The notes below the pieces were generated by a model, which searched no databases, was not told where the DNA came from, and worked only from the letters and a program-made list of their open reading frames with translations. From NCBI GenBank assembly GCA_902795135.1, contig CADBJW010000008.1:31710-95709 (forward strand): a DNA stretch of 64,000 nucleotides. Direction: 5' to 3'. Every line of letters begins with the position of its first letter. Positions within the stretch are counted from its first letter, which is position 1. Below are positions 1 to 64,000 of this stretch, piece after piece. This stretch comes from an uncultured Eubacteriales bacterium (GTDB taxonomy: Bacteria; Bacillota; Clostridia; Peptostreptococcales; Anaerovoracaceae). The position numbers were made by a program, and so were the translations under genes.

Positions 1-453
1 GCCCCGGGTGACGCTGTAAATCGTGTCATCAGCCAGTGAATTGTAATCCGCATCGCATCGTTTCTTTGCGTCTTCCAAAGAAGAGTAGACATATACGCTC
101 ATGTAGCTTTGATTCTCCGGCGGATAAATATTGTAGCGTCCTTCCGGAAGTTCCGGATCCTCGCCGACAAAATACATGCCCGATAGTTCAACGCCGGCCC
201 GATCGATTTGTACGACTTCTTCCTCATAATTGTCGATACTTTCATAGGGGTCGCGATTGGATGTTGCCCAGAGAGCTCCCATAGCAACGCAAAGAACCGC
301 AAGTATGATGGATATGATTTTATATCGTTTCGCTTCAGCAGCGACCTTGGTATAGGCCGCCGATGGTTTTTTCTGTCTTTTGATTTTCGCTCCGCACTCA
401 CCGCAGAATTCTGCGTCACTCGGCAGAGACGCTCCGCATCGGCTGCATTTCAT
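1..453 (-). CDS. Zinc-ribbon, single-TM membrane protein (3' end beyond window)
   Basis: Reading from 453 leftward there is an open frame of 151 codons with no stop before the window edge, so the C-terminus is missing. The start is chosen because AGGAAAGG lies about nine bases upstream. The N-terminus has two CxxC knuckles (MKCSRCG, then CGECG), typical of the short zinc-ribbon domain at the head of many Gram-positive membrane proteins. A basic linker follows, then one hydrophobic segment (about residues 41-59, IISIILAVLCVAMGALWATS), then an acidic extracytoplasmic part. The zinc ribbon would be cytoplasmic and the rest outside. I do not recognise a specific function for the exterior part. 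Its own start faces the divergent EamA exporter gene, so it is not in that operon. Confidence 0.75.
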   Translation of the reverse strand, partial: MKCSRCGASLPSDAEFCGECGAKIKRQKKPSAAYTKVAAEAKRYKIISIILAVLCVAMGALWATSNRDPYESIDNYEEEVVQIDRAGVELSGMYFVGEDPELPEGRYNIYPPENQSYMSVYVYSSLEDAKKRCDADYNSLADDTIYSVTRG

Positions 454-536
454 AGATGACTTCCTTTCCTGATGGCTAATCCCATGGAATATTATAACAA
501 AAAATAATACTTTGAGAAACTCATGGTTTCGTGTTG

Positions 537-545
537 TGATATAAT
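537..545 (+). promoter_or_regulatory. Extended -10 promoter of the EamA gene
   Basis: TGATATAAT is a full TGn extended -10 with a perfect TATAAT at 540-545. It lies between the upstream ATG at 523 and the ATG at 601, which argues for the 601 start. There is no -35 at the usual distance; TTGAGA at 512 is too far. Confidence 0.6.
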
Positions 546-600
546 GGCAGTTGCATATGGTAGAACATCTCAAAATGGTAGAAACAAGGACAGATTGTAC

Positions 601-1518
601 ATGCGCGACGACAGCAAGAAAACGACACTCATGATAACGCTGGTAACATTAGTATCGATTGGGTGGGGAATATCCTTCCTTTCCTTGGCGGTGCTTTTGG
701 AAGCCATGGAACCCATGCAGGTTCTGGCTACCCGGTGGGGGATCACGGCAGTTTTGTTTTTGATATTGATCGCATGCGGAAAGGTCCGGATTCGTTTACG
801 GGGCAAGAACAATCTGTTGTTTTTGTTTTTGACCGGCTTGTTTGAACCATGCGCATACTCCATTTTGGAGACCTATGGCATAAAACTGACTTCCGCGTCC
901 ACCAGCGCTATTTTTGTTGCTACGGTTCCGAGCATGACCTTGATTTTGGGCATTCTCTTCTTTAAGCACCGGACCGACCTCAAACTTACACTGAGCCTGA
1001 TCATTACCTTCGCGGGTGTGGCCATCGCCACCATCTTTTCGCCGGCCTTTTCTCTGGGCGGAACACGCGTGGGTATGGTTTGCATGATGCTGGGGGTCAT
1101 TGCGGCGAGCATGTACAGCCTGTCCAGCAAAAAGGCTTCTGCGGATTTCGATGCGGCGACGGTAACAGCGGTCATGGCCATCGAAGGCGCGGTGCTGTTC
1201 AACATCATTGCGCTGGCAAAGGGCTACGGACTTGAAACATACACCATCATGTTTACAGAATGGCGGTATCTGTTCCACATGCTGTTTTTGTCAGTTTTCT
1301 GCGCCCTGGCATCCTACGTATGCTATAACAAACTGCTTAATTACGTAGAACCCGCCCTGGGAAACAATATCGTCAGCAGCCTGTCGACGGTCATCGCCGT
1401 TATCGCGGGCATCTTGGTGATGGGTGATCTTTGGGGTTGGTATACGATTCTTGGAATGTTGATTACTTTAGCCGGTGTATGGCTGGCTTCTATGCGGATG
1501 AAAGAGGATAGAACATGA
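601..1518 (+). CDS. EamA/DMT-family transporter
   Basis: An inner-membrane protein of 305 residues with about ten hydrophobic segments in two repeats, the usual size for the drug/metabolite transporter superfamily (EamA domains). The substrate cannot be told from sequence; members export amino acids, metabolites or drugs. The ATG at 601 is preferred over an in-frame ATG at 523 because AAGGA lies before it, the promoter -10 box is at 540-545, and the resulting length fits the family. Features seen include GWGISFLSLAVLLEAMEP in the first helix and RWGITAVLF in the second. The stop overlaps the start of the next gene (ATGA at 1515-1518), so translation is probably coupled to the ATPase gene. Confidence 0.85.
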   Translation: MRDDSKKTTLMITLVTLVSIGWGISFLSLAVLLEAMEPMQVLATRWGITAVLFLILIACGKVRIRLRGKNNLLFLFLTGLFEPCAYSILETYGIKLTSASTSAIFVATVPSMTLILGILFFKHRTDLKLTLSLIITFAGVAIATIFSPAFSLGGTRVGMVCMMLGVIAASMYSLSSKKASADFDAATVTAVMAIEGAVLFNIIALAKGYGLETYTIMFTEWRYLFHMLFLSVFCALASYVCYNKLLNYVEPALGNNIVSSLSTVIAVIAGILVMGDLWGWYTILGMLITLAGVWLASMRMKEDRT

Positions 1519-3254
1519 GCGAACGGAAAAAGAAGGAAGATATGGTCAAAGAATACGGTCTGCTGTCCGACAGTCAGGTTTTCGGGATGCAGCAAACGGC
1601 CCTGATCACCGCGATCGGAACAGAAGCAAAAGCAACGGATTTTGCCAAACTTTGCAGCGATTCGTCGGCAAAGTGGTTTCTGTCATCGGCGGCAGGATAC
1701 GGAGATGTGGTCGTCGTTGGTGCGGACGGACAGAGAGGCGTAGCCTATGCGTCCTCACAGGGTGGCATCCGGCCGATACTGCCGTGCAATGATCTGCTTG
1801 AAATCTCCGATGACTTGATCAAAGACATTTCCGGGTTCACGGAAGTCGCCTTTGGAGAATACCCACAGCAGGTCGTTGACAGGACGCTGGCCAGGTCTTT
1901 GGAAAGCGACCGGTCTTCAGGCAGACTTCGTAAAACCGGCAAGGTCTATTTAGATAAATACGAGGAGTACGTGTGGGACGACCGGAAATTCATCCGGACG
2001 CGTTTTTTGTCCATCGAACCGACCGCTCTGTCAAATGGCAGAACCTATGAAAAGGGAGACACGGTTTGGGTTGAGGTGCTTCCGGTAAAATGGCTGTATG
2101 ATGAGGAAGCAGGGTTTATGCTCGCAAGGCAGATTCTCGCATCCGGCGTTACCTTTAGCGAAGAAAACTACTACGATGGCGATTTTAAGAATACCGACGC
2201 ATGGGTATTCCTGAACGAAGCCTTTGCGAAAGACATTGTTCCCAGCAGACTGCAGGATATGACAGAGGAGGAAAAAGCTGCCTACGAAGAAGAGATCCAG
2301 CGGGCAGCCAGAAGAAGAAACCCTTATGGTCTGCAGTTCGGTAAAGTGACCGAAGAAGATATTATTCGTGGTGCCATCGAAAGTGACGTGGCTGTATTCT
2401 TGCATGGACCGTCTTCTGAGGGAAAAAGTGCCAGAGTCAAGCAGATCGACCCGACTTGTGAAATCATTTACCTTAGAAATGCGACGCCGGACAGCCTGAA
2501 CGGCAGGAGTGTCTACAATCAGGCAACCGGTGAAATGATCGATATACCGCCGACCTGGTACAAGAAGGTCGTCGCCAAATGCGAGAAAGAACCAGACAAG
2601 TTCCACGTGGTATTTTTTGACGAAATCAACAATGCGCTGCCGAGCATTCAGGGCATGGCCTTTAATATCGTTTTGGACCGGGAAGTCAACGGCCTTTGGA
2701 AACTGCCAGACAATGCCAGAGTTGTAGCAGCAGGAAACGACATGGCAGATTCTCTGGCAGCCAACCAGATCGCGGCGCCGTTCTTTAACCGGTTTGCCCA
2801 TGTCTACATCAATACGACAACGGAAAAATGGCTGGCCTGGGCCAAGAAAAATCACATTCATCCGGCCATCTATTCCTACATCGCGTATAAAAAAGGCGAG
2901 ACTCTGCGAAGCAAATACGACGGCGAACGGCCAAATGCCGATCCGCGGAAGTGGGAGATGGCATCCAAGATGCTCTACGCGACCGGACGTCCGGAAATGC
3001 TCCGCGCACTGATCGGAGAAGATATTACCGACGAGTTCGTCCAATTCTGCAACCAGCCGGTCATAACCCTGAGAAACGTTTTGCAGGGGAATTATACAAT
3101 GGCAGAAATCGAGTCTCTGAACACGGCAGAAAAATACGCCACAACCATGGGGCTTTTGCAGGCAGGAGAAGAAGATGTGGAAACCGTTCAGGCCTTTGTG
3201 GATAAACTGGGGGCGGAATTCAGAGCCATTTTTGATTCCCTGTGGGTGAAGTAA
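1515..3254 (+). CDS. MoxR-type AAA+ ATPase with an N-terminal FGxYPQ-type domain
   Basis: A protein of 579 residues. The C-terminal half is an AAA+ ATPase of the MoxR/dynein-related type: Walker A GPSSEGKS near residue 298, Walker B VVFFDEINN near 366, and an arginine-finger region (NRFAHVYI) after the GN sensor motif. The first 290 residues are not a usual MoxR part. They contain FGEYPQ near residue 113 and a VLPVKWLY...AGFMLARQIL...WVFLNEAF pattern resembling DUF6273-like domains. The partner gene next door encodes a DUF2201/VWA protein, and such pairs usually act as ATP-driven chaperones on a metal-dependent client. It overlaps the EamA gene by 4 bases and ends 1 base before its partner. 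The ATPase call is firm; the N-terminal family match is from memory. Confidence 0.85.
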   Translation: MSERKKKEDMVKEYGLLSDSQVFGMQQTALITAIGTEAKATDFAKLCSDSSAKWFLSSAAGYGDVVVVGADGQRGVAYASSQGGIRPILPCNDLLEISDDLIKDISGFTEVAFGEYPQQVVDRTLARSLESDRSSGRLRKTGKVYLDKYEEYVWDDRKFIRTRFLSIEPTALSNGRTYEKGDTVWVEVLPVKWLYDEEAGFMLARQILASGVTFSEENYYDGDFKNTDAWVFLNEAFAKDIVPSRLQDMTEEEKAAYEEEIQRAARRRNPYGLQFGKVTEEDIIRGAIESDVAVFLHGPSSEGKSARVKQIDPTCEIIYLRNATPDSLNGRSVYNQATGEMIDIPPTWYKKVVAKCEKEPDKFHVVFFDEINNALPSIQGMAFNIVLDREVNGLWKLPDNARVVAAGNDMADSLAANQIAAPFFNRFAHVYINTTTEKWLAWAKKNHIHPAIYSYIAYKKGETLRSKYDGERPNADPRKWEMASKMLYATGRPEMLRALIGEDITDEFVQFCNQPVITLRNVLQGNYTMAEIESLNTAEKYATTMGLLQAGEEDVETVQAFVDKLGAEFRAIFDSLWVK

Positions 3255-3255
3255 G

Positions 3256-4455
3256 ATGACTTGCGATATGGAATCGATCAAAAGAAGAACCCTGGCTAAG
3301 TATCCCTTCTTTGGAAGCCTGGTTGCGAATCTGGAATTTCAGGAAGCCCCGGATGTCTTGAGAACCGAAACCGATGGGGAAGTGCTGTTCTATAATCCAG
3401 AGTACATGGAAACGCTGGACGAGGATGGACAGGTATTTGCTTTGGCCCATGAAATCTGTCACATTGCCTTCCGGCATATTTCGCGCAGCGAGGGCAAAAA
3501 TCAGATTACGTGGCAGTTGGCAACGGATGCAGTCATCAATCAGCTCCTAAAGAAAGACGGCCTTACCATTGTAAAAGGGGCAGCCGATTATCCGGAGGCC
3601 ATCGAGTACGATGCGGAGGAATTCTACGAACTGTTAATGCAGGACAAGCTGGAAATCGACTTGACCGGAGGCTCCTACGACAGCAGCCGCTGGGAGGACG
3701 CCGTCGATAAGCAGAAGGAACAGGAGCAAAAGCGTGAAGAGGAGATTTTGCAGGAACTGGAGGATGTCCAGGAGCTGATCGATGAGATGAAGGAAAAGGA
3801 ACCGGCTGAAGACGAGGACATCGATCTGGAAGACGAAGATCTGGCCATGTTCGCCAAGAAGGTTTCTGATGCGGGAAATTCCGAAGACCGGGATGAGAGG
3901 GACATGGAGGAAATCGGCGTGCTCCCGCCGATCATCGACTGGCGGCTGATCCTTCGGGACACCGTTAACTATGGCGTCGACTGGTCTTTTACCAATGCGG
4001 TCATCGAAGATGGCATCGTCCGCCCGGCCCTGGAAGAACGTCCCATGCCGGAAACCGAAATCGTTCTGGACACCAGCTGGTCGGTGGAAGAAGATCTGCT
4101 GCGCAACTTTCTTAGAGAATGCAAAAACATCCTGCAGCATTCCAAATTAAAAGCAGGATGTTTCGATACAAAATTTTATGGGTTCCAGGAAATCAAAACG
4201 GAAAAGGACATTGACCGGATGACCTTTGAAGGGGGCGGTGGAACCGACTTTAATGTAGCAACCGACGCCTTTTCCATGCGGGTCGATAACCGGATCATTT
4301 TTACCGATGGGGAGGCGCCTATGCCGGATAAGACGCTGAATGCGGTCTGGATCGTTTATGGCGAGGAGACCATCGAGCCAAAAGGCGGGACGGTCATTCA
4401 CATTACGCCGGAACAGCTGGACCGGCTGATCAATCGAACACACCGTCTTCCTTAA
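3256..4455 (+). CDS. VWA-like/DUF2201 putative metallopeptidase, partner of the MoxR ATPase
   Basis: A protein of 399 residues. The N-terminal part carries HEICHIAFRH near residue 65, an HExxH zinc-metallopeptidase signature. A very acidic linker follows (around residues 155-200, rich in Glu and Asp). The C-terminal part is a VWA-like domain with an intact MIDAS motif (DTSWS near residue 272) and FTDGEA later. This is the DUF2201_N plus VWA-like arrangement that accompanies MoxR ATPases. The start could be the ATG at 3256 or at 3268; 3256 is used because it sits one base after the upstream stop. Its 3' end overlaps the convergent CoA-transferase gene by 26 bases. The peptidase activity is inferred from the motif only. 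Confidence 0.8.
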   Translation: MTCDMESIKRRTLAKYPFFGSLVANLEFQEAPDVLRTETDGEVLFYNPEYMETLDEDGQVFALAHEICHIAFRHISRSEGKNQITWQLATDAVINQLLKKDGLTIVKGAADYPEAIEYDAEEFYELLMQDKLEIDLTGGSYDSSRWEDAVDKQKEQEQKREEEILQELEDVQELIDEMKEKEPAEDEDIDLEDEDLAMFAKKVSDAGNSEDRDERDMEEIGVLPPIIDWRLILRDTVNYGVDWSFTNAVIEDGIVRPALEERPMPETEIVLDTSWSVEEDLLRNFLRECKNILQHSKLKAGCFDTKFYGFQEIKTEKDIDRMTFEGGGGTDFNVATDAFSMRVDNRIIFTDGEAPMPDKTLNAVWIVYGEETIEPKGGTVIHITPEQLDRLINRTHRLP

Positions 4456-5608
4456 GGGCCTCATAGTCATAGCCAAGTCCTTCGACGATTTCCCGGGTGT
4501 GATACCCCAGAGGATATCCGGCAAATCGATATTCGCAAGGACACTCACTGAGCTTGATCGAAGTGCCCATCTGGCGAACCGTGATATTATCGTGCAACGG
4601 CAGGTCCACATCCACGATCATATCGCGGCTTTTTATTTGTTCCTGCTCGAGGAACGCTTCGTCCAAATCCAAGACAGGCTGCACGCAGGCATCGAAATCA
4701 GCGAAGATTTTTGTCCATTCGGCTTTTGTTTTTGTCTTGAAAATCGAGCGAATCTCATCTTTGACAGCATCCACGTTATCCGGACAGACGGTGCCAGGAA
4801 TCAGGTCTTCGCGGCCGATGGCTGTGCAAAAGCCTTTCCAGAACTTTGGCTCCAGAGAACCGACACTCATATAGCCGCCATCTTTCGTTTCATAGAAGTC
4901 ATAGGCGCTGCCGCCATTGAGAAGCTGTCCTTCCCGGCGTGGCTGCCTTCCGGAGACGAGAAATCCTGCGCCGTCCAAACTGTTAAACGGGATGCAGCCG
5001 TCCAGCATGGAAACGTCAATCAACTGGCCTTTGCCTGTGGTGTGTCGGTAGTTCAAGGCAGCCAGAATCCCAATGACGGAGTTTAGGGATCCGACGGCGA
5101 TATCTGCGATCTGGAAATTCATAAGAGACGGTCCGCTGTTCTGCCTTCCGGAATGTGACATCAACCCGCTCAGAGACAGGTAGTTGATGTCGTGGCCCGC
5201 CGCATCGCGCAAAGGCCCTGTCTGACCGTAGCCGGTCAGGGCGCAGTAAATAACAGCGGGATTGATGGCTTTCAGATCTTCATAACCGAGGCCAAGGCGG
5301 TCCATGACGCCTGGGCGGAACTGTTCGATGACAATGTCGTACTCCCGGACCAGCTCTTTGACGATGGTTTTTGCTGCATCGGTCTTAAGATCGAGGAACA
5401 TGGTCTTTTTGTTTCTGCCCAGCCAGGCCTGGCATGCAGAAATCTCGGTTCCTTCAATACGTGGCTCCAGTTCCACCACCAGATCCCTTCGGGAAGGGGA
5501 GCTGATTTTCAAAACCTCCGCACCCATGTCAGCCAGCATCAGCGTAGCGTAAGGGCCGGGGAGAAGCGTCGTAAAATCCAATACTTTGAGTCCGCTTAGT
5601 GCGCCCAT
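4430..5608 (-). CDS. CaiB/BaiF family (class III) CoA transferase
   Basis: A protein of 392 residues, the usual length. Class III CoA transferases move CoA between carboxylic acids through an aspartyl-CoA intermediate. Seen here: an N-terminal VLDFTTLLPGPYATLMLADMG, then VIEQFRPGVMDRLGLGYEDL, ALTGYGQTGP, and the Asp-containing AGHDINYLSLSG segment that holds the catalytic Asp in the family. The frame stays open upstream, but the ATG at 5608 has GGAGGG eight bases before it and gives the canonical N-terminus. The acid substrate is unknown; fatty, carnitine-like and aromatic acids are all possible. The gene is divergent from tcdA with overlapping promoters and convergent with the VWA gene. Confidence 0.88.
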   Translation of the reverse strand: MGALSGLKVLDFTTLLPGPYATLMLADMGAEVLKISSPSRRDLVVELEPRIEGTEISACQAWLGRNKKTMFLDLKTDAAKTIVKELVREYDIVIEQFRPGVMDRLGLGYEDLKAINPAVIYCALTGYGQTGPLRDAAGHDINYLSLSGLMSHSGRQNSGPSLMNFQIADIAVGSLNSVIGILAALNYRHTTGKGQLIDVSMLDGCIPFNSLDGAGFLVSGRQPRREGQLLNGGSAYDFYETKDGGYMSVGSLEPKFWKGFCTAIGREDLIPGTVCPDNVDAVKDEIRSIFKTKTKAEWTKIFADFDACVQPVLDLDEAFLEQEQIKSRDMIVDVDLPLHDNITVRQMGTSIKLSECPCEYRFAGYPLGYHTREIVEGLGYDYEALKEDGVFD

Positions 5609-5641
5609 AAGAATCCCTCCATTTTTGTTTTTGTTGTCGTT

Positions 5642-5670
5642 TTTCCATTTGTGGTCAGGTATACTATAAT
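5642..5670 (+). promoter_or_regulatory. Promoter of tcdA
   Basis: TTTCCA (5642-5647), a 17-base spacer and TATAAT (5665-5670). The two divergent -10 boxes overlap in TATAATTATA, so the two polymerases cannot be bound at once. Confidence 0.55.
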
Positions 5671-5697
5671 TATACGGGCTATAAAGCCCTAACTCAA
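5669..5697 (-). promoter_or_regulatory. Promoter of the CoA-transferase gene
   Basis: On the minus strand TTGAGT (5697-5692), a 17-base spacer and a perfect TATAAT (5674-5669). The -10 shares bases with the divergent tcdA -10 box. Confidence 0.6.
5676..5689. promoter_or_regulatory. Inverted repeat inside the CoA-transferase promoter spacer
   Basis: GGGCT-ATAA-AGCCC is a perfect 5-bp inverted repeat between the -35 and -10 boxes of the minus-strand promoter. It is placed where a repressor would act, but it is short and no regulator is identified. Confidence 0.3.
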
Positions 5698-5726
5698 ATA
5701 CAAACTGGAAGGTATGAAATAGAACT

Positions 5727-6407
5727 ATGTCAGAACGTTTTTCGAGAACAGAACTTTTGATTGGGGAGGACGCCATCCGCAGGCTTGCCGATTGCAGAGT
5801 GGCGATATTCGGTATCGGCGGCGTAGGCGGCCATGTTTGTGAAGCCCTGGTGCGCAGCGGGGTCGGTCGGTTCGATCTGATCGATAAAGACGTCGTCAGC
5901 ATATCGAACCTGAACCGTCAGATTATTGCGCTGACCAGCACTTTAGGCAAGAGCAAAGTACAGGTTATGAAAGAGCGCATGCGGGACATCAATCCGGACG
6001 TGCAGGTGAATCCTCATGAGTGCTTTTTCCTGCCGGATAATGCCAGTGACTTTGATTTTACACAGTACGATTACGTCGTGGATGCAGTGGATACGGTAGC
6101 GGCTAAAATCGAAATCATTATGCGTGCAAAGGCAGACGGTGTTCCGGTTATTAGCGCCATGGGCGCAGGAAACAAACTGGATCCGGGAAGATTCAGGGTG
6201 GCGGATATTTATGATACATCGGTATGTCCGCTGGCCCGTGTCATGCGACGGGAAATGCGGGCGAGAAATGTGGAGTCCCTTAAAGTGGTCTATTCGGAAG
6301 AGCCACCGATTAAGATGAGTAGAGAGGTAACCGGGAGCACGGCTTTTGCGCCGGCTGTTGCGGGACTGATGATTGCTGGAGAAGTGATCCAGGATCTGAT
6401 TCGGTAA
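5727..6407 (+). CDS. tcdA: tRNA threonylcarbamoyladenosine dehydratase (TcdA/CsdL)
   Basis: A protein of 226 residues of the ThiF/E1-like fold. It would adenylate and cyclise t6A at position 37 of ANN-decoding tRNAs to ct6A. Seen: N-terminal RFSRTELLIGEDAIRRL, the ATP-binding loop GIGGVGGHVCEALVRSG, DLIDKDVVSISNLNRQ, and DAVDTVAAKIEII. CPLARVMRREMRAR and VTGSTAFAPAVAG near the end are typical of TcdA rather than MoeB or ThiF, and there is no C-terminal zinc CxxC pair. It lies between a CoA transferase (divergent) and a small membrane protein (convergent), so it is probably monocistronic. Confidence 0.88.
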   Translation: MSERFSRTELLIGEDAIRRLADCRVAIFGIGGVGGHVCEALVRSGVGRFDLIDKDVVSISNLNRQIIALTSTLGKSKVQVMKERMRDINPDVQVNPHECFFLPDNASDFDFTQYDYVVDAVDTVAAKIEIIMRAKADGVPVISAMGAGNKLDPGRFRVADIYDTSVCPLARVMRREMRARNVESLKVVYSEEPPIKMSREVTGSTAFAPAVAGLMIAGEVIQDLIR

Positions 6408-6431
6408 TCCGGATAGAGGATCCGGATAGAG
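6407..6431. repeat. Two tandem copies of a 13-base unit
   Basis: ATCCGGATAGAG occurs at 6407-6418 and again at 6420-6431, overlapping the tcdA stop. Each copy contains the palindrome ATCCGGAT. It lies between two convergent genes; no T-run follows, so it is not an obvious terminator. Confidence 0.5.
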
Positions 6432-6436
6432 CAGCG

Positions 6437-6913
6437 TCAGGCGATGGCAACGACGCCGTAGGTGACGAAGAACACAATCAGACCGGCGGCAACGACACCG
6501 GCAAAGATAGTAGGAATCGCAGTCTTTAGACGCAGGTCAAAAAGGGCCGCCACGAGGGAACCCGTCCATGCACCGGTACCCGGAAGGGGAACGGCAACCA
6601 AAAGGAAGAGACCTAAAGTCTCGTATTTGACCAGTTTGTCTTCGTGTTTGGCAGCTTTTGCTTCCAGCTTGTCCGCGATTTTCGAGAACGTCTCGAAGCG
6701 ATGCATCCAGTTGAGGATGCGCCGGATGAAAATGATGATAAACGGTACCGGAACCATGTTCCCGAGGATGCTGACAATCAGGGCAGTGACAGGGGTGAGA
6801 CCCATGCCAACGCCAATTGGGAGCGCGCCTCGCAGCTCGATGACCGGAACCATAGATATAAAGAATGTGCAGATGAGTTTGCCTGCATATGTCGTGAATA
6901 GCCAGTTAAACAT
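6437..6913 (-). CDS. Small multidrug-export family membrane protein (COG2426)
   Basis: A protein of 158 residues with four to five hydrophobic segments. The SMVPVIELRGALPIGVGMG stretch near residue 20 and VPLPGTGAWTGSLVAALF near residue 107 are the family signatures. The family is annotated as putative small multidrug export, but its substrate is not established. The ATG at 6913 gives the canonical N-terminus. No Shine-Dalgarno precedes it; instead a -10 box TATACT ends six bases upstream, so the mRNA is probably leaderless. The gene is divergent from mtnA and tail-to-tail with tcdA. Confidence 0.8.
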   Translation of the reverse strand: MFNWLFTTYAGKLICTFFISMVPVIELRGALPIGVGMGLTPVTALIVSILGNMVPVPFIIIFIRRILNWMHRFETFSKIADKLEAKAAKHEDKLVKYETLGLFLLVAVPLPGTGAWTGSLVAALFDLRLKTAIPTIFAGVVAAGLIVFFVTYGVVAIA

Positions 6914-6919
6914 GCATAG

Positions 6920-6949
6920 AGTATAACATAAAACGGAATTGATTGGAAA
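6920..6949 (-). promoter_or_regulatory. Promoter placing the transcription start at or next to the ATG
   Basis: On the minus strand TTTCCA (6949-6944), an 18-base spacer, then TGT-TATACT (an extended -10, TATACT at 6925-6920), then six bases and the ATG. A start site seven bases after the -10 would be the A of the start codon. Confidence 0.55.
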
Positions 6950-6961
6950 GAAGAGATATCG

Positions 6962-8140
6962 ATGAAACACGTAGAATTAAATGAAAAGGGCAATGGCGTT
7001 ACGATTCTGGATCAGAGCCTTTTGCCTGGTGAAGAAAAATATATCGAATTGAAAACACCGGAGGAACTGTATCTGGCGATCAAGAATCTTCAGGTCCGGG
7101 GCGCTCCGGCCATAGGAATTTTCGCGGGGTACGCTATGGCGGCGCTGGCAAGGCAAGAGGTGAAACCCCAGTCGGTAAAGAGTTGCTGCGGCGCCAGCGG
7201 GACTTCCGATGACGTATTCATGCAAAAGCTGCAGGACTATGGCGCATTCCTGAAATCTTCGCGGCCGACGGCGGTGAATCTTTCCTGGGCAGTAGACCGG
7301 GTGATTCACGCGGCGCGGGTGGAAATGTTTCGGGCTAGAAAAGAACATCCGGAGCAGATCAACATCAATGCCGGTGCCAGAAGGCTGGCCGATGCTGTGA
7401 AAGCAGAAGCCATCCGGATTCATGAGGAAGACATAGAAATGTGCAGGAGCATTTCACGGTACGGCATGGAGGAACTGGCCAGAATCGCCCAGGCACAGGG
7501 GCTTTGCGGAGAGGAATCCAAAAGCACAGGCCCGGGCAGCAAACTGGGAATCCTGACCCACTGCAATGCAGGACCTCTGGCAACTTCTGAGTACGGTACC
7601 GCTCTCGGACCGATGATTCTGGCGCAGGAAGAAGCTGCTGTGGGGCGAGGAATCGGTGTGGAGCTGCGGGTTTTTGCCGATGAGACCAGGCCGCTGCTTC
7701 AGGGTGCCAGATTAACGACTTACGAGCTGATGAAAGCCGGCGTGGACGTGACCCTGATCTGCGACAATATGGCATCAATCGTCATGAAAAACGGCTGGGT
7801 TCACGCATGCTTTACAGGATGTGACCGGGTTGCGGCGAACGGTGATACAGCCAACAAGATTGGAACATCCGGAGTGGCGGTTTTGGCGAAACATTACGGC
7901 ATTCCATTTTATATTCTCGGGCCGTCCTCTTCCATCGACCATGACTGTAAGACAGGCGCTGACATTCCGATTGAAGAACGGGATCCGGAGGAGATCGCCG
8001 AAAAATTCTATGAAAAGCCAATGGCACCGTCCGGCGTCAAGTGCTTTAATCCGGCATTTGATGTGACGGATCACGAACTGATCAGTGGGATTATTACCGA
8101 AAAGGGAATCATTCGGCCGCCATTTGAAGGAAATCTCTAG
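6962..8140 (+). CDS. mtnA: S-methyl-5-thioribose-1-phosphate isomerase
   Basis: A protein of 392 residues in the MtnA/eIF2B-alpha family. It would isomerise methylthioribose-1-phosphate to methylthioribulose-1-phosphate; relatives act on 5-deoxyribose-1-phosphate. Seen: [54 protein letters not shown] with the catalytic Cys, [18 protein letters not shown], and [18 protein letters not shown] with the catalytic Asp. It is about 45 residues longer than usual because of insertions after GYAMAALA (containing a CC pair) and before GSKLGIL. No other methionine-salvage gene is adjacent, so the physiological substrate is open. A GGAAAG-type ribosome site lies before the ATG. Confidence 0.88.
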
Positions 8141-8147
8141 AAAACCC

Positions 8148-8176
8148 TTGCCAGAGATATGAAATTATATTACAAT
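8148..8176 (+). promoter_or_regulatory. Promoter of the CpaE/TadZ-like gene
   Basis: TTGCCA (8148-8153), a 17-base spacer and TACAAT (8171-8176), about 38 bases before the ATG at 8214. Confidence 0.55.
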
Positions 8177-8213
8177 ATTTCCAATAAATGTAAATCATAA
8201 CAATGGGGTATTT

Positions 8214-9344
8214 ATGGAGAATATTGTATTAGGGATCGTATCTGCCGATCAGGATTACTGCCGGGCGCTGGGGTTATCGCTTTTGGCAGTAAGCGATGAT
8301 TTTCTGATCCACTATTTTGATACGAAGAACTTCGTCCGGGAATGCAATCGGGACGAAGGGGACTTTATGGAACAGTTTGATCTCATCTTATGGGATGGCA
8401 AGGAAATCGAAGACACCTACAACGGTCATTTGATCTTTCTTGCGGAAAAGGCATCACTGGTCAAGAAAGACTATCAAAATCAAAAATTCAGTCTTTACAA
8501 ATACTGCGGCGCGTCAGCTATGACCTCCGCATTATTTGAAATCTATTCCTGTCTGACCGGCAGGGGCGTCGTGTTCATCCCTAAGGATCTGGTCAGCATG
8601 ATTGCCTTTGGTTCTTGGGAAGGCGGATCGGGATGCACGACCGTTACATTAGCAGTCGCTCAGGAGCTATGCCGGTTTCACGGGAACCGGATTCTGGTTT
8701 TGAGTCTGGAATCCGTCGAATCCACAGCGGGCCATTTTGATTACGTACCGGAAATCAAAAGCATCGGCGAGTTCCTATACCGTGTTTTGCCGGAAAAAAT
8801 CATTGATGCAGGAAACGCGAGCCAGGAAAAGACGGTGCCGTTTTTTGAAAGCTATATCGTCAAGGATCTTTACGGAATCGAGGCTTTTGCACCGTCCAGA
8901 GGGAAGAACCCGATTTCGGAACTCAGTGAAGAAGACATGCAAAAACTGGTTGCCACGGTCATTGACAGCGGTCGGTACGATGCCGTTCTGATTGATATGG
9001 GGACCTGTCTCACAAAGGCCGCAGTGGCGGTCATGGAAATGGCAGACAAACTCTGTTTTATTACAAAGAACCAGCAGGTTACCAGAAGGGAAGAAATGTA
9101 TCTCGGCCACGTAATGGTTTGTGCCGGAGAGGAAACCCTGTCGAAGGCCATTCGGCTGACCAATATGGTCAAGGACGCCAGTACAGAAAATAAGGAAGAC
9201 GGAGGTCGCCATTACGTAAACGAGAGGGCGCGTGCGAGGGCTTTTGAGTTTTCTGTGGCGAAGAGTGAACCGGAGCAGATCATACTCGAAGGGGCCTTTG
9301 GGGAAGATATCAGAAAATTGGCACAACAGCTTTTGAGACGATAA
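8214..9344 (+). CDS. CpaE/TadZ-like MinD-superfamily protein with degenerate P-loop
   Basis: A protein of 376 residues. The first 110 residues look like a pseudo-receiver domain (GIVSADQDYCRALGLSLL..., with LILWDG in the place of a phosphorylation strand). Residues from about 130 onward resemble the MinD/ParA ATPase fold: IAFGSWEGGSGCTTVTLAVA, then ILVLSLES, and DAVLIDMGTCLTKAAVAVMEMADKL further on. In the deviant Walker A (normally KGGxGKTT) both lysines are replaced: Glu at the first position and Cys at residue 141. This arrangement matches CpaE/TadZ proteins, which place pili or secretion machines at the pole, but no pilus genes are nearby. It may bind a partner without hydrolysing ATP. 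GGGG lies five bases before the ATG. Confidence 0.65.
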   Translation: MENIVLGIVSADQDYCRALGLSLLAVSDDFLIHYFDTKNFVRECNRDEGDFMEQFDLILWDGKEIEDTYNGHLIFLAEKASLVKKDYQNQKFSLYKYCGASAMTSALFEIYSCLTGRGVVFIPKDLVSMIAFGSWEGGSGCTTVTLAVAQELCRFHGNRILVLSLESVESTAGHFDYVPEIKSIGEFLYRVLPEKIIDAGNASQEKTVPFFESYIVKDLYGIEAFAPSRGKNPISELSEEDMQKLVATVIDSGRYDAVLIDMGTCLTKAAVAVMEMADKLCFITKNQQVTRREEMYLGHVMVCAGEETLSKAIRLTNMVKDASTENKEDGGRHYVNERARARAFEFSVAKSEPEQIILEGAFGEDIRKLAQQLLRR

Positions 9345-9360
9345 AACATGGTTCGATTTG

Positions 9361-9369
9361 TGATATAAT
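9361..9369 (+). promoter_or_regulatory. Extended -10 promoter of the antiporter gene
   Basis: TGATATAAT, identical to the box before the EamA gene, with TATAAT at 9364-9369. No -35 at normal spacing. Confidence 0.55.
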
Positions 9370-9392
9370 CAATACAGTAGGAGGACGATTTT

Positions 9393-11696
9393 TTGAACCT
9401 GGACAGCTTTGTAACAGATCTGGCTTTGATTCTTGTAACGGCTGGTATCATTACGATTATTTTTAAGAAACTCAAACAGCCGCTTGTGTTGGGTTATATT
9501 GTCGCGGGTTTTTTGATCAGTCCGAATTTTAGTTACCTGCCGACCGTTGTGGCACAGGAGGACATTACTGTCTGGGCAGATATCGGGGTAATATTTCTGA
9601 TGTTCGGCCTTGGACTGGAATTCAGTTTCCGAAAGATTGCCGCTGTTGGGGCCAGTGCCTTTACCATAGCGGTAACGGTCATGGCCTTTATGATTCTGGT
9701 CGGGTCCGGTGTGGGATCGCTGCTGGGCTGGGGTAAAATGGACTGCATTTTCCTCGGAGGGATGCTATCTATGTCCTCTACGATGATCATCCTGAAGTCC
9801 TACGAAGAGTACAATCTAAAAAAGGAGCCTTTCGCGCAGCTCGTTCTGAGCGCACTGGTTATAGAAGATATTGCCGGGATTTTTATGCTGATCATTCTGT
9901 CCACGATTTCCGTAGGGCAGAACATTTCCGGTGTTGAAATGACCGGGCATATTGCGCTGATGATTTTGTATCTGGTGATATGGCTGCTGATGGGAATCTA
10001 TATTATTCCTTCCATGCTGAAATTCATCTCACATATGGTCAATGACGAGATGCTTGTGATTATTTCCACTGGCCTTTGCCTTTTGATGGTGGTCATTGCC
10101 AACTGGATCGGGTTCTCATCGGCGTTAGGCGCCTTTATGATGGGGTCGATTCTGGCCGGCACGGTAGCCGGCGTGCGGATCGAACGTTTGATGAAACCGA
10201 TTAAGGACCTGTTCGGGGCAATCTTTTTCATTTCCGTTGGAATGCTCATCGTTCCGGAATTACTGATCCACTATATCGGGCCAATTCTCCTGATTTGCGC
10301 AGTTGTGATTTTGGGGCAGATTTTGTCTGCAACCTTCGGGATCATCTTTTCAGGGCAATCCCTTTACACAGCTATCCGGGGCGGTTTCAGCATGATGCAG
10401 ATCGGGGAATTTTCCTTTATTGTAGCGACGCTGGGGATGTCCCTTGGCGTCATCAGCGATTATCTCTATCCGATCATTGTCTGCGTATCTGTGATTACGG
10501 CCTTTGTGACGCCGGTATTTATCAAAAACTCAGAAAAGGCTTATCGATTCATCAATCGAAAGCTGCCAACCCGCGTCAAAGTAGCAATTCGAAAGAATAC
10601 TTCGGATCGGCAAAGTGAACACGCGATGGATCCGGATTGGAACGAATATATCAAGAAGGTGGCAATCCGAACATTTTTGTGCTCCACCGTGATGTTTGTG
10701 ATGTACTGGGTGGGAACCCGTTATCTGGAGCCAATCGTTGCCGATGCAGTGAACTCCCATATTGCAGGAAACTTTATCACGGCCGTGATCATCCTGGTCT
10801 TTATGGCACCATTTGCGAATTTTATGCATGGAACGAATAATGCTTTGTTCGTAAAGCTGTGGGTGAAACATAAGTCTAACCGGCTTCCGTTATTAACGCT
10901 CAAAGCCCTAAGAATCCTCATTGCGGCGTGCTTTATGGCACTTGTACTGAGGAAGATCTTTCATATACCGTTCGTCATTCTGGTGCTGCTTGCTGCCATC
11001 CCGATTGTTTTTATCATCCGGTCCGACTATCTCAATGGTGTGACCATAGGCATGGAAAAGCGTTTTGCGGCAAACTTCTCAGAGCGGACATTGGCAAAGG
11101 AAAAGAGGGAACGTGGGATTCGATCCGATTTCCATTGGCTGGACGAATCCCTTTATGTGACAGAATTTCGAATCACCGATCCGGAATTCAACAAGACAAT
11201 CTACGATATGACGAAGCGGCGGGATTTCGTTGTCACCATTATCCGGATCATTCGCGGCGATGAATATATCAACATGCCGTCAGCAGACGAGACCGTTCTG
11301 CATGGTGATGTGCTGCAGATGCTTGGAACCCGGGATGAGGTGGACGCCTGCACGATTCTGCTCAGAGACGCGGAAGAAATCGAATATACCGAAACGAAGG
11401 ATATGATTCTAAAAGATTATATCTACGGCCAGAGGTTCCATGGATTGCGGATGGAAGATGAACTGCTTTGCGTTCCAATCCGGATCCAGACAGGATCTCC
11501 GTATGTTCGCACGTCCATCAAGAACAGTGATTTCAGACCTAAATACCGGGCAAATGTCATTGGGATAGAGAGGGGAGATTTACCGATGGTCAGTCCGGAT
11601 ATCGGCACTTTGATGCAAAAAGATGATATCGTCTGGCTGATGGGCGGCTATGAAATGGTCGACAAATTGATCCAAGGCGGACTGATGGATGGGTAG
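9393..11696 (+). CDS. Kef-type CPA2 cation:proton antiporter with two TrkA-C domains
   Basis: An integral membrane protein of 767 residues. The start is TTG at 9393, chosen because GGAGG ends eight bases before it and the product begins where the family does. Residues 1 to about 385 form the Na+/H+ exchanger domain (LGLEFSFRKIAAVG, SALVIEDIAGIFML with the Asp of the transport site, IGFSSALGAFMMGSIL). A second membrane domain of three to four segments follows (about 415-545), then two TrkA-C/RCK-C domains (about 590-660 and 680-765) that commonly bind a regulatory ligand such as c-di-AMP. There is no TrkA-N nucleotide-binding domain. It would exchange K+ or Na+ for H+. It is closed by a strong terminator. 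Confidence 0.88.
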   Translation: MNLDSFVTDLALILVTAGIITIIFKKLKQPLVLGYIVAGFLISPNFSYLPTVVAQEDITVWADIGVIFLMFGLGLEFSFRKIAAVGASAFTIAVTVMAFMILVGSGVGSLLGWGKMDCIFLGGMLSMSSTMIILKSYEEYNLKKEPFAQLVLSALVIEDIAGIFMLIILSTISVGQNISGVEMTGHIALMILYLVIWLLMGIYIIPSMLKFISHMVNDEMLVIISTGLCLLMVVIANWIGFSSALGAFMMGSILAGTVAGVRIERLMKPIKDLFGAIFFISVGMLIVPELLIHYIGPILLICAVVILGQILSATFGIIFSGQSLYTAIRGGFSMMQIGEFSFIVATLGMSLGVISDYLYPIIVCVSVITAFVTPVFIKNSEKAYRFINRKLPTRVKVAIRKNTSDRQSEHAMDPDWNEYIKKVAIRTFLCSTVMFVMYWVGTRYLEPIVADAVNSHIAGNFITAVIILVFMAPFANFMHGTNNALFVKLWVKHKSNRLPLLTLKALRILIAACFMALVLRKIFHIPFVILVLLAAIPIVFIIRSDYLNGVTIGMEKRFAANFSERTLAKEKRERGIRSDFHWLDESLYVTEFRITDPEFNKTIYDMTKRRDFVVTIIRIIRGDEYINMPSADETVLHGDVLQMLGTRDEVDACTILLRDAEEIEYTETKDMILKDYIYGQRFHGLRMEDELLCVPIRIQTGSPYVRTSIKNSDFRPKYRANVIGIERGDLPMVSPDIGTLMQKDDIVWLMGGYEMVDKLIQGGLMDG

Positions 11697-11710
11697 TTTG
11701 ATAATTATTT

Positions 11711-11749
11711 AACAATGCCTCTCGCCAGCAGGGAGAAGCATTGTTTTTT
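11711..11749 (+). terminator. Rho-independent terminator after the antiporter gene
   Basis: Inverted repeat AACAATGC...GCATTGTT, extended inward by CTCTC/GGGAG-type pairs, followed by a run of Ts. Confidence 0.85.
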
Positions 11750-11780
11750 GGATAAAAAAAAGAACAAGAAAAAACGCGTG

Positions 11781-11815
11781 AAACCCATTGACTATAATGG
11801 GTTTAATGTTAAAAT
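11781..11815 (+). promoter_or_regulatory. Candidate promoter of the PFOR operon within a perfect palindrome
   Basis: AAACCCATT and AATGGGTTT form a 9-bp inverted repeat with a 6-base loop (11781-11804). TTGACT at 11788-11793 straddles the left arm and loop; a 16-base spacer leads to TAAAAT at 11810-11815. A protein binding this repeat would cover the -35 box. Later TTGAC(T/G) copies at 11864 and 11880 are alternative -35 elements, so the exact promoter is uncertain. Confidence 0.45.
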
Positions 11816-11845
11816 GTTTAAGACGTCAATGGTGGGGTATTAGTG

Positions 11846-11869
11846 CGTCAATTTTTTAACAAATTGACG
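11846..11869. promoter_or_regulatory. Second inverted repeat upstream of the PFOR operon
   Basis: CGTCAATTT and AAATTGACG form a perfect 9-bp inverted repeat with the 6-base loop TTTAAC. The half-site GTCAAT also occurs at 11825-11830, and its reverse ATTGAC recurs at 11879-11884. It could be a leader hairpin or a regulator operator; no T-run follows. Confidence 0.45.
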
Positions 11870-11950
11870 GATCCCGTTATTGACTCATAATTTTGTTCTT
11901 GAGTGTATACAAAATACAAAAGATGCTAAATCAATCATTGGAGGTAAGAA

Positions 11951-13249
11951 ATGACTATGGTTCAAGAAACAGCAAAGCGAATATTAGCATTGCTGCCAGG
12001 TGTTGACTGTGGTGGATTCGGTGGATGCGGTCATCCGACTTGTCAGGCTTGTGCTGAGGCAATTGCGGATGGTGCCTGCGTAAACCTTTGTCCGGCTGCA
12101 GATCAGAAGGCAGTTGACGCTATCGCAGAAATCATGGGCGTGGACACAGTGGAGGTTGAAAAGAAAATCGCCTTCATCAAGTGTGCTGGCTGTTCAGCCG
12201 GCAAAGAACGCTTCGCAGCATGCAACTGCGAGAGCTGCGATGCAGCAAAGCTTGCAGGATTCGAAAAGGGTGAATGCCAGTACGGATGTATCGGTCTGGG
12301 AACCTGTATCGACAGATGTAAGTTTGATGCTATGACTCTCGTAGATGGCGAGGTTGTAATCGACAAAGAAAAATGCTCCGGATGTGAAGCTTGTCTGTCC
12401 GGTTGTATTCAGGAAATCATCGAAATGGTTCCTGCCGATGCAACGAACTTTATCCCATGTTCCTCAAAGGACAACGATAAAGACACGCTGGACATTTGCG
12501 GATACGGATGTATCGGATGCGGAGACTGTGCACTGGCATGCCCGAAGGATGCAATCGAAATGGTATATGGAGACAGCATTGACGGCAGATATGCTCGCAT
12601 TGATTACAGCAAGTGTGAAGGTTGTGTTACATGTACGGTTAAGTGCAGAAAGAAAATCATCGTAGACACACTGCATGATCTTACAGAAGCCAAGGAAACC
12701 GTTGCTCTCGTAAGATGCGTAGGTGGAAGCGTTGGACATAGCAAACTGGAAACAGCTGGATTCGAAAGCTGCAAGCAGATTGTAGATGCAAAAGCTGACC
12801 TGGATAGCCTGGATGCATGCGCATACAGCTGTGTAGGATTCGGTGATTGCACGAAGGTTTGCAGATACGATGCAATCAAAGTGGAATTCGGCATCGCTAA
12901 GGTTGATCCGGACAAGTGCGTTGGCTGTGGAGACTGCTACAGAGAATGTCCTCGTCATAAGATCGAGATGGTTCCATACATCGGCGTTAAGCAGGCCGCT
13001 TGTGAATCCGAAGCAGATCCTGAAAGAAGAATGGAAGTATGCTTCAAGGGATGCATCGGATGTGGAGATTGCGCGGACAACTGCCCGAACGGTGCAATCG
13101 AAATGGTTGATGGACATCCGGAAATCGATCATGAGAAGTGCGTAAACTGTGGCATTTGTCAGTACGTATGTTCCAGAGGACTGCTGGCTGAAAGAGTTGT
13201 ACCTGAATACAATTACCTGCAGCGTGAAGCTCTGGCAGTTGGAAAGTAA
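11951..13249 (+). CDS. Soluble tandem RnfB-like polyferredoxin
   Basis: A protein of 432 residues with 49 cysteines by my count, over one in ten. It begins directly with a Fes-type cluster domain (LLPGVDCGGFGGCGHPTC) as in RnfB or CODH gamma, but with no membrane anchor. Residues about 70-230 match the rest of RnfB: CQYGCIGLGTCIDRC, CSGCEACLSGC, CGYGCIGCGDCALACP, CEGCVTC. Residues about 240-420 repeat that module: CAYSCVGFGDCTKVC, CVGCGDCYREC, CFKGCIGCGDCADNCP, CVNCGICQYVC. It is therefore a duplicated, cytosolic RnfB-like electron carrier. It sits 19 bases upstream of nifJ with NfnAB beyond, so it likely passes electrons among PFOR, ferredoxin and NfnAB. GGAGG precedes the ATG. Arg codons are almost all AGA, as in other highly expressed genes here. 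Confidence 0.85.
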   Translation: MTMVQETAKRILALLPGVDCGGFGGCGHPTCQACAEAIADGACVNLCPAADQKAVDAIAEIMGVDTVEVEKKIAFIKCAGCSAGKERFAACNCESCDAAKLAGFEKGECQYGCIGLGTCIDRCKFDAMTLVDGEVVIDKEKCSGCEACLSGCIQEIIEMVPADATNFIPCSSKDNDKDTLDICGYGCIGCGDCALACPKDAIEMVYGDSIDGRYARIDYSKCEGCVTCTVKCRKKIIVDTLHDLTEAKETVALVRCVGGSVGHSKLETAGFESCKQIVDAKADLDSLDACAYSCVGFGDCTKVCRYDAIKVEFGIAKVDPDKCVGCGDCYRECPRHKIEMVPYIGVKQAACESEADPERRMEVCFKGCIGCGDCADNCPNGAIEMVDGHPEIDHEKCVNCGICQYVCSRGLLAERVVPEYNYLQREALAVGK

Positions 13250-13268
13250 GATGAAAGGAGATAGCAGA

Positions 13269-16200
13269 ATGAGAGCTAGAAAAACAATGGACGGCAACAC
13301 TGCAGCTGCACATGTTGCATATGCGTTCTCAGAAGTAGCAGCAATCTATCCTATCACACCATCATCTGTAATGGCTGAAAACGTAGATGCATGGGCTTCC
13401 GTGAATAGGAAAAACATCTTTGGCGAAGAAGTCAAAGTAGTAGAAATGGAATCAGAAGGCGGCGCAGCAGGTGCTGTACACGGAGCAATCTCAGCAGGTG
13501 CTCTGACAACCACATTTACAGCATCACAGGGTCTGCTCCTGATGATCCCGAATATGTATAAACTGGCTGCAGAGGAAACTCCGACGGTTATCCACGTAGC
13601 AGCAAGAACGATTTCAACGCATGCGCTGAACATCTTTGGAGACCACTCCGACGTTATGGCATGCAGACAGACTGGTTTCGCAATGCTGGCTTCCAGAAGT
13701 CCGCAGGAAGTTATGGACCTGGCAGCAGTTGCTCATCTGTCCGCAATCGAAGGCAAGGTTCCTGTACTCCACTTCTTTGATGGATTCAGAACTTCTCATG
13801 AACAGCAGAAGATCTATACATGGGACTATGATGTTCTCAAGGAAATGCTGGATATGGATGCCGTAAAGAGATTCAAAGCAAATGCTCTGAACCCGAACCA
13901 TCCACATGCCATCGGTTCCGCAGAACAGCCTGAAACATTCTTCCAGCACAGAGAAGCATGCAACCAGAATTACGAAGAACAGGTTGACGTAATCATCGAT
14001 TGCATGAACAGAGTCAGCGAAAGAGTAGAAAGAGAAAGACCATATAAGCCATACGAATATTATGGTGCACCTGATGCAGAAGAAGTTATGATCGCAATGG
14101 GTTCCATCTGTGACTGTGCAGAGGAAGTAGTTGACTATCTGACCGCAAAGGGCAAGAAAGTTGGTCTTATCTCCGTAAGACTGTACAGACCATTCTCCGC
14201 AAAGCACTTTGTTGCAGAGATTCCTGAAACCGTTAAGAAGATCGCAGTTCTCGACAGAACGAAAGAACCGGGAGCCATTGGTGAGCCTTTGTACCTGGAC
14301 GTTCTTTCCGCTATCAAGGGAACGCAGTTTGAAGATAAATTCGTTGCAAGAGGCAGATATGGTCTTGGTTCCAAGGACGTACAGCCGGGTGATGTTCTGG
14401 CCGTTTACGAAAACCTGTGGGCAGACGATCCGAAGCCTGAATTCACACTGTCCATCGAGGACGATGTAACGAATCTGTCCATTCAGGGAAGCGAAAATCC
14501 GGACGTTGCTCCACATGGCACAGTAGCTTGTAAGTTCTGGGGTCTTGGTGCTGATGGTACGGTTGGTGCCAACAAGAACAGCGTTAAGATCATCGGCGAC
14601 AACACGGATAAGTACGCTCAGGCATACTTCCAGTATGACTCAAAGAAATCCGGCGGCGTAACCATTTCTCACCTGAGATTCGGAGACGAACCGATCCGGT
14701 CCACATATTATGTTAAGCAGGCAGACTTCGTTGCATGCCACAAGGCCGCTTATCTGGAAAGATACTACATGGTCGAAGACGTTAAGAAGGGCGGAACATT
14801 CCTTCTGAACTGTCCATGGTCCGACGAAGAACTGTCCGAAAAACTGCCAGGGAACGTAAAGAGATTTATCGCACAGAACGATATCAACTTCTACACCTGC
14901 GACGCGGTAACCATCGCGAAGGATCTGGGTCTGGGAAGCAGAACGAACACCGTTCTCCAGGCTGCATTCTTCAAGCTCGCAAACATCCTGCCAATCGAAG
15001 ATGCAATCGGATACATGAAGGATGCGATCAAGAAGACTTACGGACGTAAGGGACAGAACATCGTTGATATGAACTGCGCTGCTGTTGACGCTGGTGTAAA
15101 CAGCGTTCACAAAGTAGAAGTTCCTGCAGATTGGGCTGACGCAGAAGGCGACATCCCTAAGGTTCTGGCAGAAGGAAGAGACCAGAAACATACTGACTAC
15201 ATCAACAAGGTACTGAAGCCAACCAACGGCATGTACGGCGATGATGTTCCAGTATCCGTATTTAAGGATCTGGCTGATGGTGCAGTTCCATCCGGAACCG
15301 CTGCCTTTGAAAAGAGAGGCATCGCAATCGACATTCCTAAGTGGGACGCTTCCAAGTGCATGCAGTGCAACTGGTGTTCCTACGTTTGTCCGCACGCAGT
15401 TATCAGACCATTCGTAATGGATGCAGAAGAAGCCGAAAAATTCGAAGGAATCGCAGTTCCATTCAAGGAAGATTCCAGCAAGTTCTTCGCAATGGGAATC
15501 AGTGCCCTTGACTGTACCGGTTGCGGATCTTGCGCTGACGTATGTCCGGCAAGAAATAAAGCTCTGGAAATGGTTGACGGAGAAACCAATCAGGATGCAG
15601 CTCAGAAAGACTTTGACTTCCTCTTCCACGAAGTTGGAACGAAGAAAGAACTAGGCAGCGCTGACAGCGTTAAGAAGTCACAGTTCCTGCAGCCTTTGCT
15701 CGAGTTCTCAGGCGCTTGTCCGGGATGCGGCGAAACTCCATATGCGAAGCTGGTTACACAGCTGTTCGGTGAAAGAATGTTCATTGCAAACGCAACAGGA
15801 TGTTCCTCCATTTGGGGTCTGTCAGCACCATCCTGTCCATACACAGTAAACGCAGAGGGTAAGGGCCCTGCATGGGGTAACTCACTCTTTGAAGACAACG
15901 CTGAGTTTGGATACGGCATGGCAATCGCTGTAAAGACAAGAAGAGAAGAAATGAAGCACGTTGTTGAAAGACTGGCCGAAAAAGCTGAATTCGCAGACGC
16001 TGCAAAGGCTTGGCTGGAACAGATGGACAACGCTGACTGCGCAGGTAAGATGGGTGAAGAACTCGTTGCTGTTTGCGAAGGCAAAGCAGACGAAGACGCA
16101 GTATATGTAGTAGAAAACAAGGATATGCTTCCGAAGCCATCCATGTGGATCTTCGGTGGTGACGGATGGGCTTATGACATCGGTTACGGCGGACTCGACC

Positions 16201-16796
16201 ACGTATTGGCATCCGGTGAAAACGTAAACGTTCTCGTATTCGATACAGAAGTTTACTCCAACACTGGCGGACAGTCATCCAAGGCCACACCAATCGGTGC
16301 AGTTGCTCAGTTCGCAGCAGCTGGTAAGGCTGTAACGAAGAAGAACCTGGCACAGATCGCCATTGCTTACGGATACGTATATGTTGCTCAGGTTGCAATG
16401 GGTGCAAACCCTGCTCAGACTCTGAAGGCAATCCGTGAAGCAGAAGCTTACGACGGTCCGTCCCTGATCATCTGCTACGCTCCATGTATCAACCACGGAG
16501 TTAAGAAGGGCATGAACAAGGCAATGCTCGAAATGAAGGATGCTGTAAGAGCCGGATATTGGAACCTTCTGAGATACAACCCTGCAGCGGTCGTAGAAAA
16601 GAAGAATCCGCTTTCCGTTGACAGTGCTCCTCCAACAGACAACTACGAAGACTTCCTGATGGGAGAAGTTCGATACAATTCCCTGAAGCTGAAGAATCCG
16701 GAAAGAGCAGACAAGTTATTCAGCGAATCCGAAAAGTTCGCTATGGATCGATACAAGAAGCTGGTTGAACAGAAAAAAAGTCTTGAGAACAACTAA
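13269..16796 (+). CDS. nifJ: Pyruvate:ferredoxin (flavodoxin) oxidoreductase
   Basis: A single-chain PFOR of 1175 residues, full length. It oxidises pyruvate with CoA to acetyl-CoA and CO2 and reduces ferredoxin. Domains in order: N-terminal pyrimidine-binding domain (AIYPITPSSVMAE), transketolase C-like domain, gamma domain, a linker with EKR-type segment, two 4Fe-4S clusters (CMQCNWCSYVCPH and CTGCGSCADVCPARNKALEM), then the TPP domain (GACPGCGETPYAKL, with GDGWAYDIGYGGLDHVLASG and SNTGGQSSKATP). The frame is open further upstream, but the ATG at 13269 has AAAGGAG before it and matches the family start. It is the second gene of the redox operon, 19 bases after the polyferredoxin and 17 bases before nfnA. 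Codon use marks it as highly expressed. Confidence 0.97.
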   Translation: MRARKTMDGNTAAAHVAYAFSEVAAIYPITPSSVMAENVDAWASVNRKNIFGEEVKVVEMESEGGAAGAVHGAISAGALTTTFTASQGLLLMIPNMYKLAAEETPTVIHVAARTISTHALNIFGDHSDVMACRQTGFAMLASRSPQEVMDLAAVAHLSAIEGKVPVLHFFDGFRTSHEQQKIYTWDYDVLKEMLDMDAVKRFKANALNPNHPHAIGSAEQPETFFQHREACNQNYEEQVDVIIDCMNRVSERVERERPYKPYEYYGAPDAEEVMIAMGSICDCAEEVVDYLTAKGKKVGLISVRLYRPFSAKHFVAEIPETVKKIAVLDRTKEPGAIGEPLYLDVLSAIKGTQFEDKFVARGRYGLGSKDVQPGDVLAVYENLWADDPKPEFTLSIEDDVTNLSIQGSENPDVAPHGTVACKFWGLGADGTVGANKNSVKIIGDNTDKYAQAYFQYDSKKSGGVTISHLRFGDEPIRSTYYVKQADFVACHKAAYLERYYMVEDVKKGGTFLLNCPWSDEELSEKLPGNVKRFIAQNDINFYTCDAVTIAKDLGLGSRTNTVLQAAFFKLANILPIEDAIGYMKDAIKKTYGRKGQNIVDMNCAAVDAGVNSVHKVEVPADWADAEGDIPKVLAEGRDQKHTDYINKVLKPTNGMYGDDVPVSVFKDLADGAVPSGTAAFEKRGIAIDIPKWDASKCMQCNWCSYVCPHAVIRPFVMDAEEAEKFEGIAVPFKEDSSKFFAMGISALDCTGCGSCADVCPARNKALEMVDGETNQDAAQKDFDFLFHEVGTKKELGSADSVKKSQFLQPLLEFSGACPGCGETPYAKLVTQLFGERMFIANATGCSSIWGLSAPSCPYTVNAEGKGPAWGNSLFEDNAEFGYGMAIAVKTRREEMKHVVERLAEKAEFADAAKAWLEQMDNADCAGKMGEELVAVCEGKADEDAVYVVENKDMLPKPSMWIFGGDGWAYDIGYGGLDHVLASGENVNVLVFDTEVYSNTGGQSSKATPIGAVAQFAAAGKAVTKKNLAQIAIAYGYVYVAQVAMGANPAQTLKAIREAEAYDGPSLIICYAPCINHGVKKGMNKAMLEMKDAVRAGYWNLLRYNPAAVVEKKNPLSVDSAPPTDNYEDFLMGEVRYNSLKLKNPERADKLFSESEKFAMDRYKKLVEQKKSLENN

Positions 16797-16813
16797 AGAA
16801 AGGAGTGGATTCA

Positions 16814-17662
16814 ATGTTTAAAGTAGTAAAAAGAAGACAGTTGAACGATAACATGTTTTGGCTTGTAATTGAAGCTCCTCTCGTAGCTCGCAAGGCAAAA
16901 CCGGGTCAGTTCGTAATTCTGATTACGGACGAATACGGCGAAAGAATCCCGCTTACTATGGCAGGACATGATTCCGAAGCCGGAACAATCGATCTTATTT
17001 TCGCAGCAGTAGGAAGAACTACTATGCTTATGTCACAGCTGCAGGAGGGCGATGCTCTGCTGGACGTTGTAGGACCTCTTGGCAAGCCGACCAACATGGA
17101 CGGCCTCAAGAAAGTCTGTGTCGTAGGCGGTGGTACCGGTAATGCGCTGGCATATCCTCTGGCTTGCGGAATGCACGATCACGGTGTAGAAGTTGACATG
17201 ATCTGCGGTTACAAGAGCAAAGATCTCGTTATCTTGGAAGATGAATTCAGAGCAGGCGTTGACAACCTTTACATGATGACAGACGATGGCACTTATGGCG
17301 AAAAGGGCTTCACGACCGACAAGCTCAAAGAGCTCATCGAGTCAGGTAAAGAATACGATGAAATCGTTGCAGTAGGACCTCCGATGATGATGAAGTTCAC
17401 TTGCAAGATGGCAACCGACTATGGCATTCATTCCATCGCATCACTGACAGCATACATGATCGACGGTACAGGAATGTGCGGCGGCTGCAGATGCAAGATC
17501 GGTGGAGAAGACAAGTTCGTATGCGTAGATGGTCCTGAATTTGATGGTTCCCTGGTAGATTGGGATGACCTGATCAAGAGATCCAATTACTATAAGGAGC
17601 AGGAAGCAGAAGACAGAGCTCATGTTTGCAGATTGACAGGAGGTGTTCGTTACCATGATTAA
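16814..17662 (+). CDS. nfnA: NfnA-type FAD/NAD-binding subunit of the ferredoxin-NADP oxidoreductase
   Basis: A protein of 282 residues of the ferredoxin-NADP reductase/dihydroorotate dehydrogenase electron-transfer family. With NfnB it forms the bifurcating NADH-dependent reduced ferredoxin:NADP oxidoreductase. Seen: KPGQFVIL and RIPLTMAG (FAD binding), VVGGGTGNALAYPLACG (NAD binding), AVGPPMMMKF, and the 2Fe-2S site GMCGGCRC followed by FVCVDGPEFDG. A GTG at 16805 is also in frame, but the ATG at 16814 has the AAAGGAG site at proper spacing. Sulfide dehydrogenase SudB is the same family; the PFOR context favours Nfn. It overlaps nfnB by 8 bases. Confidence 0.9.
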   Translation: MFKVVKRRQLNDNMFWLVIEAPLVARKAKPGQFVILITDEYGERIPLTMAGHDSEAGTIDLIFAAVGRTTMLMSQLQEGDALLDVVGPLGKPTNMDGLKKVCVVGGGTGNALAYPLACGMHDHGVEVDMICGYKSKDLVILEDEFRAGVDNLYMMTDDGTYGEKGFTTDKLKELIESGKEYDEIVAVGPPMMMKFTCKMATDYGIHSIASLTAYMIDGTGMCGGCRCKIGGEDKFVCVDGPEFDGSLVDWDDLIKRSNYYKEQEAEDRAHVCRLTGGVRYHD

Positions 17663-19043
17663 TCTCGTAAAAGAACAGAATCCGATGCCGGAACAGGCAC
17701 CAGACGTTAGAAACAAAAACTTCCTGGAAGTTGCAGAAGGATATACAGAAGAAATGGCAATCAGAGAGGCTATGAGATGCCTCAAGTGCCGCAAAAAACC
17801 ATGCGTTTCAGGTTGCCCTGTAAACATTAAGATTCCTGATTTCATCGCACAGATCGCAATCGGTGAATTTGAAGAAGCTTATCAGATCATTTCTGAAGAC
17901 AGCTCACTGCCTGCAATTTGCGGACGTGTCTGCCCTCAGGAAAATCAGTGCCAGGGCGTTTGCGTTCGCTGCGCAAAGGGTGAACCGGTTGCCATCGGCA
18001 GACTGGAACGGTTCGCTGCAGACTGGCATGCGGCTCACTACGGCGATGAAGAAATCCAGCCGGTTGAAACGAACGGACACAAAGTTGCCGTTATCGGCGC
18101 AGGTCCTGCAGGATTGGCCTGTGCAGGCGATTTGGTAAACAAAGGCTATGAAGTTACGGTTTACGAAGCACTGCACAAGACTGGAGGCGTACTGGTTTAC
18201 GGTATCCCACAGTTCAGACTTCCAAAGGAAATCGTTGCAGCAGAAGTTAAGAAGTTGGAAGACAAAGGCGTTAAGTTCGTAACGGACGCAGTTGTCGGCA
18301 GAGCGATCACAGTTGACGAACTCATGCAGGAAGAAGGATTTGAATCCGTATTTATCGGTACTGGAGCAGGACTGCCTTCCTTCATGAACATTCCTGGTGA
18401 AAACCTGATCGGCGTTTGCTCAGCCAATGAGTATCTGACAAGAATCAACCTGATGAAGGCTTATCTGCCAGAATACGATACTCCGATCATGCACGGTGAC
18501 AGAATCGCTATCGTCGGCGGTGGTAACGTTGCTATGGACGCAGCTAGATGCGCGAAGAGAATGGGCGCAAAAGAAGTATATGTCATCTACAGAAGAAGCA
18601 TGGAAGAACTCCCTGCCAGAGCAGAAGAAGTTCACCACGCAGTAGAAGAAGGCATCATCTTCAAGCTCCTGAACAATCCAGTTCAGATTCTTGGCGATGA
18701 GGACGGCAATGTTAAGGCCATCGAATGCGTTCAGATGGAACTGGGCGAACCGGATGCTTCCGGCAGAAGAAGACCAATTCCAATCGAAGGATCCAACTTC
18801 GAAATTCCAGTAGATATGGTTATCATGTCCATCGGAACGAAGCTGAACACGCTGATTCTCGACACAACAGATCAGCTGGAAGCCAACAAGAAGGGTGGCA
18901 TCGGAACGAACGACGAAGCAGCAACCAATCGTGATGGAATCTTTGCAGGCGGTGACGCAGTTACTGGCGCAGCAACGGTAATCAAAGCGATGGGAGCAGG
19001 CAAGGTTGCAGCAGCATCCATGGATGAATTTCTTAGCAAATAA
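17655..19043 (+). CDS. nfnB: NfnB-type glutamate synthase small-subunit-like NADPH oxidoreductase
   Basis: A protein of 462 residues. The N-terminus has the two-cluster 4Fe-4S domain of the GltD family (CLKCRKKPCVSGCPVNIKIPDF and CGRVCPQENQCQGVC, given here as motifs). Then come an FAD-binding fold (VIGAGPAGLACAGDLVNKGY) and an NADPH-binding fold (IVGGGNVAMDAARCAKRMGA), and IFAGGDAVTGAATVI near the end. As a gltA product paired with nfnA it is the large Nfn subunit rather than a true glutamate synthase; there is no large GltB chain here. It uses AGGAGG before the ATG at 17655; the GTG at 17643 is too close to that site. It is the last gene of the redox operon, followed by a terminator. Confidence 0.9.
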   Translation: MINLVKEQNPMPEQAPDVRNKNFLEVAEGYTEEMAIREAMRCLKCRKKPCVSGCPVNIKIPDFIAQIAIGEFEEAYQIISEDSSLPAICGRVCPQENQCQGVCVRCAKGEPVAIGRLERFAADWHAAHYGDEEIQPVETNGHKVAVIGAGPAGLACAGDLVNKGYEVTVYEALHKTGGVLVYGIPQFRLPKEIVAAEVKKLEDKGVKFVTDAVVGRAITVDELMQEEGFESVFIGTGAGLPSFMNIPGENLIGVCSANEYLTRINLMKAYLPEYDTPIMHGDRIAIVGGGNVAMDAARCAKRMGAKEVYVIYRRSMEELPARAEEVHHAVEEGIIFKLLNNPVQILGDEDGNVKAIECVQMELGEPDASGRRRPIPIEGSNFEIPVDMVIMSIGTKLNTLILDTTDQLEANKKGGIGTNDEAATNRDGIFAGGDAVTGAATVIKAMGAGKVAAASMDEFLSK

Positions 19044-19068
19044 TTGATTAGCATCTTTTTGCGATAGA

Positions 19069-19114
19069 GGGATGTGTCAAAAGGGACAGTTCTTTTTGGC
19101 ACATCTCTTTTTTG
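19069..19114 (+). terminator. Terminator of the redox operon
   Basis: GATGTGTCAAAA pairs with TTTTGGCACATC (one G-U pair), followed by a T-run at 19108-19113. The T-run ends inside the extended -10 of the sfsA promoter. Confidence 0.8.
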
Positions 19115-19121
19115 ATATAAT
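19113..19121 (+). promoter_or_regulatory. Extended -10 of sfsA, six bases before the start codon
   Basis: TGATATAAT with TATAAT at 19116-19121, then GAACCT and the ATG at 19128. Transcription starting at the usual distance would begin at the start codon. Confidence 0.6.
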
Positions 19122-19127
19122 GAACCT

Positions 19128-19946
19128 ATGAAATACGAAAAGGTAGTGAAGGCAAGCTTTATAGAACGGAAAAACCGGTTTGTAGCGGTGGTCGATGTGG
19201 AGACGGATCCGGGAACATGGGAACGGGTGTCGGTACATGTGAAAAATACGGGCCGTTGCAAAGAACTGCTTATTCCCGGTGTGACGGTCTATTTAGAGGA
19301 TTATGAGGGCCGTATGGGGAACCGTAAAATGCGGTACTCCTTGATTGGGGTGGAAAAGGAGATTCTCCGGGAAGGTAAGAAGGACATTCTTTTGATCAAT
19401 ATGGACTCCCAGGCACCCAATAAGGTGGTGCAGGAAGCACTCGCATCCGGGAAACTAAAGCTGCCGGGATTTGCAGAGGGCGGCGGAGACCATTCAGGCG
19501 CACCAAGGCTTTTGATCAAGCCGGAAACGACCTACGGAAATTCCAGGTTTGACTTTTATCTGGAACAGGAAAGAGAGAGCGGTGAGGAGCGAGAGAATTG
19601 CCAAAAGGCCTTTGTGGAAGTAAAAGGGGTCACTTTAGAGGAAGACGGGTTTGCTCGATTTCCGGACGCGCCTACCCAGCGAGGCGTCAAGCACATTAAA
19701 GAATTGTGCAAGGCCGTAGAGGATGGTCATAAGGCCTTTGTTTTGTTCGTGATTCAAATGAAAGGAATGCACACCTTCGGTCCCAACGATGACACCCATC
19801 CGGAATTCGGCAAGGCGCTTGCGGAAGCCGCGGCGAAAGGCGTGCGTATCATGGCAGTCGATTGCATCGTAACGCCGGACACGCTGGAATTGGACCAGAA
19901 GGTCCCCATTCAGCTGAGCCAGGCAGCAAAAGCATCAGAAATCTAG
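19128..19946 (+). CDS. sfsA: SfsA family DNA/RNA nuclease-fold protein
   Basis: A protein of 272 residues (typical SfsA about 235). The family was named for sugar fermentation stimulation in E. coli and has a restriction-nuclease-like fold; its exact job is unsettled. Seen: N-terminal MKYEKVVKASFIERKNRF, VHVKNTGRCKELLIPG, YGNSRFDFYL, FVEVKGVTLE and DAPTQRGVKHIKEL. The extra length comes from short insertions around residues 100-115 and 145-155. The ATG at 19128 gives the canonical N-terminus with no Shine-Dalgarno, so translation may be leaderless. The neighbouring small membrane protein is convergent. Confidence 0.88.
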   Translation: MKYEKVVKASFIERKNRFVAVVDVETDPGTWERVSVHVKNTGRCKELLIPGVTVYLEDYEGRMGNRKMRYSLIGVEKEILREGKKDILLINMDSQAPNKVVQEALASGKLKLPGFAEGGGDHSGAPRLLIKPETTYGNSRFDFYLEQERESGEERENCQKAFVEVKGVTLEEDGFARFPDAPTQRGVKHIKELCKAVEDGHKAFVLFVIQMKGMHTFGPNDDTHPEFGKALAEAAAKGVRIMAVDCIVTPDTLELDQKVPIQLSQAAKASEI

Positions 19947-19958
19947 CGGTTTACATAA

Positions 19959-20144
19959 CTATGGTGTTCTGTGAAGCTTGACCAATCCGAATATGGTGAG
20001 CACCAATCCGGCAAACAGCAAGCCGTAGGCACTGGTTCCTTCGTGTCCCGGGAAATAGCCGGTTTTGTAAGCGATCCCGATGATTGCGATGAGCATGCCT
20101 ACTGCGGACAATATGATATATAAAAATTTTTTTCCGTAGTTCAT
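19959..20144 (-). CDS. Small two-TM membrane protein, unknown function
   Basis: A peptide of 61 residues starting at the ATG at 20144, which has GGGGTG six bases upstream. There are two hydrophobic segments (about residues 8-26, FLYIILSAVGMLIAIIGI, and 38-54, YGLLFAGLVLTIFGLV) joined by a short polar loop with KTGYFPGHEGT. I do not recognise the family. It lies between sfsA (convergent) and the CDF exporter (divergent). Confidence 0.55.
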   Translation of the reverse strand: MNYGKKFLYIILSAVGMLIAIIGIAYKTGYFPGHEGTSAYGLLFAGLVLTIFGLVKLHRTP

Positions 20145-20272
20145 GGTATACACCCCAATAAAAGTACGTTGGTTGTATCGTTTGACGGCAATATCCTTTG
20201 ACGGTAATAATGTAACCGATATATTTTTTTGTGTCAATATGCAGCTGTCTTCCTAATCCAGCGATTGTTTTG

Positions 20273-20281
20273 TGGTATAAT
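20273..20281 (+). promoter_or_regulatory. Extended -10 promoter of the CDF exporter gene
   Basis: TGGTATAAT with TATAAT at 20276-20281, twenty bases before the ATG at 20301. It rules out the in-frame TTG at 20229 as the start. Confidence 0.55.
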
Positions 20282-20300
20282 TATTCAGCAGGTTATAGAC

Positions 20301-21467
20301 ATGAAGGAATTTCTTTGGAAAAAATTTGTCAAAGATTATGAAAACTACAAAGATCCTGAGGTCAGGGGACGTTATACGAAACTGACCGGGACGCTGGGGA
20401 TCATCGTCAACAGCGTGCTTTGTATTGCAAAAATCATTCTCGGCATTATGATCCATTCGGTCGCGGTCGTTGCCGATGGATTCCATGATATGGCGGATTC
20501 CATGGCCGCCTGCATCACACTGATTGCAAATCACATCGCCAGAATGCCTGCCGACCGGGAGCACCCTTACGGTCACGCCCGGGTCGAGTATCTGGCCAGC
20601 CTTCTGGTGTCAGCCATCGTTTTGATCGTAGGTTATCAGCTGCTGAGATCTTCTATCTCGGAATGTCTGCATCCGGAAACGACGCATTTCTCCTGGATCA
20701 TGGTAGGGTTTATGGTGTTTGCGATTCTGCTCAAAGGCTCCCAGGCGCTGTTTACGATTGCCACAGGAAAACACATCCAATCGCTTCCAGTGATTGCCGC
20801 AGGAACCGATAATCGAAACGACGTGATCACCAGTATCATCATCGTGATTGGCATGCTGGTCAATCGCTTTGCCGGAATCGACCTGGATGGTTATTTGGGA
20901 TGTCTGGTTTCTTTGTTCATACTCTTTACTGGGTTCAATCTGATCCGGGAAACCATTACGCCTCTCCTGGGGGAACCGCCGGACAAGGAAATGGTCGAGG
21001 AAATCGAAGCGATTATTTTGGCCCATCCGGAAATTATGGGGGTCCACGATCTGGTAATCTTTAACTATGGACCGGGCAGAACCTTCGCGACCTTTGACGC
21101 AGAAGTCGATTCGCGCAGCGACCTGATTGAGATTCATAACGTCGTAGACATCATTGAGCGCGAATTGAGCGACAAAATGGACATTTATGCCGCCTGTCAC
21201 ATAGACCCGATCGTTGTGGACGATCCCGTCAGAATCCGAATGCAGGAAGTGATTACAAAGACGATCAGTTCTTTGGATGGCGTGGAGAGTTTCCACGATT
21301 TGCAGGTGGTTCCGGGGAAAAGACACACCCACATTATTTTTGATTTGGTCCTGGAACCGGATGCAAAAGCCACGGAAGATGAAATATACAAAATTTTGAA
21401 AGAAGCTATTGCAAACGAAGGTGAAAAATACGAAGTGATAATTGATTTCGACCGACCATTCATCTAG
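20301..21467 (+). CDS. Cation diffusion facilitator (CDF) family metal exporter
   Basis: An inner-membrane protein of 388 residues. It would export divalent metal ions (Zn, Mn, Fe or Co) in exchange for protons. Seen: VAVVADGFHDMADSMAA in TM2 with the HxxxD metal site, the conserved DREHPYGHARVEYLASL loop, and TDNRNDVITSI in TM5 with DxxxD. About six membrane segments precede a cytoplasmic metal-binding domain (PEIMGVHDLVIFNYGPG), followed by a second similar C-terminal stretch (LDGVESFHDLQVVPGKRHTH) that makes it longer than the classic 300 residues. The HD-type TM2 site is compatible with Zn but does not prove it. It ends 33 bases before the saccharopine dehydrogenase-like gene. Confidence 0.87.
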   Translation: MKEFLWKKFVKDYENYKDPEVRGRYTKLTGTLGIIVNSVLCIAKIILGIMIHSVAVVADGFHDMADSMAACITLIANHIARMPADREHPYGHARVEYLASLLVSAIVLIVGYQLLRSSISECLHPETTHFSWIMVGFMVFAILLKGSQALFTIATGKHIQSLPVIAAGTDNRNDVITSIIIVIGMLVNRFAGIDLDGYLGCLVSLFILFTGFNLIRETITPLLGEPPDKEMVEEIEAIILAHPEIMGVHDLVIFNYGPGRTFATFDAEVDSRSDLIEIHNVVDIIERELSDKMDIYAACHIDPIVVDDPVRIRMQEVITKTISSLDGVESFHDLQVVPGKRHTHIIFDLVLEPDAKATEDEIYKILKEAIANEGEKYEVIIDFDRPFI

Positions 21468-21500
21468 TTGATCGGTTCAAATAGAAAACGAGGTGAAATC

Positions 21501-22817
21501 ATGAAGAAAATACTAGTATTAGGAGTTGGAGCACAGGGAAGTACGGCGGCAAGAAAACTTGACGCAGAGCCGGAAGTTGGCGAAATTATTTGTGCGGACT
21601 ACGATCAGACAGCCGTCGATACGTTGGTCAAGCAGTTGACGAAGGCCAAAGGTGCTTTTGTAGATGCCCATGATCTGGATAGCATTGTCAAGGCAGCAGA
21701 AGGTGTAGATCTGATTTTGAATGGACTGCCTCTGGAATGCACGGAGAACGTTCTCGAAGCAGCGCTGATTGTAAAAGCGAACTATCAGGATTATGCGGGA
21801 ACCACTGCATTGGGCGATATGTGGGCGGAAAGTGAACTGGGCAAAAAAGCCATCGCAGAAGGAGACGAGCCGGAATTCCAGGATATGGATACCCTGAATT
21901 GGTACAGAAGCATCCGTGCTATGTTTGAACTGTATGGACCGAGGTTCGAAGAAATCGGGAAGCTGGCCATCTTTGGAACAGGTTCCGCACCGGGCCTGAT
22001 TTGCGCAGCGACGAAATACGCCATGCGGTATCTGGACAAGTGCGACACCATCTACAACTTCGTTTGGGAAGGCGCTATTGCGAAACGGTTCCAGCCATTC
22101 TGGTGGTCTCCGATCACAGCTTTGACCGATATGAGCGAGATGGCACTGGCCTTTGAGGAAGGCAAGCTGATCAATACGCCGGCCTTTGGAAGACCGATTA
22201 CGAGACAATATCCATATATGGAAAGCCGGATTACCTTCCGGGAGCACTGTCACGATGAGCCGCTTCAGTACAGTTTCAACGCGGACACCCACTTCAAAGG
22301 CTGCAAAAACGCTTACTTCAAATATGCGGGAGCAGGTATGGACTTTGCGGCACCTCTGTACGAAGCTGGGCTTTTGAGTCACGAAGAAGAAGAATTCCAG
22401 GGAAAGAAAATTGTTCCGTTTGACTTCATACTCAGCCATCTGCCACATGCACCGAAGTACGAAGATGAGATCAAATCCTTTGTGGATGAAGGTATGGCCC
22501 TCGATTCAGGCTGCATGGTCATTGAAGCCTATGGGCGCAAGAATGACGAAGGCGTTCTCGTAGAAGTGCACGTAAATGCACCAGGATTTGTGGAATCCTT
22601 CGAACGGGCCAAGATGACCGGTGAAATGTACCTGACCGGTCAGGGTGGCTATATGTTCTCAAAGCTTTTCATCAACAACAAATTTGAGGGAACGACCGGC
22701 GTTATTTCTTCGGATATGCTCACGGACGAACAAGTCGACGAATACTTCCGGTACGCCGAAGAACTGGGTATCACTCTGGACACGAAAATCAAGAAAACCT
22801 GGGAAATCGTAGAATAG
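21501..22817 (+). CDS. Saccharopine dehydrogenase family protein
   Basis: A protein of 438 residues. An N-terminal Rossmann fold (VLGVGAQGSTAARKL) binds NAD(P), and the rest fits the saccharopine dehydrogenase/carboxynorspermidine synthase family (GLPLECTENVLEAAL, YQDYAG, FGTGSAPGLICAATKYA). It would oxidise or form a secondary-amine dicarboxylic acid such as saccharopine, but the family has many substrates. The ATG at 21501 follows GAGGTG; an in-frame ATG at 21468 overlaps the previous stop region and lacks a ribosome site. A MATE exporter and an amino-acid permease follow, which suggests an amino-acid or polyamine role, unproven. Confidence 0.8.
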   Translation: MKKILVLGVGAQGSTAARKLDAEPEVGEIICADYDQTAVDTLVKQLTKAKGAFVDAHDLDSIVKAAEGVDLILNGLPLECTENVLEAALIVKANYQDYAGTTALGDMWAESELGKKAIAEGDEPEFQDMDTLNWYRSIRAMFELYGPRFEEIGKLAIFGTGSAPGLICAATKYAMRYLDKCDTIYNFVWEGAIAKRFQPFWWSPITALTDMSEMALAFEEGKLINTPAFGRPITRQYPYMESRITFREHCHDEPLQYSFNADTHFKGCKNAYFKYAGAGMDFAAPLYEAGLLSHEEEEFQGKKIVPFDFILSHLPHAPKYEDEIKSFVDEGMALDSGCMVIEAYGRKNDEGVLVEVHVNAPGFVESFERAKMTGEMYLTGQGGYMFSKLFINNKFEGTTGVISSDMLTDEQVDEYFRYAEELGITLDTKIKKTWEIVE

Positions 22818-22835
22818 AAATCAGCAGCGTATTAT

Positions 22836-24176
22836 ATGCACGGAGATATATTTACCGAACAGTTAAACAGTAAGAGATTCAAACATTTTGTATGGCCGTC
22901 GGTACTAATGATGTTAGTACTGGCGCTTTACTATACCATTGACTCCATCTTTGTAGCCAATTTGGTTGGAGAAGGAGGTCTTGCCGCAATCAACATTGCT
23001 TATCCGATTCAGGGCCTGATGTGGGGGTTTGCCGTTATGCTGGCGGCGGGTTCCAGTGCGCTGGTTGGAATCGAAATGGGCAAAGGCAATGACCGCAAGG
23101 CGGACGATATGTTCACCTTTGTATGCGTGTTCGGTACTCTCCTCGGCATCGCGTTTACCTTATTCTGCCTTGTTTGTATGACGCCCATTGTAAATATACT
23201 GGGCGCAACGGAAGACCTGACGGAAGACTGCCACATATTCTTAAATGTATTTGTATGGGGCTGTCCCGTTGCGTTTCTGGGAGTTCTCTTTGAATTCTTT
23301 ATCCGGGTCGATGGGAAACCGGCGTTCACCATTGTGCTGTATATCGCAGGTGGCGTGGTGCATTTGGGGCTGGATATCCTGCTCATGGGACCACTGCATA
23401 TGGGCCTTCGCGGCGCAGCCATTGCCAATGTGGGAGGATTGTTTGCCACCGCCGTGCTGGGGTTGATCTATTTCCTGATGATGGAGACACGTCTGAACTT
23501 CAGTAAATTCACTCTGGCATGGAAATACATCGCCCATAGTTTTATCAACGGGTCACCGGAATTCATCAATGAATCCGCAGCCGGCATTATGGTATTCTGC
23601 TACAATCTGGTGGTCGTGCACATTACCGGAGAAACAGGGGTAGCCGCAGTGGCCGTCGTTTTGAACATCCATTATTTCTTTATGTCGGCCCATATGGGAT
23701 ATCAGGTAGGCGTTATGCCGCTTCTCAGCTATTATTACGGGGCAGGGGACCATAAGAATCTCAATATGGTTATGCGGTATTCGAGGATTTTTATCCTGAC
23801 GGCTTCCGTATTGATTGCAGCAGTCTGCGCCCTCGGAGCACCGCTTTTGGCCAGAGTCTATGCGTCACCGGATACGGAACTGTATGAAATGAGTGTGATG
23901 GGACTGCGCATCGTTTCGGTATCGCTACTTGCCATTGGGGTCAATGTCTTTGCATCAGGCTTTTTCACATCCTTTGGAAACGGTCTTGTATCGGCTGCAA
24001 TTTCCATTTCCAGAGGACTTGTGCTGCTGGTGATTGGCCTGTTTGTACTATCTCATTTCTTCGGGATGAACGGGGCATGGATGGCGCTGCCATTTGCGGA
24101 TGTGCTGACGCTGGGACTTTCCTTCGGGCTTATGGCAAAATACCGGAGCCGCTACAACTACAGGATTTTTGGTTAA
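22836..24176 (+). CDS. MATE family efflux transporter
   Basis: An inner-membrane protein of 446 residues with twelve hydrophobic segments in two MatE repeats. It would export organic cations or drugs in exchange for Na+ or H+. Seen: YYTIDSIFVANLVGEGGLAAINIAYP in the first two helices, MLAAGSSALVGIEMGKG, GAPLLARVYASPDTEL and FTSFGNG late. The start at 22836 gives the standard N-terminus, although no good Shine-Dalgarno is visible (only CAGCAG). It lies 18 bases after the saccharopine dehydrogenase-like gene and is probably co-transcribed with it. Confidence 0.85.
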   Translation: MHGDIFTEQLNSKRFKHFVWPSVLMMLVLALYYTIDSIFVANLVGEGGLAAINIAYPIQGLMWGFAVMLAAGSSALVGIEMGKGNDRKADDMFTFVCVFGTLLGIAFTLFCLVCMTPIVNILGATEDLTEDCHIFLNVFVWGCPVAFLGVLFEFFIRVDGKPAFTIVLYIAGGVVHLGLDILLMGPLHMGLRGAAIANVGGLFATAVLGLIYFLMMETRLNFSKFTLAWKYIAHSFINGSPEFINESAAGIMVFCYNLVVVHITGETGVAAVAVVLNIHYFFMSAHMGYQVGVMPLLSYYYGAGDHKNLNMVMRYSRIFILTASVLIAAVCALGAPLLARVYASPDTELYEMSVMGLRIVSVSLLAIGVNVFASGFFTSFGNGLVSAAISISRGLVLLVIGLFVLSHFFGMNGAWMALPFADVLTLGLSFGLMAKYRSRYNYRIFG

Positions 24177-24202
24177 AAGGGTCCTTGTCACTGGCTGTGA
24201 GG

Positions 24203-24231
24203 TTGAAATCAGAATACCTCAGTGATAAAAT
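24203..24231 (+). promoter_or_regulatory. Promoter of the amino-acid permease gene
   Basis: TTGAAA (24203-24208), a 17-base spacer ending in TGA (extended -10), and TAAAAT (24226-24231). It leaves a leader of about 60 AT-rich bases before the ATG at 24299. Confidence 0.65.
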
Positions 24232-24298
24232 AATTCTACGAAATAATCATTTATTATTTACTATTTTTAGGTATCTATTAGAAGGAGGTTTGTAGTTT

Positions 24299-26026
24299 AT
24301 GAGCGAACCAAGAGTACCGCAGGCCCAGGGCGTTGCGGGGCTTAAGAAACACGATATCAAAGTTACCGGAATCGTGTTCATGCTGTATTGTCTGGTCGCG
24401 GCAGGGGCCTTTGGAATCGAAGAAATGATTCCGGAAGCCGGCCCTGGTATGACGATACTGCTGCTGTGTGTGTTCCCGTTTATCTGGGCATACCCAATCA
24501 GCTCCCTCGTTGCGGAATGTTCATCCGTTATGCCTTCTGAAGGAGGCGTGTACGTTTGGGTCAAGGAAGCCTTTGGCGAGTTCTGGGGATTCCAGACTGG
24601 CTGGTGGGCAACCGTTTCGACCTACATTACCAATGGTGTATATGTTGCCCTCGTATCCGGTTATGTAAGCCAGCTGATTCCGATGTCAACACTTGCGGAC
24701 CAGGCCTTAAAGATTGGAATGATTTTGATCTTTACCATCGTAAACCTGCTCGGTCTGAAGGAAGTTGGAAGCGTCAGTACGGTTCTTTCCCTGCTGATCG
24801 TAGCAGCATTCCTGCTGGTTGCAATCGTAGGATTTGTAAATTGGAATACCAATCCGGTTGAACCGTTCATGCCAGAAGATTATACGTTTATCGATGGTCT
24901 TGGCGGCGGCATCTGCATTTGCATCTGGATGTACTGCGGATATGAATGCATCTCCAATATGGCCGGCGAAGTCAAGAACCCGCAGGTCATTCCTAAGGGA
25001 CTGAAGGTCGCTATGCCGCTGGTAGCGTTGACATACGTACTGCCGACGCTGGGCGGACTGGCTACACTTCCGGAAGGATCCTGGGAAATGTGGTCCACAG
25101 AAGGCGGATTCTCCGGTGACCACGTTGGATACGCCACCGTACTGACTGCAAATCTGGGACAGGCCTGGGGATATGTATTCCTGGTCATTGCGATTATTTC
25201 ACAGTGCGCGATCTTCAATACGTATCTGGCATCTGGTTCCAGAGGATTCTTCGTTCTGGCGGATGATCACCTCTGTCCTCAGTTCCTGGTTAAGGTAAGC
25301 AAAAACAGAGGCGTTCCGTATGTTGGTATTCTTTCACTGGCCATCGTAACGTACATTCTGTCACAGTCTGACTTTACAACTCTGGTTTCCATGGAAGTTG
25401 TATTCATGCTGGCACTGTATATCATTCTGCCGATCTCCGTCATCAAGCTGAGACATAAGCTGCCGGTTGAAGAACGAAGGAAGAGAGATCTCTATATCAT
25501 TCCTGGCGGCAACAAGGCGTTGATCTTCTACTGCGGATTCCCGATCGTCATTGCGATCATCGCCCTTTTGATCAACGGAACCGATTATCTGACCACCGGT
25601 CTGATGGCACTTTGTTCCGGTCCGATCGCCTACATTCTGTTTAAGAAAATCTGCGGCGGATTATCGGTCAACGATCCAGAAGGAAATCCGACCAACGGAT
25701 TTGGAATCGCCAAGGGCGATACGGTTCGTATCGGCGTGTTCTCACTTTGTGCCGGTGTCATGGCATTCTTTGGACAGTTCTGGCTGAGATGGTATGAAAT
25801 CAGCTGGGGCGAATGGGGTCCGGATGACTACGACGTATTCGGTGAAGTGATTCCGCAGGTACAGACGGGACTGGCCATTGGCGGCGCGATTCTCATCGTG
25901 GCCGGTATCATCATCTACTTCGTGGGCAAGAAGATGGATCCACCACTTCCGGAGCACGAACTGGATGTTGAAGCAACGCTGAATAAATATCTGATGGAAG
26001 AAAAAACAGAATCCTTCTTCGATTAA
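24299..26026 (+). CDS. APC family amino-acid/polyamine permease
   Basis: An inner-membrane protein of 575 residues with about twelve membrane segments plus a cytoplasmic tail. The first helix has CLVAAGAFGIEEMIPEAGPG, the unwound substrate-binding motif of the APC superfamily, and SSVMPSEGGVYVWVKEAFG follows in TM2. Tryptophan-rich WGFQTGWWATVSTY is typical of the glutamate:GABA/polyamine-type subfamily. Two late helices lie around residues 480-500 and 525-545. The substrate is not clear; arginine, glutamate or polyamines are candidates. AAGGAGG lies before the ATG. A leader and its own promoter precede it, and a terminator closes it. Confidence 0.87.
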   Translation: MSEPRVPQAQGVAGLKKHDIKVTGIVFMLYCLVAAGAFGIEEMIPEAGPGMTILLLCVFPFIWAYPISSLVAECSSVMPSEGGVYVWVKEAFGEFWGFQTGWWATVSTYITNGVYVALVSGYVSQLIPMSTLADQALKIGMILIFTIVNLLGLKEVGSVSTVLSLLIVAAFLLVAIVGFVNWNTNPVEPFMPEDYTFIDGLGGGICICIWMYCGYECISNMAGEVKNPQVIPKGLKVAMPLVALTYVLPTLGGLATLPEGSWEMWSTEGGFSGDHVGYATVLTANLGQAWGYVFLVIAIISQCAIFNTYLASGSRGFFVLADDHLCPQFLVKVSKNRGVPYVGILSLAIVTYILSQSDFTTLVSMEVVFMLALYIILPISVIKLRHKLPVEERRKRDLYIIPGGNKALIFYCGFPIVIAIIALLINGTDYLTTGLMALCSGPIAYILFKKICGGLSVNDPEGNPTNGFGIAKGDTVRIGVFSLCAGVMAFFGQFWLRWYEISWGEWGPDDYDVFGEVIPQVQTGLAIGGAILIVAGIIIYFVGKKMDPPLPEHELDVEATLNKYLMEEKTESFFD

Positions 26027-26066
26027 GATAAGAATCGAATAAGAAAAGAATTCAATCAATGAAACG

Positions 26067-26120
26067 AAAATCCCAAGCATGTCCGGGCACTAATCCTGCG
26101 ACGTGTTTGGGATTTCTTTT
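26067..26120 (+). terminator. Terminator after the permease gene
   Basis: AAATCCCAAGCATGTC pairs with GACGTGTTTGGGATTTC across a 15-base loop, followed by a short T-run. Confidence 0.75.
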
Positions 26121-26135
26121 GCTTCTGTGATAAGA

Positions 26136-26141
26136 TATAAT
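26136..26141 (+). promoter_or_regulatory. -10 box of the rarA promoter
   Basis: TATAAT 20 bases before the rarA ATG; AGGAGG lies between. No clear -35. Confidence 0.45.
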
Positions 26142-26161
26142 AGAGCACAGGAGGAACATCG

Positions 26162-27448
26162 ATGATACCACTTTCGACAAAGATGAGACCGAGTAAACTC
26201 ACGGATTTTGTGGGGCAGAAACACTTCATGTACGAAGGGTCTCTTTTTTATAATTCCATTATCAATAAGACCTTTGAATCGGCCATATTCTTCGGACCGA
26301 GCGGAACGGGCAAAACGACCCTTGCCAGGATCATCGCCGGGGAACTGGATGGCAGTTTCGTTGAAATCAACGCATCGACGACAGGTACCAAGGAGCTTAA
26401 AGAAATTCTCAAGAATGCCGCGGACCGGTTTCAGGGGCTTTTGCAGGAAACCACCGTGCTCTACGTAGATGAGGTGCATCGGTGGAACAAGTTGCAGCAG
26501 GATTCGCTTCTCAAGGCCATCGAAGAGGGCGTGATCAAGTTTATCGGGAGCACGACAGAGAATCCGTATTTTTCCATCAACAACGCGATTCTTAGTCGAG
26601 TCCGGAACATTTACGAGTTCAAGCGGCTCGATTACCGGGATATTCTGACGATCCTCAAGCGCACGATCAAGGATCCAGACAAAGGCTTCGGCGGCCTGAA
26701 TGTGGTCTACGAGGAGGACGCTCTTATCGTGCTGGCCAAAATGGCAGGCGGCGATTGCCGGGTGGCTTTGGACGCACTCGGCTTCATTGTTGATAATCTC
26801 CGTGAAGGCCAGCCCATTGACAAAGCCATCGTCTCAGAGGCCATGCAGAAACAGACGACCTTTTATGATAAGGAAGAAGATAAATACAATTTGCTGTCGG
26901 CCTTGCAGAAATCCGTGCGTGGATCCGATCCGGATGCGGCCATTCACTATTTAGCCCGTCTCATCGACGGAGGCGCAGACGAGATGATGATTGGCAGGAG
27001 ATTGATGGTCATGGCCAGCGAAGATATCGGGATGGCCTATCCAAATGCAATCAGCATTGTGACGTCCTGCGTGCAGGCGGCGCAAATGATCGGGTTCCCG
27101 GAGGCGCAGATTCCGCTGGCGCACGCGGTGATACTCATGGCATCCTGTCCGAAGTCCAACGCGGCCAACGAGGCTCTGAATGCGGCCCTGTCGGATATCC
27201 ATTCCCGAAAGATCGACGATGTGCCGGCCCATCTCATGGACTCCCATTACGGAGGCGCCTCGAAACTGGGTCGGGGACAGGGATATAAATACCCACACGC
27301 CTATGGCGGATACGTGACCCAGCAGTATCTGCCGGATGACTTATACCGGGAAGGCGTTCGTTACTATGAGCCGACTTCCAACGGCAGCGAGGCAGCCTTC
27401 AAAAAACATCTGGAATCTCTGCGGGAAATCGACAAGAAGTCAAAATAG
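26162..27448 (+). CDS. rarA: Replication-associated recombination protein A (RarA/MgsA)
   Basis: An AAA+ clamp-loader-like ATPase of 428 residues that acts at stalled replication forks. Seen: MRPSKLTDFVGQKH, Walker A FGPSGTGKTTLARIIA, Walker B LYVDEVHRWNKLQQD, and sensor/arginine-finger ENPYFSINNAILSR. AMQKQTTFYDKEEDKYNLLSALQKSVRGSD and YKYPHAYGGYV are diagnostic of RarA C-terminal halves. Full length. AGGAGG precedes the ATG. It is 24 bases upstream of the ispH-rpsA fusion and probably shares its first promoter. Confidence 0.95.
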   Translation: MIPLSTKMRPSKLTDFVGQKHFMYEGSLFYNSIINKTFESAIFFGPSGTGKTTLARIIAGELDGSFVEINASTTGTKELKEILKNAADRFQGLLQETTVLYVDEVHRWNKLQQDSLLKAIEEGVIKFIGSTTENPYFSINNAILSRVRNIYEFKRLDYRDILTILKRTIKDPDKGFGGLNVVYEEDALIVLAKMAGGDCRVALDALGFIVDNLREGQPIDKAIVSEAMQKQTTFYDKEEDKYNLLSALQKSVRGSDPDAAIHYLARLIDGGADEMMIGRRLMVMASEDIGMAYPNAISIVTSCVQAAQMIGFPEAQIPLAHAVILMASCPKSNAANEALNAALSDIHSRKIDDVPAHLMDSHYGGASKLGRGQGYKYPHAYGGYVTQQYLPDDLYREGVRYYEPTSNGSEAAFKKHLESLREIDKKSK

Positions 27449-27472
27449 GATAGATAGTAAATAGAATCGACC

Positions 27473-29590
27473 ATGGAACACTTTAATACAGGAAACAATC
27501 GAATCAAAGTTGCGGAAAGCGCCGGCTTTTGCTTTGGCGTTAAACGTGCCGTTGGTATGGCCGAAGAGGTTGCCGCAAAAGCACCAGAAGGCAGGACCGT
27601 CTATACCATGGGACCGCTGATCCACAATCAAACGGCCATTGAAGAATTGGAACAAAAAAACATCTACCAAATCGATCATCTGCAGCAGGCGGAGCCGGGG
27701 AGCACGGTCATCATCCGTTCCCATGGCGCGGGCCGCGCCTTTTATGAGCAGGCAAAAGCTTATGGCGTGGAACTGGTCGATGCCACCTGTCCCTTCGTGG
27801 AAAAGATCCACAAGCTGGTTGCGGAAACGGACCGGCAGGTCCTGATCGTTGGAAACCGCGACCACCCGGAAGTGCAGGGCATCGCTGGCTGGTGCAAAGG
27901 GGAGGCGCTGATCGCCGATAGCAAAGAAGCAGTCCAAAAGCTTTTGCAGGAACGGGACGCGTCCGGTCATGAGCAGGAGAGGCGGGCCTTGTTTGTGGTG
28001 GCGCAGACCACGATTCGGCAGGCCATGCTGGAGGAAGTGCTCACGGCGATTGACGGTTATGGGAAGACCCATGCTCCCTATGAAGTGGAGTTGCACAACA
28101 CGATCTGCAGTGCGACTTCAAAACGACAGGAAGAATGCAGAGCACTGGCGGAAAAGTGCGATGCCATGGTCGTCATAGGGGACCAACATAGTTCGAACAG
28201 CAGAAAGCTTTTTGAAATTGCAAAAAAATATTGTAACAGGTGCTTTTTTGTTGAAAAAACAACTGATTTACCATTGCAAGAGATTCTGAATTGTAATAAA
28301 ATAGGAGTAGCGACTGGTGCGTCAACGCCAGACAGCACAATTAAGGAGGTTATTGCCAACATGAGTGATGCTACACTTGAAAACAAAGAATTAACGATGG
28401 ATGATCTGATGGAGGATATCGACAAGTCTCTCAGATTACCAAGAAGTGGCGAAATTGTTACCGGTAAAGTTCACCAGGTAAACGAAAACGAAGTTATTGT
28501 AAATTTGGGTTGTAAGAAAGATGGTATTCTGCCAATCGGCGAAGTAAGTCTTGAGGAAGGCCAGACACTGGCTGACGTTTTCAAGGCTGATGACGAAGTT
28601 CAGGCTAAAGTCATCAAGACCGATGATGATGGCGGACTTTTGCTTTCCAAGAAAAAGTTAGAAATCAGTGCCAACTGGAATGATATCGTAAAGGCATATG
28701 AAGATAAAACGAATCTGGAAGTTAAGGTTACGAGAACAGTAAATGGCGGAGTTATTGCTGAATACAAAGAAGTATCAGGATTCATTCCTCTCTCACAGCT
28801 TTCAGACCACTACGTTGAAAATGCAGAAGAATTCGTTGGACAGACAATGGAAGTTAAGGTTTCCAGAGTTGACCAGAGAAGAAACAGAGCTGTATTCTCA
28901 CACAAGATGTTCCTTGCAGAAGAAAAAGAAAAGCTGATCGCTGAAATTTGGGAAAAGCTCAACGAAGGCGATGTCGTAGAAGGAACGGTTATGAGATTTA
29001 CGGATTATGGTGCATTTGTTGATATCGGCGGTATCGACGGATTGCTTCATATTTCAGAGATTTCATGGGGCAAGCTGAAGCACCCACAGGAAGTTCTGAG
29101 CATTGGACAGAAGATCAACGTTAAGGTTCTCTCCATGAACGCCGAAAAGGGCAAGATTTCACTGGGTCTGAAGCAGAACACACCGGAACCTTGGACTGTC
29201 ATCGACGAAAAGTACGAAGTTGGACAGGTTATCGAAGGAAAGGTTGTTCAGATCAAGGAATACGGCGCTTTCGTAGAACTGGAACCTGGTCTTGATGGAC
29301 TGGTACATATTTCAGAAGTGGCACACAAGAGAGTTGGAAATATCAATGACGAGCTCGAAGTTGGCCAGATTGTAAACGCTAAGATTCTGGAGATTGACAA
29401 AGACAGAAGAAGAATCAGCTTGAGCATCCGGGAAACACTCGATGCTCCTGGCGCTGAGGAAGCTCCAGCAGAAGAAGCACCGGCTGCAGAAGAACCTGCA
29501 GAGGAGGCTCCTGTTGCAGAAGCACCTGTAGAAGAAGCTCCAGCGGAAGAAGCTCCAGCAGAAGAAGCAGCGGAAGAACAGGCTGAATAA
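27473..29590 (+). CDS. ispH-rpsA: Bifunctional HMBPP reductase (IspH) / 30S ribosomal protein S1 fusion
   Basis: A protein of 705 residues. Residues 1 to about 295 are IspH, which makes IPP and DMAPP from HMBPP. The three cluster cysteines are in AGFCFGVKRAV, DATCPFVEKIHKL and NTICSATSKRQEE, and the domain ends with GVATGASTPDSTIKEVI. Residue 297 on is ribosomal protein S1 with four S1 RNA-binding repeats (e.g. GEIVTGKVHQVNENEVIV, VVEGTVMRFTDYGAFVDIGG, VIEGKVVQIKEYGAFVELEPG) and a tail of Ala-Glu-Pro repeats. Such IspH-S1 fusions are known in Clostridia. Codon use changes at the junction: Arg is CGN in the IspH part and AGA in the S1 part. An internal promoter and an internal start at Met297 (28361) could give free S1; see those entries. 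Confidence 0.95.
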   Translation: MEHFNTGNNRIKVAESAGFCFGVKRAVGMAEEVAAKAPEGRTVYTMGPLIHNQTAIEELEQKNIYQIDHLQQAEPGSTVIIRSHGAGRAFYEQAKAYGVELVDATCPFVEKIHKLVAETDRQVLIVGNRDHPEVQGIAGWCKGEALIADSKEAVQKLLQERDASGHEQERRALFVVAQTTIRQAMLEEVLTAIDGYGKTHAPYEVELHNTICSATSKRQEECRALAEKCDAMVVIGDQHSSNSRKLFEIAKKYCNRCFFVEKTTDLPLQEILNCNKIGVATGASTPDSTIKEVIANMSDATLENKELTMDDLMEDIDKSLRLPRSGEIVTGKVHQVNENEVIVNLGCKKDGILPIGEVSLEEGQTLADVFKADDEVQAKVIKTDDDGGLLLSKKKLEISANWNDIVKAYEDKTNLEVKVTRTVNGGVIAEYKEVSGFIPLSQLSDHYVENAEEFVGQTMEVKVSRVDQRRNRAVFSHKMFLAEEKEKLIAEIWEKLNEGDVVEGTVMRFTDYGAFVDIGGIDGLLHISEISWGKLKHPQEVLSIGQKINVKVLSMNAEKGKISLGLKQNTPEPWTVIDEKYEVGQVIEGKVVQIKEYGAFVELEPGLDGLVHISEVAHKRVGNINDELEVGQIVNAKILEIDKDRRRISLSIRETLDAPGAEEAPAEEAPAAEEPAEEAPVAEAPVEEAPAEEAPAEEAAEEQAE
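28274..28302 (+). promoter_or_regulatory. Candidate internal promoter for S1
   Basis: Inside the ispH coding region, TTGCAA (28274-28279), a 17-base spacer and TAAAAT (28297-28302), 58 bases before the internal ATG at 28361. The same TTGCAA-17 arrangement precedes rpsU. Confidence 0.5.
28343..28363 (+). promoter_or_regulatory. rpsA: Internal Shine-Dalgarno and ATG for free ribosomal protein S1
   Basis: AAGGAGGT at 28343-28350 and an in-frame ATG at 28361-28363 lie exactly between the IspH and S1 domains. Initiation here would give a 409-residue S1, the normal length for a Gram-positive S1. Confidence 0.6.
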
Positions 29591-29602
29591 GAGATAAAAA
29601 AA

Positions 29603-29649
29603 TAAGCTGTTGTGTTGACTGAGGAACTCAGTTGATACAGCAGCTTTTT
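29603..29649 (+). terminator. Terminator after ispH-rpsA
   Basis: AAGCTG...CAGCTT outer stem with ACTGAG-GAA-CTCAGT inner stem, followed by five Ts. It also faces the end of recN. Confidence 0.85.
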
Positions 29650-29695
29650 GTAGTTTAAAGAATCGGTTCTGTTTACGCTTCGATTTCTTACGCTT

Positions 29696-31339
29696 TTATT
29701 TCGTGGAAGCTTCAATCAATTCCCGGGCAGATGCCAGGGTGGTCTCGGTAATATTGTCACCGCCAAGAAGACGGGCGATTTCCTGAATTTTTTCTTCGCT
29801 TCCGAGAGGATCTACGGAGGTGTAGGTCATCTTTCCATCGGATTCCTTATGAATCCGGTAGTGATGGGCTCCATAAGCGGCAATCTGCGGCAGGTGGGTG
29901 ATGCAGATAATCTGGTGCTTCTGCGCGATTTCCCGGAGTTTGCGGCCTACCACACTGGCAGCAATACCGCTGATCCCGCTATCAATTTCATCAAAAATCA
30001 TCGTCGGAATCGCATCGTAATCGCCGATGATTTTTTTGAATGCGAGCATGATTCTCGACATTTCCCCGCCGGACGCGATTTTACTCAAAGGCTTCAGCGG
30101 TTCTCCCACATTCGTCTTAATCAAAAATTCCACAACATCCGTGCCTTCCGGGGTGAAGGTCGGTTTCTCCTGACCAGCCTCACGAAGGGACTGAAAGTCG
30201 ATAGCAAATTCAGCATCACTGAAATTCAACTGCAAAAGCTGTTCTGCGATGAGGGTCTGCAGTTCGGCGGCAGACGCCTTACGAATATCGCTAAGCTTAT
30301 TGCATGCTCCGGTGAGGGCAATCTCCATTTTTTTGATTTCAGATTGCAGCCGGGCGATTTCTTCATCGGCGTTGTCGATATTCTGAAGGGCAGATTCCAG
30401 CTCCTCGGCATAGGAGAGCAAGCCATCGATATCACGATTGTGCTTTCTCTTAAGATGATTGATCAATTCGATTCGTTCGATGGCCTGATCCAGTTCCTCC
30501 GGAGAGAAAACCGTCCGGTCTCGTAAGTCACGGATTTCGGAGCAGGCATCCTGAAATTCATAATAAAGGTCATTGATCCGTCCGCTGAGCTCATTTAATT
30601 CCGACGTGTAGGATCCAGTTTCCGCGAGCATATCGCTGACCTGCTTCATGGCAGACAGGAGACTGTATTCGCTTTCCGAGGAAATCTGATAGGCTCCGGC
30701 AAGATTTTCGTAAATCTTCTCACTGTTCTGGAGCAGGGCAATCTGTTCCTCGAGGGCGTCATCTTCGCCGGAGGTAAGGCTGGCATCCCGAATCTCCTGA
30801 AGCTCAAAGGCCATAAAATCGCGCTGTCGCTGATGTTCTGAAATCTGGGAGCGAAGATCGGAGAGCTGTTTTCTAAGAGAGGTGTATTCATCATATAACA
30901 TCCGGACGGAAGCCTTTGCAGGATCGATGGATTCCTTGTGATAAAGGTCGATTAGTTTGATATGGTTTTCGGGATCCAGCAAAGACTGATGATCGTACTG
31001 CCCATGGATGTCGGCGATTTGTTTGCACAGACTGCTAAGGGCGCTTAGGGTGACGATGTTGTCGTTGATGCGGCAGGTATTTCTGCCGGTTGCGGATATT
31101 TCACGGGTAATGATGTATTCCTGACCATCGTAATCAGCAACCATCTGGACGGTTGCTTTATCTTCCCCTGAGCGCACAAAAGCAGTGTCTGCCCGGCTTC
31201 CCAAAGCCAGGCTCACTGCTTCGATTACTATGGATTTACCGGCACCTGTTTCACCGGTAATGATATTAAGGCCATCATGAAACTCGATTTCGACGTTTTC
31301 GATGATGGCAAAATTACGTATACTGATGTGTCTGATCAT
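29696..31339 (-). CDS. recN: DNA repair protein RecN
   Basis: An SMC-like ATPase of 547 residues acting early in double-strand-break repair. Seen: MIRHISIRNFAIIENVEIEF, Walker A GETGAGKSIVIEAVSLALG, a long coiled-coil region (about 150-370, rich in Leu and charged residues), the ABC signature KIASGGEMSRIMLAFK, Walker B TMIFDEIDSGISG, and ICITHLPQIAAYGAHHY. Full length. It starts 5 bases after argR, a pairing conserved across Gram-positive bacteria, so both come from the argR promoter. Confidence 0.95.
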   Translation of the reverse strand: MIRHISIRNFAIIENVEIEFHDGLNIITGETGAGKSIVIEAVSLALGSRADTAFVRSGEDKATVQMVADYDGQEYIITREISATGRNTCRINDNIVTLSALSSLCKQIADIHGQYDHQSLLDPENHIKLIDLYHKESIDPAKASVRMLYDEYTSLRKQLSDLRSQISEHQRQRDFMAFELQEIRDASLTSGEDDALEEQIALLQNSEKIYENLAGAYQISSESEYSLLSAMKQVSDMLAETGSYTSELNELSGRINDLYYEFQDACSEIRDLRDRTVFSPEELDQAIERIELINHLKRKHNRDIDGLLSYAEELESALQNIDNADEEIARLQSEIKKMEIALTGACNKLSDIRKASAAELQTLIAEQLLQLNFSDAEFAIDFQSLREAGQEKPTFTPEGTDVVEFLIKTNVGEPLKPLSKIASGGEMSRIMLAFKKIIGDYDAIPTMIFDEIDSGISGIAASVVGRKLREIAQKHQIICITHLPQIAAYGAHHYRIHKESDGKMTYTSVDPLGSEEKIQEIARLLGGDNITETTLASARELIEASTK

Positions 31340-31344
31340 TATGA

Positions 31345-31797
31345 TTATTTTTCGAGCATTCCCTGCAGCGCTTCGACGACTTCATCCACATTGGCAGGGT
31401 CATCGACAACGAGAAGAATCGTATTATCCCCCGCCACAGACCCGATAACGTGGACCAGATTCAAGGAGTCTAACGCTTCGCCGGCTGCATTGGCACATCC
31501 CGGCAGAGCCTTCAGCAGGACGATGTTCCCGGACTGCGCAATGGAAATGACAGATTTCCTGTAAATGTCGCGGAATCGTTCGGATACCGGTCCGTCACCG
31601 GATGCCATCGTGGAATACTTATAGCCTCCGGAAGAGGATAGTGTCTTAATTAACTGTAACTCCTTGATATCCCTTGATACCGTGGCCTGGGTGACATCGT
31701 ATCCGAAGTCACGTAACAAAGATACTAATTTATCCTGTGTTTCGATTTCATAATTGTTTATGAGTTCCAGAATTTTGTTTTGTCTTGAAATTCTCAT
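31345..31797 (-). CDS. argR: Arginine repressor ArgR/AhrC
   Basis: A protein of 150 residues. The N-terminal winged helix (ISRQNKILELINNYEIETQ, then TQATVSRDIKELQLIKT) binds ARG boxes, and the C-terminal domain (ALPGCANAAGEALDS, GSVAGDNTILLVVDD) forms a hexamer and binds arginine. It represses biosynthesis or activates catabolism. The ATG at 31797 has GGGGGAG before it; an in-frame ATG at 31842 lies inside the operator region. A palindrome overlapping its promoter suggests autoregulation. The arcBAC operon at the far end of the window is an obvious candidate target. Confidence 0.93.
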   Translation of the reverse strand: MRISRQNKILELINNYEIETQDKLVSLLRDFGYDVTQATVSRDIKELQLIKTLSSSGGYKYSTMASGDGPVSERFRDIYRKSVISIAQSGNIVLLKALPGCANAAGEALDSLNLVHVIGSVAGDNTILLVVDDPANVDEVVEALQGMLEK

Positions 31798-31829
31798 TCT
31801 TATCTCCCCCTCATTGCACACAAGGCATG

Positions 31830-31867
31830 AATTTAGTATCAAAAATGATATTTTCTAAATTATACCA
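31830..31867 (-). promoter_or_regulatory. argR promoter with overlapping operator-like palindrome
   Basis: Minus-strand TGGTATAAT (extended -10, TATAAT at 31864-31859) overlaps an AT-rich nested inverted repeat: outer arms AATTTAG (31830-31836) and CTAAATT (31855-31861), inner arms TATCA and TGATA. It is the right place and composition for an ARG box. Confidence 0.5.
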
Positions 31868-31930
31868 CATAACCACGCAATTATCCTATTAGTTTATTGT
31901 AAATGTAACTTAAGTGATTATAACCAGTTG

Positions 31931-31959
31931 TTTACAAACATACGTTCTCATGGTATACT
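31931..31959 (+). promoter_or_regulatory. Promoter of the ruvCAB-queA-tgt operon
   Basis: TTTACA (31931-31936), a 17-base spacer ending in TGG (extended -10) and TATACT (31954-31959), 27 bases before the ruvC ATG. Confidence 0.65.
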
Positions 31960-31986
31960 TGATGGGTACAATAGGTAGGTGCATTT

Positions 31987-32484
31987 ATGAAAATACTCGG
32001 AATTGACCCGGGCTACGCTATATTAGGCTATGGGGTCGTAGAGAAAATAGGAAATAAATTCAGAGCCTGTGACTATGGGGCAATCACAACGGATAAAGAT
32101 ATGCCAATGCCTCAGAGACTGGAGTGTTTGTACGATGGACTTCGGGAAATCATCGAGGAACAGAGACCGGATACGGCCAGCATTGAACAGCTCTATTTTA
32201 ATAATAACGCCAAAACGGCGATCAATGTAGGACAGGCGAGAGGCGTTGCGATTCTGGCCTGCATCAAGGGCGGCATTGAAATTGCGGAATATACGCCTTT
32301 GCAGATTAAACAGGCACTAGTGGGATATGGACGGGCAGATAAGAAACAGGTCCAGTTCATGGTTAAAACCATGCTGAATCTGAAGACCGTCCCGAAACCG
32401 GACGATACTGCAGACGCTCTGGCCGCCGCCATATGTCACGGACATGCAGCAGAAAGCGCCCGGCTATTCAGTAAGTTAAAGTAA
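31987..32484 (+). CDS. ruvC: Holliday junction endonuclease RuvC
   Basis: A protein of 165 residues, full length. It cuts Holliday junctions as a dimer. Seen: [19 protein letters not shown] with the first catalytic Asp (D7), [22 protein letters not shown] with the catalytic Glu, the [17 protein letters not shown] region, and [14 protein letters not shown] with the last acidic residues. First gene of ruvC-ruvA-ruvB-queA-tgt-rlmD, the common Gram-positive order. GGTAGGTG serves as ribosome site. Confidence 0.96.
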
Positions 32485-32514
32485 TGGTTTGCATAGACAG
32501 AGGATTTGGAGTCG

Positions 32515-33114
32515 ATGATAGGTTTTTTGAGAGGAGCACTCGCCGAAAAGGGCGATGGATATATTGTAATCGATGTGAATGGCGTTGGGTACCTTGTGAA
32601 CGTTCCCGCCAATTCCAAAGCGTATCTGAGTCCTGAGGGGCAGGAGGTTATGGTCTATACGTCCATGATCGTACGGGAAGACGATATGAGTCTTTTCGGG
32701 TTTTCTACCAAATCAGAGCTGGATGCCTTTAAGAAATTGATTGGCGTCAGTGGAGTAGGACCAAAGGCAGCGATTTCGATTCTGTCGGCCTTCACGATGG
32801 AACAGCTGCGGGAAGCAATCGTTTTTGAAGATTCCAAATCTCTAACAAAGGCCAATGGAATCGGCAAGAAGACCGCCGAGAGAATCGTTTTAGAGCTTAA
32901 GGACAAGTTTACAGCGGCTGGAACAGCGGACAGTCCTTCCGAAGAAGGAGCAGCGCAGGCCGGTGCTTTTGCAGGCGGCAGGGCAGAAGCCATCAGTGCG
33001 CTAATGGCCCTTGGGTATTCCAGACCGGAAGCGACCAGCGCTCTGGCAGGTGTCAAAGACAAGGATCTGTCAACGGAAGAATACATCAAACTGGCGCTTA
33101 AAAATCTGTTTTAG
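32515..33114 (+). CDS. ruvA: Holliday junction branch migration protein RuvA
   Basis: A protein of 199 residues. The N-terminal OB fold is MIGFLRGALAEKGDGYIVID; two helix-hairpin-helix motifs follow (LIGVSGVGPKAAISILSAF and KANGIGKKTAERIVLELKD), then a flexible linker and the RuvB-contacting C-terminal domain (EAISALMALGYSRPEATSAL). The ATG at 32515 is used because it gives the standard N-terminus; a TTG at 32506 is in frame but too close to the AGAGG site. Confidence 0.95.
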   Translation: MIGFLRGALAEKGDGYIVIDVNGVGYLVNVPANSKAYLSPEGQEVMVYTSMIVREDDMSLFGFSTKSELDAFKKLIGVSGVGPKAAISILSAFTMEQLREAIVFEDSKSLTKANGIGKKTAERIVLELKDKFTAAGTADSPSEEGAAQAGAFAGGRAEAISALMALGYSRPEATSALAGVKDKDLSTEEYIKLALKNLF

Positions 33115-33126
33115 TGGGGAAGCAAT

Positions 33127-34170
33127 ATGGACTACGAAGAGAGAATAACATCGGCAGAATTAGGTCAGGGAGAGGAACGGACGGAGTTCACTCTGCGGCC
33201 GCAGAAACTGCATGACTATATCGGACAGGGATCCGTAACGGACAATCTGAAAATCTTTATCGACGCAGCAAAAATGAGAAATGAGCCGTTGGATCACGTG
33301 TTGTTTTATGGGCCTCCGGGTCTTGGGAAAACGACGCTGGCAGGAATCATTGCCAATGAAATGGGCGTTGACATTCGCATTACCTCCGGACCGGCCATTG
33401 AACGGGCCGGCGATCTAGCGGCTATCTTAACCAATCTGAATGAAAATGACGTTTTGTTCATTGATGAAATACACCGGCTCAACCGGTCTGTCGAAGAGGT
33501 TTTGTACTCGGCCATGGAGGATTATGCCCTGGATATCATTATCGGGAAAGGACCTTCCGCCAGATCCATTCGTCTTGATATCGCTAAATTTACCCTGATT
33601 GGAGCAACCACACGGGCAGGAAGCCTCAGTGCGCCTTTGCGGGACCGGTTTGGGGTCAGCTGCAAATTCGAAATGTATACGACCGAAGAGCTGGCGGAAA
33701 TCATTCGACGTACGGCCAGCCTGCTGGAGGTCAGCGTCGATGACCAGTCGGTACTGGAAATGGCCAAGCGCTCCCGGGGAACCCCGAGAATCGCCAACCG
33801 GATCCTGAAGCGTGTTCGGGACTTTTCACAAGTTATCGGGGACGGCAATATCAACATGGATATTACATCCAGAGCTCTCGACGCATTGGGCGTTGACTAT
33901 TTAGGACTGGAGAACCTGGACCGGGAAATCTTAAAAACGATCATTTACAGATTTGACGGAGGTCCGGTAGGAATCGATACAATTGCTGCCTCAATCGGGG
34001 AAGAACGTGTTACAATAGAAGACGTATATGAACCGTACCTGATCCAAGCCGGCCTTCTGAACCGGACCAAAAAAGGCAGAGTGGTTTCAAAGAAAGCCTA
34101 TGCCCACCTTGGTATCGATTACGAGGGAGAGGGTGCCGCGGATCAGATGAGCATGGACCTTGAGGAATGA
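33127..34170 (+). CDS. ruvB: Holliday junction branch migration helicase RuvB
   Basis: An AAA+ motor of 347 residues that drives branch migration with RuvA. Seen: [19 protein letters not shown], Walker [16 protein letters not shown], Walker [16 protein letters not shown], sensor [18 protein letters not shown], and the C-terminal winged helix ([19 protein letters not shown]). Full length. It stops one base before the queA ATG. Confidence 0.97.
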
Positions 34171-34171
34171 C

Positions 34172-35281
34172 ATGAGAATAGAAGATTTCGATTATAATTT
34201 ACCGGAAGAATTGATTGCACAGAAGCCTGCTGACCGTAGGGACAGTTCCAGGCTTCTTGTTGTACACAGGCAAAAGTTAAAGGATGGAGGCTGGGCTGAC
34301 ATCCATATTGAGCATAAGCATTTTTATGATATTTTGGAGTATCTGAAGCCGGGTGACTGCCTGGTGCTCAACGATTCCAAAGTATTGCCAGCCAGACTGT
34401 TTGGCACGAAAGAAGCGAAAATGCCCGGGACAAAAGGCGCCCATGTGGAGTTTTTGCTTGTCAAACGAATGGAAGGGGACGAATGGGAGACCATGGTCAA
34501 ACCGGGCAAGCGGCTTCATCCCGGGGACAGCGTAGTATTTAGCGGACCGGGAAGCGATTTGCCGGATGCGCCGTTGCTAAAGGCGGACATCATCGGGTAC
34601 GGCAAGGACGGAACCCGGATTGCACGATTTTCCTATGATGGCATTTTTATGGAACGTCTGGAGGAAATCGGTAGCATGCCGCTGCCGCCATACATTGAAC
34701 GGCCGTCTGAGGAAGAAGATAAGGACCGCTATCAAACGGTTTACTGCCGGGAAGAAGGCTCTGTGGCCGCGCCGACTGCGGGTCTGCATTTTACCGAGGA
34801 GCTTTTGCAAAAGGCACAGGACAAAGGCGTTGAGCTTGCCTATGTTACGCTGCATGTGGGAATCGGAACCTTCCGGCCGGTGAAAGTAGAAAACATCGAA
34901 GAGCATTCGATGCACTTTGAAGAATATAGCATCAGTGAGGAAGCAGCCGCAACGATCAACCGGGCAAAGCGGGAAGGCCGGCGTGTTATCAGCGTTGGGA
35001 CGACCTCCTGCCGAACCGTCGAGAGCGCCGCACACTGGTCCGAAGAGCACCAGTGCTGGCAGGTTGCAGCAGGCGAAAACAGTACGGGAATTTTTATCTA
35101 TCCCGGCTATCAATTCAAGATCATCGAAAGCCTGATCACCAATTTCCATCTGCCGAAATCGACGCTCATCATGCTCATATCCGCACTCTACGACAGAGAA
35201 AAAATCCTGGAAATCTACGACGAAGCCGTCCGGGAGCGCTACCGCTTTTTCTCTTACGGCGACGCCATGTTCCTCGAATAA
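34172..35281 (+). CDS. queA: S-adenosylmethionine:tRNA ribosyltransferase-isomerase
   Basis: A protein of 369 residues. It transfers the ribosyl part of SAM to preQ1 in tRNA, forming epoxyqueuosine. Seen: [77 protein letters not shown], and [19 protein letters not shown]. The ATG at 34172 has TGAGGA five bases before it; a TTG at 34160 is also in frame. Slightly longer than the usual 340-350 because of an insertion near residue 75 ([15 protein letters not shown]). Coupled with ruvB upstream and tgt downstream. Confidence 0.96.
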
Positions 35282-35315
35282 TGTTAGACACTTTTTTCAC
35301 ACTGGAGGTTAATGA

Positions 35316-37896
<2,581 letters not shown>

Positions 37897-37982
37897 TTGT
37901 TAGCGGAGCTATAGGGTTCCAAGTCGTGGGCAGAGCTTGTCTCAAGGCCCGGCGGGTTTGGAAGTTGTAACATAACGAGAAC

Positions 37983-38011
37983 GGGAGGGCGAAGGCCCTC
38001 CCAATTTTTTT
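37983..38011 (+). terminator. Terminator after rlmD
   Basis: GGGAGGGC-GAAG-GCCCTCCC is a perfect 8-bp hairpin with a tetraloop, followed by seven Ts. Confidence 0.92.
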
Positions 38012-38026
38012 CCGACAAGGGGAAAC

Positions 38027-38587
38027 TTATCCTAAGCGTGTTCCCCAGCCATACTGACTGAATTCTGATAGGAATGCTTCTGGTCTGTTTCCCAGGTAGA
38101 TGAAGCATTGTCCTTGCATCGGTGCAGATTCTATATGACCTGGCTTCATGAATCGTAAGCGGCCAGTATGAAAGACGATCGCGGATGCGTGGGTGGCTAT
38201 CTGTTTGAACCAGCCCGTTTCCGTAGCGTTATTGACCAGAACAATAGCCTGATTGATGTCGGAATCAAGTAGCTTATCAATGAACTTAGAAACTTGGCTG
38301 AATGGAGGGTTAAGCCATATATTGCCAGTCCAAGATTGTGATAGCCCATCGACTTCGAGCGAGTAGTATTTACTTGCTTTAACGATCTTGTTTGCTTCCT
38401 CACATGAGGCGGGATCTAAATCGATATCCAATTCAGCCATCTCTTCAACTTCTATTTTTTGAATTTCAACCCCAGGTTTTGATTGCATTCCTATAATGAC
38501 ATCATCTAATCGAACATCCAAAAAAGTTTCATCTCCATAAGACTTTATATACTTTCCATTCTCCTGTTCTTCATAAAACAACTTCAT
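38027..38587 (-). CDS. Phage-type DNA N6-adenine methyltransferase (Dam, PF05869-like)
   Basis: A protein of 186 residues. The C-terminal 120 residues match phage Dam methylases: LDIDLDPASCEEANKIVKA, YYSLEVDGLSQSWTGNIW, the catalytic LNPPFSQ, and a late GQCFIYLGNRPEAF. The first 60 residues are acidic and not recognised. AAGGAGGA precedes the ATG at 38587, whose first bases overlap the stop of a 22-codon reading frame. No restriction enzyme, integrase or phage structural gene is near. It is opposite in strand to the surrounding genes and more AT-rich, with AAA, AAT and ATT codons common, so it is probably acquired DNA. It stops 16 bases from the rlmD terminator. Confidence 0.8.
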   Translation of the reverse strand: MKLFYEEQENGKYIKSYGDETFLDVRLDDVIIGMQSKPGVEIQKIEVEEMAELDIDLDPASCEEANKIVKASKYYSLEVDGLSQSWTGNIWLNPPFSQVSKFIDKLLDSDINQAIVLVNNATETGWFKQIATHASAIVFHTGRLRFMKPGHIESAPMQGQCFIYLGNRPEAFLSEFSQYGWGTRLG

Positions 38588-38652
38588 TGATCGTCCTCCT
38601 TCGTTACAGTGAGCACGGCAAACAGAATCAGTTTTTTGATTAAGGTTTTCAT
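38584..38652 (-). CDS. Small hydrophobic ORF translationally coupled to the methylase
   Basis: A reading frame of 22 codons, MKTLIKKLILFAVLTVTKE plus three residues, beginning at the ATG at 38652 with GGGAGA eight bases upstream. Its TGA overlaps the methylase ATG (ATGA). It is a short lysine-capped hydrophobic peptide. It could be a real small membrane peptide or only a coupling leader that sets methylase translation. No homology is claimed. Confidence 0.4.
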   Translation of the reverse strand: MKTLIKKLILFAVLTVTKEDDQ

Positions 38653-38812
38653 GTTCCGATCTCCCTTGGGATATATGCGGATAAAGTATCCGTAGAATGT
38701 GTTCCATCAGTAGTTTACTACAAAACCAGATGGTATAGGAATGTTAATTACAGCGTTCGCGAAATGTCCTTGACCGTGCGCTTTTTTCTTTCCTGGGGGC
38801 TTATGGCGGGTG

Positions 38813-38818
38813 TATAAT
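38813..38818 (+). promoter_or_regulatory. -10 box before the NapH-like gene
   Basis: TATAAT 43 bases upstream of the ATG at 38862; no convincing -35. The remainder of the 38653-38861 gap holds nothing else I can name. Confidence 0.4.
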
Positions 38819-38861
38819 GTACTAGAAAATTGAAAACGGAAATCCTAAAGGTGTATGAACA

Positions 38862-39680
38862 ATGAATAAATATATCATGCCGGTTCTGATACTGGCAATA
38901 TTTGAAGCCATAGCAGTGATTTTATGGCTGACAAAAGATAATTTGTTCTATCTTTTTAATTTCAGTTACATTGGGTTGTCCATATCTCTGGGTGTATTCT
39001 TATATATCCAGAAACACGCTTACGCCCGACGGGTCGTTCAGTTGCTGGTGGGCCTATACATGCTGGTATATCTAGGATTGATCTGTAATGAGAACATGCA
39101 AATGGAAGGCTTCTGGTATTACTTGTTTACCGGTACCTTCGAAGCGGCTACGATCCACTACGCAGTGGCCAAGATCTTTGGCCCGCTTCTCTTCGGAAGA
39201 GGGTGGTGCGGATATGCATGTTGGACCGCCATGGTACTGGATTTTCTGCCATACAAAATCCCGAAACACCCGCGAAAGAAATTGGGCTGGATTCGGTATA
39301 TTGCCTTCGCAGCGTCTTTGATCTTTGTGATGGCGTTATTCCTGGCGAAGGTTGGAAATATAGAGCGCATCATGTTTTGGGCCTTTATAATAGGTAATAT
39401 TGCGTACTATGCGGTGGGGATCGTACTGGCATACGCCTTTCAGGACAATCGGGCCTTTTGCAAATACATCTGCCCGGTTACCGTTTTTCTAAAACCGATG
39501 AGCTACTTTTCGGTCATGCGGATCAAATGCGATTCACAGAAGTGTATCTCCTGCGGCAAGTGCAAAAGCCTTTGCCCTATGAATGTGGATGTTACCGATA
39601 ATAGCAGAAAACGTTCCAATGGGACGGAATGTATTCTATGTATGGAATGCGTCAGAAACTGTCCTCGGAATGCCTTGTAA
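38862..39680 (+). CDS. NapH/MauN-type membrane 4Fe-4S protein
   Basis: A protein of 272 residues with about six hydrophobic segments and a C-terminal double ferredoxin. Seen: RGWCGYACWTAMVLDFLP and NRAFCKYICPV, the paired Cys motifs of the NapH/NosR/CcoG membrane family, then CISCGKCKSLCPMNV and CILCMECVRNCP, two 4Fe-4S sites at the end. It would carry electrons across or along the membrane. No nitrate, nitrous oxide or methylamine genes are near, so the partner is unknown. It stops 5 bases before eutH, implying coupled translation. AAAGGTG is the ribosome site. Confidence 0.82.
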   Translation: MNKYIMPVLILAIFEAIAVILWLTKDNLFYLFNFSYIGLSISLGVFLYIQKHAYARRVVQLLVGLYMLVYLGLICNENMQMEGFWYYLFTGTFEAATIHYAVAKIFGPLLFGRGWCGYACWTAMVLDFLPYKIPKHPRKKLGWIRYIAFAASLIFVMALFLAKVGNIERIMFWAFIIGNIAYYAVGIVLAYAFQDNRAFCKYICPVTVFLKPMSYFSVMRIKCDSQKCISCGKCKSLCPMNVDVTDNSRKRSNGTECILCMECVRNCPRNAL

Positions 39681-39685
39681 AAGTC

Positions 39686-40783
39686 ATGGATCATACGTCA
39701 CTGAGTCAAATCATTATAGATATCATGATCGCATTTATGGTTTTAGGAGCGATCGATAAAATCACCTGCGGCAAACTGAAACTCGGCATGTCAGAGAAGT
39801 TTGAAGAGGGGATCGGAGCCCTTGGCGCACTTACTCTGGCCATGGTTGGGATGATTTGTCTGGCGCCTGCCATTGCGCCGTACATTTTGGCGGTCACAAA
39901 GCCGGTGTACGATTTAATCGGCGCGGACCCGGCCATGTTTGCAGGAACCTTTCTAGCCTGTGATTCCGGTGGATACCCGCTGGCAGCCGCCATGGCTTCG
40001 ACCCATGATATTGCCTGCTATTCGGGCATCATCATGGGAAGTCTTCTGGGAACGGTCATTGTGTTTACCATTCCGGTGGGGCTGGGATTGATACGATTGG
40101 AGGACCGGCCTTTTTTCGCAGAAGGCGTGTTATACGGCGTCATCACCATTCCTTTGGGAGCATTTATCGGCGGATTGGTTGCCGGATTTGATCCGGGGCT
40201 GCTGCTGGTCAACAGTATCCCGACGCTGGTGGTTTCTGTTCTCATCGCCATCGGACTTAAACTAGTTCCAACAGCTATGATTAAGGGATTCAATATGTTC
40301 GGGATCTTTATCACCGGCGTGATCATCTTAGGACTGGTTCTGGCGGCAGTGCGGGAATTCTGCGGCATCGAGATTCTAAAAGGCATGGCCCCGATTTCTG
40401 AAGGATTTGCCGTTGTAGGCAACATTGCCATCATTTTAGCCGGGGCATTTCCGATGATGCACCTGATCACGAAAGTGTGTCACAAATGGTTTGCAAAGGC
40501 CGGGGAGCATATGGGAATCGATGGGGTTTCCATCGCGGGCATGGTTGGCTGTCTGGCCAACTCCATTGTCATGTACCCGACCATGAAGGATATGAACGAC
40601 CGGGGCAAAGTGCTCTGCAATGCTTTTGCGACGGGAGCATCCTTCTGTCTGGGGGATCATCTGGCATTTACCGCCAGTGTCGAGAAAGACGTGATCCCGG
40701 GATTGATTACCGCCCAGCTCATTACCGGCATTACGGCCGTAATGGCAGCGATGGTTTTTACCCGAAAGAAATCGAAACAGTAG
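39686..40783 (+). CDS. eutH: EutH-family ethanolamine transporter-like protein
   Basis: A polytopic membrane protein of 365 residues, about eleven helices. Seen: VLGAIDKITCGKLKLG, LACDSGGYPLAAAMASTHD, VGLGLIRLEDRPFFAEG, and FATGASFCLGDHLAFTA, all typical of EutH, which facilitates ethanolamine uptake. No other eut gene is present in the window, so the transported compound may differ. The ATG at 39686 gives the family N-terminus but lacks a clear Shine-Dalgarno; it depends on coupling with the NapH-like gene five bases upstream. addA follows after 15 bases. Confidence 0.85.
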   Translation: MDHTSLSQIIIDIMIAFMVLGAIDKITCGKLKLGMSEKFEEGIGALGALTLAMVGMICLAPAIAPYILAVTKPVYDLIGADPAMFAGTFLACDSGGYPLAAAMASTHDIACYSGIIMGSLLGTVIVFTIPVGLGLIRLEDRPFFAEGVLYGVITIPLGAFIGGLVAGFDPGLLLVNSIPTLVVSVLIAIGLKLVPTAMIKGFNMFGIFITGVIILGLVLAAVREFCGIEILKGMAPISEGFAVVGNIAIILAGAFPMMHLITKVCHKWFAKAGEHMGIDGVSIAGMVGCLANSIVMYPTMKDMNDRGKVLCNAFATGASFCLGDHLAFTASVEKDVIPGLITAQLITGITAVMAAMVFTRKKSKQ

Positions 40784-40798
40784 GAAAGGAACGAATAA

Positions 40799-43700
40799 AT
40801 GCCAAATTGGACAGAGGATCAATTACGTACCATCGAAACACGTGATAAAAATATTCTGGTTTCGGCAGCAGCCGGTTCCGGCAAAACGGCGGTTTTAGTA
40901 GAACGCATCAAGAAGCTGATCATCGAAGAACAGGTGGATGTGGACCGGTTTCTCATTACGACCTTTACAAAAGCCGCATCCGAAGAAATGCGGCAAAGAC
41001 TGGAAGAAGCCATCCGTAAAGAACTGGCCAAGGACAGCGATGTGGACCGGGCTTTTTTGCTGCGGCAGCTGCAGCTTCTGCCGGGAGCAGCCATAGGGAC
41101 GTTCCATTCCTTCGCCGTGGACATGATCCGGCAGTATTTCTATCTGACCGATCTGGAACCTGGCTTTGCCATTACCGATGAGGTTCAGACGGTGATCATG
41201 AAGCGGGACGCCATCGATCAGGTGTTTGAACAGAGATATGAAGCGCAGCAGCAGGAATTTTATGACTTTCTCAAGCGACACAGCGGCGACCGAAGTGACA
41301 ACGGAATCAAGGAAAGCATCATTCGGATGTACAATAGTCTCCGCAGCATTCCTTTTTATATGGAGTGGGCAAAAGGCCGCACAGAGCTTATGAACACCGA
41401 AAACCCGGTGGAAGCCTTGGGTCTTGGCGAATACATCGCCCGGGAAACCGCTCAGGCTTTTGCAAAAGCCGCGGACTATTTTGATCAGGCGGCAGATCTG
41501 CTGGATTCATCCGAAACCGAAGGACTCTACCGTAAGGCCTCGGAAGACGCAAGGCGGATTCATGAGGCGGTGGAGCAGATCCATGATTACAATGCCATCG
41601 TGGAGTTTTTTGGCAAGTCCTTTCAAACCATGAGGGCGTCAAGTGAAGATAATAAGGAAGCTTACGAGGAAATAAAGCTTGAGGTATCGGATCTTCGTGA
41701 CCAGGGAAAGGCGCTCTTAAACGGCGTGAAGGCGTTCTATACCACAACCCTGGAAGAGGCCAATGAAGATATCCAGGCCGTCTATGAAGATACCGAATTC
41801 ATGGTGGGACTGATTGAAAAGTTTGAAACAGTCTATCGTCAAATGAAGACGGAAGACAACTCCATTGATATGGACGATGTCATGCATTATGCCATTGAGA
41901 TCCTGGAAGACGAAAAAGCGGCCGCCGAACAGAGAGAACGGTTCCGGTATATTTTTGTCGACGAATACCAGGACAGCAATATGCTCCAGGAAACCATCGT
42001 CAACAGAATCGCCAGAACCAACAACCTCTTTATGGTTGGTGATGTAAAACAGAGCATCTATAAATTCCGGCTGGCAGAACCGGAAATCTTTATGGAAAAA
42101 GACCGGCTCTACCGAGAGGAGAACCTGACGGAAAGCATGGTCATCGATTTGAACAAAAACTTCCGAAGCAAATCCAATGTGACGGCAGCGGTCAATTCCG
42201 TATTCGAAAACGTCATGCCTGGATACGATGAAAACGCAATGCTCCATTGTATGGCGCCGGAAGAGGAGCCGGGCTATCCGACGGGGATCCACATCATCAA
42301 TAAGGAAGATCTGGATGAGGATATGGACAGCGGTGAAATCGAAGCCGATGAAGTTGCAGCTATCATCCGGGACGCGGTTGGAAGCCGCATTTACGACGTG
42401 AAATCCCAATCCGACAGGACCGTACAATATCGGGACATTGCAGTACTGGCCAGAGCCAGGGAGTCCGTTGCCGCGATCGAACGGTATCTGAACGACGAGG
42501 GCATTCCGGCCTATGGGGATACGGGAGAAGGTTACTATGAGACCGTGGAAGTGCAGGTGTTTTTGAACCTGCTAAAGGTCATCGACAATACCGAACAGGA
42601 CGTACCGCTTATTTCTGTCATGCGGTCCGCCATATTTGATTTTGACCTTCGGGATCTTGCCAAAATTCGAATCCATCAGCGAGAGGGAAGTTTTTGCGCG
42701 GCGGTAAAAGAATATATGGAAAAAGGGCCGGACCATGATCTCAGGCAAAAGCTTGAGAATCTGTTCCAAACCATTGGATTTTGGAAGGAGCTTGGAAGGA
42801 CGGTGCCTCTTGAAGAACTGGTCCGCACGCTCCTGTATGACACCGGCTATTACGACTATTGCAGCGGATTGCCCGTTGGCCGGCAGAGGATCTCAAACCT
42901 GCAGATGATCGTTGAGAAAACATCGGTGTTTGAGAAAAGCAGCCACAGCGGCTTAAGCGGATTTCTCCGATACATCGAAGCCATGGCCCAGAGCAATACT
43001 TCGGAAGGAGAGGCGAAAACCATCAGCGAAAACGAAGACGTGGTCCGGGTCATGACCGTTCACAAGAGCAAAGGCCTGGAATTTCCAGTCGTGATTTTTA
43101 CCGGCGCGGGCAAATTCATTCGCGGCGGAAGCCGGAATACGGCGCCACTGCATAAAGACTTCGGCATTGGTCTGCCAAGGATCAATAAGGAAGCCCACTG
43201 GAAAAAGAAAACACTGCTGCAGCAGGTCATTTCATCAAAACAGTCTGCAGAGAATTATGAAGAAGCCGTGCGCATTCTGTACGTTGCCATGACCAGAGCC
43301 ATTGACCGGCTTGAAATCGTCGGCAGCATCAAAAATCAAAAGGCATTAAAAGATGAAGTGGATACAGGAAACTACCTGAACATGATTTACGGAAGCCTGA
43401 AGGGCAGCGATACGGCTTACGTCAGCATGCATGAAAGCCGCGACGAGGACGAAGAGCTTACCGCCCGGTCCGGCAAAGCAGGCGATTTGATCCGGCAGAT
43501 TCTGCAGACCGTTGGGCCTGAAAATGATCTGGCGAAAGAAATCGACCGCCGGCTGAGCTTCCAGTATGAGGCACCGGCAGGAGCATCGTCCAAACTCAAA
43601 TACTCCGTGACGGAACTGAACCAGGCGGAACAAAAGGACAGCCCGGGCAGCGATCTCATCGACCGCATTCCGATTGCGGAGTTTGAACCGGATCAGTCCA

Positions 43701-44227
43701 AGCACAAGATGACTGCAGCAGAAGTCGGGACCGTAATGCATCTGATCATGGAGCTGATCGATTTCGCAAAAGCCAGAGATGAGGGCGAAGCATATATTAC
43801 GGCCTTTGCAGACGAACTGGAGGAAAGCGGGAAACTGACACCGGAGGAACGTAAGGCAGTCCGAGTCGGGAAAATTGCAGCCTTTTTTGATACGGAACTG
43901 GGGCGGCGCGCCGCAAAGGCCTTTGAATCCGGAAGGCTCTACCGGGAAAAAGAATTCATCATGGAAAAAGAACTTCAGGGAGAGCGAGCCGTTGTGCAGG
44001 GAATCATCGACTGCTGGTTTGAGGGAGACGAGGGCCCGGTTCTGATCGACTATAAAAACAGCTATGTCGGGAAGAATCATACGATAGAAGACATCCGGCA
44101 AACCTATCAAAAGCAAATCGATATCTATCAGGAAGCATTGGAGGGCGCCCTGGGCAGAGAAGTCCGAGAAACCTATCTGTTCCTTTTTGATCTTGGAGAA
44201 TTCATTCCAATGAAAAATTTGCTATAA
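40799..44227 (+). CDS. addA: AddA subunit of the AddAB helicase-nuclease
   Basis: A UvrD/Rep-type helicase with a C-terminal nuclease, 1142 residues. AddAB processes double-strand breaks for recombination in place of RecBCD. Seen: MPNWTEDQLRTIETRDKN, Walker A VSAAAGSGKTAVLVERI, TTFTKAASEEMRQRL, Walker B VDEYQDSNMLQ, DVKQSIYKFRLAEP, RVMTVHKSKGLEFPVV, LYVAMTRAIDRL, and the nuclease motifs (GIIDCWFEGDEGPVLIDYKNSYV). Full length. AddB, normally the adjacent upstream gene, is not present here; eutH is in its place. An AGGAAAGG site precedes the ATG. Confidence 0.95.
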   Translation: MPNWTEDQLRTIETRDKNILVSAAAGSGKTAVLVERIKKLIIEEQVDVDRFLITTFTKAASEEMRQRLEEAIRKELAKDSDVDRAFLLRQLQLLPGAAIGTFHSFAVDMIRQYFYLTDLEPGFAITDEVQTVIMKRDAIDQVFEQRYEAQQQEFYDFLKRHSGDRSDNGIKESIIRMYNSLRSIPFYMEWAKGRTELMNTENPVEALGLGEYIARETAQAFAKAADYFDQAADLLDSSETEGLYRKASEDARRIHEAVEQIHDYNAIVEFFGKSFQTMRASSEDNKEAYEEIKLEVSDLRDQGKALLNGVKAFYTTTLEEANEDIQAVYEDTEFMVGLIEKFETVYRQMKTEDNSIDMDDVMHYAIEILEDEKAAAEQRERFRYIFVDEYQDSNMLQETIVNRIARTNNLFMVGDVKQSIYKFRLAEPEIFMEKDRLYREENLTESMVIDLNKNFRSKSNVTAAVNSVFENVMPGYDENAMLHCMAPEEEPGYPTGIHIINKEDLDEDMDSGEIEADEVAAIIRDAVGSRIYDVKSQSDRTVQYRDIAVLARARESVAAIERYLNDEGIPAYGDTGEGYYETVEVQVFLNLLKVIDNTEQDVPLISVMRSAIFDFDLRDLAKIRIHQREGSFCAAVKEYMEKGPDHDLRQKLENLFQTIGFWKELGRTVPLEELVRTLLYDTGYYDYCSGLPVGRQRISNLQMIVEKTSVFEKSSHSGLSGFLRYIEAMAQSNTSEGEAKTISENEDVVRVMTVHKSKGLEFPVVIFTGAGKFIRGGSRNTAPLHKDFGIGLPRINKEAHWKKKTLLQQVISSKQSAENYEEAVRILYVAMTRAIDRLEIVGSIKNQKALKDEVDTGNYLNMIYGSLKGSDTAYVSMHESRDEDEELTARSGKAGDLIRQILQTVGPENDLAKEIDRRLSFQYEAPAGASSKLKYSVTELNQAEQKDSPGSDLIDRIPIAEFEPDQSKHKMTAAEVGTVMHLIMELIDFAKARDEGEAYITAFADELEESGKLTPEERKAVRVGKIAAFFDTELGRRAAKAFESGRLYREKEFIMEKELQGERAVVQGIIDCWFEGDEGPVLIDYKNSYVGKNHTIEDIRQTYQKQIDIYQEALEGALGREVRETYLFLFDLGEFIPMKNLL

Positions 44228-44231
44228 ACTA

Positions 44232-44260
44232 TTGACACTGACTCATAAAAATGGTACTTT
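44232..44260 (+). promoter_or_regulatory. Sigma-A-type promoter of the hrcA-dnaK operon
   Basis: TTGACA (44232-44237), a 17-base spacer ending in TGG (extended -10), and TACTTT (44255-44260). Confidence 0.7.
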
Positions 44261-44271
44261 ATGTACAGAGG

Positions 44272-44298
44272 TTAGCACTCGCAGCGATAGAGTGCTAA
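44272..44298. promoter_or_regulatory. CIRCE operator (HrcA binding site)
   Basis: TTAGCACTC, nine bases, GAGTGCTAA: a perfect match to the CIRCE consensus, just downstream of the promoter and 38 bases before the hrcA ATG. Confidence 0.97.
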
Positions 44299-44336
44299 CA
44301 ACAAGACGGAACAAACCGTCTGAAAGGAGGCACGCA

Positions 44337-45380
44337 ATGGATTTAACAGAACGAAAATTAAAAATATTGCAGGCCGTCATCGCTGATTTTATTAGAACCG
44401 CTGAACCGGTTGGGTCGAGAACGATTTCGAAGAATTATGAGCTTGGCAGCCCGGCGACGATCCGAAATGAAATGTCGGATTTGGAGGAACTTGGCTACCT
44501 GACTCATCCGCATACATCCTCCGGTCGTGTTCCTTCGGAGAAGGCTTACAGACTGTATGTCAACGAGCTGATGAAAAAGAGGGAACTGACCCAGGAGCAG
44601 AAGGATGCCATTGCCCGGGATTTGTACTCGAACGTAACAGAACTTGAAAATCTGATTGAAAGAGCGGCTCATGTTCTGTCAGAGATCACCAATCTGACAG
44701 CTTTTGCACTGTCACCGGAAAAAGAACAGGATAAACTGAAATACATCAACCTGCTCCCGGTTGACCCGAAGACTGTGGTTCTCATGCTGGTAGCGGAGAG
44801 CGGTGAAGTCAGCAATACAGCCGTTCGGCTGGACAAACCGGCTTCCGAGGATACGCTTCGGATTCTTGCCAAGAATATGACCTATAACTACAGCGGCAAG
44901 ACACTAAGCGAAGCGCTTACCACGGATATTATCAAGACATTCAAAGCCGATGCGGAGGCGATGGCAATGTTTGAACACAACATCGCGCCAAGCTTTATCA
45001 AGAGTCTGGAAGATATGCTCAACGTCAATCTCTATATGGATGGCCTGACCAATATCTTCTCGCTTCCGGAATACAACGACATCGATAAGGCAAGGAACTT
45101 CTTCGAGCTTGTGAACCGGAAACAGGATATCATGCAAAAGCTCAGCAGCAGAGGCGATGGTGTACTGATCACCATAGGCGGTGAGAATGAAGACGAAGAA
45201 CTTTCGGATTGCAGCGTCATCACAGCAACCTACCATGTGGATGGAAAGTTGGTCGGCAAGCTCGGTGTTATCGGACCAACCCGAATGAAGTATGGCGAAG
45301 TTACATCCGTTGTTGAATATCTTACAGATAATATTAGCAAGGCATTTAGATTGACGGAAGGAGAGGGAGATGACAGTTAA
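44337..45380 (+). CDS. hrcA: Heat-inducible transcription repressor HrcA
   Basis: A protein of 347 residues. It binds CIRCE and represses the chaperone operon until heat stress titrates GroEL. Seen: N-terminal winged helix MDLTERKLKILQAVIADFI, then SRTISKNYELGSPATIRNEMSDLEELGYL and HTSSGRVPSEKAYRLYV. The C-terminal part contains VVLMLVAESGEVSN and ends with GVIGPTRMKYGEVTSVVEYL. The ATG at 44337 has AAAGGAGG before it and lies after CIRCE. It overlaps grpE by 11 bases. Confidence 0.97.
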   Translation: MDLTERKLKILQAVIADFIRTAEPVGSRTISKNYELGSPATIRNEMSDLEELGYLTHPHTSSGRVPSEKAYRLYVNELMKKRELTQEQKDAIARDLYSNVTELENLIERAAHVLSEITNLTAFALSPEKEQDKLKYINLLPVDPKTVVLMLVAESGEVSNTAVRLDKPASEDTLRILAKNMTYNYSGKTLSEALTTDIIKTFKADAEAMAMFEHNIAPSFIKSLEDMLNVNLYMDGLTNIFSLPEYNDIDKARNFFELVNRKQDIMQKLSSRGDGVLITIGGENEDEELSDCSVITATYHVDGKLVGKLGVIGPTRMKYGEVTSVVEYLTDNISKAFRLTEGEGDDS

Positions 45381-45963
45381 TACGGAAGATATAAAAAGGG
45401 AAGAGGATATTACAGAGAACGAAATGGATGAAACTCAGCAGCAGAGTCAGACCGAGACGGACGAAGCTGAACCGAGTGAAGAAAAGGAGGTAGCTGAGGA
45501 AGAGAAGGGTGAGAACGATCAGGGAGAAGAAGAAAGTCAGGAAGACGGGGAGAGAAAATATCTCCGGCTGATGGCGGACTTCCAGAACTACAAACGACGC
45601 GTAGAAAAAGAGAAAAAAGATCTCTATGCATACGCCAACGAAAAAGTAATGGTAGGGCTCCTCGAAGTTATGGACAACTTTGAACGGGCACTCGAACAGA
45701 ACGCAAATGCTGCAGAAGGTGGCTGCGCCGGATTCGTTGAGGGCATGGAAATGATTTTCAAGCAGATGGTGAATGTGCTCGAAAAAGAAGGCCTGAAGGA
45801 AATCAAAGCGCTGGGTGAGGATTTTGATCCGAACGTCCACAACGCAGTCATGACAGAGGAAACTGAAGAATACGAAAGCGGCAAGGTTTCCGGTGTAATG
45901 CAGAAGGGTTATACGCTGAACGGCAAAGTAATCCGACCTTCCATGGTCAAAGTCGTCAGCTAG
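45370..45963 (+). CDS. grpE: Nucleotide exchange factor GrpE
   Basis: A protein of 197 residues. It releases ADP from DnaK. The first 60 residues are very acidic and low-complexity (Glu-rich). The core has [35 protein letters not shown] and [14 protein letters not shown], then [20 protein letters not shown], the family C-terminus. The start overlaps the hrcA end; GGAGAGGG lies before it. Confidence 0.96.
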
Positions 45964-46013
45964 GCCACCCAAACAGGAAAGCTGCTTTCACAAGAATACA
46001 AGGAGGAAAAACT

Positions 46014-47927
46014 ATGAGCAAAGTAATAGGAATTGATTTAGGAACAACGAACTCGTGCGTTGCGGTACTGGAAGGAGGAGATCCTGTCGTTATCACAAAC
46101 GCCGAAGGATTGAGAACAACACCATCCGTCGTAGGTTTTGCAAAGAACGGTGAACGTTTAGTTGGTGAAACGGCTAAGAGACAGGCCATCACCAATCCGG
46201 ACAGAACCATCGCATCCATTAAGAGACACATGGGTGAAGCCTATGACGTTCAGATCGACGGTAAGAAATACACACCGCAGGACATCAGTGCTATGATTCT
46301 GTCAAAGCTTAAGGCAGACGCAGAAAGCTATCTGGGCGGACCAGTAACAGAAGCGGTTATCACCGTTCCTGCATACTTTACAGACAGCCAGAAGCAGGCA
46401 ACCAAGGATGCCGGCAAAATCGCAGGTCTGGAAGTAAAGAGAATCATCAACGAACCAACGGCTGCTTCACTGGCATACGGCATCGATAAGGCCGACGAAT
46501 CACAGAAGATCCTGGTTTATGACCTGGGCGGCGGTACCTTCGATGTATCCATTCTGGAGCTGGGCGGCGGCGTTGTAGAAGTACTGGCAACAAACGGCGA
46601 CACAAAGCTGGGCGGCGATGACTTTGACGATTGCCTGCTGAACTTCATGGCAGACAGTTTCTCCCAGGAAAACGGCGTTGACCTGAGAAAAGACAAGATG
46701 GCAATGCAGAGACTGAAGGAAGCTGCAGAAAAGGCCAAGAAAGAACTTTCCAGCGCACAGACAACAAATGTAAATCTGCCGTTCATCACAGTAAACGAAA
46801 ACGGCCCTCTGCACATGAACATGGATATCACAAGAGCCAAGTTCGATCAGCTGACTTCACATCTGGTACAGAGAACCATCGAGCCAATGAGAAAGGCTAT
46901 GGCAGACGCAGGCGTTTCCAACAACGATATCAATAAGGTTATCCTGGTTGGCGGATCCACAAGAATTCCAGCTGTACAGGAAGCCGTTAAGAATGTAACC
47001 GGCAAAGAACCGTTCAAGGGCATCAACCCGGATGAATGCGTTGCCATCGGTGCAGCCATTCAGGCAGGTATTCTTTCCGGCGACTCCGAGATGCAGAACG
47101 ACATCCTGCTTCTGGACGTAACTCCGCTGTCACTGTCCATCGAAACACTGGGCGGCGTTGCTACGAAGCTGATTGAAAGAAATACAACCATTCCTACAAA
47201 GAAGAGCCAGATCTTCTCAACAGCGGCAGATAATCAGCCGGCAGTTGACATCCACGTAATGCAGGGTGAAAGAGATATGGCTGCAGGAAATACAACCCTT
47301 GGCAGATTCCAGCTGACAGGTATTCCACCAGCTCCACGTGGAGTTCCTCAGATCGAAGTTACCTTCGATATTGACGCAAACGGCATTGTAAACGTAAGCG
47401 CAAAGGATCTGGGAACCGGCAAGTCACAGAACATTACCATTACTTCATCCACAAAGCTGTCCGAAGAGGAAATCAATGCGAAGGTTAAGGAAGCGGAACA
47501 GTACGCGGAAGAAGACAAGAAGAGAAAAGAAGAAGTCGAAGTCAAGAACCAGGCAGAAACTCTGATCTATGAGACAGAAAAGAACGTTAAGGAACTTGAT
47601 CAGGCACTTTCCGAAGAGGAAAAGAACGATATCAACGGTGCGAAGGATGCTCTGCAGAGCGCACTGAACGCTGGAAATATCGACGACATTAAAGCGAAGA
47701 CAGAAGAACTCACAGAAAAATTCCACACGATTTCTGCAAAGATGTACCAGCAGGCACAGGCTGCACAGGGTGCAGCAGGCGCAGGTCCTGACATGAGCGG
47801 AATGGGCGGACAGGCTTTCGGCGCAGGTCCTGACATGGGAGCTGGACAGGCTGGAGCAGGCAGTGCCGCAAATGACGACAATGTCGTTGATGCAGACTTC
47901 GAAGTAGTGGACGACGACGAAAAATAA
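46014..47927 (+). CDS. dnaK: Chaperone DnaK (Hsp70)
   Basis: A protein of 637 residues, full length. Seen: the ATPase domain with [51 protein letters not shown] and [15 protein letters not shown]. The substrate-binding domain begins near [12 protein letters not shown] after [20 protein letters not shown]. The helical lid ends with Gly/Ala-rich linker and [17 protein letters not shown], the usual EEVD-like acidic tail. AAGGAGG precedes the ATG. Codon use (AGA, GTT, GGC) marks it as highly expressed. Confidence 0.98.
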
Positions 47928-47950
47928 AATAACAGCAGAGGTTATTAATA

Positions 47951-49111
47951 ATGGCTGATAAACGCGATTATTATGAAGTGTTAGGCCTCAAAAAGGGCGC
48001 CAGTGATGATGAAATCAAAAAAGCTTTCCGTAAGCTTGCGATGAAATATCATCCTGACAAAAACCCGGGTGACAAAGAGGCCGAAGAAAAATTCAAGGAA
48101 ATCAACGAAGCTTACGCAGTGCTGTCGGATCCTGACCAGAAGTCAAAGTATGACCGGTTCGGTCATGCCGGCGTGGATCCGAACAGCTTTGCCGGCGGCT
48201 TTGGCGGCGCAGGCGGATTTGGCGGATTCGAAGACATCTTCGATATGTTCAGCGGCGCATTTGGCGGCGGTGGCGGCTTCGGCGGCTTCGGTGGTTTTGG
48301 CGGGCAGCGCAGAAGCAATGGACCGCGCAAAGGCAATGACATCCAAAAGTCACTGACCATCGACTTTACAGAGGCAGCTTTTGGTGTCAAAAAGCACATC
48401 AAGCTGACGAAATACGTCAAGTGCAAGACCTGCGGCGGCACTGGAGCGGCTCCGGGAACATCGAAGAAGTCCTGTCCGAAGTGCGGCGGCACCGGAGAAA
48501 TCCGGACCCAGCAGAGGACGCCTCTTGGAACCTTCCAGAGCGTTTCACCGTGTCCGGACTGTAACGGAACCGGTGAAATCAACGAGTCCCCTTGTCAGGA
48601 CTGCGGCGGCACCGGCAAAGTAAGAGATACGGTCAATATTACAGTCAATATTCCGGCTGGCGTAGATACCGATTCCGTCATCCCAATCAAGGGACAGGGC
48701 GAACCGGGCATCAATGGCGGACCGGATGGAGATCTGTACATCGTCCTTAATGTACGGCCGCATAAGCTCTTTGAACGGCGTGGTCAGGACCTGTGGCTGG
48801 AGATTCCGATCTCCTTTAACCAGGCGGCTTTGGGAGATGAAATCATTGTTCCAACGCTGGAAGAGAAGGTTTCCTATAAAGTGCCGGCCGGCACCCAACC
48901 GGGAACCGTCTTTAGGCTCAGGGGAAAAGGCATCAAGAACCTTCGGAACAGCCGCAAGGGGGACCTTTATGTGAAGGTTTCTCTGGAAATACCGACGAAG
49001 CTTAACAAGAAACAGAAGAAGGCAATCGAAGAAATGGGCAAGACCGTTACCGACGAATGTTACTCTAAGAAGAGCGGTTTCCTTGATTCCATCAAAGAGT
49101 TCTTCTCATAA
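47951..49111 (+). CDS. dnaJ: Chaperone DnaJ (Hsp40)
   Basis: A protein of 386 residues. It delivers clients to DnaK and stimulates its ATPase. Seen: J domain with [10 protein letters not shown] (HPD motif), a Gly/Phe-rich segment (about 75-120), four zinc CxxCxGxG repeats ([32 protein letters not shown]), and the C-terminal client-binding domain. Full length. Closed by a strong terminator. Confidence 0.97.
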
Positions 49112-49130
49112 TCAAATGAACAGGAGTATT

Positions 49131-49161
49131 GGGGTTGTTGCGCATACAACAACCCCTTTGT
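49131..49161 (+). terminator. Terminator after dnaJ
   Basis: GGGGTTGTTG-CGCATA-CAACAACCCC is a perfect 10-bp hairpin followed by TTTG. The weak T-run may allow read-through into prmA. Confidence 0.75.
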
Positions 49162-49183
49162 TTACAATAAGATAAGGATAGCT

Positions 49184-50182
49184 ATGAAATATTTAGAACT
49201 GAAAGTGCATGCTTCCAGACAGGGCATCGAGATGGTGACGGAACTGTTTTTGAAAAACGGGATCGATCAGGTCATGATCGATGATCCGGCCGACATGGAA
49301 GACATCCTGAACAAAAAGCACGAATACGATTGGGATTACATCGACGACAGTCTGAAGCAAAGACCCGACCGGGAGCCTACCATCTCCGCGTACTTTGAGG
49401 ACAGCGAAGAGGGCAGGGCTCTGGTGCAGCATCTGAAGCTGGATATCATGAAGCTAAAGGGCGAAGAACAGTATGGCGAATACGGCAGTGAAGCGGACTT
49501 TGGAAGGCTCTATGCCGAAGACATTCTGGTCAACGATGAAGACTGGAAGGATAAGTGGAAAGAGAATTTCAAACCCGTCAAGGTCACGGACCGGCTGGTT
49601 GTCAAACCGACCTGGGAAGAGTATGATGCAAAGGCCGGAGAATTGATCCTGCAGATCGATCCGGGCATGGCCTTTGGTACCGGAACCCACGAGACCACAA
49701 GCCTTTGCATGAAACTGCTGGAAAAATACATGCAGGACGGGGCAGGTCAGAAGATCTTAGATGTGGGATGCGGCTCCGGCATTTTATCCATTGCGGCGGC
49801 CTTGCTTGGGAGCAAAGAGGTGCTGGGGATTGAAATCGATGAGGATGCTGTGGAAGTCGCCAAAGAAAATGTATCTCTCAACGGCGTTGAGGAGGCCGTC
49901 TGCATCCGGCAGGGTGATCTGACAAAAGGCATCGACTTCCGGGCGGACATTATCGTCGCCAACCTGATGCACAATCTGGTCATAGAACTGTCCCCAAGTG
50001 CGAAAAAGCACCTGCAAAAGGACGGGGTGTTCATCTCCTCGGGGATCCTGCTGGAGAAAAAAGAACAGGTTGCGGAAGCGGTCAGAAAGGCGGGATTTGA
50101 GATCCTCGAAATCCCGGAAGACGGGGAGTGGTGTGCCATCGCCGCCCGTCCGAAAAAGAAACTGTTTGGAATTTTTGGATAG
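49184..50182 (+). CDS. prmA: Ribosomal protein L11 methyltransferase
   Basis: A protein of 332 residues. It trimethylates L11. Seen: the N-terminal substrate-recognition domain (YLELKVHASRQGIEMVTELF), DPGMAFGTGTHETTSLCM, the SAM loop ILDVGCGSGILSIAAALLG, IVANLMHNLVIELSP, and GVFISSGILLEKKEQV. Full length; it ends with a Lys-rich tail. It precedes rsmE by 10 bases, the usual order after dnaJ. Confidence 0.95.
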   Translation: MKYLELKVHASRQGIEMVTELFLKNGIDQVMIDDPADMEDILNKKHEYDWDYIDDSLKQRPDREPTISAYFEDSEEGRALVQHLKLDIMKLKGEEQYGEYGSEADFGRLYAEDILVNDEDWKDKWKENFKPVKVTDRLVVKPTWEEYDAKAGELILQIDPGMAFGTGTHETTSLCMKLLEKYMQDGAGQKILDVGCGSGILSIAAALLGSKEVLGIEIDEDAVEVAKENVSLNGVEEAVCIRQGDLTKGIDFRADIIVANLMHNLVIELSPSAKKHLQKDGVFISSGILLEKKEQVAEAVRKAGFEILEIPEDGEWCAIAARPKKKLFGIFG

Positions 50183-50192
50183 AGGGAGATTT

Positions 50193-50957
50193 ATGAGCAG
50201 ATTTTTTGTAGGACCCGAGAATGTGGGACTGAACAGAATCATCATCGATAACAAGGACGACCTTCATCATATGACGAAAGTGCTGCGGCTCAAAGAAGGG
50301 GACGAAGTGGATGTCTCAGATACGGTAGAATGGGAATACCGGGCGAAGATCCTGTCCATGGACAGTCAGGAGGCACAGCTTGAGATTCTCGATAAGCAGG
50401 CTTTTGCAGGGGAACCCTCTGTGGAAGTTACCCTGTTTCAGGGAATCCCTAAACAGGGCAAAATGGAGACCATCATCCAGAAGTGTGTCGAGTTGGGCGT
50501 GCACGAAATCGTGCCTGTGTTTATGGACCGGACCGTGGTCAAAGACAAAGGAAACCTCCAGAAAAAAACCGACCGGTGGAACAAAGTTTCGGCGGAGGCT
50601 GTCAAACAATGCCGCCGCGGGATCATTCCCTGGGTGGCTGAGCCGATCAAATCAAAGGACTTGACAGAGCGGTTTGCGGATTTTGATCTGGTCCTGTTCC
50701 CTTATGAAAACGAAAAGGGAAAAACTATTAAGGAAGCGCTGCTGACGGCGACGAATCCTATGTATCAGGAAATTACGGGAAACGTACTAGAACGCGTTGC
50801 GCTGGTCATCGGACCGGAAGGCGGGTTCTCCGATGCGGAAGCAGAGCAAATCGTTGCAGCCGGTGGAGAGTCGGTTTCTCTGGGTAAGACGATCCTCCGA
50901 ACGGAAACAGCAGGCATGGCAGCTCTGGCCATGATCATGTATGAATTGGAATTATAA
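50193..50957 (+). CDS. rsmE: 16S rRNA (uracil1498-N3)-methyltransferase
   Basis: A SPOUT-fold methylase of 254 residues. Seen: an N-terminal PUA-like part (MSRFFVGPENVGLNRI, HHMTKVLRLKEGDEVDVSD), FQGIPKQGKMETIIQKCVELGV, VIGPEGGFSDAEAEQI and SLGKTILRTETAGMAAL forming the SAM knot. The frame is open far upstream, but the ATG at 50193 with GGGAGA is the family start. In operon with prmA and mtaB. Confidence 0.95.
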   Translation: MSRFFVGPENVGLNRIIIDNKDDLHHMTKVLRLKEGDEVDVSDTVEWEYRAKILSMDSQEAQLEILDKQAFAGEPSVEVTLFQGIPKQGKMETIIQKCVELGVHEIVPVFMDRTVVKDKGNLQKKTDRWNKVSAEAVKQCRRGIIPWVAEPIKSKDLTERFADFDLVLFPYENEKGKTIKEALLTATNPMYQEITGNVLERVALVIGPEGGFSDAEAEQIVAAGGESVSLGKTILRTETAGMAALAMIMYELEL

Positions 50958-50974
50958 CAGATAGGAATCTAACT

Positions 50975-52387
50975 ATGAAAATTGCTTTCCACACACTCGG
51001 ATGCAAAGTAAATCAATATGAATCGGAAGCCATGGCCAAGGAGTTTCGCCGGCGGGGTCATGAGATCGTTGGCGAGAGGGATTACGCGGACGTCTATATC
51101 ATCAACACCTGTACCGTAACGGCAGTTGCCGATAAGAAATCGCGCCAGTACATTCGCCGCATGAAGAAGGTGAACCCGGACAGTATCGTTGCGGTAACGG
51201 GATGCTACGCGCAGATTCTTCCTGAAGAAGTGTCTGCGATTCAAGGCGTGGACATCGTGACGGGGACCAACGAAAAGCACACCCTCATCGATTACATCGA
51301 AGGGCGGGCAAAGGCAATGGCGGAAGCGGCGGATGCGTTGACCGAAGAAGAAATCCACATCCGGTCCTATGAGGAGCTGGGTGTTTTTGAAGATATGGGC
51401 ATTGTGGACAAACGGGAGACCAGAACCCGCGCCTACATCAAGATCCAGGAAGGCTGCAACCGGTTCTGTTCTTACTGTGTCATTCCCTATGCCAGAGGAC
51501 CCGTTCGAAGCCGGCCGCTGCCTTTGATCGTAGAAGAAGCAAAGGCTTTGATCGCGGACGGATGCAAGGAACTGGTTCTGACGGGAATCAACACGGCCCA
51601 GTACGATATGGAAGGACGAGATCTTTACGGAGCCAATACGAATCCGGAAGAAGTCTTTGGCGTGGAAAAAGCTATTGCGGCCATCAATGCTCTGGAAGGG
51701 GATTTTAGAATCCGTCTCAGCAGTTTGGAACCTGCCGTGGTCAATGCGGATTATGTGAAGCGGCTCTTCCGCTACGAGAAGCTGTGTCACCATTTACACA
51801 TGTCAGCCCAGAGCGGGAGCAACGGGATTCTCAAAGCCATGAACCGTCCATACACCCTGGATGAGTATTACCAGATGGTCAACGCTCTTTTTGAGGAAGA
51901 CGATTGTTACGGCATTTCGACGGACATCATCGTAGGGTTTCCGGGAGAAAAAGAGGCGGATTTTGAAGAAAGCTGCAAACTGGTTCGAGAGTGCAGCTTT
52001 TGCAAGACCCATATATTCAAGTATTCCAAGAGACCTCTCACAAAAGCCGCGGACATGGAGCACCAGGTTTCACCGCAAATCAAAGGGAAGCGGGCAGAAG
52101 AACTGGAACAAATCGCGGCAGAAGCAGCAAAAGGCTTTTACCAGATCAACCTGGCAGCAGCCGAAGAGGGAAGACGGGAACGGGTACTGCTGGAGGAAAT
52201 CGTCCAAAAGCCATCGGGCCGTTACCTGACCGGATACACGGGAAATTACATTCGCGTGTACATCGATGCGGCGTCCCTTCCGGTAAAGGAGGCGGCAAAG
52301 GCAGAACCGGAGCTTTTGCTGGATGACTTTGTGAATGTGAGATTGACTGGAATTATCTATGACGGAATGAGCGCAGTTGTGGTATAA
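50975..52387 (+). CDS. mtaB: tRNA t6A37 methylthiotransferase MtaB
   Basis: A radical-SAM protein of 470 residues. It converts t6A37 to ms2t6A in tRNA-Lys. Seen: N-terminal domain FHTLGCKVNQYESEAM, CTVTAVADKKSRQYIRR and TGCYAQ with three cluster cysteines; the radical-SAM motif GCNRFCSYCVIPYARGPVRS; the TRAM domain in the last 60 residues. The stop TAA overlaps the -10 box of the next gene. Confidence 0.95.
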   Translation: MKIAFHTLGCKVNQYESEAMAKEFRRRGHEIVGERDYADVYIINTCTVTAVADKKSRQYIRRMKKVNPDSIVAVTGCYAQILPEEVSAIQGVDIVTGTNEKHTLIDYIEGRAKAMAEAADALTEEEIHIRSYEELGVFEDMGIVDKRETRTRAYIKIQEGCNRFCSYCVIPYARGPVRSRPLPLIVEEAKALIADGCKELVLTGINTAQYDMEGRDLYGANTNPEEVFGVEKAIAAINALEGDFRIRLSSLEPAVVNADYVKRLFRYEKLCHHLHMSAQSGSNGILKAMNRPYTLDEYYQMVNALFEEDDCYGISTDIIVGFPGEKEADFEESCKLVRECSFCKTHIFKYSKRPLTKAADMEHQVSPQIKGKRAEELEQIAAEAAKGFYQINLAAAEEGRRERVLLEEIVQKPSGRYLTGYTGNYIRVYIDAASLPVKEAAKAEPELLLDDFVNVRLTGIIYDGMSAVVV

Positions 52388-52388
52388 T
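52380..52388 (+). promoter_or_regulatory. Extended -10 of the hinT promoter, overlapping the mtaB stop
   Basis: TGGTATAAT with TATAAT at 52383-52388, 32 bases before the hinT ATG. Gives hinT a promoter separate from the heat-shock operon. Confidence 0.45.
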
Positions 52389-52420
52389 GAATTCAGTTTT
52401 ACGAAGAAAGGAGCAAATCC

Positions 52421-52762
52421 ATGAGTGATTGTTTATTCTGCAAAATCATCGAAGGCGAGATTCCTTCCAATAAAGTATATGAAGATGATAAAATCTTGTG
52501 TTTCCATGATGTAGACCCGCAGGCACCGGTACACGTGCTGATCATTCCGAAGAAGCACATTGCCTCCCTGGACGAACTGACAGAAGAAGATGCGGATCTG
52601 GTCAGCTACATCATGCTGAAAGTGAAAGATATCGCGGCAGAACTTGGCCTGGATAACGGTTACAGATTGGTCAATAACTGCGGTGAAGATGGACTGCAGA
52701 CAGTACAGCATCTGCATTTCCATCTGCTGGGCAAACGCAAGATGACCTGGCCTCCAGGCTGA
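52421..52762 (+). CDS. hinT: HIT-family nucleotide hydrolase (HinT)
   Basis: A protein of 113 residues. It hydrolyses AMP-lysine-type phosphoramidates. Seen: CLFCKIIEGEIPSNKVYEDD with a CxxC zinc pair, DPQAPVHVLIIPKKHI, and the histidine triad HLHFHLLGKRKM. Full length. AAAGGAG precedes the ATG. Confidence 0.94.
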   Translation: MSDCLFCKIIEGEIPSNKVYEDDKILCFHDVDPQAPVHVLIIPKKHIASLDELTEEDADLVSYIMLKVKDIAAELGLDNGYRLVNNCGEDGLQTVQHLHFHLLGKRKMTWPPG

Positions 52763-52774
52763 TAAAAATAATCC

Positions 52775-52803
52775 TTGCAAGGAAGCCCATAAGCATATAT
52801 AAT
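52775..52803 (+). promoter_or_regulatory. Promoter of rpsU
   Basis: TTGCAA (52775-52780), a 17-base spacer and TATAAT (52798-52803), giving a leader of about 80 bases. TTGCAAG recurs at 52811, and a second TATAAT-like box lies near 52862. Confidence 0.7.
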
Positions 52804-52889
52804 AACAACGTTGCAAGATGACCTTTGTCATAGAGACAAGGACCGTTTTCAAGACGAACTATAATAATATGTCAGGAGGTGAAACGGGG

Positions 52890-53069
52890 ATGGCACAGGT
52901 AATCGTAAAAGAAAATGAAAGCTTAGAAAGCGCTCTTAAGAGATTCAAGAGATCATGCGCTAGAGATGGCGTCATGGCAGAAGTCAGAAAAAGAGAGCAC
53001 TACGAAAAGCCAAGCGTAAAGAGAAAGAAAAAGTCTGAGGCTGCTAGAAAAAAGGCTAGGAAATACTAA
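52890..53069 (+). CDS. rpsU: 30S ribosomal protein S21
   Basis: A protein of 59 residues, strongly basic at its end: [19 protein letters not shown], then [19 protein letters not shown] and a Lys/Arg tail. The ATG at 52890 has GGAGG upstream. Standing alone between hinT and yqeY is the usual Gram-positive context. Confidence 0.97.
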
Positions 53070-53085
53070 GCGAAAATAAGAAACG

Positions 53086-53111
53086 AAACGGCATCAGTTA
53101 TGGTGCCGTTT
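53086..53111 (+). terminator. Hairpin after rpsU (weak terminator or attenuator)
   Basis: AAACGGCA pairs with TGCCGTTT around a 10-base loop. Only TTTATCATTT follows, so termination is likely partial and yqeY may be co-expressed. Confidence 0.5.
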
Positions 53112-53140
53112 ATCATTTGCCTAAATCTGAGGAGGTACGT

Positions 53141-53593
53141 ATGTCACTGAAAGAAAAGCTCAATGCCGATTTCAAAGAGGCAATGAAAGCAAAAGATAAA
53201 GTCCGCAAGGACACCATAAACTTTGTTAGAGCGGCCATCAAGCAGGTCGAAGTGGACACCAGAGAAGAAGTAGACGATCAGGGAATCGCCGCGATTCTGG
53301 CCAAGCAGGTCAAAATGAGAAAAGATGCTCTGGCAGATTTCGAAACAGCAGGCAGAACAGATATGCTCCAGGCATACCAGGCCGAAATCGATGTGCTGAT
53401 GGAATACATGCCGCAGCAACTGACCGATGAGGAAATCATGAACATCGTCAAAGAAACCGCAGCAGGGCTGGGCATCGAAGAGGGTTCCGGCAAGAAGTCC
53501 ATGGGAAAGCTCATGGGTCCAGTGATGGGCAAGGTCAAAGGTCTTGCAGATGGAAACGATGTCAAAAACGTTGTTATGAAATTCTTAGGATAA
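53141..53593 (+). CDS. yqeY: GatB/YqeY domain protein
   Basis: A protein of 150 residues, the normal size. The family resembles the tail of the GatB amidotransferase subunit; its own function is unsettled. Seen: MSLKEKLNADFKEAMKAKD, LAKQVKMRKDALADFETAGR and YMPQQLTDEEIMNIV. It ends with GKLMGPVMGKVKGLADG. GAGGAGG lies before the ATG at 53141. It is followed after 6 bases by ygiQ. Confidence 0.92.
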   Translation: MSLKEKLNADFKEAMKAKDKVRKDTINFVRAAIKQVEVDTREEVDDQGIAAILAKQVKMRKDALADFETAGRTDMLQAYQAEIDVLMEYMPQQLTDEEIMNIVKETAAGLGIEEGSGKKSMGKLMGPVMGKVKGLADGNDVKNVVMKFLG

Positions 53594-53599
53594 TCAGCG

Positions 53600-55447
53600 A
53601 TGGGTTTTCTGCCGATAAACAGAAAAGAAATGAAAGAGAGAGGATGGGAACAGGCCGATTTCGTTTTAATAACGGGCGATGCTTATGTGGACCATCCTTC
53701 TTTTGGTACGGCCATTATCAGCAGGCTTTTGGAATCACGGGGATACCGTGTGGCGATCCTGGCCCAGCCTGACTGGAAAAGCGTGGACGATTTTCGGCAG
53801 TTTGGAAGGCCTCGTTTGGGATTTCTGATCAACAGCGGCAATGTGGACTCCATGGTCAACAACTATTCGGTGTTCAAGCACCGAAGGCGAGGCGATGTCT
53901 ATTCGCCAGGCGGGAAAGCGGGCAAGCGTCCAGACCGGGCGCTGATCGTTTACAGCAACCGGGCCAGAGAAGCCTACAAAGACGTTCCGGTGATTCTGGG
54001 CGGGCTGGAGGCGAGTCTTCGGCGCCTGGGCCATTACGATTACTGGTCCGACAAAGTCCGGCGATCCATTCTTCTCGATGCAAAGGCCGACCTGCTGATT
54101 TACGGCATGGGGGAGCGGGCCGTTTTGGAAATTGCGGAAGCCCTCGATGCCGGCATTGACATTTCGGATATCAGCTGGATCCGCGGCACCTGCCTGCGGG
54201 TTGGCAAAACCGACGGAAGCGGAAGCTTTATTCCGGAAGGCGATGACGTCATACTGCCGGCGTTTGATGAAATCAGTAGCGAGACGGATCACGGGAAGCT
54301 TCGATACAACGAAAGCTTTGCCAAACAGTACCGCAGCAACGATCCCATAAACGGGAAACGATTGATCGAACCTTATTCGGAGACCTGCAGCATCGTGCAG
54401 AATCCGCCTCAAATGCCTTTGGAGGAAATGGAGCTGGATGATCTGTACGATCTGCCCTACATGCGGACGTATCATCCGGTGTACGAAAGGGACGGGGGCG
54501 TTCCAGCGATCCGGGAGGTGAAATTCAGCATCACGGCTAACCGGGGATGTTTCGGGGGCTGTGCCTTTTGCGCCATTACCTACCACCAGGGACGGGAAGT
54601 TCGAAGCCGAAGCAAAGGCTCCATCGTCAAAGAAGCGGAGGCGATGACCCGGGATCCCCAGTTTAAAGGATACATCCATGACATTGGCGGACCGACCGCG
54701 AATTTCCACCATCCATCCTGTAAAAAGCAGCTGGAGCATGGAATGTGCGGCAGCAAAGACTGTCTCTTTCCGAAGCCTTGCAGCCAGCTGGATACGGATC
54801 ACAGCGATTACATCGACGTGCTGCAAGCAGTTCGCGGGATGAAGGGTGTAAAAAAAGTATTCATCCGGTCCGGAATTCGCTATGACTATATGATGGCCGG
54901 ATGGAACAATCACCAAAAGACCCATGGCAGCGGCAAGGAGTTTTTGGAGGAGCTTTGCCGGCATCACGTCAGCGGCGTTCTTAAAGTCGCTCCGGAACAC
55001 GCATCGGATCGCGTATTGCGGCAGATGCATAAGCCATCCATTGACGTCTTTGACCGGTTCAGCAAAGAGTACAAGAAGGCAAGCCAGAAGGCAGGCCTGA
55101 AACAATACATGATCCCGTACTTCATATCCTCCCATCCGGGGAGCACGCTAGACGATGCTGTGGAGCTGGCGCGGTATATGAAAAAAACGGGATTCGTGCC
55201 GGATCAGGTGCAGGATTTTTATCCGACACCGGGAACGCTGGCGACCTGCATCTACTACACAGAACGGGACCCATTTACCGGCCGTAAGGTTTATGTGGCA
55301 AAAGATATAAAAGAGAAGAAGATGCAAAGGGCTTTGCTTCACTTCCACAAGAAAGAAAACCGCAAGCTCGTGATGGAGGCGCTAAGACTCGCGGGCCGCG
55401 AGGAACTGATCCCTGAATTGCTTCACGGGAATCATTCCAATCGCTAA
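53600..55447 (+). CDS. ygiQ: YgiQ-family radical SAM protein
   Basis: A protein of 615 residues. Seen: N-terminal MGFLPINRKEMKERGWEQ, ILGGLEASLRRLGHYDYWSD, the radical-SAM cluster site NRGCFGGCAFCAITYHQGR, DIGGPTANFHHPSC, a further Cys pair region, and QVQDFYPTPGTLATCIYYT near the end. All match YgiQ, a large conserved radical-SAM family of unknown reaction. Translation may be coupled to yqeY. Confidence 0.93.
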   Translation: MGFLPINRKEMKERGWEQADFVLITGDAYVDHPSFGTAIISRLLESRGYRVAILAQPDWKSVDDFRQFGRPRLGFLINSGNVDSMVNNYSVFKHRRRGDVYSPGGKAGKRPDRALIVYSNRAREAYKDVPVILGGLEASLRRLGHYDYWSDKVRRSILLDAKADLLIYGMGERAVLEIAEALDAGIDISDISWIRGTCLRVGKTDGSGSFIPEGDDVILPAFDEISSETDHGKLRYNESFAKQYRSNDPINGKRLIEPYSETCSIVQNPPQMPLEEMELDDLYDLPYMRTYHPVYERDGGVPAIREVKFSITANRGCFGGCAFCAITYHQGREVRSRSKGSIVKEAEAMTRDPQFKGYIHDIGGPTANFHHPSCKKQLEHGMCGSKDCLFPKPCSQLDTDHSDYIDVLQAVRGMKGVKKVFIRSGIRYDYMMAGWNNHQKTHGSGKEFLEELCRHHVSGVLKVAPEHASDRVLRQMHKPSIDVFDRFSKEYKKASQKAGLKQYMIPYFISSHPGSTLDDAVELARYMKKTGFVPDQVQDFYPTPGTLATCIYYTERDPFTGRKVYVAKDIKEKKMQRALLHFHKKENRKLVMEALRLAGREELIPELLHGNHSNR

Positions 55448-55488
55448 ATCATTGTTTCGATACAGTCTATATAACACGAGGAACGCAA

Positions 55489-56820
55489 ATGAGTAAAGTG
55501 AACGATTTGCTAAACGCATTGGCAGGAGGCCGTGCCTTATACGAAGAAATCATGCAGCGGGAAGGATGCTGTACCTATGAAGTACAGGAACTCTACCGCC
55601 CGGAAGGAAGGCGAAGTACCGCCTCAGAACAAGCAAAGGAATATGACCACGTGCTGGCTTCCGGGGACAATCTGGCCTATATGGAATATCTCCTGAAAAA
55701 AGGGAATATGGCCGGCAAGATTCAGATTATATATGTGGATCCGCCCTTCTTTACGAACAGCAAATACCAGGCGTCTGTCCGGCTGGAGTCGGCCAAACTC
55801 GGTAAATCGCCGGTAATCAAGACCGGCGCCTACGACGACCGTTGGGAATCCAGTATGGAACATTATCTGACCATGCTCACCGTACGGTTCTACATGATGA
55901 AAGATCTGCTGAGTGAGACCGGATGCATTTGGGTGCATCTGGACTGGCACGGCGCTCACTACGTTAAAATGCTACTGGATGAGATCTTCGGGGAATCCAA
56001 TTTTGTCAATGAAATCGCCTGGATGTATAAATCCGGCGGAGCCAGCAAGAGGAGTTTTGCGAGAAAACACGATACGCTTCTGTTCTACAGCAAAACCCAC
56101 AACTATAAATTTAACATCCTCAAAGAAAAGTCCTACAACCGGCAGTTTAAGCCATACCGGTTCAAAGGCGTGGAAGAATTCGAAGATGAGATCGGCTGGT
56201 ATACCCTCGTTAACATGAAGGATGTATGGAACATCGACATGGTAGGGCGGACCTCTTCAGAGCGAACCGGTTACGCCACCCAAAAGCCGGAAAAGCTCCT
56301 GGAACGAATCATTTATGCCTGCAGCGATGATGGGGATATTTGCGCCGACTTTTTCTCCGGATCCGGAACCTTAGGCGCCGTTTGTGATAAGACCAACCGG
56401 CGTTGGATCATGTGCGACGAGGGAGATGTGGCAACGTCGAGCCAGATTCTGCGTCTGAGCAATATTGAAAGAGCGGCACCCTTTGCAGTCGTGCGGGCCG
56501 ATACCCTGGCGGATGCCGAAAAGTTTGCCCGGTCAGCGGTTTCGTTTTCGGAGGAACTGGGCTGCCTGCGCATGACCGATTATAAACCGGACCGGTTTGA
56601 ACTCAACGTCAACGACCAGGACGTGGCGGCCAAGTACATCAGCGAAGACGGCACGTCCGCCATCAGCTTTTGGAGTGTGGATTACGACTATGACGGGAAG
56701 GTCCACCGGGCCGATGAAGTCGTTACCAAAAGCGATTTCTGTACTCTGAAAGAAGGAAAAACACACGTCATCGGTTACGATGTCTTTGGCAATAGATTTC
56801 AGTGGGGAAAGACGATATAA
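55489..56820 (+). CDS. Orphan beta-class DNA N6-adenine methyltransferase (type III Mod-like)
   Basis: A protein of 443 residues. Motif IV (VDPPFF, residues 83-88) comes before the SAM motif I (FFSGSGTLGAVC, about 287-298), the beta-class order. A target-recognition region lies between (about 160-260, with WMYKSGGASKRSFARKHD), and TGYATQKPEKLLERII precedes motif I. The last 110 residues (after RLSNIERA) are not recognised. There is no restriction (Res) gene next to it; neighbours are ygiQ and a HutD protein, and its codon use is like theirs, so it does not look newly acquired. Its role may be in DNA marking or regulation. GAGGAACG precedes the ATG. Confidence 0.85.
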   Translation: MSKVNDLLNALAGGRALYEEIMQREGCCTYEVQELYRPEGRRSTASEQAKEYDHVLASGDNLAYMEYLLKKGNMAGKIQIIYVDPPFFTNSKYQASVRLESAKLGKSPVIKTGAYDDRWESSMEHYLTMLTVRFYMMKDLLSETGCIWVHLDWHGAHYVKMLLDEIFGESNFVNEIAWMYKSGGASKRSFARKHDTLLFYSKTHNYKFNILKEKSYNRQFKPYRFKGVEEFEDEIGWYTLVNMKDVWNIDMVGRTSSERTGYATQKPEKLLERIIYACSDDGDICADFFSGSGTLGAVCDKTNRRWIMCDEGDVATSSQILRLSNIERAAPFAVVRADTLADAEKFARSAVSFSEELGCLRMTDYKPDRFELNVNDQDVAAKYISEDGTSAISFWSVDYDYDGKVHRADEVVTKSDFCTLKEGKTHVIGYDVFGNRFQWGKTI

Positions 56821-56821
56821 T
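56816..56821 (+). promoter_or_regulatory. TATAAT box six bases before the HutD-fusion start
   Basis: TATAAT, then AGAAAC and the ATG at 56828. It overlaps the methyltransferase stop codon. No TGn and only a weak -35 (TAGATT), so translation re-initiation after the upstream stop is an alternative. Confidence 0.35.
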
Positions 56822-56827
56822 AGAAAC

Positions 56828-57955
56828 ATGGAAAAGAAACTATACAAGCAGGAAAACTACAAAATAGGGCAGTGGTCCGGAGGCACGACGACAGAACTTG
56901 CCATCTATCCGGCCAATGCGGAGTATTTGGACCGGGACTTCATCTGGAGACTCAGCACGGCGGATTCGGATAAGGAGGAATCCTCCTTCACGAAACTCCC
57001 GGATTTTGACCGCATTCTCATGGTTCTGGAAGGACAGGTGGTGCTGGCTCATGGCGAGGAACGCACGGTCCAGCTGGGAGCCCTGGAGCAGGACAGCTTT
57101 GATGGAGCAATCAAAACCAAATGCTTCGGCAATCTCAAGCGGGATTACAACCTAATCATGCGCAAAGGCTGCAAAGGCCGCATGGAAATCCTCACCGCAG
57201 AGCAAAAGGGGCAGGAACTTTCCCTGACGGAGCGGACAAGCGCCGACAACGACGGATTGGGCGGTGAATGTGCATCCTACGGGTTTTATTGTCTCGAAGG
57301 ATATCTGGTGCTTTCCGTGGATGGCAATACGGAGATGATCAAAGAAGGACAGCAGATGATCGTGAACTGTCAACCGACGGAAGTTCCATCTTTTTCCCTG
57401 ATGGGAAGCGGCAAGTGCATCTTCACAGAAGTACTCTTTGAAAAGCAGGAGAGTTTTACGAAGGACGACGTTGCGGAAGAATCCCTGGAGAGTGATTTTA
57501 AGATGGCCGTTAAGATTTCCCTTGGAAACAATAAATGGACCAAGGTGATCCGAAAGGCAAAACGAACGGGAGACCTGTACGATCCGATCCTTCAGAAAAA
57601 GATAAAATTCTTGGACAAATTCATGCTGACCTTTATCGTATGGGCAATCGGAACGCTTCTGTGCAGCTGTCTGGTGCTGGTTGGCGTGAGCACGGCAGCC
57701 GTATTCGGCATCGTGGCCTTGTTTACGATTCTGCATATCTTCCTGCTCCGACCGCTGATCTATATGGCGGTGTTGCCAAAGCCAATCGCGGCCCACGTCA
57801 AGAAGCAATCGGAGCTTAACAAGTACGAACAGCAGCTTTTTGATGAGCAGCTGGATTATGACGAGCGTCAGGAAAAGCTGATGCATAAATACCGAGACCG
57901 TAGTGGGGAGCAGTATGAAGGCCGTAAGGACTTCCTGCGAAAACTGAACAAATAG
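56828..57955 (+). CDS. HutD/Ves-type cupin fused to a two-TM domain
   Basis: A protein of 375 residues. Residues 1 to about 200 are a HutD/Ves-type double cupin: YKIGQWSGGTTTELAIYP, DFIWRLSTADSDKEESSFTKL, FDRILMVLEGQVVLAHG, and a final SGKCIFTEVLF. After a charged linker there are two membrane segments (about residues 270-291 and 296-315) and a charged coiled-coil tail with Glu, Gln and Lys. HutD is usually about 190 residues, standing alone near histidine-use genes; none are here. The start gives the canonical HutD N-terminus and has no Shine-Dalgarno. It is 7 bases after the methyltransferase stop. Confidence 0.75.
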   Translation: MEKKLYKQENYKIGQWSGGTTTELAIYPANAEYLDRDFIWRLSTADSDKEESSFTKLPDFDRILMVLEGQVVLAHGEERTVQLGALEQDSFDGAIKTKCFGNLKRDYNLIMRKGCKGRMEILTAEQKGQELSLTERTSADNDGLGGECASYGFYCLEGYLVLSVDGNTEMIKEGQQMIVNCQPTEVPSFSLMGSGKCIFTEVLFEKQESFTKDDVAEESLESDFKMAVKISLGNNKWTKVIRKAKRTGDLYDPILQKKIKFLDKFMLTFIVWAIGTLLCSCLVLVGVSTAAVFGIVALFTILHIFLLRPLIYMAVLPKPIAAHVKKQSELNKYEQQLFDEQLDYDERQEKLMHKYRDRSGEQYEGRKDFLRKLNK

Positions 57956-57965
57956 AGACTGGAAT

Positions 57966-59102
57966 ATGAAGACAGAATTGATTGCAACCGCAACCTTTGG
58001 TCTGGAAGCCGTCGTGCGCAGGCAGATCGAAGCGTTGGGGTATGACATTATAAAAACGGAAGACGGTAAAGTAACCTTTGCCGGAGATGAGGAAGCCATC
58101 GTCAAGGCCAATTTATGGCTCAGAAGTGCCGACCGGGTCCTTCTGAAAATGGCGGAATTCAAGGCGACGACCTTTGAGGAGCTCTTTCAGCAGACCAATA
58201 CAATCTATTGGGAGCGGCTCATTCCTCTTGACGGCAGGTTTACCGTAACATGTTCTACTGTAAAGTCCAAGCTGCACCATCCGCCATCGATCCAAAGCAT
58301 CGCCAAGAAGGCTATCGTGGAGCGGATGAAGCTGGCCTATGGCTTTGAACGGTTCAAAGAGACCGGCGCCGATTACACGGTCAAAGTCACGATCTTAAAA
58401 GACCGCGTGACCCTGACGGTGGACACGACCGGTCCGGGACTCCACAAGCGGGGATACCGGGTTTCGGACGTGGAAGCACCGATCAAGGAAACCCTGGCGG
58501 CCGCATTGATCGAACTCAGCTTTTGGAATCGTGACCGTGTTTTGATCGATCCTTGTTGCGGCAGCGGAACGATCCCTATTGAAGCGGCGCTGATTGCGGC
58601 CAACATCGCACCGGGGCTGAATCGGAAGTTTGTTTCCGAAGACTGGGGATATATCCCCAAGGACATCTGGAAGAAGGCCCGCCGGGAGGCCTTTGATGCG
58701 ATCATTCCGGCGGACGAGGTAAAGGGCAGGATCATTGCCCGGGACATTGACTCCAGAGCGGTCAAGGCGGCTCGTGAGAATGCGGCGGAAGCAGGGGTCG
58801 AAGAATACCTGGAAATCGCCCGGGGCGATATCGCACGGTTTGATGGCAACGGTCTGCAGAACAATGCGGTGATTGTCACCAATCTGCCTTACGGCGTTCG
58901 AATCGGATCCGATGCGGAAATCAGCAAGATCTATAATGCCCTCAAAGGCCTTTGCAAAAGCCATCCGGCCTGGTCCGTGTTCGCGATCACATCCGATAAA
59001 GAAATGGAAGCGGCCATGGGGCGCAAGGCCAACCGGCGCAGAAAGCTGTATAACGGCAATATCGAAACGACCTATTATCAGTTTCATGGAGTGAAACCTT
59101 GA
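57966..59102 (+). CDS. THUMP-domain RNA methyltransferase (RlmL/YpsC-like)
   Basis: A protein of 378 residues. N-terminal THUMP domain (about 40-155), then a Rossmann methylase: LIDPCCGSGTIPIEAALIAANIAPG is the SAM loop, and IVTNLPYGVRIG is the catalytic NPPY-type motif (here NLPY) seen in RlmL. The domain also has RKFVSEDWGYIPKDIW. It would methylate 23S rRNA guanine (m2G2445) like RlmL N-terminal domains. ACTGGAAT precedes the ATG. Its TGA overlaps the TTG start of the next gene. Confidence 0.9.
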   Translation: MKTELIATATFGLEAVVRRQIEALGYDIIKTEDGKVTFAGDEEAIVKANLWLRSADRVLLKMAEFKATTFEELFQQTNTIYWERLIPLDGRFTVTCSTVKSKLHHPPSIQSIAKKAIVERMKLAYGFERFKETGADYTVKVTILKDRVTLTVDTTGPGLHKRGYRVSDVEAPIKETLAAALIELSFWNRDRVLIDPCCGSGTIPIEAALIAANIAPGLNRKFVSEDWGYIPKDIWKKARREAFDAIIPADEVKGRIIARDIDSRAVKAARENAAEAGVEEYLEIARGDIARFDGNGLQNNAVIVTNLPYGVRIGSDAEISKIYNALKGLCKSHPAWSVFAITSDKEMEAAMGRKANRRRKLYNGNIETTYYQFHGVKP

Positions 59103-60577
59103 AAATACATATCGATAAAGAGAAAAAAGTACCGGTCTATTTGCAGATCGTGGGACAGATCCGGGAGCATATCTTTGACGGAACCATTGCCAGCGGATAC
59201 ACGCTGCCGTCAGAGCGGCTTTTGGCGGCAGAACTTGGTGTTCACCGAAATACGGTGTCCAAGGCCTACCACGAATTACGTGCAGAGGGGCTGGTTTTTT
59301 CATACCATGGCAAGGGATACCGGGTGGCGATCGATGAAGACTCGGAACCGGCGAATCTGCAGCAGGACGTTCCGCGAAAGCCGGTCAACTGGGAAGGCAT
59401 TATGAAGGATGAGTACGCCGTATTGGAAAGCGAATTCGATAAGCTCTACAGCAAAAGCTTTGATGGCGGCGTGATTTCATTTGGCGGCGGGGTTGCCGGG
59501 CGCGAGCCATATCCGCCGGAAGAAGTTGCCGGCATGTTCGAGAAAATCTTTAAGGAGGGAAGGGAAAAGGCTTACTTTTACTCTCCTTACCGCGGGGACC
59601 TGCAGCTGAGAAAGCAGATCGCTCTATTTCTGGCAGGCAAAGGCATTAAAGCCGATGCGAGCCAAATTCAGATTTTCAGCGAAAACAACCAGTCACTGGA
59701 TTTTATCTTGAATCTCATGTTAAAACCGGGGGACAAAGTGCTGATGGAGGAGGCGACTTCACCGGACGTGTTCCGTACCTTTGAAGTGGCCGGCGTGGAG
59801 CTGATCAGTGCGCCCATGGATCAAAACGGAATGATCTGCGAAAATCTGGAAAACGTCATCGAAGGGGAAAAACCTGCCTTTATCTACGTGGGCTCCAGTT
59901 TCAATAATCCAACGGGAACCGTTCTGACCCTTGAACGGAGACGAAAGCTTTTGGAACTGTCCTACAAATACCGGATCCCGATTATCGAAGAGGACGAAGC
60001 CTCGGAACTGTATTACGATGTCAAGCCGGTGCCGTCGATCAAATCCATGGATCCCGGCAACAACGTGATCTATATGTATTCCTTCTCCCTGACCATGATG
60101 CCCGGAGCAGGGGTGTCCTTCGTGGTTGCGGATAAGTCGATCACGGAGCGGTTTAGCGACATGTTTTCCCTGCGGGTGGCAAGCCCGGACTGGTCAGCCC
60201 AGATGCTGACCCTGGAATACATGAAGACCGGCCAGTTTTTTGAACGGCTTGATGCGTTCCGGGATCTGTACCGTAAGAAACGGGATCTCATGTGCTCCCT
60301 GATCGATGCCTTTGCACAGAAATACGGGTTGGACTATCAGGTTCCGGACGGGGGCGTGTATCTTTGGATCAAACTGCCGCCCGGATGGAGCGCACGAAGC
60401 CTTTTGCGGGAAACGCAGAAGCGGGGCATGACCTTTATGCCGGGGCATTTGTTCTATACGAAGCCGTCCCGCGGAAACGATCATATCCGTCTCAACTATT
60501 CCTATCCCACGGAGCAGCAGATCCGCGACGGGGTTAAAATACTGGAAGATGCACTGGCACATAAAAAAACAGACTGA
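59099..60577 (+). CDS. MocR/PdxR-type GntR regulator with a substituted PLP lysine
   Basis: A protein of 492 residues. Residues 1-75 are a GntR winged helix (VPVYLQIVGQIREHIFDGTI, then LPSERLLAAELGVHRNTVSKAY). The rest is an aminotransferase fold: FGGGVAGREPYPPEE, the YRGDLQLRKQIALFLAGKGI segment, NNPTGTVLTLERRRKLLELS, and a C-terminal IRLNYSYP arginine. In MocR proteins the Schiff-base Lys lies in SFSKT; here it is SFSLT (Leu331, codon 60089-60091), and the usual EDDY before it is EDEA. PLP would not bind covalently. The start is TTG at 59099, with GGAGTG before it and its first bases overlapping the upstream TGA. It lies next to arcBAC, a possible target. Confidence 0.85.
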   Translation: MKIHIDKEKKVPVYLQIVGQIREHIFDGTIASGYTLPSERLLAAELGVHRNTVSKAYHELRAEGLVFSYHGKGYRVAIDEDSEPANLQQDVPRKPVNWEGIMKDEYAVLESEFDKLYSKSFDGGVISFGGGVAGREPYPPEEVAGMFEKIFKEGREKAYFYSPYRGDLQLRKQIALFLAGKGIKADASQIQIFSENNQSLDFILNLMLKPGDKVLMEEATSPDVFRTFEVAGVELISAPMDQNGMICENLENVIEGEKPAFIYVGSSFNNPTGTVLTLERRRKLLELSYKYRIPIIEEDEASELYYDVKPVPSIKSMDPGNNVIYMYSFSLTMMPGAGVSFVVADKSITERFSDMFSLRVASPDWSAQMLTLEYMKTGQFFERLDAFRDLYRKKRDLMCSLIDAFAQKYGLDYQVPDGGVYLWIKLPPGWSARSLLRETQKRGMTFMPGHLFYTKPSRGNDHIRLNYSYPTEQQIRDGVKILEDALAHKKTD

Positions 60578-60613
60578 CTGGCACTTGATTACAGGTGCCA
60601 GTATTTATATAGT
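60577..60613 (+). promoter_or_regulatory. arcBAC promoter bracketed by a perfect inverted repeat
   Basis: ACTGGCAC (60577-60584) and GTGCCAGT (60595-60602) flank TTGATT (60585-60590), which is 17 bases from TATAGT (60608-60613). The repeat could be an operator covering the -35 box, or a hairpin for the end of the MocR gene; there is no T-run. Confidence 0.5.
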
Positions 60614-60674
60614 TAAGGCAACAAATCAAGAGCGTTATTTTTAGAGAATAGAAATTGAAAAGGAGATTATCATT

Positions 60675-61673
60675 ATGGCTGTTAATTTGAAAGGTAGAAG
60701 TTTTCTCACACTGATGGATTTTACACCGGAAGAAATCAGATACATGCTGGATCTGGCACACGATCTGAAAGCTAAGAAGAGAGCCGGCATTCTGGGCGAA
60801 ACCATGAAGGGCAAGAACGTTGTTCTTCTGTTCGAGAAGACTTCCACAAGAACGAGATGTGCTTTCGAAACAGGTGCTCTGGAAGAAGGCGCACATGTTA
60901 CATTCCTGGACAGCAAGTCCTCACAGATGGGCAAGAAGGAATCTCTGGAAGATACAGCGAAGGTACTGGGCAGATTCTATGATGGAATCGAATACAGAGG
61001 CTATGACCAGAAGGTCGTTGAAGACCTGGCAAAGTATGCAGGCGTTCCTGTATGGAATGGTCTGACTGACGTTGACCACCCGACTCAGATTCTGGCTGAC
61101 CTGCTCACCATCGAAGAACACGTTGCAAAACCGCTGAGAGACTGCAAGGTTGTTTTCGTTGGTGACGTTAGAAACAACATGGCTTATGCATGGATGTATG
61201 GATGCGCGAAGATGGGAATGCACTTCGTAGCATATGGTCCGGCAGAACTGTGCGAACAGGTTGACGCTGACGTCGTTGCAAGAGCAAAGGCTGTTGCAGA
61301 AGAAACCGGCGCCGTAATCGAAGTTCGCTCCGACGTTGAAGCCATTCAGGGCGCAGACGTTCTTTACACAGACATTTGGGCTTCCATGGGTGAAGAAGAC
61401 CAGATTCCGGAAAGAGTTAGAATGCTGACTCCTTACAGAGTTGACGAAGCAATGATTCAGGCAACTGGAAACGACAACGTAATCTTCATGCACTGCCTGC
61501 CATCCTTCCACGACTTTGAAACAACCATGGCAAAGAGCCAGATGGAACTGGGATACGACATCCGCGAGGTTACCGACGAAGTATTCAGAAGCAGACACTC
61601 CAAGGTATTTGACGAAGCAGAAAACAGAATGCACACGATCAAAGCCGTTATGGTTGCTACCATCGGCAGATAA
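60675..61673 (+). CDS. arcB: Ornithine carbamoyltransferase, catabolic
   Basis: A protein of 332 residues. In the arginine deiminase pathway it phosphorolyses citrulline to ornithine and carbamoyl phosphate. Seen: [20 protein letters not shown] (carbamoyl-phosphate site), [44 protein letters not shown] and [10 protein letters not shown]. The 330-residue length and neighbours arcA and arcC support the catabolic form over anabolic ArgF. AAAAGGAG precedes the ATG. Codon use is that of highly expressed genes (AGA for Arg). Confidence 0.95.
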
Positions 61674-61714
61674 TCAAAGCCTTTGCTTGAAAAACAATAT
61701 TCAGGAGGTAAGAA

Positions 61715-62935
61715 ATGATACCTGGAATCCATAATTATTCGGAAATCGGCAAACTGAACAAGGTACTGCTGCACAGACCAGGTCTGGAGCTGGAAGCACT
61801 GACGCCGGCTACGATGGAACGCCTTCTTTTTGACGACATTCCGTACCTGAAGGTGGCACAGCAGGAACACGACAGATTTGCGGAAGTATTAAGAGAAAAT
61901 GGTGTTGAAGTTATCTATTACGTGGAAGAAACAGCAAAAGCTCTGTCCACGCCACAGCTTCAGCAGCAGCTCATCGAGGAGTTCCTCGATCTTTCACTGA
62001 TTACTTCAAAAGGCATGAGAGAAAGCCTGATTTCTTATCTGATGACCTTTGACCCAAAGGAAATGGTTGCGAAGCTGATCGCCGGCATTAAGAAGAATGA
62101 AGTTCCTTCTGAGGAAGTACATTCTCTCATGGACGTGATTCACGATGACTATCCGTACATTTCAGATCCGATGCCGAACCTGTATTTCACCAGAGACCCG
62201 GGTGCATGTGTAGGCAATGGAATCAACATTCACCATATGCATACCCAGGAAAGAAGAAGAGAATCTCTGCTTCTGAGATACATGTTTAAGCACAATCGTG
62301 ATTTCGCGACGGAAGAAAACAAGCAGTGGTATGACCTGACAGAGGATTACTCCATTGAAGGCGGCGACGTACTGGTTCTTTCCAAGGATATGGTTGCCAT
62401 CGGTCTTTCCCAGAGAACGACCATCGCCGGAATCGAGTGCTTTGCCAGAAACCTGCTTTCCAATTCCACGTTCAAGAAGGTTCTCGTATTTGATATTCCT
62501 AAGACAAGAGCCTTCATGCATCTGGATACAGTTTTCACTATGGTGGACTACGATAAGTTTACGATCCATCCTGAAATCGAAGGGCCTCTGGGTGTATATG
62601 AAATCACTCTGGGCAAAGGCAATGAACTGAAGTTCAACGCCATGAAGGATGAACTGCAGAACATTCTGGCACTGGAACTGGGACTTCCTGCCGTTGACCT
62701 GATTCGCTGCGGCGGCGGAGATCTGCTGGCTGCACAGAGAGAACAGTGGAACGATGGTTCCAATACCCTTTGCATTGCTCCTGGTACGGTTGTGACCTAC
62801 GAAAGAAATTATGTATCCAACGAGCTTCTCGACAAGAAGGGCGTCAAGGTTCTTTCCATTCCGAGTGCGGAACTTTCCAGAGGAAGAGGCGGCCCAAGAT
62901 GCATGAGCTGTCCGGTTAACAGAGTTGATTTATAA
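61715..62935 (+). CDS. arcA: Arginine deiminase
   Basis: A protein of 406 residues. It hydrolyses arginine to citrulline and ammonia. Seen: SEIGKLNKVLLHRPGLELE, YFTRDPGACVGNGINIHHM, IEGGDVLVLSKDMVAIGLSQRT with the conserved Glu and Asp, and the C-terminal GRGGPRCMSCPV with the catalytic Cys. Full length. CAGGAGG precedes the ATG. Second gene of arcBAC; the order B-A-C differs from the more common A-B-C. Confidence 0.96.
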   Translation: MIPGIHNYSEIGKLNKVLLHRPGLELEALTPATMERLLFDDIPYLKVAQQEHDRFAEVLRENGVEVIYYVEETAKALSTPQLQQQLIEEFLDLSLITSKGMRESLISYLMTFDPKEMVAKLIAGIKKNEVPSEEVHSLMDVIHDDYPYISDPMPNLYFTRDPGACVGNGINIHHMHTQERRRESLLLRYMFKHNRDFATEENKQWYDLTEDYSIEGGDVLVLSKDMVAIGLSQRTTIAGIECFARNLLSNSTFKKVLVFDIPKTRAFMHLDTVFTMVDYDKFTIHPEIEGPLGVYEITLGKGNELKFNAMKDELQNILALELGLPAVDLIRCGGGDLLAAQREQWNDGSNTLCIAPGTVVTYERNYVSNELLDKKGVKVLSIPSAELSRGRGGPRCMSCPVNRVDL

Positions 62936-62948
62936 GGAGAATATATAG

Positions 62949-63902
62949 ATGACAGAGAAAAAAGGTAAAATCGTAATCGCGCTGGGCGGAAACGCACTGC
63001 AGTCAGGCAAAGGCCCTGCAACGGCAGAAGCTCAGCTGGATGTTGTAAAGCAGACTTGTGAGCACGTTGCAGAAATCAGCGGCATGGGATATGAGATCGC
63101 TGTTGTTCACGGCAATGGCCCTCAGGTAGGACGCATTGTTATGGCATCGGAAGCGGCGAAGGATGTTACGCCTGCTATGCCGTTTGATGTATGCGGTGCA
63201 ATGTCACAGGGATATATCGGTTATCATATCCAGCAGTGCCTGACTTATGCACTGAACAAGATGAACCGGGACATTCCGGTCGTTACCATTGCGACACAGA
63301 TGATCGTTGATGAAAAGGACCCTGCATTCCAGAACCCGACAAAGCCAATCGGCCCATTCTATTCCGAAGAAGAAGCAAAGGCTTTGCAGGATGAAAAGGG
63401 CTGGGTGATGAAGGAAGACGCCGGAAGAGGCTGGAGAAGAGTCGTTCCTTCACCAAAGCCGCTGCGCATCGTTGAAATCGATGCAGTGGACCAGCTTTGG
63501 GACAACACGATCGTAATTACATGCGGAGGAGGCGGCATTCCGGTTCTCGAAAAGATGGATGGACATCTGGAAGGCGTCGCTGCAGTAATCGATAAGGACT
63601 TTGCTGCGGAACTTCTGGCAGAAGATGTTGAAGCGGATATCCTTATGATTCTCACAGAAGTCGAAAAGGTTGCCATCAACTTCAATAAACCGGACCAGCA
63701 GGATCTGGATCACCTGACACTGATCGAAGCTGCAAAATATATCGAAGAGGGACAGTTCCCGGCTGGAAGCATGCTTCCGAAGGTAGAAGCAGGCATGAAG
63801 TTTGTAAGAATGTTCCCAAGCAAAAAAGCGATCATTACTTCGCTGGATAAAGCAGTGGAAGCTCTGAACGGGGAAACAGGAACGGTAATCACATTCAACT
63901 AA
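62949..63902 (+). CDS. arcC: Carbamate kinase
   Basis: A protein of 317 residues. It uses carbamoyl phosphate to make ATP, ammonia and CO2, the energy step of the pathway. Seen: IVIALGGNALQSGKGPA, VVHGNGPQVGRIVM, MPFDVCGAMSQGYIGYHIQQ and ITCGGGGIPVLE. It has a KEDAGRGWRRVVPSPKP segment and ends with KAVEALNGETGTVITF, all normal for ArcC. AAGGAG lies before the ATG. No arcD antiporter follows within the window; only 98 bases remain. Confidence 0.96.
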   Translation: MTEKKGKIVIALGGNALQSGKGPATAEAQLDVVKQTCEHVAEISGMGYEIAVVHGNGPQVGRIVMASEAAKDVTPAMPFDVCGAMSQGYIGYHIQQCLTYALNKMNRDIPVVTIATQMIVDEKDPAFQNPTKPIGPFYSEEEAKALQDEKGWVMKEDAGRGWRRVVPSPKPLRIVEIDAVDQLWDNTIVITCGGGGIPVLEKMDGHLEGVAAVIDKDFAAELLAEDVEADILMILTEVEKVAINFNKPDQQDLDHLTLIEAAKYIEEGQFPAGSMLPKVEAGMKFVRMFPSKKAIITSLDKAVEALNGETGTVITFN

Positions 63903-64000
63903 AAGAGGTGACTAGCTATTAAAAGTCAAGGTATTTTTGAAAGAATGAAAATGTAAAAAAGAGTATAGCAAATAAGCCCTTCAAGGCTGCTGCTTTGAAA
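63903..64000. other. Remaining 98 bases after arcC, no gene identified
   Basis: GAGGTG occurs just after the arcC stop and is followed by a short frame with no ATG nearby that closes at a TAA near 63954. TTCAAGG and TTTGAA near the window end could pair, but the window stops before any T-run. I cannot assign this stretch. Confidence 0.4.

Follow-up and report, generated by a model that had tools for sequence, protein, structure and literature searches.

An IspH-S1 fusion gene that very probably also yields free ribosomal protein S1 from an internal start

The fusion of IspH with ribosomal protein S1 has been described as a 'Rosetta stone' protein, IspH-RPS1 (NF000907/PRK00087; Rao et al. 2015, PMC4746011). 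That report demonstrates HMBPP reductase activity and an Fe-S cluster for the C. thermocellum protein, and produces tagged full-length and truncated IspH-RPS1 in E. coli. It leaves the meaning of the fusion open. It treats IspH-RPS1 as one fused polypeptide, from which the two-product reading proposed below differs, and native free S1 lies outside its question; by term search, 'internal', 'promoter', 'Shine' and 'start codon' are absent from the main text (PMC4746011). IspH-RPS1 thus far passes as one bifunctional protein in most sampled genomes, and arguments about what it means have relied solely on the fusion. A search of the open-licence literature found no earlier report of an internal start in an IspH-S1 gene.

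Some bacterial genes carry an in-frame internal start that yields a C-terminal isoform, infB and clpB of E. coli among them. The IspH-S1 gene resembles these in having an internal Shine-Dalgarno (SD) sequence and ATG in one frame, which would give two nested products. It differs in what the products would be: the shorter would be an entire ribosomal protein, to which the longer adds an unrelated metabolic enzyme. Unlike the infB/clpB type, the arrangement recurs in samples of the order, the class and the phylum. Separate ispH-rpsA pairs of the same order are a second point of comparison. They have a like gene order and sometimes overlap, and they differ in that the second gene lies in another frame or behind an intervening stop, with the rpsA SD at another position.

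The gene studied here lies on the + strand of the window, the whole 64,000-nt stretch of DNA that was analysed. Its full-length frame (27473..29590) encodes 705 aa and is like the published IspH-RPS1, known mostly from anaerobic Firmicutes and mentioned for Fusobacteria as well, in gene and domain order (PMC4746011). The whole ORF scores 718.1 bits with NF000907 (IspH-RPS1 fusion), above the curated cut-off of 624; PF02401 (LytB/IspH) matches residues 11-297, and PF00575 follows in four stretches. The IspH part (27473..28360, 296 aa) is matched by TIGR00216 and PF02401. The 409-codon part from the internal ATG (28361..29590) has four S1 domains, recognised by profile matches and conservation, and passes the S1 equivalog NF005208 alone (409.5 bits, cut-off 368). 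The S1 C-terminal tail (29447-29587) is a low-complexity acidic repeat, EEAPAEEAPA... Downstream of the gene stands a terminator-like hairpin (29604..29646, + strand) of 20 pairs, the most among eight found, where 6.5 are expected by chance. The gene is the sole ispH and the sole full-length S1 of its assembly (2.08 Mb), the two other S1 matches covering 78-79 residues of other long frames; a second copy of either could have been missed, because the assembly is 91% complete and the L2 (PF00181) and L10 (PF00466) families have no match in it. Other ispH or rps1 genes were not found in the published IspH-RPS1 genomes either (PMC4746011).

We propose that this gene is very probably a two-product gene, giving IspH-S1 and, from an internal start, free S1, with free S1 expected to be the major product. 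Translation from 27473 would produce the 705-aa IspH-S1. Translation from the internal SD and ATG (28343/28361) would produce a free 409-aa S1. Two templates could serve the latter, the long mRNA and a short mRNA from an internal promoter (28274-28302). The short mRNA would begin near 28309, and a hairpin (28314-28331) would closely precede its SD. With free S1 as the major product, S1 would be made at the level of ribosomes and IspH, always tied to S1, at the level of an enzyme. The evidence is that of sequence, conservation and codon bias; from it we infer the transcription start, the initiation, the relative amounts and the role of the hairpin. If most S1 is free, the question shifts to the role of the rarer IspH-S1 on ribosomes and to the reason that IspH always comes with S1 attached. 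The gene for an essential ribosomal protein would then be nested in frame inside another gene, and the proposal makes a simple prediction that can be tested.

Fused and unfused ispH loci were collected from the order, the class and other classes of the phylum, together with the 80 records nearest the window. The latter include Anaerovorax, Emergencia, Gallibacter and Mogibacterium, which we take to be one family, Anaerovoracaceae. The order set holds 170 ispH ORFs (duplicates included), of which 87 are fused, 56 are in tandem with rpsA and 27 have no S1 nearby. The fusion exceeds the cut-off in 124 of 147 genomes class-wide and in 106 of 119 phylum-wide; 90 loci from the former (L173-202, L283-342) and 50 from the latter (L344-393) were examined. 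Fused ORFs shorter than 560 aa, which end at contig ends or have a frame break (e.g. L096, L170, L171), were excluded before clustering. Near-duplicates were cut by 4-mer containment, at >0.60 for the sets of 171 and 219 genes and at >0.35 for those of 113 and 156.

The initial annotation had placed an SD and an in-frame ATG where the S1 part begins. Both are present in the window gene, and comparative tests argue that they are not there by chance. The SD, AAGGAGGT, occupies 28343..28350 (+ strand) within the last ispH codons (K291 E292 V293), and the junction ATG of S1 follows at 28361-28363, in frame with ispH. The SD energy is -11.4 kcal/mol at the internal S1 start and +0.2, equivalent to no detectable SD, at the start of ispH itself, given anti-SD letters that we assumed from general knowledge and did not read from this genome. 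The annotation had also held that absence of the SD from relatives would count against an internal start. The SD is kept in the order-, class- and phylum-wide sets alike. A start codon with a strong SD (-8 kcal/mol or lower) stands at the junction in 215 of 219 dereplicated fused genes from the three samples: 81 of 85 in the order and family, 86 of 86 in the class and 48 of 48 in other classes. The other four genes (L034, L136, L151, L275) have a weaker SD only, from -6.3 to -7.7. Among the 219 genes, 200 have their ATG at the same codon; in 10 it comes one codon sooner, and 2 have GTG. The remaining seven all belong to one family, f2; three of them have TTG at that codon and four an ATG that lies 10-11 codons downstream, and they show other SD-like sequences ahead of the later ATG. 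Outside f2, few genes depart from the junction pattern xxG GAG GYN ... ATG. GGAGG and ATG are 11 nt apart in 155 of 171 genes, a spacing that is usable and at the long end; most of the window's own ORFs have shorter spacings, 6-7 nt in 8 of 12 counted.

The peptide at the junction is conserved in fused genes, as it would be if an IIKEVI helix and the Met served IspH or the linker and the codon choice were incidental. Synonymous positions speak strongly against this reading. When each column was scored by the departure of its third bases from each gene's own codon use, the two SD codons ranked first and second of 633 columns in the 171 order and class genes (z 19.6 and 17.0), a test that ranks sites among related sequences uncorrected for phylogeny. 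The third base of E292 is G in 165 of 171 genes against 52.1 expected, and that of K291 in 162 of 170 against 61.2. Residue 291 itself is variable (K, E, R, Q, T, G or M), yet its third base stays G in 210 of the 218 genes, out of 219, that were tabulated. Among the top constrained rows listed, 15 of 22 are residues 258-298. Unfused IspH proteins, moreover, manage without either element: GGAGG occurs at the homologous ispH codons in 107 of 113 fused genes and in 1 of 55 unfused relatives, and Met at the homologous site in 103 of 113 and 1 of 55. We consider it extremely improbable that protein constraint accounts for the site.

The junction ATG also stands out when set against the other in-frame ATGs of the gene. 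The best junction ATG, taken within codons +8 to +29 of the motif, outscores all other in-frame ATGs tested for an SD (codon 40 onward, junction zone excluded) in 171 of 171 ORFs, with a median of -11.4 against -2.4 for the 1094 other ATGs. The internal SD beats that of the best ispH start in 193 of the 207 genes, out of 219, in which the two were compared. An SD-like sequence might instead act as a ribosome pause at the domain boundary, letting IspH fold before S1 with no internal start. The site does lie exactly at that boundary and is found in fused genes and hardly in unfused ones. A pause, however, requires no start codon, yet the genes retain one, be it an ATG at constant spacing, an ATG a codon before that or a GTG; nor would a pause explain the promoter and the split in codon bias described below. 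Unfused relatives argue in the same direction, in that their rpsA uses an SD and ATG at or inside the end of ispH: in 11 of 36 separate-gene relatives (one, L129, perhaps mispicked), the rpsA start with the best SD falls within ispH or on its stop codon. A pause is accordingly an improbable account of the site. RNA structure around the ATG is low compared with other windows (median -5.6 vs -9.1); we discarded this as evidence, the low structure being set by the peptide and codon content (mean z 0.15 vs synonymous shuffles).

As an alternative to an active start, the initial annotation had suggested that the junction is a relic, formed when two genes lost the stop between them, with promoter, SD and ATG left over from their separate state. 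Adjoining separate ispH and rpsA genes do occur, in the 56 of 170 order-set ORFs noted above. In a relic, synonymous sites would be expected to decay, but here no others in the gene are under stronger constraint, and the site persists throughout the phylum samples; loss of a stop fails to explain this continuing conservation. On a midpoint-rooted IspH tree with 168 sequences and several weakly supported branches, parsimony reconstructs a fused root and 8 changes of state, and the fused state looks old. A mere relic is very hard to reconcile with these observations, and we give it almost no weight. Continued use of the internal start, as in the two-product reading, fits them better.

A sigma-70/A-type promoter had been proposed inside ispH, and its elements were found: TTGCAA at 28274-28279, a 17-nt spacer and TAAAAT at 28297-28302 (28274..28302, + strand). 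The match is 9 of 12 to a promoter matrix that we took from general knowledge and did not derive from this genome, and the spacer is within the range of 16-18. From this geometry, the S1-only transcript is predicted to start at 28309 (+ strand), about 7 nt past the -10 box. By scan alone, promoters in this region are at chance level: the two strands of 7 kb hold 11 such sites, and shuffled sequence gives 8.0 +/- 2.1. It is the positional comparison among relatives that makes this one credible. A 9-of-12 promoter lies at exactly the window position in 26 of the 32 nearest dereplicated fused genes (the window included, and L006 and L101 being of another family). In the same genes such a promoter occurs at 19 of 20505 positions of the remaining ispH and at 2 of 3424 other positions of the AT-rich stretch. 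At that position it is found in 4 of 124 far fused genes and 0 of 55 unfused ones; some far genes (L294, L331) have good matches nearby at another position.

Codon choice within the promoter points the same way. In the 32 nearest genes, L268 is TTG in all 32 (4.9 expected, z 14.0) and I277, whose codon ends the -10 box, is ATA in 30 (9.5 expected, z 8.7). L266 is TTA in 28 (4.6 expected) and N275 is AAT in 28 (16.4 expected). A codon-shuffle test for the promoter reaches p<0.05 in 16 of 113 fused genes, 1 of 16 ispH genes without S1 and 1 of 35 tandem genes, and 13 of the 16 significant promoters share one position. In 47 of 113, 3 of 16 and 9 of 35 genes, respectively, no other ispH window scores as high as the best promoter. 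The codon-shuffle test is modest for each gene because the IspH peptide itself encodes most of the motif.

The promoter also goes with a change of neighbourhood. Directly upstream of the window gene is rarA/mgsA (26162..27448, + strand), in place of the cmk or plsC neighbours of most other fused genes examined. In the 63 genes whose flanks were long enough for this comparison, rarA precedes 10 of 13 near genes, and the promoter is present in 10 of 13, with 9 showing both; cmk or plsC precedes 49 of 50 far genes, and the promoter is present in 1 of 50. This association is a correlation and not a test, since the independent events are few. It suggests that in the window lineage the gene has moved out of its former operon, with S1 now supplied from the internal promoter. 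A different possibility is that the internal translation start is real and the promoter unused, both products coming from one long mRNA. Most fused genes have no promoter at that position, so the ribosome-binding site can work without one, as this alternative would have it. Against it, the exact position is kept in most of the nearest genes, the TTG and ATA codons depart strongly from expectation, and the promoter goes with the place behind rarA. We therefore regard an unused promoter as unlikely, though the most serious of the alternatives, and retain the promoter as a probable second source of free S1.

Codon use differs between the two halves of the gene. The initial annotation had reported a shift from CGN to AGA arginines at the junction itself. 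The shift stands, with AGA for 12 of 13 arginines in the S1 part and for 2 of 14 in ispH codons 1-255; its exact point does not, as the composition changes about 40 codons before the ATG. Codons 256-296 of ispH, which cover the promoter and leader stretch, have a GC of 0.39 against 0.536 before them and a single Arg codon. The effective number of codons (Nc) is 39.5 for S1 and 52.2 for ispH 1-255. As ribosomal references we used the rpsB ORF (PF00318; Nc 35.9) and its neighbour, read as tsf by eye (Nc 40.6), because the L2 and L10 families had no match in the assembly. In 99 of 113 fused genes the stronger bias is that of the S1 half, and the median difference is 6.4. For separate ispH and rpsA pairs these values are 31 of 35 and 7.2, and the two distributions are alike (p 0.85). 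The persistence of the split suggests that the two halves are not always made together, and it may be the trace of different amounts of the two products. The proposal that free S1 is produced in larger amounts than IspH-S1 thus draws support from the conserved SD, from a codon bias that is like that of ribosomal proteins in the S1 part only, and from an ispH start that lacks an SD.

The putative S1 leader would open with a small hairpin, CTGGTG-CGTCAA-CGCCAG (28314..28331, + strand), seen by folding and by covariation of pairs at synonymous sites. Of its six pairs, the IspH peptide dictates four, and two (N1-N6 and N2-N5) join synonymous third positions. In 112 fused genes, N1-N6 is paired in 70% against 40% from shuffles and N2-N5 in 62% against 49%; one of six off-register pairs exceeds the shuffles, weakly (N2-N4, p 0.01). 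One of the 113 and one of the 156 genes do not show the GAS.P pattern and were left out of these counts. In unfused genes the two pairs form in 49% (45% expected, p 0.35) and 55% (45% expected, p 0.06). The other-class set repeats the excess (56 vs 39%, p 0.011; 58 vs 43%, p 0.025), and all 155 genes together give 66 vs 39% and 61 vs 44%, with no off-register excess. We place weight on the off-register pairs because the shuffles take no account of relatedness. In the 31 genes nearest the window, both free pairs form in 94%; this is above the shuffles for N1-N6 (75% expected) and no significant excess for N2-N5 (88% expected, p 0.15). Covariation therefore supports the hairpin to a limited degree, with two free pairs of which N2-N5 is insignificant near the window. 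An Rfam scan of 27300-29800 gave three matches at E<=1, all far below their gathering scores. Ser284 in the hairpin loop (28322-28324) is TCG in 21 of the 32 nearest genes, against 3.2 expected, and its codon ends in G in 65 of 171 genes, against 16.3 expected.

Small stem-loops at the 5' end stabilise some bacterial mRNAs. The S1 leader hairpin is like these in its size, its place at a predicted 5' end and its position upstream of the SD; it is unlike them in lying within coding sequence, at a transcript start that is itself a prediction. Its position suggests a 5'-end stabiliser or a translational control element. A more speculative extension is that, across the phylum, the end of ispH hides a full S1 leader of hairpin, SD and ATG, joined by the promoter in the window lineage. 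Such a leader would determine how much free S1 is made relative to ribosome-tethered IspH-S1, perhaps by feedback of S1 on the hairpin and SD, and IspH-S1 would be a rare, regulated, ribosome-bound form and not the working S1. We offer this tentatively, as a possibility with the odds against it.

Several loci outside the main comparison were also noted. In family f5 of the same order (L071, L088, L093, L094, L126, L164), ispH is in frame with an IAIDGPAGAG stretch and not with S1. These ORFs are 499-520 aa long, and a separate S1 match starts 134-200 nt past their stop. The partner looks like cytidylate kinase, in which case the cmk-ispH-rpsA neighbourhood has given rise to a second kind of IspH fusion. 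In family f2, the rpsA start (SD GAAGGYGAGG) lies inside ispH and is out of frame or fused, depending on the species (L135, L143, L153 and L086 vs L108, L111 and L081), as if overlap and fusion interconvert around one start site. One locus, L096 (genome G046), has its IspH-S1 frame broken in the S1 part into overlapping frames of 398 and 303 aa, by a frameshift or an assembly error. A genome of the same genus, G025, carries two full IspH-S1 fusion genes on separate contigs (L012 on C60, L172 on C55), which may reflect contamination of the assembly.
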